The notes under the pieces are model-generated. The model did no database searches. It saw only the letters and a list, made by a program, of their open reading frames with translations, and was not told where the DNA came from. From NCBI GenBank assembly GCA_013393545.1, contig JABXHG010000003.1, positions 1 to 47,251 on the forward strand: a stretch of 47,251 bases of DNA. The letters are read 5' to 3'. Source of the DNA: Alteromonadaceae bacterium. GTDB taxonomy: Bacteria > Pseudomonadota > Gammaproteobacteria > Pseudomonadales > Oleiphilaceae. Position 1 is the stretch's first letter. Each line of letters opens with the position of its first letter. Of this stretch, positions 1 through 47,251 are shown piece after piece. Both the position numbers and the translations under genes were made by a program.

Positions 1-578
1 AAACTGTCTCTTGTCAACCCTTTTTCTGAAAAAATCTTTCCGGTGTTGATGTCGCAGGCCGGTTTTAGCACCAGGAACCAGTCTTCTGGCGGGTTGGCGG
101 GAGTCAGTTTTTCGCCCACGCCCTCGGCAAACGCGGCCCGGCCGCGAACGAAAACCGGCACATCCGCCCCTAGTGTCAGGCCCATTTCGGCCAGTTCGTC
201 TTCGCTCAAGTTCAGTTGCCACAGGCGGTTCAGTGCCAGCAGGGTGGTGGCTGCGTTGGAGCTGCCACCACCCAGCCCGCCGCCCATGGGCAGGCGTTTG
301 TCGATGGCGATGGTTACACCTGGTAGTGGCTCCTGGGCGTGGCCGGCCAGCATGCGGGCAGCTCGGATAATCAAGTTGTCGTCATCGGCCACGCCATGAA
401 TGGGTTCGGCCAGGCGAACGCCGGGCTGATCCGGGGTCAGGGTGAAGGTTAGCTCGTCTCCGTAATCCAGGAACTGAAACAGGGTTTGCAGCTCGTGGTA
501 GCCATCGGGACGTTTGCCGACAATGTGCAGAAACAGGTTGAGCTTGGCCGGGGAGGGCAGAGTCAGGCTGTCGGGCAC
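1..578 (-). CDS. ispE: 4-diphosphocytidyl-2-C-methyl-D-erythritol kinase, partial
   Basis: IspE phosphorylates the 2-hydroxyl of CDP-methylerythritol in the MEP isoprenoid pathway (cytosolic GHMP kinase). The reverse strand reads from a GTG at 578, four bases after the lolB stop codon, and opens [19 protein letters not shown], the usual IspE N-terminus with the substrate-site Lys-Leu-Asn. The glycine-rich GHMP ATP loop [14 protein letters not shown] is clear near residue 95. About 192 codons are visible of a usual 280-290; the C-terminal third lies beyond the window edge. lolB-ispE is the standard order in Pseudomonas and relatives, so the gene is probably translated from the same transcript as lolB and the TPR gene. 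The GTG start follows from the alignment of the N-terminus and the tight junction. Confidence 0.93.
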
Positions 579-581
579 GGT

Positions 582-1217
582 TTAATCTCCCCTGCGCCAG
601 CTGGCAATCACCACGCGCACGCGTTTGTCGTCTTTCAGGGCGGTGATGCGTGCGGGCAGTTCGGGCAGGCCATCGACGAAGGTTTGCCAGCGGTCGTAAC
701 GAATTTCCCAGCCGTCCTGCTCAAGGATGGCAAGCCTGTTTTCCTGGTCGAACAAGAGCCGGTGTCGGGTCTCGGGTGCCGGCAGGCCACGCATCCACCA
801 GACCAGGCTTTGCACCGGCAGCTGCCAGCCGGTTGCCTGGCTGATCAGCCGCTCCGGGTTGCTGGACTGGTAGACATCGCCGTTGCTCAGAGTTAGCTCG
901 ATAAAGCCTGGGGCACCCTGAATACGGGTTGAGCCCATGCCGAGGAATGACGATGACAGGCTCAGCTCGTATTCATTGCCGTATTGTTGCCAGCGGTTGA
1001 TCAGCGCAGTGCCGCTGTCCGTGGGTTGGCGCACCGCCATTTTTCCGCTTAGCACCCAGTGGTCAAAGTTGGTGACCTCGCGGGTGCGCTCGGCCCAGTT
1101 TTCCGGTGGCTGGTCGGTCATGCCTTCTGGCAACGGGGCCAGCTGAATGCGGGTGCAGCCGGCCAGGGTGGTCAGTGCCAGCAGGAGCGACAGCGTCAGT
1201 CGGGCGGTGTTGCTCAT
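582..1217 (-). CDS. lolB: outer-membrane lipoprotein receptor LolB
   Basis: LolB accepts lipoproteins from periplasmic LolA and inserts them into the inner leaflet of the outer membrane. The 211-residue product starts with a lipoprotein signal peptide and a lipobox LAGC with Cys21 as the lipidation site. The mature part shows the LolB-type block WVLSGKMAV followed by a beta-rich half-barrel, and the motif GWQLPVQSLVWWMRGLP typical of the family near residue 135. Length is normal (about 200). It overlaps the upstream TPR gene by four bases (1214-1217), and ispE starts just after it, so the three genes form one minus-strand operon. The position next to ispE is conserved in gammaproteobacteria and supports the name. 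Confidence 0.93.
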   Translation of the reverse strand: MSNTARLTLSLLLALTTLAGCTRIQLAPLPEGMTDQPPENWAERTREVTNFDHWVLSGKMAVRQPTDSGTALINRWQQYGNEYELSLSSSFLGMGSTRIQGAPGFIELTLSNGDVYQSSNPERLISQATGWQLPVQSLVWWMRGLPAPETRHRLLFDQENRLAILEQDGWEIRYDRWQTFVDGLPELPARITALKDDKRVRVVIASWRRGD

Positions 1218-2974
1218 TCCTCGTTTCCGGTGTTGGTCAGCCGGTTAATGGTGTCCAGAAGCAGTTCGTCGTTCGGGTGCTCGTCCAGCGTTTCCTGCCA
1301 GACGATGCGGGCCTGGTCACGGTTGCCGGTCACCCAGAGGGCTTCGCCATAGTGTGCTGCCACTTCCGGGTCCGGGAAGGCGGCCCAGGCTTGTTCGAGG
1401 TAATCCAGAGCCTGCTCGGGGTAGCCCTGAAGGAAAAGTACCCAGCCCATGCTGTCGAGAATGGCCGGGTTCCCCGGGTCCAGTTGCAGAGCTTTTTCGA
1501 TGTACTGGCGCGCTTCTTCCAGCCGATCGGTTCGCACTGCCAGGATGTAGCCCAGGGCGTTGAGGGCCACGGCGTTTTCCGGCTGGCGTTGGAGTATGTG
1601 GTTCAGGTCGGCTTCGGCGGCAGCCAGCTTGTCTTGCTGGTCAAGCAACATGGCGCGGGAATAGCGTACATCGATATTGTCCGGATACGCTTCCAGAGCG
1701 GCGTTGGCTGCTTCCAGTGCCTGTTCCTGACTGCCGTATTCCAGCAGCAGGTTGACCTCGATCAGCCACAGGCGTTCGGCAATGGACGGGTGGTTCTGCC
1801 TAAGCTCTCGCAAGCGGGTTAGGGCGGAGTTCAGATGGCCGGCTTCCGCCTGCATTGCGCTGGTGCGGGCCAGGGCCGGAAAGAAAAAGTTGCCTTGTTC
1901 CACACTCTGGTAGTAGCCGATGGCCTGGTCGGTACGGCCGGCATCTTCGGCAATCCGGCCCAGGTAGTAACTGGCCTGGTCGACGAACTGATCCCGCTCA
2001 AGGAGGTAGCTCAGCTCCCGTTCGGCCAAAGCCCGCTCCCCGTTTTCCAGTGCCACCAGCGCGTGAGACAGGCGCAGGGCGGGGTTGTCGGGGTGGCGCT
2101 CAAGCAGGCGTTGAAATTCGTCCTGCGCGGCCTGCAGTTCGTTTTCGTTTAGTAGCATGCGACCGTACAGCTCCCCCAGCTTGAGGTTGCCCGGAAAACG
2201 CCGAGTCTGGGCGGTCATATAGTTGAGCGCCTGGCGGGTGCGTCCACTCTGGTAGAGCAAGTCGCCTTTGAGCAAAACCGCCGGCTGGAAGTTCGGGTGT
2301 TCGGCCAGAAGGGTGTCGAGACGCTCCAGAGCAGTGGCCGACTCGCCAGTCATTTTGTGAAGCAGGGCGATGCTGTAGGCCAGCTCCGGGTCGCCCGGGT
2401 GGCGTTCGGCCAATTGCTGGTATAGCTCCAGCATTTCCTGCTGCTGTTCCGGGGGCAGGGAAGTAGCCATGGCGGCCAGGTTATCGAAGTTCGCGTCTTC
2501 GCCCCTGTCCATCAGGGCTTCCATATGACCCAGTGCCGCTTCCAGATTCTGCTGTTTGAGCGCTTGCACAGCCAGCACCCGGCGGGCATCTGTACTTTCC
2601 GGTTTTTTCTGGAGCCAGAGTTCGGCCATCTGTTGCTGGACCGGGTCATTGCCCAGAGATTGAGCAATGGCCAGAGTGCGGGCAATCACGTTTTCGTCGC
2701 CGGAGGTTCGGGCGGCTTGCGCGTAATTGGCCAGAGTGACCTCGTAACGGCCGCGTTGGCCGGCAATTTCCGCCGCCAGTAACTGATACAGCACTTCCGG
2801 CTCAAAGTTGGCGTAGCGCTTCTCCTCTTCCAGCGCCGGTGTCGCCGGCTCCGTGCTGGTGGCCGGGCTTTCGCGGGACGGCTCGGGCTGGCCGGCAAAA
2901 TTGGCGCAGCCAGACGCGGTTACCAAAGTGAGCCCCAACAGGCAGGTGGCCAGAATACTGGAAGGTGTTTGCAT
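1214..2974 (-). CDS. TPR-repeat lipoprotein (PA4667-like)
   Basis: A 586-residue protein with a lipoprotein-type signal (TASGC, Cys23) followed by a linker rich in Pro, Glu and Thr and then tetratricopeptide repeats over most of its length. Repeats are easiest to see near the C-terminus, for example NAVALNALGYIL and NPAILDSMGWVLF followed by QGYPEQALDYLEQAW. TPR arrays are helical scaffolds for protein-protein contacts; the partner is not known. In Pseudomonas the equivalent gene sits in the same place between hemA and lolB. It is divergent from hemA and overlaps lolB by four bases, so translation of the two is probably coupled. The lipobox is slightly atypical (Ala at -3), so periplasmic or outer-membrane anchoring is likely rather than certain. 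Confidence 0.85.
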   Translation of the reverse strand: MQTPSSILATCLLGLTLVTASGCANFAGQPEPSRESPATSTEPATPALEEEKRYANFEPEVLYQLLAAEIAGQRGRYEVTLANYAQAARTSGDENVIARTLAIAQSLGNDPVQQQMAELWLQKKPESTDARRVLAVQALKQQNLEAALGHMEALMDRGEDANFDNLAAMATSLPPEQQQEMLELYQQLAERHPGDPELAYSIALLHKMTGESATALERLDTLLAEHPNFQPAVLLKGDLLYQSGRTRQALNYMTAQTRRFPGNLKLGELYGRMLLNENELQAAQDEFQRLLERHPDNPALRLSHALVALENGERALAERELSYLLERDQFVDQASYYLGRIAEDAGRTDQAIGYYQSVEQGNFFFPALARTSAMQAEAGHLNSALTRLRELRQNHPSIAERLWLIEVNLLLEYGSQEQALEAANAALEAYPDNIDVRYSRAMLLDQQDKLAAAEADLNHILQRQPENAVALNALGYILAVRTDRLEEARQYIEKALQLDPGNPAILDSMGWVLFLQGYPEQALDYLEQAWAAFPDPEVAAHYGEALWVTGNRDQARIVWQETLDEHPNDELLLDTINRLTNTGNEE

Positions 2975-3067
2975 GCAACGTCCCGTGGTTGGTCGGCAGT
3001 GGTTCCGGCAGGCCCGCAGTCTGCCCCGGATTTGAGCCAGATCGGGTTGCGGTTGTTGTCAGGCTTC

Positions 3068-3073
3068 TATAAT
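3068..3073 (+). promoter_or_regulatory. candidate -10 box for hemA
   Basis: A perfect TATAAT lies in the divergent gap between the TPR gene and hemA. The best -35 candidate, TTGCGG at 3047-3052, is 15 bases upstream, which is short. This is the only sigma70-like -10 of this quality in the gap, and it points towards hemA. No mapped start site supports it. Confidence 0.4.
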
Positions 3074-3206
3074 GGCATAAGGATAAGAGCTTGCCCAACC
3101 TGTCCGCACTTGCCGAAGTGGTGGTGTTTTCGGGTGGCAGGCTGCCGTTCCCACCGGTAGAATGCGTGGGATGTCCATGAATGGCACAGGAATTTCCGAC
3201 CGCAAG

Positions 3207-4496
3207 ATGGCTTTGCTGACACTGGGGATTAATCATAAAACCGCACCCGTGGAAATCCGCGAACGTGTGGCTTTTACACCGGAACGGATGGGCGAAGCCT
3301 TCTCCGAACTCCGGGCGGCGTCTGGTGCCACCGAGGCAGCCATTCTCTCCACCTGTAACCGCACCGAACTGTACCTGGCTGGTGATGATGATTGCGCGCC
3401 CCACGTTTTGCGCTGGCTGGCGGGTTTTCATGATCTGGACGCGGGCGACCTGGAGCCGGTCGTTTATATACACCGGGATTCCGATTCCGTGCGGCACATG
3501 ATGCGGGTGGCCGCGGGTCTCGACTCCATGGTGCTGGGCGAGCCGCAGATTTTCGGCCAGCTCAAGGATGCCTACGCCCTGGCCCGGGAACACAACGCCA
3601 CCGGCAAGTTCCTGTCGCGGTTGTTCGAGCACACGTTCTCCGTTGCCAAACGCATTCGCACCCACACCGCCATCGGCGAGAACCCGGTGTCTGTGGCCTA
3701 TGCCTCGGTGAACATGGCGCACCATATTTTCTCCGACCTGTCCCGCAACAAGGCGTTGCTGGTGGGAGCCGGCCAGACCATAGAGCTGGTGGCCAGGCAC
3801 CTGTCAGAAGCCGGAGTGAAGGACTTCGTGGTCGCCAACCGCACGCTGGAGCGCGCCCAGAATCTGGCCCAGGCCCACGGTGGCCAGGGTATTCTGCTGT
3901 CGGAAATCCCCGACCATCTGGCCGATGTAGACATCGTGATCTCCTCAACCGCCAGCCCGCTGCCCATCCTGGGTAAAGGGGCGGTGGAACGCGCCCTGAA
4001 AAAGCGAAAGCATCGCCCGTATTTCATGGTGGATATCGCCGTACCCCGGGACATCGAGCCGGAAGTGGGGACGCTGGCGGATGTGTACCTTTATACCGTC
4101 GACGATCTGCGCCAGGTGATTGAAGAGAACCTGCGCTCACGCCAGGGCGCCGCCCGTGAGGCGGAAAACCTGGTGGCCAGTGGCGTACAGGATTTCCTGG
4201 ATCAGCTGCGGGCTCTGGATGCGGTTTCCACCCTGAAAGTGTTCCGCCAGCGTGCCGAAGTGCTGCGGGACGTGGAAACCGAAAAAGCCCTGAAAGCCCT
4301 GCGTAACGGCAGCGACCCGGAAACCGTGTTGCGCGCCATGGCCCGGGGCCTGACCAACAAACTTCTGCACCAGCCGTCTGTCCAGGTTCGAAAAGCCATG
4401 GCAGAGGGCCGCTCGGAAGTCACCGAATGCCTGCGCGAGCTTTATCAGCTGGACGCCATTGACGCTGACCAGCCGACCACCACGGAAAAATTATGA
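3207..4496 (+). CDS. hemA: glutamyl-tRNA reductase
   Basis: HemA reduces glutamyl-tRNA(Glu) to glutamate-1-semialdehyde with NADPH, the first committed step of C5 tetrapyrrole synthesis. From the ATG at 3207 the protein starts [14 protein letters not shown], and the catalytic cysteine in STCNRTELY is then Cys50, exactly as in E. coli HemA. The reading frame also has an in-frame ATG at 3162 that adds 15 unrelated residues; I prefer 3207 because it reproduces family numbering, although neither site has a strong ribosome binding site. The Rossmann loop reads [12 protein letters not shown]. Length is 429 residues, normal. The stop overlaps the prfA start (ATGA), and hemA-prfA-prmC is a classic gammaproteobacterial operon. 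Confidence 0.96.
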
Positions 4497-5581
4497 AGTC
4501 TTCCATACAACACCGCCTCGAACAGTTGGTTGACCGGTTCGAGGAGGTCAGCGCGCTATTGGCTGACGCTGCCACCATTGCCGACCAGAACAAGTTTCGT
4601 GACCTGTCCCGTGAATTCGCCGAAATCGAGCCGGTGGTGAAATGCTTCCAGGATTGGCGCCAGTCGCTGGATGACATCTCCGAAGCCGAAGAGCTGGCCA
4701 AAGACGGCGATGCCGACATGCGCGAAATGGCCGAAGAGGAACTGGCCGCTGCCCGCGCCCGGAGTGAAGAGCTGGATGAAGAGTTGCAGCGCCTGATGCT
4801 GCCGAAAGATCCGAACGACGGCAAAAACGTGTTTCTGGAAGTTCGCGCCGGTACCGGCGGCGATGAAGCCGCGATTTTTGCCGGCGACCTGTTTCGCATG
4901 TATTCCCGCTACGCCGAGAAACACCGCTGGCAGGTGGAAGTGCTGAGCGAAAACGAAGGCGAACACGGCGGTTATAAGGAAGTCATTGCCCGCGTGGCGG
5001 GCGAGGGCGTGTACGGTGCACTGAAATTCGAGTCCGGCGCCCACCGGGTGCAGCGCGTGCCAGAAACCGAATCCCAGGGCCGAATTCACACCTCGGCCTG
5101 CACGGTGGCGGTGATGCCGGAAGCGGACGAAGCCGAAGCGGTGGAGATCAACAAAGCCGATTTGCGGGTGGACACCTTCCGGGCCTCCGGCGCCGGCGGC
5201 CAGCACGTCAACAAAACCGATTCCGCGATACGCATAACCCACTTGCCCACGGGGTTGGTGGTGGAGTGCCAGGAAGAGCGTTCCCAGCACAAGAACCGAG
5301 CCAAAGCCATGAGCCTGCTGGCCTCGCGCTTGCAAAACATCGAGCAGGAGAAACAGCAGAAAAGCATGGCGGAAACCCGAAAGAGCCTGGTGGGCAGTGG
5401 CGACCGCTCCGAGCGTATTCGCACCTATAACTTCCCCCAGGGCCGGATTACCGACCACCGCATCAACCTGACGCTGTACAAACTGGACGAGGTGATCACC
5501 GGTGATCTGGACGCCGTGGTGGTTCCCCTGCAGCACGAACACCAGGCCGAACTGCTGGCTGAATTGGCCAATGAGCAGTGA
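4493..5581 (+). CDS. prfA: peptide chain release factor 1
   Basis: RF1 reads UAA and UAG in the ribosomal A site and triggers hydrolysis of peptidyl-tRNA. The 362-residue protein has the N-terminal coiled domain, the stop-codon tripeptide PxT (as PET within [10 protein letters not shown]) and the universal GGQ motif at residues 235-237 in [17 protein letters not shown]. The PxT rather than SPF tripeptide distinguishes RF1 from RF2. The start ATG overlaps the hemA stop by four bases, and the stop overlaps the start of prmC, whose product methylates the Gln of GGQ. The gene order therefore puts the modified protein next to its modifying enzyme. Confidence 0.97.
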
Positions 5582-6425
5582 CACCGGCCTGAGCTGCCAA
5601 ACCCTGCTGCGCAAAGCCGCCGCCCGTATCGGCGGCGACTCCCCAAAACTGGACGCTGAACTGCTGTTGGCTCACGTGACTGGCTTGAGCCGAACCAGTT
5701 TTATTGCCTGGCCGGAACGGGAAATCTCCGGGGAGCAGACGGAACAATTCCTCGCCCTGGTAGCCGAGCGAGTAGCAGGTAAGCCCATTGCCTATCTGCT
5801 GGGTGAACAGGAGTTCTGGTCACTGCCCCTGCAAGTCAGCCCCGATACCTTGATTCCCCGGCCCGATACCGAATGCCTGGTGGAAGCCGCGCTGGAATTG
5901 CCGCTACCGGCGAACGCCCGGGTGCTGGATCTGGGCACTGGCACCGGCGCCATCGCCCTGGCCCTAGCCAGCGAAAAGCCTGAGTGGCGCATCATGGCCA
6001 GCGACCGCGTTGCCGAAGCCGTGGCACTGGCCAGAGCCAACAGCGAAGCCTTGAACCTTCCAATTTCCGTGGTGCAAAGCTACTGGTTTTCCGGGCTGCC
6101 GGCGGGCCAGCGGTTTGATCTGCTGATCTCCAACCCGCCGTATATTCCGGCCAGCGATCATCATTTAAAGGAAGGGGATGTGCGTTTTGAGCCGGAATCG
6201 GCGTTGGTTGCCGGCGAAGGCGGCCTGGACGATATCCGTTTTCTGATCTCCGAAGCCCGGCATTGGCTGGCCGCTGAAGGTTTTCTCATGCTGGAACACG
6301 GCTATGACCAGGCAGAAGTCGTGCGCGGGTTGTTCGCCGCCGCTGGCTGGCGGAACATCGAAACCCGGCGGGACTACGGCGGCAACGAGCGCCTGACCCA
6401 GGCCATGAAGCCGGCCACAACCTGA
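5571..6425 (+). CDS. prmC: release factor glutamine N5-methyltransferase
   Basis: PrmC (HemK) transfers a methyl group from S-adenosylmethionine to the glutamine of the GGQ loop in RF1 and RF2. The SAM-binding motif [16 protein letters not shown] and the catalytic NPPY in [10 protein letters not shown] are both intact. I place the start at the ATG at 5571, which overlaps the last codons of prfA by 11 bases and gives a 284-residue protein starting MSSDTGLS; the open frame extends further upstream only by running through prfA. The N-terminal helical domain (about 70 residues) that docks on release factors is present. The length is normal. Confidence 0.95.
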
Positions 6426-6439
6426 ACGGAGGCAACGCC

Positions 6440-7192
6440 ATGCTCAGCGACGAAGAACTGTTGCGCTACAGCCGCCAGATCCTGATGCCGGAATTCGACA
6501 TCGCTGGCCAGGAAAAACTGAAATCCGCCCGCGTGTTGGTGGTGGGTGCTGGCGGATTGGGGTGCCCGGTGGCCTTGTACCTGGGCGCCGCCGGTGTGGG
6601 CCACCTGACCCTGGTGGACGATGACGCGGTAGAGCTGGCCAACCTGCAGCGGCAAATCGCCTTCGAGCAAAGCGCCCTGGGCGAAGCCAAGGCCGAACGC
6701 CTGGCTGACCGGGTAAGGGCCATCAACCCCGGCACCTCGGTCACTGCACTGAATCAGCGCGTGCAGGGCGATGAGCTCCAGCGCCTGGTGCAAGACGCCT
6801 CGCTGGTACTGGACTGCACCGATAACTTCGCCACCCGCTTTGCACTGAACCGCGCCTGCGTGGCGGCCAAAGTACCGCTGGTCTCCGGCGCCGCCATTCG
6901 TGGCGAGGGGCAGTTGTCAGTCTACGACACTCGCCAGCCGGGCAGCCCCTGCTATCACTGTTTGTATGAGGAAGAGGGCAGTGAAGACCTGAGCTGTTCC
7001 GAGGCCGGTGTGATCGGCCCTTTGGTCGGCATGATAGGCGCCGCCCAGGCCATGGAGGCCATCAAGGTGATCAGTGGTGTGGGCCAGGCTTTGGTGGGGC
7101 GCCTGCTGGTTCTGGATGCCTGGCAGATGCGGTGGCGGGAGATGAAGCTGGCGAAAGATCCTGGTTGTCCTGTTTGTTCAAGTTCGGAGTAA
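6440..7192 (+). CDS. moeB: molybdopterin-synthase adenylyltransferase (MoeB/ThiF family)
   Basis: E1-like enzyme that adenylates the C-terminal glycine of a small sulfur-carrier protein, MoaD in molybdopterin synthesis. The 250-residue protein has the ATP-binding loop VVGAGGLGCPVALYLG, the conserved block LTLVDDDAVELANLQRQ, the DCTDNFATRF motif, and two zinc-binding Cys pairs (YHCLY and the C-terminal CPVC). The catalytic cysteine lies near SEDLSCSE. A good ribosome binding site (GGAGG) precedes the ATG. The hemA-prfA-prmC-moeB order matches Pseudomonas. ThiF is the main alternative because the two families are hard to separate by sequence; gene context favours MoeB. It converges on phrB across a region of large hairpins. 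Confidence 0.88.
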   Translation: MLSDEELLRYSRQILMPEFDIAGQEKLKSARVLVVGAGGLGCPVALYLGAAGVGHLTLVDDDAVELANLQRQIAFEQSALGEAKAERLADRVRAINPGTSVTALNQRVQGDELQRLVQDASLVLDCTDNFATRFALNRACVAAKVPLVSGAAIRGEGQLSVYDTRQPGSPCYHCLYEEEGSEDLSCSEAGVIGPLVGMIGAAQAMEAIKVISGVGQALVGRLLVLDAWQMRWREMKLAKDPGCPVCSSSE

Positions 7193-7224
7193 GTTTCCCA
7201 AAGCAGCACCTCAACTAATGGTAG

Positions 7225-7340
7225 AGACAGGGTTGGGGATGCCTTTCCAAAAAGCGCTCCTTGCGGCACATCCTTGTGGCGCTTATGTTCCGCCATCCAT
7301 GGCTCCACAAATTTTTGGAAAGGCATCCCCAACCCTGTCT
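7225..7340. repeat. large hairpin 1 in the moeB-phrB gap
   Basis: Perfect 29-base inverted repeat: left arm 7225-7253, right arm 7312-7340. The central part (about 58 bases) includes the palindromic core GCCATCCATGGC. Its outer arm sequence (starting AGACAGGGTTGGGGATG) is unlike that of the neighbouring hairpin, but the inner end (CCAAAAA / TTTTTGG) and the loop are clearly related to it. The position between convergent genes suggests a bidirectional transcription terminator or an intergenic repeat of the REP/BIME kind. It is not coding. Confidence 0.85.
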
Positions 7341-7402
7341 ATCCAACTAATGCTGTTCGCCGTCCTAAGGCATCAACCGCCTATTGAGACTTGCAGAAGG
7401 TA

Positions 7403-7515
7403 GGGGCGTATCAGGCTGGGCTCTCCAAAAATTTCGAAGGCCATGGATGGCCTGAGAGAAGCGCACAGGGAGCGTGCTTGTAGCGGTTTTTGGAGAGCCC
7501 AGCCTGATACGCCCC
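7403..7515. repeat. large hairpin 2 in the moeB-phrB gap
   Basis: Perfect 29-base inverted repeat: left arm 7403-7431, right arm 7487-7515, starting GGGGCGTATCAGGCTGGG. Read on the opposite strand, its loop aligns with that of hairpin 1, including the palindromic core GCCATCCATGGC and flanking GCGC-containing segments. The right arm ends 22 bases before the phrB stop codon. Together the two hairpins account for nearly all of the 345 bases between moeB and phrB; I see no gene in this gap. Confidence 0.85.
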
Positions 7516-7537
7516 GGTGATTGAACGCATAAAACCA

Positions 7538-8935
7538 TCAGTCTTTAAGTGCCTGAAACCGAGCAATGGCCTCCTTTCTGCTCTCCTTCAAGTCCACAAT
7601 CGGCCTTGGATACCCCTTGGGAATCACCCCGCCTTTGCGCCCGGGCTCGTGAATCCGCTTGCTATCCAGCTTCGCCAATTCTGGCACCCACTGGCGAATA
7701 AACTCCCCCTCCGGATCAAACCGCTCGCTTTGCGTGACCGGATTGAACACCCGGAAATAGGGCGCCGCGTCCGTTCCGGTTGAGGCGCTCCATTGCCAGC
7801 CGCCGTTGTTCGAGGCCAGGAAACCATCCACCAGGTTCTGCATGAACCAGGCCTCACCCAACCGCCAGTGGATAAACAAATTCTTGGTCAGGAACATGGC
7901 CGTAACCATGCGCAGGCGGTTGTGCATCCAGCCGGTGGCTTTCAGCTGGCGCATGGCGGCATCAACAATGGGGATGCCGGTGCGGCCTTCTTTCCAGGCC
8001 TCGAAGTGCTCCCCCGGCGTGTTCCATTCCAGCGCCTCGGTATCGGGCTTGAAGGCGCGGTTCATGCTCACGCGAGGGTAGTGGTAGAGAATATTGATGT
8101 AGAAATCCCGCCAGGCAATTTCATTGCTCCAGGTCTCGATGCCTTCCGAGCCGGAGCCAGCCGCCTGTCGGGCAGCAATCAAACACTGCCGGCCGGAAAG
8201 CACGCCATTGGCCAGGTAAGGGGAGAGCAGGCTGGTGCCGTCGATGGCGGGGAAGTCCCGGTCGTCCTTGTAACGGCTGGCCCTGCGGGCAATGAAATTG
8301 TCCAGGCGGTCATGGGCGGCTTGCTCGCCAATGCCAACCAGCAACTCCGGCGCTTCAGTGAAGGGGGCAATGCGGGTATCGGTCTGTTCCGGCTCAACCG
8401 CCGGGCCGACCGCCTTGGGTACCGGGAATACCTGCGGTTGGCTGGCATCGATCCACTTGCGCCAGCTGCGGGAAAACGGTGTGAACACCGAATAGGGCTC
8501 GTTCTGGCCGGTCAGAATCTGGCCGACCGGCGCAACCGTTTGATCCCGATACTTGTTCACTGTGATGCCCAATTCGCCAAGCCGCTCGCGCGCCTGCTTG
8601 TCGCGCCGGCGCTCGTTGATGCCGTATTCCTCGTTGAAGTGCAGCTGTCCGACGGACTGTTCCCGGCAGAAGTCTTCCAGCGTATCGAGGCTGTCTGCGA
8701 AAAAGTCCGCGGTCAAAAAGCGCAGGGGAATGCCCAGACCGGCAAGCTCCCGCGCCAGAGCGTTCGCGTGTTCCAGCACAAACCGCACCCGCACGGCGGA
8801 CCAGTCGTGTTCTTGCCACTGGCCCGGGGTAATCAGGAAGCAGGCCTGCACTGACTCACCAATGGCGCAGGCGGCGGTCAGCGCGGGGTTATCGGCAACT
8901 CGTAAATCGTTTCGGAACCAAACCAGCTGTGTCAT
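7538..8935 (-). CDS. phrB: deoxyribodipyrimidine photolyase
   Basis: Class I cyclobutane pyrimidine dimer photolyase, which uses reduced FAD and light to split UV lesions. The 465-residue protein has the N-terminal antenna-binding Rossmann domain (LVWFRNDLRVADNPAL) and the C-terminal FAD domain with WSNEIAWRDFYINIL, MRQLKATGWMHNRLRMV and NGGWQWSASTGTDAAPYFR. The Trp residues expected in the electron-transfer chain and dimer pocket appear to be present. The cytochrome-type divergence seen in cryptochrome-DASH proteins is not apparent. It faces moeB across two large hairpins and is divergent from the gene at 9072. Length and motifs are complete. Confidence 0.95.
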   Translation of the reverse strand: MTQLVWFRNDLRVADNPALTAACAIGESVQACFLITPGQWQEHDWSAVRVRFVLEHANALARELAGLGIPLRFLTADFFADSLDTLEDFCREQSVGQLHFNEEYGINERRRDKQARERLGELGITVNKYRDQTVAPVGQILTGQNEPYSVFTPFSRSWRKWIDASQPQVFPVPKAVGPAVEPEQTDTRIAPFTEAPELLVGIGEQAAHDRLDNFIARRASRYKDDRDFPAIDGTSLLSPYLANGVLSGRQCLIAARQAAGSGSEGIETWSNEIAWRDFYINILYHYPRVSMNRAFKPDTEALEWNTPGEHFEAWKEGRTGIPIVDAAMRQLKATGWMHNRLRMVTAMFLTKNLFIHWRLGEAWFMQNLVDGFLASNNGGWQWSASTGTDAAPYFRVFNPVTQSERFDPEGEFIRQWVPELAKLDSKRIHEPGRKGGVIPKGYPRPIVDLKESRKEAIARFQALKD

Positions 8936-9071
8936 CGGCCATCCCTGTGAGTCTGAAAATGATAAGGGTAATTACAGCTCAAAAATCATTGGCTTGTATA
9001 TTCGCTGAGCGTGCCGGTTTGGATTATAGTTCAACGGTAAACCGGCCAATGAAAGGAGCCTTTTCTCCGGC

Positions 9072-9887
9072 ATGAATGAACCAACCGAAAGCCAGCGCGA
9101 TGGTGTCTGGGCACACCCGTATCAACTGGCTTGCGGCCAGAGCCAACGCCACCAGCTGGGCCAGAAACGGGTCTGGGTAACATTGCTGGATATGGAGTGG
9201 CAGGTGCGTGAACAAACCCTGCCCGCCAGCGCCGATCCGCTTACCTGGCATGAGACTCAGGAGCAGGCTTTACCGGAGAACGACGACTCGCTGCAGCGTT
9301 TTATCCGCCCCGCCGACGATCACGGCCAGGTGGTTTACCTTCCAGCCACCGCGCCCTTGCCCACGGTGATTCAACCGTATCAGCCACTGACCATTCCGGC
9401 CGGCAGCCGTTGCGTGTTGTACGTGGGCACCACATTATGGATGCAGGTTTGCGTGGGTGAGGCGCGTCTGTGCCTGACGGAGTTGCCGCTGGCGACCCTG
9501 TCACGCACCTGGCTGGGCACGAATACCATGGAAGGCGAAGTTTGTTATGCCTCGGCCACCTATGGCCGGCTGGCGCTGGAGGCCGTGCCGAAGCGGCCCT
9601 GGCGCGCGGTGACACCGGTTACCATCGTTAACCGCCGGGAAGCGCCGTTGCTGTTGGAACGGTTCAACCTGCCAACGCCTTTACTGTCGATCCATCGCAA
9701 CGAACACGGCCAGCTCTGGACCCCAGGCGTGACCGTGGAGTGTGAAACCGACATGAGTTCGGCCAGCCTGCGGATTGAGCCGGATGTGCTGGCCGCCGCC
9801 GGGCGCTGCGAGCCGGTTTCGCCAGCCCGGGAAAAGCTGGCCCGGGGCCGCCGGCTGGTGCGGGCATTTGATCACTTATTCGGATAA
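9072..9887 (+). CDS. uncharacterised protein, possibly DUF432 family
   Basis: A 271-residue soluble protein with no signal peptide or membrane segment. I do not recognise an enzymatic motif. The layout (a middle segment with IQPYQPLTIPAGSRCVLYVGTTLWM, then VTPVTIVNRREAPLLLERFNLPTPLLSI) recalls DUF432 proteins, which I remember as neighbours of MscS channels; that assignment is from memory and uncertain. The stop is 17 bases before the MscS start, so the two are almost certainly co-transcribed. A GGAG-containing ribosome binding site lies about 14 bases before the ATG, which is longer than usual. A role tied to the channel is inferred only from adjacency. Confidence 0.6.
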   Translation: MNEPTESQRDGVWAHPYQLACGQSQRHQLGQKRVWVTLLDMEWQVREQTLPASADPLTWHETQEQALPENDDSLQRFIRPADDHGQVVYLPATAPLPTVIQPYQPLTIPAGSRCVLYVGTTLWMQVCVGEARLCLTELPLATLSRTWLGTNTMEGEVCYASATYGRLALEAVPKRPWRAVTPVTIVNRREAPLLLERFNLPTPLLSIHRNEHGQLWTPGVTVECETDMSSASLRIEPDVLAAAGRCEPVSPAREKLARGRRLVRAFDHLFG

Positions 9888-9904
9888 CGCCATGGATTTC
9901 AACC

Positions 9905-10792
9905 GTGTTTAACGAACTGCAAAACACCTTCGCGCAAATAATCAGTGGCATTGCCTGGGGGCAGTGGCTGGCGGCGGGCTTTCTGCTGTTGCTGGGGCTG
10001 GTGCTGGGGTCGCTTTTGGCCCGCAGTGTCGGCTCGCTGGCCGAAAAGCGGGTATCTCGCCACCATCAGGTGATTCTGCGCCGGGTGGTGTTTTATCTGG
10101 TGTTCACGGTGTTTGCCATGGCTGCCCTGCGGGAAGTGGGGTTCTCGCTGCAGGTGGTGCTGGGCGCCGCCGGTATTCTTACCGTAGCCATCGGTTTTGC
10201 GTCGCAGACCTCGGCCTCCAACATCATCAGCGGTCTGTTTCTGGTGATGGAGAAGCCGTTCGAAATCGGCGATGTGATTGAAGTGGAAGCCACCATCGGC
10301 GAAGTAGTGGCCATTGACCTGCTGAGCGTCAAACTGCGCACGCCGGACAACCTCTATGTGCGCATTCCCAACGAGACGTTGATCAAAACCCGGGTGACCA
10401 ACCGTTCCCGCTTTCCCGTTCGCCGGGTAGACATGCAGGTTGGCATTGCCTACGCAGAAGATGTAGAACGGGTAAAAGCCCTGTTGCTGGAGCTGGCGGA
10501 ACAAAGCCCGCTGTGCCTGGAAGAGCCCAAACCCTTCGTGTTGGTGACCGGCTTTGGCGCCTCCTCGGTGGATTTGCAGTTCTCTTTCTGGGTGGTGAAA
10601 GAAGAATTTTTCGAGGGCCGGGGCAACATGATGATCACCGTAAAAAAAGCACTCGACGAGGCGGGCATAGAAATACCGTTTCCCCACACCAGCGTATACG
10701 CCGGCAGCCACTCTGCGCCGTTCCGCATACAGCTGGTAGAGCCGGACTATTCGCAAGACAAGGATTCACCGGATGCCGACAAAACAACCTGA
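9905..10792 (+). CDS. small-conductance mechanosensitive channel, MscS family
   Basis: MscS-type channels open under membrane tension and release solutes after osmotic downshock. The protein (295 residues from a GTG at 9905) has an N-terminal membrane segment (WLAAGFLLLLGLVLGSLLA), a second (VVFYLVFTVFAMAAL) and the pore-lining helix with the family's small-residue pattern VVLGAAGILTVAIGFASQTSASNIISGLFLV, followed by the cytoplasmic beta domain (EKPFEIGDVIEVEATIGEVVAIDLLSVKLRTPDN). It is close to minimal MscS in length. The GTG start lacks a strong Shine-Dalgarno. It overlaps the next gene by 20 bases, suggesting coupled translation. Confidence 0.9.
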   Translation: MFNELQNTFAQIISGIAWGQWLAAGFLLLLGLVLGSLLARSVGSLAEKRVSRHHQVILRRVVFYLVFTVFAMAALREVGFSLQVVLGAAGILTVAIGFASQTSASNIISGLFLVMEKPFEIGDVIEVEATIGEVVAIDLLSVKLRTPDNLYVRIPNETLIKTRVTNRSRFPVRRVDMQVGIAYAEDVERVKALLLELAEQSPLCLEEPKPFVLVTGFGASSVDLQFSFWVVKEEFFEGRGNMMITVKKALDEAGIEIPFPHTSVYAGSHSAPFRIQLVEPDYSQDKDSPDADKTT

Positions 10793-11264
10793 AACCATAA
10801 AAACCGTTCAACCGGACTGGAGCAAACCCAAGGCCCAACTGGGCTGGCGTGAATGGGTGGGCCTGCCGGACCTGGGCATTGAACGGATCAAGGCCAAGGT
10901 AGACACCGGTGCCCGCACCTCCTGCCTGCATGCCTACCGGGTAGAGCCCTACACTGAAAATGGCGAGCGCCGGGTACGCTTCTGGGTACACCCGGTGCAG
11001 AATGATCTTCACCAGTTCGTGGAATGCGACGCCAAAGTGCTGGACGAACGCACCGTGTCGGATTCCGGCGGCCATAAAGAAGAACGGCTGGTGATCGAGA
11101 CCACCCTGGTGGTGGGCGATTTAAGCTGGCCGGTTGAAATGACTCTGACCAACCGTGACAGTATGCGCTTTCGCATGTTGTTGGGGCGCACCGCCATGTC
11201 TGGCCGCTCTGAAATTTACCCTGAGGCGTCGTATCTTGCCGGCGAACCGGTACTGAGGAACTGA
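10773..11264 (+). CDS. RimB-like retropepsin-type protease (Zn_protease / COG4067)
   Basis: A 163-residue protein of the COG4067 family, long annotated as an ATP-dependent zinc protease but structurally a retropepsin-like aspartic protease fold. The DTGA motif of that fold is seen in [15 protein letters not shown], and a second conserved block reads LLGRTAMSG. In Pseudomonas fluorescens the family member RimB works with RimK, the ribosomal protein S6 glutamate ligase, and here rimK follows after four bases, which supports the same partnership. It starts 20 bases inside the MscS gene. The exact substrate and whether it is an active protease cannot be read from sequence. Confidence 0.82.
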
Positions 11265-11268
11265 ATCT

Positions 11269-12177
11269 ATGAAAATTGCTGTACTGTCGCGCAACAAGCA
11301 CCTGTACTCGACCCGCCGTTTGATTGAAGAAGGCATCAACCGGGGGCACGAGGTGAAGGTGATTGATTGCCTGCACTGTTCCATGAACATCACCTCGGCC
11401 GACCCGCGCATCAGTTATCACGAAGAATACCTGGAAGACTACGACGTGGTGATTCCCCGTATTGGTGCCTCGGTGACCTTCTACGGCACCGCCGTATTGC
11501 GCCAGTTTGAAATGATGGGCGTGTTCCCGGTGAACGAATCGGTGGCCATTACCCGCTCCCGCGACAAGCTGCGCTCCCTTCAGCTGCTGGCCCGCAAGGG
11601 CGTGGGCATGCCGGTGACCGGCTTTGCCAACAAGCCGGACAACGTGCCGGAGCTGCTGCAGATGGTGGGCGGCGCGCCGGTGGTGATCAAGCTGCTGCAG
11701 GGCACCCAGGGCATTGGCGTGGTGCTGGCAGAAACCCGCAAGGCGGCTGAAAGTGTGATTGAGGCCTTCATGGGCCTGAAAGCCGATATTCTGGTGCAGG
11801 AGTTCATCAAGGAAGCGGGCGGTGCCGACATCCGTTGCTTCGTGATCGGGGGCAAGGTGATTGCCGCCATGAAACGCCAGGGCGGCGAAGGCGAATTTCG
11901 CTCCAACCTGCATCGAGGCGGTTCCGCCTCGCTGGTTCGCATTACTCCGGAAGAGCGCCGCACCGCGATCACCGCCGCCAAGGCCATGGGTCTGAACGTG
12001 GCGGGCGTGGACCTGCTGCGCTCCAGCCGTGGCCCGCTGGTGATGGAAGTGAACTCCTCGCCGGGCCTGGAAGGCATTGAAAGCGCCACCGGCAAAAACG
12101 TGGCGGGCATGGTCATCGACTGGACCGAGAAAAACTACAAACCCTGGAAAACCCGCACCAAAGGCGGCAGAGGTTAA
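11269..12177 (+). CDS. rimK: ribosomal protein S6--L-glutamate ligase RimK
   Basis: ATP-grasp ligase that adds glutamate residues to the C-terminus of ribosomal protein S6 and, in Pseudomonas, links ribosome modification to c-di-GMP signalling. The 302-residue sequence opens [18 protein letters not shown], has the ATP-grasp loop [19 protein letters not shown], the block [21 protein letters not shown] and the C-terminal Mg-binding [15 protein letters not shown]. Length and motifs match RimK closely. It lies between the RimB-like gene (4-base gap) and an AstE-like gene (5-base gap), all in one run. No rimA-like c-di-GMP phosphodiesterase is next to it. Confidence 0.95.
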
Positions 12178-12182
12178 CAAGC

Positions 12183-13244
12183 ATGGCCAGAGCGCCTTTT
12201 GAAATTGCCGGCGAACAGGTAAAAGCCGGCACCCGGAAAACGGTGGAAGTGCCGGTTGCCAAACTCTATACCCACACCCCTTTGCACATTCCCGTGGAAG
12301 TGGTGCATGGCCGGCGCGACGGGCCGGTAATGATGGTGTGCGGTGCCATTCACGGTGATGAAATCAACGGTGTGGAAATCATTCGCCGGGTGCTGAAAAA
12401 CTCGGCCCTGCGGCACTTGCGGGGCACCCTGCTGGCGGTGCCTATCGTGAACGTTTTTGGCTTTGTGCAGCGCACCCGCTACCTGCCGGACCGGCGTGAC
12501 CTGAACCGCTGTTTTCCGGGTTCCGAGAGCGGCTCGCTGGGTGGGCGTATCGCCTACCTGATTCGCACTCAGCTGATGGAAAACGTTACCCATATTATTG
12601 ATTTGCACACCGGCGCCATCCACCGCTTCAACCTGCCGCAGATCCGCGCCGAACTGCAGAACCCGGAAACCGCCCGCATGGCCGAAGCCTTCGGCGCGCC
12701 AATCATCATCAACGCCGGCCTGCGCGAAGGCAGTCTGCGTGCCTATGCCGATTCACAGGATATTCCGGTGATTACCTTCGAGGGTGGCGAAGCCCTGCGG
12801 TTTGACGAAGTGGTGATCTCCAGCGGCGTGAAAGGCGTGGTGCGCGTAATGCGCTCGCTGGAAATGATCCCCGCCCGTAAAGGCCCCAAAGCCCCGCGCA
12901 AACGCTCGGAAACCGCCGCCACTTCCCAATGGGTGCGCGCCGATATTGACGGCATCATGCGCCCGGTGGCGCGGCTGGGGCAGAAAGTTCGCAAAGGCCA
13001 ACGCCTGGCCATGGTGGCCGACCCATTCGGCGAAACCGAAGTGTCGGTGACGTCGCCCTGGTCCGGCATTGTGATCTGCGTGAACAACCTGCCGCTGGTG
13101 AACGAAGGCGAGGCGATTTACCACATCGCCCGCTTCGACGAGCTGGACGAGGCCGAAAAAGCCATGGACTATTTCCGCAGCTCCTATGAAAGCTCGGTGG
13201 ATGGTGATGCGGTGGTGCCGGTGCATCCTTGGGATGAGGGATGA
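12183..13244 (+). CDS. succinylglutamate desuccinylase/aspartoacylase family protein
   Basis: M14-like zinc hydrolase of the AstE/AspA superfamily, 353 residues. The first zinc-ligand pair is in GAIHGDEINGVEI and the later histidine in IIDLHTGAIHRFNLPQIR; the Arg-containing block DRRDLNRCFPG is also typical. A C-terminal barrel-like part (after residue about 250) contains a biotinyl-like segment DIDGIMRPVARLGQKVRKGQ. The gene starts 5 bases after rimK. Because RimK makes isopeptide or peptide-linked glutamates, a glutamate- or acylated amino-acid hydrolase here could act on related substrates, but that is only inference from gene order. Confidence 0.85.
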   Translation: MARAPFEIAGEQVKAGTRKTVEVPVAKLYTHTPLHIPVEVVHGRRDGPVMMVCGAIHGDEINGVEIIRRVLKNSALRHLRGTLLAVPIVNVFGFVQRTRYLPDRRDLNRCFPGSESGSLGGRIAYLIRTQLMENVTHIIDLHTGAIHRFNLPQIRAELQNPETARMAEAFGAPIIINAGLREGSLRAYADSQDIPVITFEGGEALRFDEVVISSGVKGVVRVMRSLEMIPARKGPKAPRKRSETAATSQWVRADIDGIMRPVARLGQKVRKGQRLAMVADPFGETEVSVTSPWSGIVICVNNLPLVNEGEAIYHIARFDELDEAEKAMDYFRSSYESSVDGDAVVPVHPWDEG

Positions 13245-13428
13245 GTGTTTATAAAAATGTGAGCCACTGATAAATCTTACCCTTGTGCAAAGCTGGGGTG
13301 GTTGTTGCAAAAGTCATGATTCGTTTTCTCCGTTAGTGTGAGCTGCTTTATTAGCCTGGAACCGGCCGTAATGGGCGAGTAACCTGGTTTGTTCCGGAGT
13401 CTCACCGAACTTGAAGGAGAGTGCGAAA

Positions 13429-14847
13429 ATGAGGGCGATGCCTGTAATTTCCCTGAGGCGTTTGTTGGGTAGTACGTTCGTTTTGGCCATGGGGGTGGGC
13501 GGTGCTAGCCAGGTAACGGCGGATCGGCTGGATGCCGTTGTTGGTGAGGCTCTGGAAAGGAATCCCGAGGTGAAATTCGAAGCCCGGGCTCTGGATGCTC
13601 TGAAATCGGAAAAGCGCCAGGAACAGGGCGGTTATCTGCCGCGAGTTGACCTCAGCGCGGCTGCGGGCCGCGCGGACCGGGACTTTGACTCCCGTGGTTC
13701 GTTTGATCGGCATAATGCTGAGATATCCGTAACCCAGATGCTGTTTGACGGGTTCGCGGTGCGTTCCAGTGTCGAAATAGCCGACCAAAAAGTGCGCGAG
13801 CAGTACTTCCAGTTGGTTAGCAAAGCCGAAGATATGGCACTTGAGGTGACTCGCGCCTATCTCGAAGTAAAAAAGTATCGTCATCTGGTGACCCTCGCCG
13901 AGCAGAATGTTGAAAATCATCTGCAGGTGCGTGAGCAGGTTCAGCAACGGTCTGACCAGGGCGTTGGCAGTGGCGTGGATTTTAATCAGGCGCAAGGCCG
14001 TCTTGCCCTGGCGCGTTCCAACCTGAAAACCGAGCGTAGCAATCTCCAGAGCGTGTCATCACGGTTTCAGCGCCTGGTCGGCAAGTTGCCAGGCTCAAGC
14101 CTTTCCGAAGTAAATAACCTGAATCAGCCAATGCCGCAAAGTCTTGAGACGTTGCTGAATGAAGTCTACTCCAACAATCCTGAAATTCATGCGGCGTTTG
14201 CCAATATTGAAAGCGCGGAAGCTGGTGTTGATGCGGCGAAAGCCAATAATTATCCAACAGTAGAGCTTGGCCTGAGTCATGGGGCCTACAAAAACAATAA
14301 TGCATTCGACAGCCGGACCGACCCGGACAGCTTCGGCGAAGAGACGCTGGTTGAACTGCGTTTGAACTACAATCTTTACAAGGGCGGTAGTGATAGTGCC
14401 GCCCGCAAAGCTGCCTGGCAGCGCGTGGGCCAGGCCCAGAGTCTGAGAGACAAAAGCTGCGTGGACCTGCGCCAGACCGCCTCAATTGCCTGGTTTGAGA
14501 TGCACAACCTGAGAGAAAAGCTGGAATTACTGGAAGGCCACCAGGTGGCTGCCGCTCAGGTTGTAAAGGCATATCAGCAACAATTTGATATTGGCCGCCG
14601 CTCCCTTCTTGACGTGCTCGACGCCGAAAATGAATCGTTCCAGGCGGAACGGAGTCTGGTTCACGGGCAATATGATTTGCTGTTAACCCGTGCAGAACTG
14701 TTCCACAGCATGGGGCAACTGCTATCCGTTTTAAGTCTGTCTCCCAAAGATCTTGTTAACGAGTCCGCCGAGGAAACAGGAAGTCAATCCACGCTTCCGG
14801 CCCAGTATTGTGCTGCGGCAACAAAAGCTCTGGCTTATTCAGACTGA
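13429..14847 (+). CDS. TolC-family outer-membrane channel of a type I secretion system
   Basis: Outer-membrane factor that forms the exit duct of type I secretion, of the AggA/LapE subgroup. The start is the ATG at 13429, because AAGGAG lies 9 bases upstream; the frame runs back to a TTG at 13411 that would swallow that ribosome binding site. The 472-residue product has a Sec signal peptide (SLRRLLGSTFVLAMGVGGASQVTA) and the duplicated TolC coiled helices: a first half with YLPRVDLSAAAGR and LFDGFAVRSSVEIADQK, a second with NYPTVELGLSHGAYK and LNYNLYKGGSDSAARK. The next three genes encode the matching ABC transporter, adaptor and substrate. The ABC gene starts 32 bases after its stop. Confidence 0.92.
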   Translation: MRAMPVISLRRLLGSTFVLAMGVGGASQVTADRLDAVVGEALERNPEVKFEARALDALKSEKRQEQGGYLPRVDLSAAAGRADRDFDSRGSFDRHNAEISVTQMLFDGFAVRSSVEIADQKVREQYFQLVSKAEDMALEVTRAYLEVKKYRHLVTLAEQNVENHLQVREQVQQRSDQGVGSGVDFNQAQGRLALARSNLKTERSNLQSVSSRFQRLVGKLPGSSLSEVNNLNQPMPQSLETLLNEVYSNNPEIHAAFANIESAEAGVDAAKANNYPTVELGLSHGAYKNNNAFDSRTDPDSFGEETLVELRLNYNLYKGGSDSAARKAAWQRVGQAQSLRDKSCVDLRQTASIAWFEMHNLREKLELLEGHQVAAAQVVKAYQQQFDIGRRSLLDVLDAENESFQAERSLVHGQYDLLLTRAELFHSMGQLLSVLSLSPKDLVNESAEETGSQSTLPAQYCAAATKALAYSD

Positions 14848-14879
14848 TTACCCGGCGGGTAGTCCGTGGTGGGCTTGAT

Positions 14880-17003
14880 ATGCATAACGATTTCTTGGGC
14901 GGCTGCCTGCAATGGCTGGCACAAAACAGTGGCAAAGCCATTACCCGCGAAGCTTTGACGGAAGGGCTGCCGCTGAAAAGCGGTTGCCTGACGCCCTCGT
15001 TGGTGCCGAGAGCAGCGAAGCGCGCCGGCATGACAGCGAAACTCGTTAGGCAGCCACTCAACCGGGTTAATGCCCGGCTGCTGCCCTGTATCATCCTGTT
15101 GCGCAATAACCAGGCCGCTTTACTTGAGCGGGTAGACCCAGCAGCAAAAACGGCAGTGGTCCGATACGCCGAGCTGGATTTTGAACCTCAGGCCTTGAAA
15201 CTCGAACAGCTGGCCGAAGACTACGCCGGCGTTTCGGTTTACTGCCGTCCAGAATTGCAGACCCATGCAGGCCCGGCAGAAAGCAGAGCCAGTGCAGACA
15301 ATGGCCATTGGTTCTGGTCTGTTATCCGCAAAAACCGGCGAGTTTACCGGGATGTGATTGTAGCTTCGGTTTGCATCAACCTGTTCGCGCTTGCCATGCC
15401 TCTGTTTGTAATGAATGTTTACGACAGAGTTGTCCCCAATCAGACGACCCAAACCCTGTGGATGCTGGCTGCCGGGGTGGCGATTGTCATTTGTGCCGAT
15501 CTTGTCCTGAAGTTGTTGCGTGGTTGGTTTATAGAGCTGGCGGCCAGTCGGGCCGATAATCAGCTTTCAGCAAAAATTATGGAAAGAGTTCTGGGCATGC
15601 GCCTGGAGCACATGCCCGCCTCTGTGGGCACCATGGCGGGCCATATTCAGGGTTTTGAGAGTGTACGGGCGTTTTGTGGCTCAATGGTCGTTACGGCACT
15701 GGTAGACCTCCCGTTTTTCCTACTGTTCCTGCTCATCATTCTGCTGATTTCCCCCTGGATGGCGATTCCGGTTGTTGCCGGGGCTTTCCTGTTACTTCTA
15801 TATGCACTGTCTGTTCAGCACAGAATGCATCGGCTGGCGGAGGTTTCCGGAGAGGTGTCGTCTCAGCGCACGGCGGGGCTTATCGAGAGCATTGGTAACT
15901 TACCGTTACTTAAAAGCCTCAACGCAACAGGCCATATGCAGCGTGAATGGGAACAAACAACCCGGTTTCTTTCCGGTTGTGTTAGCCGTCAGCGTTTGCT
16001 GGGCGCCTCGGTCTCAAGCGGGGCAGCCTGGGTTCAGCAAACCGTGGCCGTTGCCATGATTATTACCGGTGTGTATCTCGTTATTGATGGACAGCTCACC
16101 CAGGGAGCCCTTATTGCCGGTTACCTGCTGAGTTCCCGGGCCATGGCTCCGGTATCCCAGGTTGCTGCACTGCTGACTCAATATCACCAGGCTGCTGCCG
16201 CTCTGGAAGTGCTTGACGACGTAATGGAGACCCCACAGGAACGCGAGGAAAACAAGCAGTACGTCAGCAGGGGTAGACTCAACGGAGACATCGAACTGCG
16301 CAACGTCAGTTTCACGTACCCCGAGGCGGAGCGTCCCGCGCTGCACAACGTTTCACTGAAAATTCGCGCTGGTGAAAGGATTGGCGTATTGGGTGCATCG
16401 GGTTCCGGTAAAAGCACGCTGGAGAAGCTGATCGTTGGCCATTACCGGCCCACGGAGGGGCAGCTGTATCTGGACGGACTGCACCACCAGCAACTGGATC
16501 CGGCTGAAGTTCGGCGCAATGTGGGTTACCTGGCTCAGGATATTTGTCTGATCAAGGGCAGCGTATTGGACAACGTTCGTCTTGGGATTGATGCGCCGGA
16601 TGATGCCCAGCTAAACAACGCGGCCGAAGTTTCCGGCCTGGGCAGAGTTATTGGGGCCCATTCGGATGGCTGGTCGCGGCAGGTAGGGGAAAACGGCCGT
16701 GCGCTTTCCGGTGGCCAGCGCCAAACCGTTGCGCTGGCCCGCACCATTATGGCTGATGCCCCCATTCTCATGCTCGACGAACCGGCAAGCGCGATGGACA
16801 GCATGATGGAGCAACACCTCCGTGAGAGGCTTGGTGAGTATTGCAGGCAGCGTACGCTTGTTCTGATTACTCACCGGACGAGTCTGCTGGTTCTGGTAGA
16901 CAGGCTGATTGTTCTGGATCAGGGAAAGCTGATTGCTGACGGTCCCCGTGACCAGATACTTGATGCGTTATCCAAGGGGCAGATTGCAAGGGCCCGCTCA
17001 TGA
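14880..17003 (+). CDS. LapB-like type I secretion ABC transporter with degenerate C39 domain
   Basis: Inner-membrane exporter with fused permease and ATPase. I choose the ATG at 14880 (MHNDFLGGC), where the family N-terminus begins; the frame continues back to 14808 inside the tolC gene. About 707 residues: an N-terminal C39-like domain (1-130) without an obvious catalytic Cys-His pair, as in LapB and HlyB; transmembrane helices from VIVASVCINLFALAMPLFV to about residue 400; and an ATPase with Walker A GASGSGKST (about 505-513), signature LSGGQRQ, Walker B ILMLDEPAS and the H-loop histidine in LITHRTS. The last four bases overlap the HlyD-type gene. The degenerate C39 domain would bind rather than cut the substrate, as is normal for large adhesins without a GG leader. 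Confidence 0.93.
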   Translation: MHNDFLGGCLQWLAQNSGKAITREALTEGLPLKSGCLTPSLVPRAAKRAGMTAKLVRQPLNRVNARLLPCIILLRNNQAALLERVDPAAKTAVVRYAELDFEPQALKLEQLAEDYAGVSVYCRPELQTHAGPAESRASADNGHWFWSVIRKNRRVYRDVIVASVCINLFALAMPLFVMNVYDRVVPNQTTQTLWMLAAGVAIVICADLVLKLLRGWFIELAASRADNQLSAKIMERVLGMRLEHMPASVGTMAGHIQGFESVRAFCGSMVVTALVDLPFFLLFLLIILLISPWMAIPVVAGAFLLLLYALSVQHRMHRLAEVSGEVSSQRTAGLIESIGNLPLLKSLNATGHMQREWEQTTRFLSGCVSRQRLLGASVSSGAAWVQQTVAVAMIITGVYLVIDGQLTQGALIAGYLLSSRAMAPVSQVAALLTQYHQAAAALEVLDDVMETPQEREENKQYVSRGRLNGDIELRNVSFTYPEAERPALHNVSLKIRAGERIGVLGASGSGKSTLEKLIVGHYRPTEGQLYLDGLHHQQLDPAEVRRNVGYLAQDICLIKGSVLDNVRLGIDAPDDAQLNNAAEVSGLGRVIGAHSDGWSRQVGENGRALSGGQRQTVALARTIMADAPILMLDEPASAMDSMMEQHLRERLGEYCRQRTLVLITHRTSLLVLVDRLIVLDQGKLIADGPRDQILDALSKGQIARARS

Positions 17004-18430
17004 GCAGAAACAGGAAATCAGCTGAGCAAAACGGCTTTGACGGTCTCGGAAAAATCACTTCCGCCGGAAAACGCACCGAAAAAACACTCGAAGGAGCGGC
17101 CCCCTCCTTTTCGGAGCACTTCGACCGCGAACACAGTGACTGGGCCAAAGATGCCGAGTGGAGCATTGTCGAGTCACGGGAGCCTGGAGCTCGAGGCCTG
17201 TTGTATGTAGTGCTGCTGGTTTTTGTTTTGTTGTTGCTCTGGGCTTCATTTGCGCGAGTTGAAGAGGTTACTCGTGGTGAGGGAAGAGTTATTCCGTCGG
17301 ATCAGCTACAAGTCGTTCAGTCTCCCGACGGCGGGCAAATAAGGGCTCTGAATGTAGAAGAAGGGCAGGTTGTTGAAAAAGGGCAATTACTGGTGACGAT
17401 AGACCCCACGAGGTTTGTGGCGACCGAGAGAGAAACGAGGGTACGGATATTCTCATTGCAAGCCCGTGTTGCAAGATTGCAGGCGCTTCTGGAAGGCAAC
17501 GGCTGGGCACCTGAAAAAGACAAAAAATACAGTCCTGAAGAAGCTCGTGTAATTCAGCGGGAGCTTGCTTATTTTGAGGAAAGCCGTCAGCAGCTGGAGC
17601 AGCAGCTTCAGGGAGCAAGAGAACAGCTGGATCAAAGGCTACAACTATTGGAAGAAGCCCGGGCCCGACAACGTTCTGCGGCCAGATCCCGCCAGCTGGT
17701 GGAAAAAGAGCTGGAACTGACTCGTCCCCTTCTTAAAACCGGCGCGGTTTCGGAAGTGGAAATATTCCGTCTGGAACGGGACTACGCTCGGGCCGAGGGT
17801 GAACAAGAGCAGGCGGAAGCAGAAGTAGCCCAACGCCAGAGTGGAGTAGAGGAAGCCCGGGCCAAAATAGAAGAAATAAGGCACCAGGCCCGGAACCAGT
17901 GGCGGTCAGAACTTGGTCAGGCTGCATCGGAATTGCAGGGGCTGGAAGAGAGCGCCGTAGCACTGGTGGATATTGTGAAAGGAACCAGACTGCGCTCGCC
18001 TGTTAGCGGAACGGTGCAACGAGTTTTGTACAACACGCCGGGTGCGGTGGTCGGCAAGGGGGACCCTGTGGTGGAAATTGTGCCGGACGATGATCAGCTG
18101 GTGGTGGAAGCGAAAATTGCGCCGCGAGATATCGCATTTCTGAAGCCGGGGTTGCCCGCAACCATCAAGCTTCACGCTTATGATTTTGCCATCTATGGCG
18201 GTGTTCAGGCCCGCCTGGAACACATCAGTGCCGACTCCATCGTCGACCGCAACGAACAGGTTTATTACCTCGTTCGGGCGTCAACCGACACCGAAAAACT
18301 GGCTGATCACCTTGAGGTCATGCCGGGCATGACGGCACAGCTTGACATCATTACCGGTGATCGCACGGTGCTGTCTTATCTGCTGAAGCCCATATTACGG
18401 GCCCAGGCCAACGCCTTCGGCGAACGCTGA
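17000..18430 (+). CDS. HlyD/LapC-like membrane fusion protein of type I secretion
   Basis: Periplasmic adaptor that joins the ABC exporter to the TolC-like channel. A 476-residue protein with a cytoplasmic N-terminal tail of about 65 residues, one membrane helix (GLLYVVLLVFVLLLLWASFA), a split lipoyl domain (GEGRVIPSDQLQVVQSPDGG and LRSPVSGTVQRVLYNTPGAVV) and a long central coiled-coil rich in Gln, Glu and Arg (about residues 145-310), followed by the beta-barrel domain. Start overlaps the ABC gene stop (ATGA). The 60-base gap to the adhesin gene shows no terminator, so all four genes are probably one transcript. Confidence 0.93.
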   Translation: MSRNRKSAEQNGFDGLGKITSAGKRTEKTLEGAAPSFSEHFDREHSDWAKDAEWSIVESREPGARGLLYVVLLVFVLLLLWASFARVEEVTRGEGRVIPSDQLQVVQSPDGGQIRALNVEEGQVVEKGQLLVTIDPTRFVATERETRVRIFSLQARVARLQALLEGNGWAPEKDKKYSPEEARVIQRELAYFEESRQQLEQQLQGAREQLDQRLQLLEEARARQRSAARSRQLVEKELELTRPLLKTGAVSEVEIFRLERDYARAEGEQEQAEAEVAQRQSGVEEARAKIEEIRHQARNQWRSELGQAASELQGLEESAVALVDIVKGTRLRSPVSGTVQRVLYNTPGAVVGKGDPVVEIVPDDDQLVVEAKIAPRDIAFLKPGLPATIKLHAYDFAIYGGVQARLEHISADSIVDRNEQVYYLVRASTDTEKLADHLEVMPGMTAQLDIITGDRTVLSYLLKPILRAQANAFGER

Positions 18431-18490
18431 GTGAAACTTTACGTCGCACATTATCTGTTAACGAATTTGATACAACGGAATGGGTAGGAT

Positions 18491-21400
18491 ATGAACACAG
18501 TAGCAATCGTGACATCTGTCAGTGGCCTGGCTTGGGCACTCAATGAAACCGGTGACTACAGGCTGCTGTCTGCTGGTGACCAGATATCGTCTGATGAAAC
18601 CCTGGTTATGTCCGATTCTGCCCGCATCACCCTGGATTTTGGTGATGGCCGGCAACTGGTATTAACCGGCACTGAACAGGCGCCTCAGGAAACAGACGTT
18701 CCGGTGGTCATTCTCGATAGCCCGCCGCTGACAGACAGAGTCAGAATGGCTGAAGAAAACCAGTCTGCTGATGCCTCCAGCGCTACCCTTTTCGACGGCC
18801 ACAACTTTGTACAGCTGGTAAAAATTGCCGAAATGATTGAGGCCGATGGCCTGACTCCCCTGAACGTTGCCAATATCCAGGAGTACCTTAACCCTCTTGA
18901 AATGGAGCTGCCGGAACAGTCAGACGCAGACGAACGACGATTTGAGCCACGGCTGGAAACCCAAGACCCGAGCGCGGGGCGGTTCAGTGATGAAACGCCC
19001 GAAGAGCCCGAAGAACCGCAGGAGCCAGAAGATCCTGAGGAACCGAGTGAGCCTGAGGAACCTGAAGAGCCAGAAGATCCTGAGGAGCCCGAGGAACCTG
19101 AGGAGCCTGAGCCACCGGTGAAGCCGACACCGACCCCGAACGAGCCGCCCGTCGCTATCGATGATCAAAATACCACCGATCAGGATACGGTTCTGACGGT
19201 AGGTTCATCAGGTGTAATGAATAACGATAGTGACCCGGACGGCACGGTACTGCTGGTGATCGAGGTTAACGGCACTGGTGGGAATGTCGGCGTCCCGGTT
19301 TCCGGAGACAACGGCGGCCAGTTCACACTGAATGAGGATGGCAGCTATACCTTTGACCCCGCTGGTGATTTTGAAGCTTTGGCAGAAGGCGAGAGCGGCA
19401 CCTCTTCGATCACCTACACCATCACAGACGCAGATGGTGGCACCGACACCGCAACACTGACCGTCACGGTCAATGGCAAAAACGATTCGCCGGTGGTGGT
19501 TGCCGACACGAATAATGTCACCGAAGATGCCATGGACGAGACCGGCCTTGATGATAGTGACGCCAACACCACAATCGTTGGCGGAAACATCCTGGCTAAC
19601 GATACCGATTCAGACAACGGCGCCTCTTTCGAAGTCACTGGCGTGGGAGCAGGAACGCAAACTTCAACCTCCGGCAACGTCGGTTCGGCCGTCACCGGCA
19701 CCTACGGCTCGGCAACCGTCAACGACGATGGCAGTTACCGTTATGCGCTGGATAACACCAACCCCGACGTGCAGGCCCTTGCCGTCGGGGAAACCCTGAC
19801 AGATACCTTTTCCTATACCGCGACGGATGATCAGGGAGGCACCAGTACCACCACGCTGACGATCACTGTTAACGGCAGCAACGACACACCACAGATTTCT
19901 CTTGAGGCCGGCGGTAGTGCGGCTGAAACCGTCAATGAGGGCGATGCCGCTTTAACGACCAGTGGTACGCTGTCCTTCGCCGACGTTGACTCCAGTGACG
20001 AGGTCATCGCCACGCCGCTAGAGCAGGTCATCACTGGCGGCACTTACACCGGCCCTCTGCCGACAGAAGCCGAGCTGATCGACATGTTCGACGCTTCCGG
20101 AACGCTTGCCGGCGGTGATCAGAAGACAGTCAACGGGCTTGGTTGGGCTTTCGACTCCGGAAGCGAGTCGTTTGATGGCATCCCCGAGGGCGAGACCCTG
20201 ACGCTGACTTATACCGTGCAGGTCGAAGACCCGCATGGTGCGACTGACAAGCAGGATGTGGTCATCACCATCCAGGGCACCAATGATGCCCCCCAAATAC
20301 TCAGCAGTGTGCCGGACCAAAGCGACCAGGATGCCAGTGCCATCACCAACCTGGATGTGTCTGATTACTTCGATGACCCGGACACCGGCGACGCCCTGAG
20401 TTACAGCGCCACCAACCTGCCTCCGGGCCTGAACATTGATTCCAGTACTGGCATTATCTCCGGTACGCCGGACAACTCGGCGAGCCAGGGTGGCAATAAT
20501 GGGGTTTATACCGTGACCGTCACGGCAGAAGACAGTAATGGTGGCATTGTTGATCAGGCTTTCGACTGGACAATCACCAATCCAACCCCGACGGCTGTCG
20601 ACGATAGCGGCATTACTGACGAGGATACTGTGCTAATCGTCCCCGCCAACGGCGTGTTGGGCAATGACAGCGATCCGGATGGCGATTCACTCACCGTTTT
20701 TGAGGTTGAAGGAAGCGCAGGGAATGTCAATTCTCCTGTCGCCGGTGACAATGGCGGCCTGTTCAGCCTTAACAATGACGGCAGTTACAGCTTTGATCCC
20801 GATGGGGACTTCGAATCGCTCAATCCGGGAGAGCAGGCGCAAACCAGCGTTACTTACACGGTTAGCGACGGCGAGGGTGGCACGGATACCGCCACGCTCA
20901 CCATCACCGTGACCGGACAAAGTGATGGTGGCCCGGGTTTAACTATCACTGATGGTAATGGTGCGGATGTTGGCGAGAACAGCATTGCGGAAGACGCAAC
21001 TTCTCCAGAGAGCGGCACGTTCACTGCAACCACACCGGATGGATTAAAAGAAATCCGTGTTGGTGGTGAGGTTGTTACTCTCAATGAATTGGAAAACCTC
21101 AGCTCCAGCCCGGTAACCATTACCGGTTCCGAAGGCGAGCTGAAACTGAGCGGGTTTAATGCCGGCACTGGTGAAATCACATACGAATATCAGCAAACGG
21201 ATACCAGTAAGGATCACTCTGCCGGGAAAAACAGCATAACCGACAGCTTTGCCATCACGGTGACCGACAACAACGATGACAGCACCACTCCGCAGGACCT
21301 GATTATTCTGGTCACTGATACCGTGCCGGTGGCGAACCCGGATACTGATAGTGTGTCGGAGGATTCAGCCACGGACACCGCTTCAGGAAATGTCATCAGC

Positions 21401-24400
21401 GACACTGGCTCCGGGCAGGATACACTGGCAGCGGATGCTGCAGAAGTGAGCGGGATAACCACGGGGGCGGTTGGTTCAACCGAAGTCAGTGGCAACACCG
21501 GCACGCCGGTGGCGGGAGACTACGGCACGCTGACACTTAACGCCAATGGCGGCTATAGCTACGTGCTGGATAACGACAACCCGGCAGTAAACGCGTTGAA
21601 AGACGGTGATGAGCTGAATGATGTTTTCAGTTATACCCTCAAGGACAGTGATGGTGACTGGAGTACAACCACACTGACCATCACCATCAATGGCAGCACG
21701 GATGGCAGCCCTGACTTAACCGTTGTTGACGAAAATGGCGACAGTGGTGATTTCAAAGTGGACGGCGATATCACTGTCTATGAGTCCGAGCTCGCGGCCG
21801 GAGGTCCGGGCGGTGAAAGCAAAACAGCAGTCGGCACAATAAATCTCGACACGCCGGATGGCATTGAAAGCGTTACCCTCGGTAGTAGCGAGTTCAGCCT
21901 GCAGCAATTGCTGGATCTTTCCAGTACGAATCAGGTTGTTGACACACCCCAGGGTGAGATCACCCTTACAGGCCTGAACGTTACAGAGTGGCTCGGAGGT
22001 GATAGCGCCAGCGGCATGCCGCTCAAAGCTGACCTTGAGTATTCCTACACGCTAGACACCCCGCTTGATAACGATACCGGGGCGAACAGCGATCAAAATG
22101 GTTTTGAGAACATCGCTGTCACGCTCAAAGACGCCAGCGACGCTGGTGAAACCGCAACCGGTAGTCTTCGAGTTAATATCATCGATGATGAGCCCTCTGT
22201 CGGAGTGCCGGTCGATACCGCCGTATTTGAAGCAGGTTTGCCACTGGGCAGTGAAGCTGGCGTTGCAGACACCTCGGCCACGGGCACCCTGGACGTCCGG
22301 GTGGGCGCTGATGCCGCAGCAACGGGCGGCGATACGGCAGACGTGAGTTTTGCCAGTGATCAGACTGAACTGGAGGGGCTTGGTCTGAGCTCTGGCTATG
22401 ACGGTACTGGTGACCCAATTGGTCTAGTGTATGCCTTGTCCAATGATGACCATACGTTGACGGCTCGAAAAAGCGATGGTTCCGGCAACCCTGTGGGTGA
22501 CCCTGTATTCACGGTTGAGATTAATAACCCTGGCGCCGCATCAGCGAGTTACACCTACACCCTTCACCAGCCCATCAATCACATTGATGGCTCCGGCGAT
22601 CCGGTCAGCACCATCGAACTCCCGTTTGCGTTTGATGTTGTAGACGGTGATACCGATACAGCCAGCGGAACCTTTAATGTAACCGTGCACGACGATGGCG
22701 ATGCCAGTGATGGTGAGCGGACAGTTACGGTGGATGAAGACGATACGGTGACTTTCAACACCAGCGCCGACGCCACCGGGGATAACACTGAAATCCCGAC
22801 CGGCAGTGAACCTTCGCACGGTATCGTCACCATCAATCCAGACGGAACGATTACCTACGAGCCAAGCGAAGACTACAGTGGTCAGGACTCATTCACCTAC
22901 AAAACCACCAATGGCCCGGAGGTGACAGAAGTCACCGTAACGGTGGATATAAACCCGATTGCAGATCCGCCTGTGATTTCAGCGACCAGCGCCAGCATTG
23001 AAACCGATGAAGATACATCGGTTGCTCTGGGTTTGATCGCACCCGGGCGCAGTGCCGACCAGGCCGACCAAAACAGTGCTGGTGCAAGCGACGGCGATAA
23101 TCCTGAGCTGCTGGGCCCGGTTACGCTTTCCGGAATACCCTCCGGAGCCCAGCTGCTGGACGCCGGTGGCAATGTCGTCTTCACCTCAATCGGCTCGGAC
23201 ATCGGCATCAGCCTCACCGATAGCGGCAACCAGATTAACGACATGCCCGCCACTGACCTCAGCCTGACAGAGGCTGAGTATGAAGCACTTCAGCTTTTGC
23301 CGCCGCCAGAAGGCGCCGACAACATCAGCGTCGTGGCGAAAGTCAGTAGTTACGAAGTGGATGAAAACGGGAACCGGTTGAGTGGTGTTTCCGGAAACGA
23401 AGCCTCTGCTACGGTCGATGTGGACGTCAAGGCCGTGACCGATCCGGTTGAACTGAGCTTCACCGATGACTCAAAGACCTTCAGCCAGGATGTCGATGAA
23501 GACACGCCTTTTGACCTCAGTTCCCTGCTAAAGGCGAATTACCCGCAGGATCACTCCGCGGCGAACGAAGAACAAGGGGCGACCAGTACTGCAGATATAG
23601 ACGGCAGTGAAGAACGTTGGTTCGAGATCAGTGGGCTGCCCGTTGGTTCATTTATCAACGGGACGGAAGTGACGGCAGGTAATCAGCCTATAAGGGTGGA
23701 CGCGCCGGGCATGAGTACCTCGGACAGCGGCTTTCCGGAAATCAACTTTACCGCACCAAAGGACTTTAGTGGCGAGGCCAGCAATATCACCATTACCCTG
23801 AAAGCCCAGGATCAGGATGGTGACAGCGCGATCACGACTGCCGTTGAAGAAGACTCCGTAACCCTGAACCTGACCGTTCAACCTACCCTGGATGACCTTT
23901 CTGTTGAGGGCGTGGAGACCGAAGAAGATACCGCGGTCCAATTCCTGCAGAACCTTACCCCAGGAGACAATGACGGCTCTGAAGAAATCACTGGCCTTAC
24001 GGTAAAAGACATTCCGGCTGACTGGGTTGTGCAGGACCACGCTGGCGATGATGTGACGGTCAGCGATGGCTCCTTTACCGTGCCGCCGGCTGATTTAAGC
24101 GGCACCAGCCCCAACTACCTCAACTACACCATTAAGCCTCCCGGGCACAGCAGCCTTGATACAGAACTGACGCTTGATGTGGAGGTGTCCGACGCAGGTA
24201 ATGAAACCGGCCTCACGCAAGCTACAAAAACCTTCCCGGATGTTCCCCTGAACATCACGGTGACGCCTGTTGCCGAGCGGGCAGATTCAGACACCAACGG
24301 CCAGAATGGTAACGATGTCAGTCTGGTTGGGGACCACGAATACAATCGCGCAGGCGAGGAAGATCAGTGGTTCCTGTTGGGAACGGAAGCAGAGAATGGC

Positions 24401-27400
24401 GATTTCGATCTTTCAGCCGGTTGGGCGGTTGAAGACGATGAGCAATTGTTCGCCGCCCTGACGCCAGAGCTGACGGCAAACAACGGTACCCAGACCGATC
24501 CGGCCGGCTCACAGTTCCGCTGGTCGGAAGACGGCGGAGCAACCTGGAAAACGCAAACCTTTGGTGGCGATGCCGTTCGTGTACCGGTGGAATACCTGGA
24601 CACGCTTGAGTTCAAGGCAGCCAAAGATTTTTCCGGCCAGTTCAAGATCAATGTCCAGGCCGTGACGGTGGATACGGACGATGACGGCGGCATCACGGTG
24701 GAGGCGGTCAGTGGCAATGCCGAGCTGACAAATGTTCTGATTGAACCCGCAGCGGATGAGGTAACCACCACGGTGACCGCACGGGTAAAGGGAAATGAAG
24801 ATGACGAAATGCCATTGTCCATCCGGCCCAGCAGTTCAGACCCGTCTGAAACCTTTGATGTCACTATCGATGGTATTCCGGACGGCGCTGAGCTGACTTA
24901 TGGCTCGGACACCATCTCCAAGACGAATCCCGGTAGCTACACCGTGACGGATAACGGTGATGGAACCTGGAGCCTGAACATTGAAGAGTTTGAACCCGCA
25001 ACCGGTGCGGGGATGACGATTAAAGCTCCGGAGCATTCCAACGATCCCTTCACGCTGGAAGTAGAGACCGTGTCGGTCGATACGCTGGATGTGAATGGTG
25101 ACACCTACGAAAGCAAATCCGATCCCTTTGTACTGTCCATCAATGTAACACCCAAAGGCGTGGCAGACCCCGCAGACCTGACGGTTAGAGCGCCCGCGGA
25201 TCAGAGCTTTGTGGAAGAAACCGTTGACGGTAACGGTGGCGTGATGCTCAGCGACTTATTGGATGGCACGCCGGCTCTGATTGATGACGATGGCTCGGAA
25301 ACCCTGAGCTTCAAGTTAAAGGATTTGCCAACAGGCTTTGGAGTTGAAGGGGCGACCTCTCTGGGTAACGGAGAGTGGGTCTTTGCCACCACTGATCTGG
25401 CTAACGTTCAAATTACCACCCCGACCAACTTCAGTGGCACTTCCGAGGCCTTTACATTGGCTGCTATCACTACCGAAAACGATGGTGATTCGCTCACTGA
25501 TGAGCGCAATGTGCAGATCAGAATCACGCCATCACCTGAAGCAACCATGAGCCTCAGTACAACCACTGACGAGGACGTGCCTGCAAAACTGGATTTCAGT
25601 GCTCAGCAGCAAAACGGGGAAGCTGGTGAAACCATTAGTGAGGTTTGGATCAGTAAAAGTGACCTGGATACTGCGACGAACTTCACCCTGACCTATGGCG
25701 AGGGTGGATCAGCGTTGGCGGACGGTCAGAGCGGCGTCACGCTGGATGATGGCTGGTACAAGCTCACCGGCAATGCCCTGGACAATATCTACCTGGAAGG
25801 TGATGCCAACTGGCGCGGAACCGGCAGCTTTACCGTTCGCTACGGCGTCGAGGATCCTGGGGGCGATGGTACTGTTTCCCCGGTGTCCGCAATGTCAGGT
25901 GACCAGAGCTACGATGTCGCGGTCGAACCCATTACTGATCAGCCAGATCTGTCCGTGACAACAGGTAGCGATATCACGTTGAGTGACCCGGGCACTGCGG
26001 ATATGACCCTGAATATTGCTAACCAGGGGATTGAAGAGGGTGATTATGATGGCAGCGAGCAGCTGATCCGTATTTTGCTGGACAATGTGCCCGAGGGCGT
26101 AATCGTCAAAGACGCCGACTTTATTGGTGGCAATCAGTGGCTGTTTATCACATCGGACAATTTTAATGGCCCGCTGACCCAGGAGATCACCCTCCAGGTT
26201 CAGCAGGAAGCCCATAGCCTGAACGGGCACGAAATAGGGGTCACTGTTACCACGGAAGATGCCGGCAATGGCGAGCTATTGACGGACAGCACGACGGTTT
26301 CTCTGACAACAAACTTTGTGGACGATGGCGATGGCAGTGCTCCGCCTGCTGACATCCTGACCTGGGAGCAAAGCGACTTTGACCCCACCGAAGACACCGC
26401 GTTTGCGTTGAGTGATGCCTTTACCGGCCAAATTGAAAGCGGTGTGACGGATAACGGCTTTAACATCACGCTATCAGCCTTGCCGGAAGGCACTCAGGTC
26501 AATGGCATGACAGCAACGACCATTAATGGTGAAACGGTCTGGACTAAATCGGGAACCGGGGGCGACACCGAACTGCAAACGTTGCTGGGCAGTATCACGG
26601 TTACGCCACCTGCCGACTGGAATAGCAATAAAGGCAGCTTTGTCTTTGATGCCAGGTTGACCACCTACGTGCCCAGCGGTGTGACAAAAGACGCCAGCGT
26701 GAATGCCACCTTTGATGCCGTTCAGCCGGTCACCGACGAGCCGGAAATCAGCATCAGTGCACCGGCTGTGAATGAAGGCAACGACCTGACGTTTACTGTC
26801 GAACTCGGTAATGAGGCGGATGCACCGAACTGGTCTCTGGTAGATGGCAAGCTCTACCTGCAACTGGACGAATCAGGCATTAGTGGTACCGGCGAGCTCA
26901 AGCAAGGTGGATCCACCCTGGGCACTACATCCGTGAGCGGTGTGAGTGGTATTGATGACGGCAGCTACTACGTCATTGATGGTGTTAACCCAAATGACTC
27001 TGTTTCCCTGACTTATACACCGCCAACCGAGTATGTTGGTGGTTCCGTCGGCCTGTCGGCATGGGCGCAAAGCCAGGAAAACGGCTCAACTGAAATCAAA
27101 ACCGGCACGGCATCAACAGCAGGCCAGATCAACCCGGTCAACAGCGGTTATGATTTTACGGTTGCGGATGTCGCGGGAACAGAAAACGCCAACCAGTTGG
27201 TCGAAGATGATAAATCAAACGTCGTCAAACTGGATGTTAAGGATGTTGGCCTGAACGACACGGATGGCTCGGAATCCATTGGCACGGTGTTGCTGCGCGA
27301 CGTGCCCAACGGCTTCCTGGTTTATGTTGGCGACAACGCCAACGAGGCCCAACTGGCGGATCTGTCCAATAACGCCGGCGGTGACGGCACAACCAACAGC

Positions 27401-28363
27401 TGGCTATTGGGGCAGGGTGAAATTCCAGGATACATTGGCATTATGCCGCCGCAATACTGGAGCGGTACTGTCAGTGATCTGAGGCTGCAGGTTACGTCAG
27501 GTGAAGATACACTGGCTGAAGACGGCGTCACCGAGAAGACTTTTGATCTGGCGGTTGAGCCGCAGGCCGATGGCCTGAACTCCCTGGAGCCAACGCCAAG
27601 CTTCGGGTTGGGGGGGGACACAATTCCGCTCAACCTGAACCATGAACTCAAGGACCCAGAAAAAGTCGGCCCGGATGCCGGGAGCTATCAGGATGAATCC
27701 ACGGAAACGCTGACCTTGGAGTTCTCGGGAATGGGCGAACACGCCGCCTTTTACGTGGATGGCAACCTGGTTAGCGGCACAGGCCAGGTAACGGACAATG
27801 GGAGTGGCAGTTACACGGTCAGCGGACTGAGTTCGGAAGAGGCCGAGAAACTGAGTTTTGTGCAGGCCGAAGGTGCGTTGAATAACGTGCAGGTCAGGGC
27901 ACAGACGCAAGAAACCGGCGGAGGTTCTCCATCAGCCTGGACAGACTGGAAAGCTATCGACACAAGTGGCGTAACCGAGCAGTTCGGTACAACTGGTGAC
28001 GACAACTTACTCTGGACAGGACAGGCTATTGACGGGTTTGGGGGAAATGATGTTGTGCAACTGCGCTTTGGTGAAAGCGTCAGCGGTACAGAGCTTGGAA
28101 ACAGCGTTTCCAATATAGAAGAAATTGACATGGCCAGCCGTGGCGCGGACAGCATTACCGCCCTTCGTCCCGAAGATGTGCTGAACATGACGGATAGCGA
28201 TAACGAGCTGCGTATCAGCGGTGACAACGAAGATTCTCTCACCCTGAACGTGAACGAGGGAGACTGGACGCAAGGCAGTGCTGCTGGCGGCTATACCACC
28301 TATACCGGCATGTTCGAAAGTAACAACGTAACGCTGGAGGTCGAAAACACTCTGGTGGAATGA
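18491..28363 (+). CDS. giant type I-secreted repeat adhesin with N-terminal retention module
   Basis: A 3290-residue acidic, Asp/Thr/Gly-rich protein, almost free of Cys, secreted by the preceding T1SS. Residues 1-65 (VAIVTSVSGLAWALNETG and GDQISSDETLVM) match the retention module that plugs the TolC pore in LapA-type adhesins. A Pro-Glu linker spans about 168-213. The body is a chain of Ig-like modules: VCBS-type repeats (NDSDPDG, NEDGSYTFDP, GTDTATLTVTVNG), a putative Ig/He_PIG unit (LPPGLNIDSSTGIISGTP), a T1SS-143-like unit near 1240, and cadherin-like units. The last 125 residues (FGTTGDDNLLWTGQAIDGFGG, then SNIEEIDMASRGADSI) are a C-terminal T1SS signal with almost no RTX repeats. No LapG-type di-alanine cleavage motif is visible near the retention module. 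It probably mediates attachment or biofilm formation. Confidence 0.93.
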   Translation: MNTVAIVTSVSGLAWALNETGDYRLLSAGDQISSDETLVMSDSARITLDFGDGRQLVLTGTEQAPQETDVPVVILDSPPLTDRVRMAEENQSADASSATLFDGHNFVQLVKIAEMIEADGLTPLNVANIQEYLNPLEMELPEQSDADERRFEPRLETQDPSAGRFSDETPEEPEEPQEPEDPEEPSEPEEPEEPEDPEEPEEPEEPEPPVKPTPTPNEPPVAIDDQNTTDQDTVLTVGSSGVMNNDSDPDGTVLLVIEVNGTGGNVGVPVSGDNGGQFTLNEDGSYTFDPAGDFEALAEGESGTSSITYTITDADGGTDTATLTVTVNGKNDSPVVVADTNNVTEDAMDETGLDDSDANTTIVGGNILANDTDSDNGASFEVTGVGAGTQTSTSGNVGSAVTGTYGSATVNDDGSYRYALDNTNPDVQALAVGETLTDTFSYTATDDQGGTSTTTLTITVNGSNDTPQISLEAGGSAAETVNEGDAALTTSGTLSFADVDSSDEVIATPLEQVITGGTYTGPLPTEAELIDMFDASGTLAGGDQKTVNGLGWAFDSGSESFDGIPEGETLTLTYTVQVEDPHGATDKQDVVITIQGTNDAPQILSSVPDQSDQDASAITNLDVSDYFDDPDTGDALSYSATNLPPGLNIDSSTGIISGTPDNSASQGGNNGVYTVTVTAEDSNGGIVDQAFDWTITNPTPTAVDDSGITDEDTVLIVPANGVLGNDSDPDGDSLTVFEVEGSAGNVNSPVAGDNGGLFSLNNDGSYSFDPDGDFESLNPGEQAQTSVTYTVSDGEGGTDTATLTITVTGQSDGGPGLTITDGNGADVGENSIAEDATSPESGTFTATTPDGLKEIRVGGEVVTLNELENLSSSPVTITGSEGELKLSGFNAGTGEITYEYQQTDTSKDHSAGKNSITDSFAITVTDNNDDSTTPQDLIILVTDTVPVANPDTDSVSEDSATDTASGNVISDTGSGQDTLAADAAEVSGITTGAVGSTEVSGNTGTPVAGDYGTLTLNANGGYSYVLDNDNPAVNALKDGDELNDVFSYTLKDSDGDWSTTTLTITINGSTDGSPDLTVVDENGDSGDFKVDGDITVYESELAAGGPGGESKTAVGTINLDTPDGIESVTLGSSEFSLQQLLDLSSTNQVVDTPQGEITLTGLNVTEWLGGDSASGMPLKADLEYSYTLDTPLDNDTGANSDQNGFENIAVTLKDASDAGETATGSLRVNIIDDEPSVGVPVDTAVFEAGLPLGSEAGVADTSATGTLDVRVGADAAATGGDTADVSFASDQTELEGLGLSSGYDGTGDPIGLVYALSNDDHTLTARKSDGSGNPVGDPVFTVEINNPGAASASYTYTLHQPINHIDGSGDPVSTIELPFAFDVVDGDTDTASGTFNVTVHDDGDASDGERTVTVDEDDTVTFNTSADATGDNTEIPTGSEPSHGIVTINPDGTITYEPSEDYSGQDSFTYKTTNGPEVTEVTVTVDINPIADPPVISATSASIETDEDTSVALGLIAPGRSADQADQNSAGASDGDNPELLGPVTLSGIPSGAQLLDAGGNVVFTSIGSDIGISLTDSGNQINDMPATDLSLTEAEYEALQLLPPPEGADNISVVAKVSSYEVDENGNRLSGVSGNEASATVDVDVKAVTDPVELSFTDDSKTFSQDVDEDTPFDLSSLLKANYPQDHSAANEEQGATSTADIDGSEERWFEISGLPVGSFINGTEVTAGNQPIRVDAPGMSTSDSGFPEINFTAPKDFSGEASNITITLKAQDQDGDSAITTAVEEDSVTLNLTVQPTLDDLSVEGVETEEDTAVQFLQNLTPGDNDGSEEITGLTVKDIPADWVVQDHAGDDVTVSDGSFTVPPADLSGTSPNYLNYTIKPPGHSSLDTELTLDVEVSDAGNETGLTQATKTFPDVPLNITVTPVAERADSDTNGQNGNDVSLVGDHEYNRAGEEDQWFLLGTEAENGDFDLSAGWAVEDDEQLFAALTPELTANNGTQTDPAGSQFRWSEDGGATWKTQTFGGDAVRVPVEYLDTLEFKAAKDFSGQFKINVQAVTVDTDDDGGITVEAVSGNAELTNVLIEPAADEVTTTVTARVKGNEDDEMPLSIRPSSSDPSETFDVTIDGIPDGAELTYGSDTISKTNPGSYTVTDNGDGTWSLNIEEFEPATGAGMTIKAPEHSNDPFTLEVETVSVDTLDVNGDTYESKSDPFVLSINVTPKGVADPADLTVRAPADQSFVEETVDGNGGVMLSDLLDGTPALIDDDGSETLSFKLKDLPTGFGVEGATSLGNGEWVFATTDLANVQITTPTNFSGTSEAFTLAAITTENDGDSLTDERNVQIRITPSPEATMSLSTTTDEDVPAKLDFSAQQQNGEAGETISEVWISKSDLDTATNFTLTYGEGGSALADGQSGVTLDDGWYKLTGNALDNIYLEGDANWRGTGSFTVRYGVEDPGGDGTVSPVSAMSGDQSYDVAVEPITDQPDLSVTTGSDITLSDPGTADMTLNIANQGIEEGDYDGSEQLIRILLDNVPEGVIVKDADFIGGNQWLFITSDNFNGPLTQEITLQVQQEAHSLNGHEIGVTVTTEDAGNGELLTDSTTVSLTTNFVDDGDGSAPPADILTWEQSDFDPTEDTAFALSDAFTGQIESGVTDNGFNITLSALPEGTQVNGMTATTINGETVWTKSGTGGDTELQTLLGSITVTPPADWNSNKGSFVFDARLTTYVPSGVTKDASVNATFDAVQPVTDEPEISISAPAVNEGNDLTFTVELGNEADAPNWSLVDGKLYLQLDESGISGTGELKQGGSTLGTTSVSGVSGIDDGSYYVIDGVNPNDSVSLTYTPPTEYVGGSVGLSAWAQSQENGSTEIKTGTASTAGQINPVNSGYDFTVADVAGTENANQLVEDDKSNVVKLDVKDVGLNDTDGSESIGTVLLRDVPNGFLVYVGDNANEAQLADLSNNAGGDGTTNSWLLGQGEIPGYIGIMPPQYWSGTVSDLRLQVTSGEDTLAEDGVTEKTFDLAVEPQADGLNSLEPTPSFGLGGDTIPLNLNHELKDPEKVGPDAGSYQDESTETLTLEFSGMGEHAAFYVDGNLVSGTGQVTDNGSGSYTVSGLSSEEAEKLSFVQAEGALNNVQVRAQTQETGGGSPSAWTDWKAIDTSGVTEQFGTTGDDNLLWTGQAIDGFGGNDVVQLRFGESVSGTELGNSVSNIEEIDMASRGADSITALRPEDVLNMTDSDNELRISGDNEDSLTLNVNEGDWTQGSAAGGYTTYTGMFESNNVTLEVENTLVE
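18990..19135 (+). repeat. Pro-Glu low-complexity tract in the adhesin gene
   Basis: Tandem, imperfect codons for EEP, EDP and SEP repeats (about residues 168-213) form an internally repetitive DNA stretch. It encodes an extended acidic linker between the retention module and the first Ig-like domain. Such tracts can change length by slippage, and an in-frame change would alter linker length without breaking the gene. Confidence 0.8.
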
Positions 28364-28488
28364 CTTTGCTGAAAGGCCTAAGGTTTTGCTCGGAGGTATG
28401 GGTTGGTTAAAAACTGACAAATGTGTTTTTCTGTAATTGCTAAAGGCGATAATGCGCTCTGGATTTTTCTGGCTGCCATTGAGGGATT

Positions 28489-29277
28489 ATGCTGAAGGGA
28501 AAACGAGTACTCGTCATTGATGACTCGGAAGCCGAGCGCATGTTGATCACCACCTACCTCCAGCCGCAGGGCTGTCGGGTATACCATGCTCATGACGGGT
28601 TGGATGGTATTCACAAAGCGCGCCTTATTTCGCCGGATATCATCCTCATGGATGTTGATATGCCCAGGTGTGATGGTTACGCCGCCTGCAAGGCATTGAT
28701 TGAGGAACCGCAAACGGCGGATGTACCAGTTGTTTTTTTGTCAGCGTACTCGAACCCTGAACAACGGGTACAAGGGTTGATTGCCGGTGGCGTGGATTAC
28801 ATAGCAAAGCCCTTTGATTTTGATGAAGTCAGGCTGCGATTGTCTATTCATCTGCGTTATCGTGGTGGTCGCGAGCATAACCAGGAGCCGGATGCGGAGC
28901 AGTTTTTGCAGGCCCCGGGCCAGAGTGATAATTACCTGAATAGCGTTTTGTTCCACAGTGCACGTGTACACCTTTTACGAAGCCTGGATGAAGCTCCCGG
29001 TATTCAGGCATTGGCTCGCCTGGTGGGCACCAACACCAAGCGCCTGAATGCAGCCTTCAAGGCATGCGCCGGGGTTACCGTGTACGAATACCTGCGTGAA
29101 GAGCGGATGAAAGAAGCCCGCCAGTTATTGCGCAACACTGGTTACTCCATCAATGAAATCGCCGTGCAAGTCGGCTTCAGCAGCAGTGCCAACTTTGCCA
29201 CAGCGTTCCGTGAGCGGTTTGGCCTGACCCCCTCCAGGTTTCGACAGGTCGCTCCCAGTCCAGACATTGAGCAGTAA
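28489..29277 (+). CDS. response regulator with REC and AraC-type DNA-binding domains
   Basis: 262 residues. The receiver domain (1-120) has the acidic pair D11-D12, phosphoacceptor Asp55 in LMDVDMPRCDGY, the switch Ser/Thr in VFLSAYS and the conserved lysine in YIAKPFDF. The C-terminal 100 residues form an AraC/XylS helix-turn-helix pair: LARLVGTNTKRLNAAFKACAG then SINEIAVQVGFSSSANFATAFRERFGLTPSRFR. The gene stands 125 bases after the adhesin and 7 bases before the first sensor kinase, so it is the likely output partner of these kinases. The adhesin operon is a plausible target, but no binding site can be assigned. RBS GAGGGA precedes the ATG. Confidence 0.92.
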   Translation: MLKGKRVLVIDDSEAERMLITTYLQPQGCRVYHAHDGLDGIHKARLISPDIILMDVDMPRCDGYAACKALIEEPQTADVPVVFLSAYSNPEQRVQGLIAGGVDYIAKPFDFDEVRLRLSIHLRYRGGREHNQEPDAEQFLQAPGQSDNYLNSVLFHSARVHLLRSLDEAPGIQALARLVGTNTKRLNAAFKACAGVTVYEYLREERMKEARQLLRNTGYSINEIAVQVGFSSSANFATAFRERFGLTPSRFRQVAPSPDIEQ

Positions 29278-29284
29278 CTAACGC

Positions 29285-31981
29285 ATGACTGACCATAAGG
29301 CCTGGCTTGCACCGTTCGCGTGGCTTGCACTGATTTGTTTAACTCTAAAAGCCCCAGTAGGTCAGGCCCACACCATTGTCGATCTTGCAGAAACGTCGGA
29401 AGAGACGAATGTTGGTTTGCAAATGGAGGGGTTCGAGGCGGAGACAAACGCCATATCCAGGATCGACCAGGCCCTGACCCGGGGGGAATGGGGCCCTCTC
29501 AATTCTCGGCCCGAACTGCTCACCAAACTGCGCTCAAAGAAGGCCTTTTGGCTTAGAGCAACACTGGTTAACAACCAAGCTGACGCGTTGGAACGGTGGC
29601 TGGAGTTTTTGCCTTTGAGGCTTAAAGGGGTGGATGCCTGGGTGATTGATCCAGAGAGCCAAGAGGTAGTTCGGAACGTGAAAACAGGGCTGGATGTACC
29701 GGTTAATCTGCGGGATATTGAAAGCCTGAGGCCAGTCGTGCCGGTGGTCGTTCCCGCTGAAAGTTCGCGACTGCTGGTTATTCGTGTCAAGAGTGATGCA
29801 CGCGCCTATCGTTCATACCTTACTATTAACAGCTGGACTCCTGCGAGCTTCATAAAACAGCAGGCGACGCGCTACCAGTTTCACATGGTATTGCTGGCCG
29901 TTATCGTCACGCTTTTTGCTGTTCTGCTGGCGCAGCTAAACGTTCGGTCCTGCTTGCTCGGCCTCTGGATGCTGTTGCTTTTCTTGCTTCAGCTTGACAA
30001 GGAGGGCTATCTCTCTTACTGGGTTTTTAATGACCTTGCCGGTGAGGTCATTAACTGGCGTTATTCTATTTCCCTGATCGAGAAGGGGTTGTTTCTCGGC
30101 ATTTCCATTTACCTTTTGGGATTGATCAAGCAAAAGGTTTTCAGGTGGTTGGTAGCATTTGCTGTTTCAAGCAGCCTGCTGGCTGTGTTGGCAGGCCTTA
30201 TTGTTGATGAGTCGTGGTTGCGATACATCGCAGCCATCCTTCACCTGGTTTATGCCGTTGCCTGGCTAGCGCTGCTACCTCAGGCGCTTGGAAACAGAGA
30301 CAAGTGGCATTTATTGCTTCTCGCTTTATTGTCTCTGGCGTGGCTGACTTCTCTGGTTTTCTCGGTAAGTTTTGCCTTCAGTTCCAGCTATCCAACGCAA
30401 TTGGTGCCTGAGAGAACGTACTTGCAGGTGATGATTGTTCTGGGCTTGCTGCTGGTCTACAGCCGACAAAAAAAGGACTACGAGAAATTTTTGAAGGGGC
30501 TGATCAAGGAAAAAGACCGGCAGGAGCGTGAGTTTCTCGAGCGCCGTGTTGATGATCGTACACAGGAACTGAATCTGGCCCTGGAAACTGCCCGAAAAGC
30601 CAATGCAGAGAAAACCGACTTCCTGAACCGGATTACCCATGATCTGAAATCACCCCTTACCTCCATACTCGGTTATGCCCAGCTTTTACGGGGCGAGCAG
30701 GGCAAAGCTGGCGAAATGAGCCTGATGATCTACACCAGCGCCCGGCATATGCTCAACATGGTTACCCGCCTTATTGATTACGCGCGCGATGCCACTACGG
30801 TTGAGGCTGCGCCAGGTGACATCTACCTGTATGCCTTTTTCGATACGATTGAATATGAAGCAAATATATTGGCTCGGAAAAACGGCAACTGGTTTCATCT
30901 TAATGTGGGCGAACTGGCAACGCCCGTGGTGCGCAGTGATGAAACATTTTTGCGGGAAGTATTGATTAATTTGATCGATAACGCCTGCAAACACACATAT
31001 AAAGGCGACATCACCCTTGAAGTCGCCTGCGTATCCTTTAGTGATTCCAGAAAACTGGCTCTGCAATGTGACGTGCGAGATACAGGGGCGGGTATTCCGG
31101 AGAAACAGAAGCGTCGATTGTTTCAACCATTCTTCCAGGCTGACCAAAAGTCCGAAGGCGTTGGCCTGGGGCTTTCGATTGTCAATGAGCTTGCCGGCAA
31201 ACTTGGTGGTGAGGTGAATCTGGAAAGCGAAGTTGGAGTTGGCACACGCGTGCGAGTGGAAATACCGGTAGAGCAGGGTGAAAAACACTCGGATGCAGCC
31301 TTACTGAATGCCCCGGGCCATCTACTGCCCTGGTTCGATGCAACTGGTCGGGTCGTCTGGTTGGTGGAAGATGCACCGGCCATTAACAGATTGCTGACTT
31401 TGGAGCTTGAGTGTCTGTGCTTTGACGTTCGCGCATTCCGTAGTGCGGAGTCAGTACTCTCGGCTATTGAGAGAGGCACCACCCCGCCAGATCTTGTACT
31501 GACAGATTATCGTTTGCCAGGAGCCTTTGGTGATGAAGTTCTTCGGGCTGTAAAAAATTATGCCCCCAATGTCCCCGTCATTTTATTGTCTGCCACCTGG
31601 AGCCTGAATAATCAGTGGCGGGGGGGGCCGGAGCCGGGTTTTGATGCTTGCCTTGGTAAACCTGTCGATCTTGCCTGTTTGCGCCGTGCGATCGCGGAAG
31701 CGTTGTCCATTCCACTGGCTCTCCCGGTGGAAAGTGAAACCGTTACCGAGTCCGTGAGTGAGGAAATGCCGGGACAACCTCCGGCCCCTGAGGTGATCGC
31801 TCAGCTGGAGCAGTGGTTGGAACTGGGGGCGGTGACGGATTTAGTGGAATGGTGCAATGAAACGGCAGCGAGTTGCCCTGCTGATCAAGAACTTGCTGAG
31901 CGTATTTTCCCCCTGGCCGAACGGGGTGACTTTTCCGGGATCAAGAGGGTGCTGAAGGCATACAAGGGGCATCATGACTGA
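29285..31981 (+). CDS. hybrid histidine kinase with 7TMR-DISM sensor and receiver domain
   Basis: 898 residues. A signal-like N-terminus is followed by a periplasmic 7TMR-DISMED2-type carbohydrate-binding-like domain (about 30-190), then seven hydrophobic segments (about 195-390), a coiled-coil, and a HisKA domain with phosphoacceptor His452 in THDLKSPLTSILGY. The ATPase domain shows the N box LINLIDNACKHT, the G1 box DTGAGIP and the G2 box GVGLGLSIV. A receiver domain follows with Asp741 in LTDYRLPG. The last 85 residues are not recognised. The gene sits just after the REC-AraC regulator and overlaps the next kinase by 8 bases. The two kinases are clearly paralogous, which suggests a tandem duplication followed by loss or gain of the receiver. 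Confidence 0.92.
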   Translation: MTDHKAWLAPFAWLALICLTLKAPVGQAHTIVDLAETSEETNVGLQMEGFEAETNAISRIDQALTRGEWGPLNSRPELLTKLRSKKAFWLRATLVNNQADALERWLEFLPLRLKGVDAWVIDPESQEVVRNVKTGLDVPVNLRDIESLRPVVPVVVPAESSRLLVIRVKSDARAYRSYLTINSWTPASFIKQQATRYQFHMVLLAVIVTLFAVLLAQLNVRSCLLGLWMLLLFLLQLDKEGYLSYWVFNDLAGEVINWRYSISLIEKGLFLGISIYLLGLIKQKVFRWLVAFAVSSSLLAVLAGLIVDESWLRYIAAILHLVYAVAWLALLPQALGNRDKWHLLLLALLSLAWLTSLVFSVSFAFSSSYPTQLVPERTYLQVMIVLGLLLVYSRQKKDYEKFLKGLIKEKDRQEREFLERRVDDRTQELNLALETARKANAEKTDFLNRITHDLKSPLTSILGYAQLLRGEQGKAGEMSLMIYTSARHMLNMVTRLIDYARDATTVEAAPGDIYLYAFFDTIEYEANILARKNGNWFHLNVGELATPVVRSDETFLREVLINLIDNACKHTYKGDITLEVACVSFSDSRKLALQCDVRDTGAGIPEKQKRRLFQPFFQADQKSEGVGLGLSIVNELAGKLGGEVNLESEVGVGTRVRVEIPVEQGEKHSDAALLNAPGHLLPWFDATGRVVWLVEDAPAINRLLTLELECLCFDVRAFRSAESVLSAIERGTTPPDLVLTDYRLPGAFGDEVLRAVKNYAPNVPVILLSATWSLNNQWRGGPEPGFDACLGKPVDLACLRRAIAEALSIPLALPVESETVTESVSEEMPGQPPAPEVIAQLEQWLELGAVTDLVEWCNETAASCPADQELAERIFPLAERGDFSGIKRVLKAYKGHHD

Positions 31982-34016
31982 TAAAGCCCCTCTATTAACG
32001 TGGCAACTCATTGTTTGCCTGCGTGCTTTATGGGTGTCAGTGTGTTTTCTGGTGCTCACAACTGCACAGGCCTTCGCAACCCCGCAAATACCCACCATCG
32101 ATCTTGCCGGTGCCGAACCACGGGACAACCTTGCGTTGGCCATGGCAGGCTTTTCCGATGAGAAAGATAATTGGCATGACTTCGAAGAGGCCTTGGAAAC
32201 TGGCCCATGGCAGCCGATTGCCAACCAGGCTGGAATACTGAAGGCTCCTCGACAATTTTCTTCAATCTGGTTGCGGGCAACGCTCATAAATAGCAATTCA
32301 GAGCCGATGAAGCGCTGGCTGGAGTTTTCGCCCTGGCGCCTGAACTCCATTGATATCTGGATACTTAACCCGGATACCGGGGAACTTCTCAAACAAAAAC
32401 AAACCGGACTGGACGCCCCCATCAGAAATCGCCAAATTGACAGTGTCCGTTCGGTAGTGCCCGTTCAGCTTCCGGCTGAGGGTGGCGTTGAGTTTCTGGT
32501 TCATATTCACGCCGATAGTCGCCCGTTCCTGACGATCAATAGTTGGAGCCCGGTTGCTTTCGCCGAAGATGAGTCCGGCCGGTATTTGTTTCACTCCATG
32601 CTGTTGGCCGTGGTCCTGACGCTGTTTGTGGTGCTGGTGCTGCAGTTTGACACTCGTTACCTGCTGGTTGGCTTGTGGATGCTTGCCATGTTTGTGCTGG
32701 AAGCGGAGAAAGAGGGGTATGTCAGCTATCTTCTTTTTGGTGGTGTGGCGGACTATGCGGCAAACCTTCGTTTTTCCAGTGCCATGTTTTCCAAGGCGCT
32801 GTTTATGGCTCTTTCCGTTTGGCTGTTGGGGCTCCAGAGGCATTGGTTCTGGCGTTGGGTCACACCTGTTGGGTTGGCCATTGCAGTCGTTTTCAGTGGT
32901 TTGACGTTTGTGTTGGACGGTGTGGAGGCTCGCCGGCTGGGCTTGTTGATACATGTTCCCGCCACGTTCCTGTGGTTGTTCATGATACCCGTTGCCCTTC
33001 GCGAGCCTCGGCGGTGGCAGAAATCATTGCTACTACTGCTTGGGGCGGCGTGGACAATGACCGTTCTATTCTCGGTTGTTTACATCCTCAATATTGATTA
33101 CACCGCAGAATTTGACACCGGCCGGGTGGTGATCGATGCCGTTGTCGTTCTGGGGCTTCTTCTGGTGTATGCACGCCAGAAAGATGAATACGAAAAAGCC
33201 CTGGAGCACCAGATTCAAGAACGAGAGCGTCAGGCTGTGGTGTGGCTGGAAAAAACGGTTGCCGAGCGCACGGAAGCGTTGAGCCTGGCTCTGGAAGATG
33301 CGCGCAAGGCAAATGCATCGAAAATGGAATTCTTGAGCCGGGTAACTCATGATCTGAAATCGCCGCTAACCGCGATTAGCGGGTACGCCCAGTTGCTCAA
33401 GCCCCAGGGTGGCAAGGCCGCACAGATGAGCGATTCCATCCAGGGCAGTGCCCGCCACATGCTCGCCCTTGTTAACCGGTTAATTGATTACGCCCATGAT
33501 GTGACGGCGGTAGAGTACAACCCCCAGCCGGTCCATTTGCCAGCCTTCCTGAAGACCCTCGAAAGCGAAGCGCATATTCTCGCTCAACAGCAGGGCAATG
33601 TGTTTCAGCTGAGGGAAGGGGAAAATGGTTGCCCGACAGTGTTTGCCGATGAAATTATTTTGCGCGAAGTGCTTATTAATCTGATTGACAATGCCTGTAA
33701 ATACACCAGAAAAGGCCTGATTTCGCTGGGTGTTACCTGTGTTTCGGAAAGCCGGAGTAACCAAACTGTATTGAAGCTGGAGGTTGCGGATACCGGCTGT
33801 GGAATAGCCCGGGATGTTCAGGATAAATTATTTGATCCCTTTTACAGAGTTGCTGACAACCAGGCTGAATCCGGATCCGGGCTGGGGCTCTCCATCGTCA
33901 AGGAGCTGGTGGAAAAAATGAGCGGCAAAGTTGGCCTGGAGAGCGAGCCGGGCCTGGGGACAAAAATTACAGTGGAAATACCGGTGAAAATTCAGCAAGC
34001 GAATGCCAGCGAGTAA
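31974..34016 (+). CDS. histidine kinase with 7TMR-DISM sensor, paralogue of the upstream kinase
   Basis: 680 residues with the same order as the upstream kinase: signal-like N-terminus, DISMED2-type sensor (residues about 30-195, including RQFSSIWLRATLINSNSEPMKRWLEF), seven transmembrane segments, coiled-coil, HisKA with His459 in THDLKSPLTAISGY, and an ATPase domain with LINLIDNACKYT, DTGCGIA and GSGLGLSIV. It ends after the ATPase domain and has no receiver. Close similarity over the full shared length points to a tandem duplication. The pair could form homo- or heterodimers feeding the REC-AraC protein, an inference from gene order. The 8-base overlap with the upstream gene implies a single transcript. 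Confidence 0.92.
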   Translation: MTDKAPLLTWQLIVCLRALWVSVCFLVLTTAQAFATPQIPTIDLAGAEPRDNLALAMAGFSDEKDNWHDFEEALETGPWQPIANQAGILKAPRQFSSIWLRATLINSNSEPMKRWLEFSPWRLNSIDIWILNPDTGELLKQKQTGLDAPIRNRQIDSVRSVVPVQLPAEGGVEFLVHIHADSRPFLTINSWSPVAFAEDESGRYLFHSMLLAVVLTLFVVLVLQFDTRYLLVGLWMLAMFVLEAEKEGYVSYLLFGGVADYAANLRFSSAMFSKALFMALSVWLLGLQRHWFWRWVTPVGLAIAVVFSGLTFVLDGVEARRLGLLIHVPATFLWLFMIPVALREPRRWQKSLLLLLGAAWTMTVLFSVVYILNIDYTAEFDTGRVVIDAVVVLGLLLVYARQKDEYEKALEHQIQERERQAVVWLEKTVAERTEALSLALEDARKANASKMEFLSRVTHDLKSPLTAISGYAQLLKPQGGKAAQMSDSIQGSARHMLALVNRLIDYAHDVTAVEYNPQPVHLPAFLKTLESEAHILAQQQGNVFQLREGENGCPTVFADEIILREVLINLIDNACKYTRKGLISLGVTCVSESRSNQTVLKLEVADTGCGIARDVQDKLFDPFYRVADNQAESGSGLGLSIVKELVEKMSGKVGLESEPGLGTKITVEIPVKIQQANASE

Positions 34017-34111
34017 ACTTTCGGCCATGCAAAAGTTGAGTGCTTCAAGAAAACAGGGGGCCTGGTGGTTACTGGTATCGTGCACGCTGAACATTCGGTA
34101 AAGACTGCCTC

Positions 34112-35302
34112 ATGCCCCGCAAAAAATTCTCCCAAACTTATCTGATTGTGCTTATCAAAAAGAACCGGCACTTGTTGACCTACCTCGCAGGCTTGCTGAT
34201 GGTGGGCGCGGCTGTAACGGCCAGCCACATCCTGGTTGACCGGAAAATGTCGGTAACCCGCACAGCCGCCCGAATACTGGAGCTGGGCCACGAGCAAAGC
34301 CTGTTGGCTGAACGAGTGAACCACCTTTCATACCGCTATGTACTTGGAGCCACAGGCGGTTTCGAACAGGGGGTTGATAAAGCACTGGTCAATGCTGTTT
34401 CCCGCATGCACCGCAACCATTTAACGTTGTTGCGTGAGCCAGCCTTTATAGGGTTTGCCGCCGCAGCAGACGACATCTATTTCGCCCCGCAATATGAGCT
34501 TGATCTGAAAATACGCACTTTTCTGGGTGCCGCGCGTGAACTTGCCCACCGTAACCCTGCCTCGGTAACAGAGCATAGCCCTCTGGTGCGCTTTCTTGAT
34601 GCTGAAAAAACGCAAGAGTTGCACGACCTGCTTGAAAAAACGGTAAACATATACAAGGCATCTGCCGAGAAAGCCCTGTCTGCGGCAAACAAGACGCTCT
34701 GGACCCTCTATGTGCTGATTATCCTGGTGTTGCTGGGTGAAGGATTACTGGTGTCACGGCTGATAGTGGCATCTTTGGCACGGCAGGCGGAAGAATATCG
34801 AGAGCTGGCCCACACGGACCCACTGACCGGTTGCCGAAACAGGCGCAGTTTTATGCAAGCCGCGCGCGAGGAACAGGGACTGGTAAACCGGGGTGGGCAC
34901 CAAAGCGCCTTGTTAATGTTGGATATTGATCATTTCAAAAACATTAACGACACCTGGGGGCATGCTACCGGTGACGAAGTGATTCGTGCACTGGTGAATA
35001 CCTGCCTTACGCACCTGAGAGGTAATGACGTATTGGGCCGCTTGGGTGGTGAAGAGTTTGCCGTACTGTTGCGCGGCGCTTCGGCCAAAAACGCCGCCAG
35101 AGTGGGAGAAGCGTTGCGGCAGCATTTGGAAGACTGTAGCGTTGAATTGCAAACCAACGGTGAGCTTGTGGACTTCACTGCAAGCATTGGCGTGGCGGCA
35201 CTATCTGCAGAGGATGACTCGCCCCTTGATGCGCTGGAGAGAGCTGATCAGGCACTTTACATTGCCAAGACATCGGGCCGAAACCGGGTTGTAGTGGGAT
35301 AA
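34112..35302 (+). CDS. membrane-bound diguanylate cyclase
   Basis: 396 residues that make c-di-GMP from two GTP. Two membrane helices (about 22-42 and 198-220) bracket a periplasmic helical domain resembling the PilJ-type sensor (LELGHEQSLLAERVNHLSYRY). The GGDEF domain begins at THTDPLTGCRNRR-like sequence (AHTDPLTGCRNRRSF), has MLDIDHFKNINDTWGH and the active-site GGEEF at residues 312-316. The product-inhibition I-site RxxD (RGND) lies five residues before it, so the enzyme should be feedback-controlled. It follows the kinase pair by 95 bases on the same strand. A link to the upstream adhesin is plausible since LapA-type adhesins are c-di-GMP-controlled elsewhere. Confidence 0.93.
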   Translation: MPRKKFSQTYLIVLIKKNRHLLTYLAGLLMVGAAVTASHILVDRKMSVTRTAARILELGHEQSLLAERVNHLSYRYVLGATGGFEQGVDKALVNAVSRMHRNHLTLLREPAFIGFAAAADDIYFAPQYELDLKIRTFLGAARELAHRNPASVTEHSPLVRFLDAEKTQELHDLLEKTVNIYKASAEKALSAANKTLWTLYVLIILVLLGEGLLVSRLIVASLARQAEEYRELAHTDPLTGCRNRRSFMQAAREEQGLVNRGGHQSALLMLDIDHFKNINDTWGHATGDEVIRALVNTCLTHLRGNDVLGRLGGEEFAVLLRGASAKNAARVGEALRQHLEDCSVELQTNGELVDFTASIGVAALSAEDDSPLDALERADQALYIAKTSGRNRVVVG

Positions 35303-35354
35303 ATATGAAAGCTGTCATCATGTTGTCCTGAAAAAAAGAGCAACGAGGTGGATC

Positions 35355-35774
35355 ATGATTTGGCGGCAAAACATCATTGAACTCGCCCCGCGCTCCCGGG
35401 GCTTTCACCTGATTACCCGTGACATCCTGCAGCAGGTGGACCTGAACGGTTGCGAAGTGGGCCTGCTGCACCTGTTTATCCAGCACACCTCCGCTTCGCT
35501 GGCGATCAACGAAAACGCCGACCCGGACGTACGCGGCGACCTGGAGCGCCATTTCAACGTAATGGTGCCCGAAGGTGCCGACTACTACGAACACACCCTC
35601 GAAGGCCCGGACGACACTACCTCCCACATCAAGAGCGTGATTATTGGTCCTTCACTGACTATCCCCGTAAGTCGTGGTGAACTGGCGCTGGGCACCTGGC
35701 AGGGTGTTTACCTGGCGGAACACCGGAACCATGCGGGTAGTCGGCGGGTGGTGGCTACTTTGCAGGGGCGGTGA
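35355..35774 (+). CDS. YjbQ / UPF0047 family protein
   Basis: A 139-residue single-domain protein of the YjbQ family (UPF0047, secondary thiamine-phosphate synthase enzyme in some annotation). Conserved residues are in HTSASLAINENADPDVRGDLE and EGPDDTTSHIKS, including the histidines thought to bind metal, and the C-terminal GTWQGVYLAEHRN. Its main cellular role is unclear; weak thiamine-phosphate synthase activity has been reported for E. coli YjbQ. A ribosome binding site (GAGGTGG) precedes the ATG. It appears unrelated in function to its neighbours. Confidence 0.9.
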   Translation: MIWRQNIIELAPRSRGFHLITRDILQQVDLNGCEVGLLHLFIQHTSASLAINENADPDVRGDLERHFNVMVPEGADYYEHTLEGPDDTTSHIKSVIIGPSLTIPVSRGELALGTWQGVYLAEHRNHAGSRRVVATLQGR

Positions 35775-35858
35775 GCCCCAAGTGATGAGTAGGGTGGCAA
35801 CGACAAGGATATGTCGTTAGTCTGGGCTGACAGTGAAGGTGAATGCAAAGGAGTGCAA

Positions 35859-36818
35859 GTGAGCCGGTTTGACCGCATCTACAAAATCCACGAACTGCTC
35901 AAAAACGCCCGAAAGCCCGTGCCCATGCGGGTTTTCACTGAAACCCTGGAAGCCAGTCGAAATACCGTCACCCGCGATTTCGAGTTCCTGCGCGACTCAT
36001 TGGGCGCGCCCCTCGAATACTGCCGCGAACACAACGGCCACCGTTACAATGCCAGCGCCCCCGAATTTGAGCTCCCCGGTTTTTGGATGAACCCCGCAGA
36101 GCTTTATGCCCTGCTGGCCTGCGAAAATTTGCTGGAAAACGTGCAACCCGGCCTTGTCGCATCTCGCCTGGCGCCACTGAAACAGAAAATTCAGCAGTTA
36201 TTGGGCGAATCCGGCCACGATGCCGTGAAAATCAACGAGCGCATCCGTATTCAGCCTATCCAGACACGAAGCGCCTCCAGCCATACGTTCGACCCCGTGG
36301 CCCAGGCAACCCTCTCTGGACAATGCCTCCGGTTCCGTTACCTCGCCCGAAGTGGCGGTGGTGAGAAAGCACGACAGGTACACCCTCAACGGCTGCTCCA
36401 CTACCGCTCCAACTGGTATTTACTGGCCCTGTGCGAGAAGGCAAACGAGCTACGCTTGTTTTCACTGGACCGGATAATGGCGCCTGAAATACAGGACACG
36501 CCTGCAAGCCCTATATCTCCGGAGCAGTTGGATACCTTCACCAGTGCCGGCTTTGGCATCTTCGGCGGAGACCCGCAAGCCACCGCCCATTTGCGATTTT
36601 CCGAACACGCCGCCCAATGGGTAGCGGACGAAACCTGGCACCCGGACCAGGCCGGCGAGTGGCGCGATGATGGTTTCCACTTGCAGGTTCCCTATTCCGA
36701 CTCCCGGGAGCTGGTGATGGATGTGTTGCGTTATGGGCCAGATGCGGAGGTGTTGGGGCCGGAGGATCTGCGGTCGGAAGTGGCTGAGAGGGTTCGGAAG
36801 ATGGTGGGGATTTATTGA
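35859..36818 (+). CDS. WYL-domain transcriptional regulator
   Basis: 319 residues from a GTG at 35859, chosen because AAAGGAG lies five bases before it; the frame also has an ATG at 35811 that adds 16 unrelated residues. The N-terminal winged helix-turn-helix is of the DeoR type (RIYKIHELLKNARKP and ASRNTVTRDFEFLRD). The WYL domain is named for the motif seen in RSNWYLLALCE near residue 185. A C-terminal WCX-like extension ends the protein. WYL proteins commonly sense ligands, often nucleic acids or nucleotides, and are frequent next to CRISPR-Cas and other defence genes. cas1 starts 104 bases downstream, so it may regulate the locus, but no target is shown. Confidence 0.88.
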   Translation: MSRFDRIYKIHELLKNARKPVPMRVFTETLEASRNTVTRDFEFLRDSLGAPLEYCREHNGHRYNASAPEFELPGFWMNPAELYALLACENLLENVQPGLVASRLAPLKQKIQQLLGESGHDAVKINERIRIQPIQTRSASSHTFDPVAQATLSGQCLRFRYLARSGGGEKARQVHPQRLLHYRSNWYLLALCEKANELRLFSLDRIMAPEIQDTPASPISPEQLDTFTSAGFGIFGGDPQATAHLRFSEHAAQWVADETWHPDQAGEWRDDGFHLQVPYSDSRELVMDVLRYGPDAEVLGPEDLRSEVAERVRKMVGIY

Positions 36819-36866
36819 TGGGTTTTGGGGTGGTGCAGTGGTTGGGGCAGCAGGTCATTTATGGTT

Positions 36867-36893
36867 AGCCAATCAGCACCGCTGTCCTTGGCT
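36867..36893. promoter_or_regulatory. inverted repeat upstream of cas1
   Basis: AGCCAA (36867-36872) and TTGGCT (36888-36893) form a 6-base inverted repeat with a 15-base gap, within the 104-base interval between the WYL gene and cas1. The spacing would suit a dimeric repressor such as the adjacent WYL protein. Short inverted repeats occur by chance, so this is only a candidate. Confidence 0.2.
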
Positions 36894-36922
36894 GGTTCGG
36901 ATACTTTTCAGAGGAAATGCAC

Positions 36923-37900
36923 ATGGACGATTTGTCGCCGTCGGATCTGAAAGCAATACTGCACTCAAAACGCGCGAATCTGTACTACCTCGAATATTGT
37001 CGGGTAATGCAAAAAGATGGCCGCGTGCTATACCTGACAGACACAGAGAAGGATAACTTGTACTTCAATATCCCGATCGCCAATACGACTGTTCTTCTGT
37101 TAGGCAATGGTACCTCTATTACACAGGCTGCCATGCGTATGCTGGCACAGGCCGGTGTATTGGTTGGATTTTGCGGTGGAGGAGGTACGCCACTCTATAT
37201 GGCTTCCGAAGTCGAGTGGCTAACTCCACAAAGTGAGTACCGGCCAACTGAGTATTTGCAGGGCTGGCTGGCGTTCTGGTTTGATGAAACTCAACGGTTA
37301 GAAGCTGCCAGGCGTTTTCAGTATGCCCGTATCGAATACTTGCAGAAAACCTGGCGGAATGACCGGGAGCTAAAGGTAGAAGGCTTTGAAGTCACCGATA
37401 GCCCAATCCAGAAAGCTCTTGGTGTCTTCGCATCACGTACCGAGAGTGCAGAAAAGCCCGCGGACTTACTTCTGACTGAAGCTCAACTGACGAAAGCACT
37501 CTATAAATACGCTTCGAGTGCCTCCGGCCAAACAAATTTCACCCGGCAGCATCAGTCGCTGGACAAGGCCAACGACTTTCTGAACCACGGTAATTACCTG
37601 GCGTATGGCTTGGCTGCTTGTTGTTTGTGGGTTTTGGGCATTCCCCATGGTTTTGCTGTAATGCACGGCAAGACCCGCAGGGGCGCTTTAGTGTTTGATG
37701 TGGCCGATCTTATTAAAGATGCTTTAATCCTGCCCTGGGCATTTATTTGTGCCAAGGAGAATGCGACGGAACAAGAGTTTCGGCAGCAGGTACTTCAGGC
37801 TTTCATTGATCACAAATCCCTGGATTTCATGTTCGATACAGTGAAGAGCATTGCTCTACAGAACTACTCCCAGGAGATGATTGAGGAGCGGGGCCTATGA
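36923..37900 (+). CDS. cas1: type I-F CRISPR integrase Cas1
   Basis: Cas1 with Cas2 integrates new spacers at the leader end of the array. The 325-residue protein from the ATG at 36923 starts MDDLSPSDLKAILHSKRANLYYLEYCRV, nearly the textbook type I-F Cas1 N-terminus; GAGGAA sits 7 bases upstream. An ATG six bases earlier (36917) is less likely. The typical segments NIPIANTTVLLLGNGTSITQAAMRMLAQAGVLVGFCGGGGTPL are here. The catalytic metal ligands appear in LLLTEAQLTK (Glu), AVMHGKT (His) and VFDVADLIKD (Asp pair). The stop overlaps the cas2-3 start, as is usual in type I-F. Confidence 0.97.
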   Translation: MDDLSPSDLKAILHSKRANLYYLEYCRVMQKDGRVLYLTDTEKDNLYFNIPIANTTVLLLGNGTSITQAAMRMLAQAGVLVGFCGGGGTPLYMASEVEWLTPQSEYRPTEYLQGWLAFWFDETQRLEAARRFQYARIEYLQKTWRNDRELKVEGFEVTDSPIQKALGVFASRTESAEKPADLLLTEAQLTKALYKYASSASGQTNFTRQHQSLDKANDFLNHGNYLAYGLAACCLWVLGIPHGFAVMHGKTRRGALVFDVADLIKDALILPWAFICAKENATEQEFRQQVLQAFIDHKSLDFMFDTVKSIALQNYSQEMIEERGL

Positions 37901-40900
37901 TGGTCACTTTTGTTTCTCAATGCGAAAAAAATGCCATCAGGAAAACCCGTCGAGTGCTGGATGCTTTCGCCAACCGGATTGGTGACAACACCTGGCAAAC
38001 TCTGATCACTGAGGATGGGTTGGATACTGTCAGACGGATGTTGCGCCAGACAGCCAGCAAGAGTACTGCTGTCAGTTGCCACTGGATCAGGTCTCGTTCT
38101 CGCACACAGTTACTGTGGGTTGTTGGCAATAAAAAACAGTTCAACCCGGAAGGCCATGTGCCAGTGAACCGGACAGAGCAGGATTTGTTGTTGTCGGATG
38201 AAGATGATAACTGGAAATACTTGCCCCTGATTAAAGCTTTTACCGGGCTGGCGGGCCTGCTGCACGACTGGGGCAAAGCAACCAAACTGTTTCAGGATAA
38301 ACTGGACCCGGAATCGGATAACAAGTTTAAAGGCGATCCTTTGCGTCATGAATGGATTTCCTGTTTACTGCTAACGGCTTTGATCAAAGCCGGGAAAGAC
38401 CCGAGCCAGGACCAAAGCTGGCTTGAGCCATTTTTGAACGAGTCTATCGACGAGCAAGCGTTGCAAGCCAGCTTGCTCGCAGTTTCCGATAATGGTTCAC
38501 CATTCTGTGATTTGCCAGATGCGGCCAGCCTGCTGCTATGGCTGGTTTTGTCTCACCATCGTCTCCCTAAATCTGAACATCCTAATAAATTTGGGGATCA
38601 GACGAATGAAACACCTCAGCGGCTGTTGGCACGTATTAGCCAGCAATGGGGTTATGAAAATCATTTTGACGATAATGAGTTTCACCAACGGTTAGCCGAC
38701 TGTTTTATCTTTCCGCAAGGGTTGCTATCTCGCTCGTCAAACTGGTTGAAAGCTTTAAGTCACCGTGCAAGACAACTTCAGGAATATTTGCCAGTTTTTG
38801 TCGCTTCGGTGCAGGACGGCAGCTGGCGGACCATTGCTCATCATGCTCGACTTTGCCTGATGCTGGGGGATCATTACTACTCTTCACAACCACAAGATGT
38901 GGAGTGGCCAGTAAGTGTCAACTTGTTTGCCAATACCCACAGTGATGGTCCGAATCAGGGACAGCTCAAACAGCGACTGGACGAGCATGTGGTCAAGGTA
39001 TCCGAAGTGGCGGTACGTGCCTGTCGAATGTTGCCGCGATTCGAACGTGATACTCCGGTTGCCGAGAATATCCAGAAACTTAAACCACCCAAGAAAGTAG
39101 CCCCTGAAATCAAAAGGCAGTTCGGCTGGCAGGATAAAGCAGTTTCCGCGATAAAGAATTATCGACAAGAAAATGACGACAAGGTCAGTGGTTACTTCAT
39201 TGTAAATATGGCCAGCACTGGCCGGGGTAAAACTCTGGCCAACGCCAAGATCATGCAAGCCTTGTCAGATGACCAGCAAAGTCTCCGGTTTATTTTGGCG
39301 CTGGGGCTTCGCACGCTGACTTTACAGACCGGTGATGAGTACCGTGAGCGAGTAGGGCTTAATGAAGAAGAGTTGGCGGTTCTGATCGGCTCCCGCGCAA
39401 TACTGGAACTGCATAAAGGAGAGAATGAGCCCCAAGACAAAGAAACCCAGCCACAAGACTTTGAAGCGTTCGGTTCAGAATCTCACGAACCTCTTCTGAG
39501 TGAACAGGATGAGCTGCATGGCTTTGATGACGATAATCGCTGGCAGGATCTGCTGCCGGAAGAGGAATTAACAACCGTTCTGACCAGCCGGAAAGAGCGT
39601 GCCTTGCTTTATGCGCCAGTGCTGGCATGCACCATTGACCACATGATGGCCGCAACTGAAACAACACGGGGTGGGCGCTACATCCTACCCAGCCTTCGAC
39701 TTATGTCGTCAGATTTGGTCATTGATGAGATTGATGATTTCACAGGGCAGGATCTAGTGGCCATTGGTCGCCTGATATACCTAGCCGGTATGTTGGGGCG
39801 CAAAGTCATGATCTCTTCGGCCACCATTCCGCCCGATCTGGCCCTCGGTTATTTCACTGCTTATCAGAGAGGTTGGGCGTTATTTGCCGCGAGCCGCCAT
39901 CAAAATAGCCAGGTAGCCTGTGGTTGGGCAGACGAGTTCAAGACTCAGGTAGTCACAGTGAATCAGGGACAGGACGCCACCACCTATTATCAGTCGGCCC
40001 ATAAGGATTTCGTTGGAAAACGAGTAGCAAAGTTGCGTGACGAACCGGTGAAACGCAGAGCCGAAATTGTTCCTTTGGTCGAACCAGAATCGGAAGAAAC
40101 TCGAGAGGACAGGTTTTTCAGTACGATCCAGCAAACAATCCTCTCCAAACATTCAGAGCACCATGAACAAGATATCAAAACAGGGCGCAACGTCTCCTTT
40201 GGCATGGTGCGCTGCGCCAATATTCGGCCCTGTGTCGCATTAACCGAATACTTGCTGGACGCCGAATGGCCCGATCACGTTGAAATTCGAACAATGGCTT
40301 ATCACAGCCAGCAGGTGCTGTTGTTGCGTCATGCGCAAGAAAAACATCTTGACCAGGCGCTAAAACGCAAAACGCCGGTTAACGATCCCGAAGGCGTTTT
40401 TCAGCAGCCGGTGATACGAGAGCATTTGGATTCCGGTGACAGCAAGGATCTGATTTTTATTTTGGTCACCACTCCCGTGGAGGAAGTAGGGCGTGACCAC
40501 GATTTTGACTGGGCAGTGGTAGAGCCATCGTCATATCGATCCATTATTCAGCTGGCAGGGCGAGTGCGCCGTCATCGACCTGCGGATGCCGATAACGAAA
40601 CACCGAACATGGGCCTGCTGCAATACAACCTGAAAGGCTATCGGGGTGAGAAGAAAGATGTTTTCAGTCGGCCTGGTTATGAACAGGGGGGATGGCAACT
40701 TTGCTCCCGAAACCTCTTGGATCTCGTGGATGAGAAAGCTCTGAGGCGGAGCGTAGACGCTACTCCTCGTATGCTGAAGGATTCCAACGTTCAATTAGCT
40801 GCTTTGGAGCATTTTGCTATTGGCCAGACCCTCGGATGTCATTATCTCAAAGGTGAAGCAAAACCGAGCGAAGACCCCGCCTCCAGCCCGAGAAACCTTT

Positions 40901-41286
40901 GGGGCTACACCAATGACCATTGGTGGATGACCGCCTTGCCTCAGCACTTTAATCGCTTCCGAAACAGCGAGCCGGGGGTAAATCTTTATCTGGTTTTGAA
41001 TGATAACGGAAAACGATCCTTTCAGATTTATGATCGTCAGAGTGGTTGGGTCCCGGTGGAAAAAATGCTGAATATCCAGCACCAACCATTACCTCCCGAG
41101 AAAGCACAGAAGCTGTGGCTTAAACGTGATTATGAAGAGTTGGTTTCAACGCAAAGCGAACGAATGGCTATGGATGTAATGCGAACTTCTCAGCGGTTAG
41201 GAGAGATCAATCTGAGTCATCACAGGGATGGGAATCGCTACCGCTACAACGATCAGTTGGGGCTCGTTCGAGATGAGAAGGGCTAG
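37897..41286 (+). CDS. cas3f: type I-F Cas2-Cas3 fusion nuclease-helicase
   Basis: A 1129-residue fusion typical of type I-F. The N-terminal Cas2 part (about 1-90, VTFVSQCEKNAIRKTRRVLDAF) supports adaptation. The HD nuclease follows with LLHDWGKATKLF (near residue 125) and LVLSHHRLP. The superfamily 2 helicase shows Walker A MASTGRGKTLAN (near 437), VIDEIDDF (DEx box, near 607), motif III ISSATIPP, and motif VI QLAGRVRRHRP (near 885). The C-terminal domain completes the protein. The start overlaps the cas1 stop; a second ATG at 37900 is equally possible. The stop codon lies inside a 10-bp hairpin. HD and helicase motifs look intact, so the effector should be active. Confidence 0.96.
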   Translation: MMVTFVSQCEKNAIRKTRRVLDAFANRIGDNTWQTLITEDGLDTVRRMLRQTASKSTAVSCHWIRSRSRTQLLWVVGNKKQFNPEGHVPVNRTEQDLLLSDEDDNWKYLPLIKAFTGLAGLLHDWGKATKLFQDKLDPESDNKFKGDPLRHEWISCLLLTALIKAGKDPSQDQSWLEPFLNESIDEQALQASLLAVSDNGSPFCDLPDAASLLLWLVLSHHRLPKSEHPNKFGDQTNETPQRLLARISQQWGYENHFDDNEFHQRLADCFIFPQGLLSRSSNWLKALSHRARQLQEYLPVFVASVQDGSWRTIAHHARLCLMLGDHYYSSQPQDVEWPVSVNLFANTHSDGPNQGQLKQRLDEHVVKVSEVAVRACRMLPRFERDTPVAENIQKLKPPKKVAPEIKRQFGWQDKAVSAIKNYRQENDDKVSGYFIVNMASTGRGKTLANAKIMQALSDDQQSLRFILALGLRTLTLQTGDEYRERVGLNEEELAVLIGSRAILELHKGENEPQDKETQPQDFEAFGSESHEPLLSEQDELHGFDDDNRWQDLLPEEELTTVLTSRKERALLYAPVLACTIDHMMAATETTRGGRYILPSLRLMSSDLVIDEIDDFTGQDLVAIGRLIYLAGMLGRKVMISSATIPPDLALGYFTAYQRGWALFAASRHQNSQVACGWADEFKTQVVTVNQGQDATTYYQSAHKDFVGKRVAKLRDEPVKRRAEIVPLVEPESEETREDRFFSTIQQTILSKHSEHHEQDIKTGRNVSFGMVRCANIRPCVALTEYLLDAEWPDHVEIRTMAYHSQQVLLLRHAQEKHLDQALKRKTPVNDPEGVFQQPVIREHLDSGDSKDLIFILVTTPVEEVGRDHDFDWAVVEPSSYRSIIQLAGRVRRHRPADADNETPNMGLLQYNLKGYRGEKKDVFSRPGYEQGGWQLCSRNLLDLVDEKALRRSVDATPRMLKDSNVQLAALEHFAIGQTLGCHYLKGEAKPSEDPASSPRNLWGYTNDHWWMTALPQHFNRFRNSEPGVNLYLVLNDNGKRSFQIYDRQSGWVPVEKMLNIQHQPLPPEKAQKLWLKRDYEELVSTQSERMAMDVMRTSQRLGEINLSHHRDGNRYRYNDQLGLVRDEKG

Positions 41287-41306
41287 CTGCCCTTCCGGCA
41301 GCTAGC
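41282..41306. terminator. 10-bp hairpin over the cas2-3 stop codon
   Basis: GCTAGCTGCC (41282-41291) pairs perfectly with GGCAGCTAGC (41297-41306) around a 5-base loop; the cas2-3 TAG (41284-41286) is in the left arm. There is no T-run on either strand, so it is not a textbook intrinsic terminator. It could end or stabilise the cas2-3 message, or the antisense-direction small RNA described next. Its inner part, CTGCC-5-GGCAG, also resembles a Cas6f hairpin. Confidence 0.6.
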
Positions 41307-41331
41307 TCATGCTGCCTGTGTGGCAGAAAAA
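41304..41331 (-). repeat. degenerate CRISPR repeat 2 (psi-R2)
   Basis: Aligned to the 28-base array repeat, positions 6-21 are CTGCCACACAGGCAGC against CCGCCACGCAGGCGGC: 13 of 16 identical. The two stem differences (position 7 C to T, position 19 G to A) form a compensated pair, leaving a 5-bp stem and 5-base loop. The handle (positions 22-28) is lost, which would not matter for a 3'-terminal repeat. Confidence 0.65.
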
Positions 41332-41350
41332 TAAATAATAAACACATAGT

Positions 41351-41378
41351 TTTCTAAGCCGCCTTCTGGGCGGAATCG
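41351..41378 (-). repeat. degenerate CRISPR repeat 1 (psi-R1)
   Basis: Aligned to the array repeat on the minus strand, the last 14 bases (AGGCGGCTTAGAAA) are identical, including the whole 8-base crRNA 5' handle. The left stem CCGCC is kept, the loop differs (CAGAA against ACGCA), and the first five bases do not match. It therefore keeps exactly what Cas6f cutting and Csy loading need. Confidence 0.8.
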
Positions 41379-41381
41379 ACG

Positions 41382-41390
41382 ATTCTATCA
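41382..41390 (-). promoter_or_regulatory. candidate extended -10 promoter for the small RNA
   Basis: The minus strand reads TGATAGAAT, an extended -10 element (TGn plus TAGAAT, five of six bases of TATAAT). Transcription would start about seven bases on, near 41375, just ahead of the psi-R1 stem and within the five non-conserved bases. No good -35 box is seen, which an extended -10 can tolerate. Confidence 0.4.
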
Positions 41391-41428
41391 GTCCTCAGCA
41401 CAATCTCCTATGTGAACTTAGTGGTAGA

Positions 41429-41448
41429 AAACAATAAACATATAGTGG
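41429..41448 (-). promoter_or_regulatory. protospacer-like target of the mini-CRISPR guide, with CC PAM
   Basis: On the minus strand CC (41448-41447) is followed by ACTATATGTTTATTGTTT (41446-41429). The pseudo-spacer begins ACTATGTGTTTATTATTT: 16 of 18 bases match, with differences at positions 6 and 15. CC directly 5' of the protospacer is the type I-F PAM, and position 6 is a flipped-out, unread base in type I guides. The site contains a TATAGT (plus strand 41441-41446) and abuts a TTGAGA -35-like box, so binding would block the cas8f promoter. Confidence 0.7.
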
Positions 41449-41477
41449 TTGAGATTTTGGTGGTCGTCGTTTAGTCT
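41449..41477 (+). promoter_or_regulatory. candidate cas8f operon promoter
   Basis: TTGAGA (41449-41454) and TAGTCT (41472-41477) are separated by 17 bases, giving a start near 41484 and a short leader before the cas8f ATG at 41510. An alternative -10, TATAGT at 41441-41446, has no good -35. In either case the guide target overlaps or touches the promoter. Confidence 0.4.
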
Positions 41478-41509
41478 TGCTCTAAGTTCAGACGGAACGG
41501 GAACGAACC

Positions 41510-42784
41510 ATGCTTGATACAGTGATCGAAAACTTTTTTGCCGAACGTAAAGAGGCTTGGCTAAAGAAAGCCCTCAAGGCCTCCATGTCAGAGGCGGAAG
41601 TACTAGAAAAAGAACAGGAGTGCGAGGATGTCTTCGCCCTCAAGAATTGGCTGCCAAATGCAGCCAAGCGCGCAGGGCAAATTTCGATGGCTACACACCC
41701 CTGCACGTTCAGTCACCCCAGTGCCCGAAAGAATAAGAATGGGTACGCCAGTTCAGTTATTGCCCAGTCGGAACCATCGCCGGATGGTTTTTTGCGGAGT
41801 GGAAATCTGCAGGTAGAACCCGATGCGTTAGGTAATGCCGCCGCATTGGATGTCTATAAGTTTCTGACTTTGGTCCTGAAAGATGGGAAAACACTGCTGC
41901 AGCATATTCAGGATGACACCGGCTTGGCGCAAGCTCTGTTGGAAAAAGCTGACGGCAGCCCGGAGGTTTTGAAAAAAGGCTTTCTCGCGATGGTGGCCAC
42001 GAAAGACGAAGCCATAACCAGCTCCAAAATAAAGCAAGTCTATTTTCCGGTTGGGGGGGATGTTGAAGCTGAAGGCTACCACCTGCTGTCAATTTTGACT
42101 CACTCCGGGCACCTGTTCGAGATGCGAAAGCGCTTGGATCGATTGCGGTTCTCGGAAGAAGTAAAAGCAGCCAGAGAGCTGAGAAAGAACAAACAAAGCT
42201 CTGATGCGGGATATCAGGAAATATACAACCTGACAACGATAGGTTTCGGTGGCACCAAGCCTCAGAACATAAGCGTCCTGAACAACCAAAATGCCGGTAA
42301 AGCCCATCTCCTGCTGTCGATGCCACCGGAACTGACGCGTAGAAACGTACGCCTGCCCACACGAAACTTCTTCGACGATGTGCTTTATTCCAGGCAACTT
42401 CAAGAGACCGTCCAGGCCTTTCATCGCCTGCTAACAACGGATTATAACAACGTGCATATCCGTGACGGTCGCGATAACCGGGTTCAGGAATATGTGGACC
42501 ACCTTATCTTGAGGATGTGGCAGGTACGCAACGGGTTTGAAAATCAGCCTCAAGAAGCTCGGCCAGAAAGCTTGCGCGGGTATCAAAAGCTATGGCTTTT
42601 CCCGGAACATCTGGATCAGCGCAACAACGATGCGCCATGGCTCAAAACCCTGATTGAAGATGCCAGTCGTCATTTTATCCGTAGCTATGAAAAAGTGGCA
42701 GGAGCATCAGTCATCCAGCTGGGCGATACAGAGATGGAAGCTGTTTCACTGGTGATTGAACAAAATAAAGAGGCTTTACTATGA
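41510..42784 (+). CDS. csy1: type I-F Csy1 / Cas8f large subunit
   Basis: Csy1 is the large subunit of the Csy interference complex; it binds the crRNA 5' handle with Cas5f and recognises the CC PAM on target DNA. The 424-residue protein matches the family by overall layout, for example LPNAAKRAGQISMATHPCTFSHPSARKN near the N-terminus, NLTTIGFGGTKPQNISVLNNQNAGKAHLLLSMPPEL in the middle and GYQKLWLFPEHLDQRNN near the C-terminus. It starts the interference operon, after a 223-base gap with the mini-CRISPR element, and overlaps csy2 by four bases. No truncation is seen. Confidence 0.96.
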   Translation: MLDTVIENFFAERKEAWLKKALKASMSEAEVLEKEQECEDVFALKNWLPNAAKRAGQISMATHPCTFSHPSARKNKNGYASSVIAQSEPSPDGFLRSGNLQVEPDALGNAAALDVYKFLTLVLKDGKTLLQHIQDDTGLAQALLEKADGSPEVLKKGFLAMVATKDEAITSSKIKQVYFPVGGDVEAEGYHLLSILTHSGHLFEMRKRLDRLRFSEEVKAARELRKNKQSSDAGYQEIYNLTTIGFGGTKPQNISVLNNQNAGKAHLLLSMPPELTRRNVRLPTRNFFDDVLYSRQLQETVQAFHRLLTTDYNNVHIRDGRDNRVQEYVDHLILRMWQVRNGFENQPQEARPESLRGYQKLWLFPEHLDQRNNDAPWLKTLIEDASRHFIRSYEKVAGASVIQLGDTEMEAVSLVIEQNKEALL

Positions 42785-43701
42785 GTACGCGCCGATTATT
42801 AGTGCTTCCGCATCTTAAAGTTCACAACGCCAACGCACTCTCCAGTCCCTTCACCATTGGCTTCCCTGCCATGACCGCCTGGCTTGGATTTGTGCATGCA
42901 CTTGAACGCAAACTCAAAGCCAGCGATTACCCCACGCTTCGGCTGGTAGCAACTGGCGTAATCAGTCATCAGTGCGATCTGCAAACCTATCAAGGCCCTG
43001 GCGACTACGTTCACTCCATTATTGGTACCGCTAACCCCCTGGATAAAGATGGTCAGCGTTCGGCCTTTATTGAAGAGGCTCGCTGTCATTTGGATGTCAG
43101 TTTGTTAATTGAGTACCGCGCTGAAGATGAAGATCTTGATCAGATTGAGAAACCAGAATTTTCTGAGCTACTAAATCGCCTCCTGAATCATATGAAGGTT
43201 GCTGGTGGAGATTTGATGGATTTTGAGTCCCCTAAATTATCGGCACTGGACGATAGCGAAGACAACGAGATACGAAAGTTGATGTGTAGCTTAATGCCCG
43301 GTTTCGTCCTGCTTGAGCGTCGGGAGTTGATGCAGAAGGCAATGGAGCAGGGTGCCGATGCGCTGGATGCGCTGCTCGACTACGTAACGGTGCATCATCA
43401 ATGTGAGCAAGATGAGAGTGGTGATGTTATTTGGCGCAGCCACCGCAAAACCCATGGTTGGATTGTGCCTATCGCTACCGGCTTTCAAGGCATCAGCCCT
43501 TTGGGGCAGGCCAAGAATCAGCGTGACCCAGACACGCCACATCGTTTCGCCGAAAGCATGGTGACTTTAGGCGAATTCAAAATGGCACACCGAATAAACG
43601 ACTTGGATGAGGCTCTGTGGGAATACAACGCAGACCTCCCCAATGACCAGTATCTGTGTCAGCAGGTACATACTGAAAGCTCGCACAACGGCCTTTTTTA
43701 A
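42781..43701 (+). CDS. csy2: type I-F Csy2 / Cas5f subunit
   Basis: Cas5f pairs with Csy1 at the 5' end of the crRNA and helps hold the 8-base handle. The 306-residue protein opens with the typical RRLLVLPHLKVHNANALSSPFTIGFPAMTAWLGFVHALER, a RAMP-type first beta strand and helix. Later conserved blocks include MPGFVLLERRELM and HGWIVPIATGFQGISPLG. Start overlaps the csy1 stop (ATGA), and csy3 follows after 31 bases with its own strong ribosome binding site, in keeping with the need for more Csy3 than Csy2 per complex. Confidence 0.96.
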   Translation: MSTRRLLVLPHLKVHNANALSSPFTIGFPAMTAWLGFVHALERKLKASDYPTLRLVATGVISHQCDLQTYQGPGDYVHSIIGTANPLDKDGQRSAFIEEARCHLDVSLLIEYRAEDEDLDQIEKPEFSELLNRLLNHMKVAGGDLMDFESPKLSALDDSEDNEIRKLMCSLMPGFVLLERRELMQKAMEQGADALDALLDYVTVHHQCEQDESGDVIWRSHRKTHGWIVPIATGFQGISPLGQAKNQRDPDTPHRFAESMVTLGEFKMAHRINDLDEALWEYNADLPNDQYLCQQVHTESSHNGLF

Positions 43702-43732
43702 AGCCCGATTACGGAAGAAAGGGAGTAATAAC

Positions 43733-44758
43733 ATGGCGAAGACCAACGACACTGCATCGGTTCTGGCATTCGAGAAAAAGCTTGTTCCATCTGATGGCTA
43801 TTTTTATGGTACTTGCTGGGATAGCAAGACAGACACAGTCCCTCTGGAACTGCGTGAGAAGTCCGTGCGGGGCACTATATCGAACCGCCTCAAGGCCGCT
43901 GTAAAAAATGATCCGGCTAAACTTAATGCGGAAGTCGAAAAGCCGAACCTGCAAACCATCGATGCCTGCGCACTTGGGACGGACCAGGATACGCTTAAAC
44001 ATCAATTCACGCTGAAAGTGTTGGGCGGGGTTGAGCGTCCTTCTGCCTGTAACAATGCTCAGTTCAAGCAGCGTTACCATCAGGCTGCCCGGGATTATAT
44101 TGAGAAGGAAGGGTTTCAAGAGCTGGGGCGCCGCTATGCGCATAATATTGCCAATGCCCGTTTCCTTTGGCGTAACCGTGTGGGGGCAGAGCAAATTGAA
44201 GTGCAGGTAAGAATACTGAATAGAGGGCATGATGAACAATGGGCCTTTGATGCTTTGAACTACAGCACCCGGAGCTTTGAGCAGCGGGACGAGAAGATTG
44301 ATGCTCTGGGCGAAAAGATTGCTACAGCTTTGGCCAGTGGCGATGGCGCGTTAGTCCTGGAAATCACTACTTTTGCTCAATTGGGTAATGCTCAGGAAGT
44401 TTACCCCTCTGAAGAGTTGGTGCTGGATAAAGGCAAAAGTAAAAAGAGCAAAGTTCTGTATGAAGTGAAAGGGCACGCAGCCATGCACTCACAAAAGATT
44501 GGCAACGCGCTGAGATCCATTGATACCTGGTACCCAGCATACGGAGATGAAGAGCAGAGTGCAGGTGCAATCGCGATTGAGCCATACGGAGCAGTGACAA
44601 ATCTCGGGAAAGCCTATCGAACGCCGAAAGAAAAGCAGGACTTTTATACTCTTTTTGATTCCTGGGCTCGGGGCGGTCAGCTTGATCGAATTGAAGACGA
44701 GCACTACGTGATGGCAGTGCTGGTGCGTGGTGGTGTTTTTGGTGAAAGCGACAAGTAG
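43733..44758 (+). CDS. csy3: type I-F Csy3 / Cas7f backbone subunit
   Basis: Csy3 polymerises along the crRNA (six copies on a normal 32-base spacer) to form the spiral backbone. I place the start at the ATG at 43733 (MAKTNDTASVLAFEKKLVPSDG), preceded by AAAGGGAG eight bases upstream; the frame runs back into csy2 but without family similarity. The product is 341 residues, the normal length. Characteristic segments are ARFLWRNRVGAEQIEVQVR and YPSEELVLDKGKSKKSKVLYEVKGHAAMHSQKIGNALRSIDTWYP. A 19-base guide such as the one proposed upstream would hold fewer Csy3 subunits. Confidence 0.97.
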   Translation: MAKTNDTASVLAFEKKLVPSDGYFYGTCWDSKTDTVPLELREKSVRGTISNRLKAAVKNDPAKLNAEVEKPNLQTIDACALGTDQDTLKHQFTLKVLGGVERPSACNNAQFKQRYHQAARDYIEKEGFQELGRRYAHNIANARFLWRNRVGAEQIEVQVRILNRGHDEQWAFDALNYSTRSFEQRDEKIDALGEKIATALASGDGALVLEITTFAQLGNAQEVYPSEELVLDKGKSKKSKVLYEVKGHAAMHSQKIGNALRSIDTWYPAYGDEEQSAGAIAIEPYGAVTNLGKAYRTPKEKQDFYTLFDSWARGGQLDRIEDEHYVMAVLVRGGVFGESDK

Positions 44759-44766
44759 GGGTAGGC

Positions 44767-45393
44767 ATGAACTTCTACCAGGATATTACTTTGCTACCGG
44801 ATGCGGATATTGCCTTGGGGTTTCTCTGGCAAAAGCTGTATCAGCAAGTGCACATCGCCTTGGTTGATAACAAAATTGGCGAAAATTTGAGCGCAGTTGC
44901 GGTCGGATTTCCGGAATATGGTCAGCGCGGGTTTCCACTGGGAAGGAAGCTTCGGCTTTACGCCGCAGAGCAAAGCCAGTTGGAGAAATTCGACATCGCG
45001 TCCTATGTGCAGCGTCTCTCAGATTATGTTCATGTGAAGTCCATACAGTCGGTTCCTCAAGCGACCGGTTATGTGTGTTTCAGGCGCCATCATGTCAAAG
45101 GCGAGGCTCGTATTGAAAAAGACCAGCAAGAGAAAGCGGAACGTTGGGCTGCCAAGTCGGGAAAGCCCTTGAGAGAGTGTCTGCTGGCTTTGGAGACGAC
45201 TAGGCCAAAGCCTGATACGGACCTGCCTTTCATATGGATGGAAAGTCAGCAGGCGAAAAAACGTGAGGGCGGTGATGCCCGCAGGTTCCCTTTGTTTATA
45301 AATATGGAAGAGGCGAAAAGCGAACAGGTGGGTGAATTGAACTGTTACGGTCTCAGCTCACCCAGCGCACCCACGGCGCTACCTGCCTTCTAA
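44767..45393 (+). CDS. cas6f: type I-F Cas6f / Csy4 crRNA endoribonuclease
   Basis: Cas6f cuts the array transcript 3' of the repeat hairpin and stays bound to the crRNA 3' end. The 208-residue protein starts MNFYQDITLLPDADIALGFLWQKLYQQVH, which puts a histidine at position 29, the catalytic residue in Pseudomonas Csy4. The arginine-rich helix that grips the RNA stem corresponds to the region around RHHVKGEARIEKDQQEKAERW, and the C-terminal block FPLFINMEEA plus NCYGLSS matches the family. It starts 8 bases after csy3. The array leader begins after its stop. Confidence 0.95.
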   Translation: MNFYQDITLLPDADIALGFLWQKLYQQVHIALVDNKIGENLSAVAVGFPEYGQRGFPLGRKLRLYAAEQSQLEKFDIASYVQRLSDYVHVKSIQSVPQATGYVCFRRHHVKGEARIEKDQQEKAERWAAKSGKPLRECLLALETTRPKPDTDLPFIWMESQQAKKREGGDARRFPLFINMEEAKSEQVGELNCYGLSSPSAPTALPAF

Positions 45394-45428
45394 TACCAAA
45401 ATTTCGCTCTTTAAAATGGAGGTAGATA

Positions 45429-45441
45429 AATCAATAAGTTA
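45429..45441 (+). promoter_or_regulatory. IHF-binding site in the leader
   Basis: AATCAATAAGTTA fits the IHF consensus WATCAANNNNTTR at every fixed position. It lies 83 bases before the first repeat. IHF bends the leader for Cas1-Cas2-3 integration in type I-F systems, so this is a likely integration-host site. Confidence 0.65.
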
Positions 45442-45504
45442 CAGCCTCGCAGTTGGGGAGGGTTAAAACAGTAATTTTCCCCTAATTGCTTGCTGTAACT
45501 TATT
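45433..45504. repeat. 13-base inverted repeat in the leader
   Basis: AATAAGTTACAGC (45433-45445) and GCTGTAACTTATT (45492-45504) are perfect inverted copies with 46 bases between. The left copy overlaps the IHF site; the right copy ends 19 bases before the first repeat. It may pair two protein-binding half sites across the IHF bend. Confidence 0.75.
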
Positions 45505-45523
45505 TTTTTGCCATTATGGCGTT

Positions 45524-47111
45524 GTTCGCCGCCACGCAGGCGGCTTAGAAATGACCGTGAGTGGTTGTGGTTCACGATGGGCTGTTCGCCGCCACGCAGG
45601 CGGCTTAGAAAAAACGGATCAATCGGCCACGGACGCACAACATGTTCGCCGCCACGCAGGCGGCTTAGAAAATCCATATCAGTACCTTTCATGTTCAGGA
45701 TTAGTTCGCCGCCACGCAGGCGGCTTAGAAATCGATCTCTGCCGTTTGAGGGTGGCCGTCAACGTTCGCCGCCACGCAGGCGGCTTAGAAAGAGCTGCTG
45801 ACGGGGGCCGTATTCCTTGTTAGGTTCGCCGCCACGCAGGCGGCTTAGAAATATCGTCGTTGGCCATCCCAAGGACAACGCCCGTTCGCCGCCACGCAGG
45901 CGGCTTAGAAAAGCTTCTCGATCGTCGCCACGCGGACGCTGGAGTTCGCCGCCACGCAGGCGGCTTAGAAATTACTGGCGCGTCGAATGCAGCAACCCAG
46001 ACTGTTCGCCGCCACGCAGGCGGCTTAGAAAGCAATAAAGTAAACCGGGGGTTTGCATTATTGGTTCGCCGCCACGCAGGCGGCTTAGAAATCCGAGATC
46101 TTGAAAGCTGGATTTTGATTTGCGTTCGCCGCCACGCAGGCGGCTTAGAAAGATCCCCTCGAAGGTCTCGAGCTTGGCAAATTGTTCGCCGCCACGCAGG
46201 CGGCTTAGAAAAATGGCTGACTTTTTCGCAACAGCAAGCGCGAGTTCGCCGCCACGCAGGCGGCTTAGAAATGTTCGAGCAGTGCGGCCGCCAATACGAT
46301 ATTGTTCGCCGCCACGCAGGCGGCTTAGAAATCCGTAAGACGGTCGAGGCCTACGACCCGAAGGTTCGCCGCCACGCAGGCGGCTTAGAAATTTCAGAGA
46401 GCAATACTCCAATGTGGCGCAATGTTCGCCGCCACGCAGGCGGCTTAGAAATTCATGTGTTCGGGGTTCACAAAGCAGGGCACGTTCGCCGCCACGCAGG
46501 CGGCTTAGAAAAATAGCCCATCCGTGGCGACCATTCTTGTCCCGTTCGCCGCCACGCAGGCGGCTTAGAAAGTCCGAACCGCCACCGTCGGAACCACCAG
46601 ACGGTTCGCCGCCACGCAGGCGGCTTAGAAACCGTCGGGGGTGGTGGCGATCACTTCGCCCTTGTTCGCCGCCACGCAGGCGGCTTAGAAAATACACACG
46701 CCGATGCTGTCCGCGTTGTGGGCGTTCGCCGCCACGCAGGCGGCTTAGAAAAGCCATGCGAGACAACCATGCAGGAAGGCCGGGTTCGCCGCCACGCAGG
46801 CGGCTTAGAAAAATTCCGGTCTCTTTTTCCAGTTGTCTCCCGGGTTCGCCGCCACGCAGGCGGCTTAGAAAAACTGGAGAAGGTTCGCCAAGGCCGTCCA
46901 GGTGTTCGCCGCCACGCAGGCGGCTTAGAAACGGCTCTGCCTTCCCTGAACGCGGGAAAATACGTTCGCCGCCACGCAGGCGGCTTAGAAAATCACGACC
47001 AGCCAAGCAATAAAAGACCAAAGGTTCGCCGCCACGCAGGCGGCTTAGAAATTTCCGAAAGTCTGCGTAATCCTCCCGCCCGCGTTCGCCGCCACGCAGG
47101 CGGCTTAGAAA
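45524..47111 (+). CRISPR. type I-F CRISPR array, 27 repeats and 26 spacers
   Basis: Twenty-seven copies of an identical 28-base repeat (starting GTTCGCCGCC, ending GGCGGCTTAGAAA) alternate with 26 spacers of exactly 32 bases, giving a strict 60-base period. The repeat has the type I-F form: a GCCGCC / GGCGGC stem around a 5-base loop and an 8-base handle CTTAGAAA for crRNA 5' ends. The leader is on the cas6f side, so the newest spacers are at the low-coordinate end. The last repeat is as perfect as the first, unlike a normal trailer end, and is followed by 13 bases and the end of an insertion sequence. No spacer was seen to match other parts of this window by eye. Confidence 0.99.
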
Positions 47112-47175
47112 TCCCGCCCGCGCTGTAAGCGTTCATTCCGCGACGTTCTGCCACCCCGCTGAGATTCGCTCTACA

Positions 47176-47205
47176 GTAACCTCACATTTCCCGATACGAG
47201 GTTAC
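47176..47205. repeat. inverted repeat before the transposase-associated gene
   Basis: GTAACCTC (47176-47183) and GAGGTTAC (47198-47205) are perfect 8-base inverted copies around a 14-base loop, ending 4 bases before the ATG at 47210. The hairpin would cover the ribosome binding region and could lower translation from read-through transcripts. Confidence 0.5.
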
Positions 47206-47209
47206 CCCC

Positions 47210-47251
47210 ATGAGAAAGCACCGTACTCCAGAACAGTGGCAGACCCTGGTT
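47210..47251 (+). CDS. IS66-type TnpA-like protein, N-terminus only
   Basis: The 14 visible codons, MRKHRTPEQWQTLV, resemble the start of the small first protein (TnpA) of IS66 elements, a helix-turn-helix accessory protein needed for transposition with TnpB and the TnpC transposase. The rest is beyond the window. The position just inside a GTAAGCG end supports the assignment, but 14 residues are too few for certainty. Confidence 0.55.
   Translation, partial: MRKHRTPEQWQTLV

Follow-up and report, generated by a model that had tools for sequence, protein, structure and literature searches.

The gap between cas2-3 and cas8f in a type I-F CRISPR-Cas locus holds, on its minus strand, a degenerate mini-CRISPR that very probably yields a guide RNA cut by Cas6f. 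To judge from its sequence, this guide would lead the cell's own Cascade to a CC-flanked site beside the predicted cas8f promoter and repress cas8f-cas5f-cas7f-cas6f without cutting. The locus lies in a stretch of 47,251 nucleotides, here called the window. An initial annotation of this DNA had read the element as a dedicated guide RNA of CreR type, with no target named. A putative CC-flanked target was found in the same gap, beside the predicted cas8f promoter, which lends support to that proposal.

The window carries a type I-F locus with cas1f, cas2-3, cas8f, cas5f, cas7f, cas6f and an array (Table 1), and 223 bases separate cas2-3 from cas8f. A WYL/WCX-domain protein encoded at 35811-36818 (Pfam PF13280, PF25583) adjoins cas1 upstream and is possibly a further regulator. 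According to the initial annotation, the minus strand at 41304-41378, about 4 kb from the real array, carries a 19-nt spacer between two degraded array repeats; our analysis confirms the coordinates and the strand and agrees on the distance. Compared with the array repeat, the first copy (psiR1) keeps all ten stem bases, all eight bases of the crRNA handle, two of the five loop bases and none of the five leading bases, its overall identity of 20/28 having been counted by eye. The stem of the second copy (psiR2) reads CTGCC/GGCAG in place of CCGCC/GGCGG, a paired change that keeps the hairpin. Both hairpins and the exact 8-nt handle CTTAGAAA are retained, just as had been noted. Only two of eight bases are left in the psiR2 handle, which the guide would not need. 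The predicted 47-nt RNA, running from 41358 to 41312, has in its coordinates the span given earlier.

Ordinary arrays have near-identical repeats and spacers of about 32 nt, whereas the repeats here keep 20/28 and 16/28 bases and the spacer has 19 nt. An Rfam search over 41000-41700 gave no match up to E 1, and no near match to the gap was found in the E. coli collection. In the minimum-energy RNA fold hairpin 1 forms and hairpin 2 does not, which counts against autorepression. The 60 nt following psiR2 fold with a z of -2.5. The terminator scan did not call the hairpin that spans the cas2-3 stop codon, since it is not followed by a T run. No promoter or terminator above threshold was listed by the scan, and no promoter was found for the guide itself.

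Table 1. Features of the type I-F locus and of the cas2-3/cas8f gap in the window.
Feature	Position	Strand	Basis or remarks
cas1f	36917..37900	+	NCBIfam TIGR03637
cas2-3 (cas3f)	37897..41286	+	NCBIfam TIGR02562
10-bp perfect hairpin over cas2-3 stop codon and far end of mini-CRISPR	41282..41306		candidate terminator, both strands
psiR2, second degenerate repeat	41304..41331	-	16/28 bases kept; hairpin 41312-41326
predicted mature guide RNA, 47 nt (8 + 19 + 20)	41312..41358	-	inferred from I-F crRNA processing
mini-CRISPR spacer, 19 nt	41332..41350	-	read from sequence; begins ACTATGTGTTTATTATT
psiR1, first degenerate repeat	41351..41378	-	20/28 bases kept; hairpin 41359-41373; handle CTTAGAAA 41351-41358
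target, matched part	41430..41446	-	15/17 bases versus spacer; mismatches at 6 and 15
target PAM CC (GG on + strand)	41447..41448	-	sequence match
predicted cas8f promoter	41449..41477	+	TTGAGA 41449-41454, 17 bases, TAGTCT 41472-41477; same placement in relatives
cas8f (csy1), first gene of effector operon	41510..42784	+	NCBIfam TIGR02564
cas5f (csy2)	42781..43701	+	NCBIfam TIGR02565
cas7f (csy3)	43727..44758	+	NCBIfam TIGR02566
cas6f (csy4)	44767..45393	+	NCBIfam TIGR02563
CRISPR array, 27 repeats, period 60	45524..47111	+	repeat GTTCGCCGCCACGCAGGCGGCTTAGAAA

CC is the PAM of type I-F systems. On the strand of the spacer and in the same gap, a CC (41448-41447) is followed by ACTATATGTTTATTGTT (41446 down to 41430). 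As in CreR, the spacer thus has PAM-flanked partial complementarity to a cas promoter, the promoter here being a prediction. On the plus strand TTGAGA comes directly after the PAM, and the cas8f start codon lies 61 bases past it. The predicted promoter matches 8 of 12 consensus bases and falls below the scan threshold, a further point against autorepression. A placement in which the target covered a cas8f -10 box, TATAGT, was dropped; relatives place the promoter pair directly after the PAM. Taken alone, the match in the window is good, not overwhelming. Shuffled gaps reach it in none of 3000 trials, while among 100000 dinucleotide-shuffled spacers 203 reach the observed 14/15 beside a CC, which counts against the match. 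It is the relatives that decide.

Related I-F loci were surveyed in two sets. The first comprised the window and 80 loci kept from a cas8f search (81 loci). A scan of these that was blind to targets and required a 5-bp hairpin with a handle after it (0-1 mismatch) found guides in 22 of the 35 loci whose gap measures 100 nt or more; in the 44 loci with short gaps there was a single handle-like hit, in L059, for which there is no CC target, and two of the 81 could not be judged. When bases 1-17 of each of the 22 spacers were matched to the gap of the same locus, with no PAM required, the best match was CC-flanked every time. Guide and target agree at positions 1-5, 7-11 and 13-17 in 20-22 of the 22 guides, and at positions 6, 12 and 18 in 8, 9 and 9. 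In type I Cascade every sixth base is flipped out and unread, so the clustering of mismatches at 6, 12 and 18 fits the expectation for such a complex. Guides and targets vary in letters among loci, yet keep pairing. Two spacers fit the target of another locus one base better than their own (16 versus 15), namely the window spacer with the L005 target and the L009 spacer with that of L057, which is a point against this pairing.

The second set came from 369 evenly drawn Gammaproteobacteria genomes, 34 of which had a cas8f match; the loci of 28 were fetched, and there were three repeats of the first set and three fragments. A whole-locus scan then covered 112 loci, consisting of both sets and the named records L112-L114; L097, L104 and L109 duplicate L046, L002 and L042 and were left out. 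A guide with a CC target was found in 38 of the 112, in the cas3-cas8f gap in 30, before cas3 in five and behind the array in three (Providencia). The 38 include the doubtful L113 (13/15, with the target inside cas1). The 30 gap guides exclude L066 and L072, in which, as in L042, a gap guide was found by relaxed rules only. In the second set, 8 of the 28 loci have a gap guide. When loci are grouped by estimated gap, gap guides occur in 30 of 49 with at least 200 nt, in none of 53 with less than 100 nt and in none of the four intermediate ones; six loci had no context, and the gaps of L115-L142 are overestimates that run to the first aligned Cas8f residue. The 19 loci of the 49 that gave no gap guide under the strict rule count against autorepression. 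The initial annotation had taken a lack of conservation in relatives that keep the gap as grounds for giving up its reading; this check was run and did not refute it, the handle, the hairpin and the CC-flanked spacer match recurring in 30 of the 49.

That the matches are not due to chance is suggested by two controls. When 1036 canonical array spacers were compared with their own gap, one match of at least 13/15 was found, flanked by GA, and none was CC-flanked. Among the 39 placements in the 112 loci with at least 13/15 after a handle with 0-1 mismatch, the flank is CC in 37, AA in one and CG in one, compared with CC in 1 of 23 after a 2-mismatch handle. The CC-flank signal therefore tracks a good handle.

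The anatomy of the element recurs across the loci. The loop-closing pair of psiR1 is C-G in 20, T-A in eight, A-T in one and G-C in one of the 30 gap guides, whose stems were required by the search. A second hairpin, which was no search criterion, follows 15-31 nt plus 5 downstream in every one of the 35 guides that lie in the gap or ahead of cas3. On average 7.7 of 8 handle bases are kept in psiR1 and 3.7 in psiR2, the conservation of the psiR1 handle and stem being partly by construction because both were search criteria. The spacers are AT-rich, and all 35 are shorter than 32 nt (19 or 20 nt in 19 guides; 24-28 in 10; 29-31 in three; 15, 18 and 21 once each). Downstream of psiR2, 25 of the 35 loci have a stable hairpin (z < -2 versus mononucleotide shuffles); five of the six guides running toward cas8f lack one. 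Where the target is on the minus strand (23 loci), a -35/-10 pair spaced by 17 bases begins 0-2 bases past the PAM in 20 loci, and the summed promoter score is 184, compared with 148.3 (sd 4.6, maximum 163) in 500 shuffles.

Guides are also found in other places. In L013, L017, L021 and L042, guide and CC target precede cas3 rather than cas8f; the guide seems to follow whichever promoter drives the operon. A second, weaker guide of L042 lies in the cas3-cas8f gap. The fifth, doubtful case is L113, an Acinetobacter record labelled phage, in which a complete I-F locus carries a guide-like element between cas1 and cas3 (around 2466) with a weak target, 13/15, inside the end of cas1. No guide was found in L111, the one cas8f relative among viral contigs. 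In Providencia L008 (around 11396), L016 (around 11338) and L070 (around 10788), a degenerate two-hairpin guide lies behind the array. Its CC target, matching at 14-15 of the 15 bases scored, stands 70-160 nt beyond the guide and is followed by a tiny hydrophobic ORF. We regard this element as a candidate CreTA module, its toxin being a peptide or an RNA.

The stretch between target and cas8f has features of its own in some loci. A TACTGAATAAGTA-like motif, seen by eye, recurs there in Campylobacterota (L039, L040, L045, L055, L062); it resembles a further repeat hairpin and may serve as a Cas6f site within the leader of cas8f. In L034, L035 and L046, about 235-270 nt separate target and cas8f and contain, by eye, an apparent small ORF of some tens of codons, which could be the guide's regulated partner. 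In L116, L119, L121, L123 and L128, a hairpin-forming sequence separates cas8f from the target promoter; judged by eye, it is a candidate small structured RNA of CreT type.

On a tree of 80 Cas8f proteins, 24 rows have a gap guide (L066 and L072 counted), with 21 changes against a shuffled-label mean of 20.9. The nearest Cas8f relative of the window on this tree, L001 (Marinobacter oulmenensis, 84% identical), has a gap of only 11 nt, which counts against autorepression. A cas8f match was found in 4 of 163 genomes of the family of L001 (L001, L003, L145, L146), and L001 and L003 are gapless. In Amphritea, L005 has the whole cassette (5758-6001) and L006 (4792-4824) is without it, Cas8f and flanks being almost identical. 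The cassette comes and goes as a unit, by exchange or loss, and the Amphritea pair is a natural experiment with the cassette present or absent.

Could the guide be the CreA antitoxin of a CreTA module, repressing a gene in the gap for a small toxic RNA or peptide, with cas8f a mere neighbour? The I-F CreTA of Acinetobacter, as excerpted from PMC10097628, shares place and layout, with two pseudo-repeats, a 20-nt spacer, a CC PAM and a divergent toxin. Moreover, the PAM lies 184-573 bases ahead of cas8f in 9 of the 23 loci with a minus-strand target, which leaves room for a toxin, and these nine may be toxin modules. In the other 14, the window among them, this distance is 58-73 bases, so that the predicted promoter would drive cas8f directly. 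The window has only about 33 bases from the predicted -10 box to the cas8f start; no mini-ORF of at least 5 codons closes there, in a scan that speaks to coding toxins only, and the Shine-Dalgarno toxin mini-ORF found downstream of the target in CreTA is lacking. An antitoxin role is thus improbable in the window. We give even less credence to a decayed relic, that is, a former mini-array or autorepressor that has lost its function in this strain. Both repeats are indeed degraded and the distribution on the Cas8f tree is patchy, but decay is limited to parts that the guide does not need (the psiR1 leading bases and the psiR2 handle), whereas stems, handle and PAM are preserved, as is the match in the seed, and the psiR2 stem has changed as a pair.

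Two further explanations do without repression by the guide. The hairpins may act at the RNA level only, as a terminator or a Cas6f-cut leader, the promoter-side match being a by-product of local duplication; the stable hairpins after psiR2 in 25 of 35 loci and the AT-rich spacers would suit such a role. However, duplication would not put mismatches on 6, 12 and 18 from the PAM, stop at 17 and begin after CC, and guide and target lie on opposite strands in L031 and L052, which makes this explanation very improbable. We hold it to be the least probable of all that the element is a decoy tying up Cas6f and Cas7f in the manner of Racrs, which are ectopic I-F repeats bound by these two proteins. 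The Racrs described in the excerpts of PMC10651486 are solitary and viral, whereas the window has two hairpins, a spacer and a PAM-flanked target inside a cas locus.

We therefore favour repression of the effector operon by its own guide. A minus-strand transcript would be made and then cut by Cas6f, and the guide would be carried by a Cascade with about four Cas7f subunits, not six. Bound to the target just upstream of the -35 box, this Cascade would keep RNA polymerase off, and its R-loop would be too short to trigger Cas2/3. The outcome would be a negative feedback in which spare Cascade turns down its own genes. By analogy with the CreR model in the excerpted reviews, plentiful array crRNAs or Cascade-blocking anti-CRISPRs would relieve the repression.

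The repression we propose in the window is based, by analogy, on work with short I-F guides and on repression by the Csy complex of Acinetobacter. In the I-F1 Cascade of Aggregatibacter, as excerpted from PMC7296934, spacer length equals 6N-4 for N Cas7f subunits, and complexes with a spacer shortened from 32 nt by 6 or 12 nt still load and bind CC-flanked DNA without triggering Cas2/3. Binding and suppression weaken with spacer shortening, no shortened complex lets Cas2/3 cut, and suppression in cells is gone when at least 18 nt are removed (same excerpts). As binding weakens with shortening, binding may be weak for a guide of 19 nt that has additional mismatches. Compared with these excerpted data, most surveyed spacers, near 20 or 26 nt, are within the published range of binding without cutting. 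The Acinetobacter guide (CreA, sequenced; 8 + 20 + 20 nt) comes from the same gap and, in the excerpts of PMC10097628, represses transcription via the Csy complex with no need of Cas1 or Cas3; it does not pair at 6, 11 and 18, and a change at 12 has no effect.

On balance we lean towards a more general view, in which I-F loci of Gammaproteobacteria and Campylobacterota would share an exchangeable feedback cassette between cas3 and cas8f. Made up of guide and target promoter, and in Gammaproteobacteria mostly a terminator hairpin as well, this cassette would uncouple the effector operon from cas1-cas3 and let Cascade set its own level. The guide, its length set in steps of one Cas7f subunit (for the most part close to 20 or 26 nt, with four or five subunits), would bind and be too short to call Cas2/3, so that guide length alone would let one effector both kill and control itself. 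If true, RNA-guided autorepression would extend to type I-F, and it would be seen how I-F loci could keep the effector low yet respond to anti-CRISPRs. The structural idea that spacer length, in Cas7-subunit steps, decides between binding and cutting would become testable in nature, and the 30 natural gap guides with their targets, diverse in sequence, would map the mismatches tolerated by a repressing Cascade.

How does the element compare with known systems? CreRs are cas-regulating RNAs (Liu et al. 2023, Cell Host Microbe, as cited in PMC13131331, PMC12737573 and PMC12948488). The excerpted text of the citing papers assigns them to types I-B, I-E and V-A (PMC13131331) or to type I and V-A (PMC12737573) and describes them as generally uncoupled from a toxin gene (PMC12737573). 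No description of an I-F CreR was found in the open-access literature among the matches listed, and the original CreR paper may contain one. Like the CreRs of these excerpts, the window element is a mini-CRISPR of degenerate repeats and a spacer, away from the array and adjoining cas genes, whose guide is partly complementary to a predicted cas promoter and would repress it via the cell's own effector. It differs in that the locus is I-F, in that the target adjoins only the promoter predicted for the effector operon and lies upstream of its -35 box, and in that the spacer is 13 nt shorter than those of the window's array.

Closest in place and layout is the I-F CreTA of Acinetobacter (Wang et al. 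2023, PMC10097628), which, as excerpted, also has a pair of pseudo-repeats, a spacer of about 20 nt and a CC-flanked target in the cas3-csy1 gap, with a divergent guide and positions 6 and 18 unpaired. There a toxin mini-ORF comes after the target, whereas the promoter in the window leads straight into cas8f; the Acinetobacter target lies downstream of the start site and that of the window upstream of the -35 box, which is a point against autorepression. The truncated I-F1 Cascades of Aggregatibacter (PMC7296934, as excerpted) likewise load short spacers and bind a CC-flanked target without triggering Cas2/3, but these were made in the laboratory and the 19-nt spacer of the window is natural. 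With Racr, the RNA anti-CRISPR of type I-F, the element shares an ectopic I-F repeat expected to bind Cas6f; in the excerpts of PMC10651486, Racr is a solitary viral repeat without a targeting spacer that inhibits the complex, and the window element is neither solitary nor viral. CreTA in I-F gaps and CreR as a class are thus known already. By its anatomy the window element appears to be a CreR, and it would likely be a type I-F autorepressor of the effector operon.
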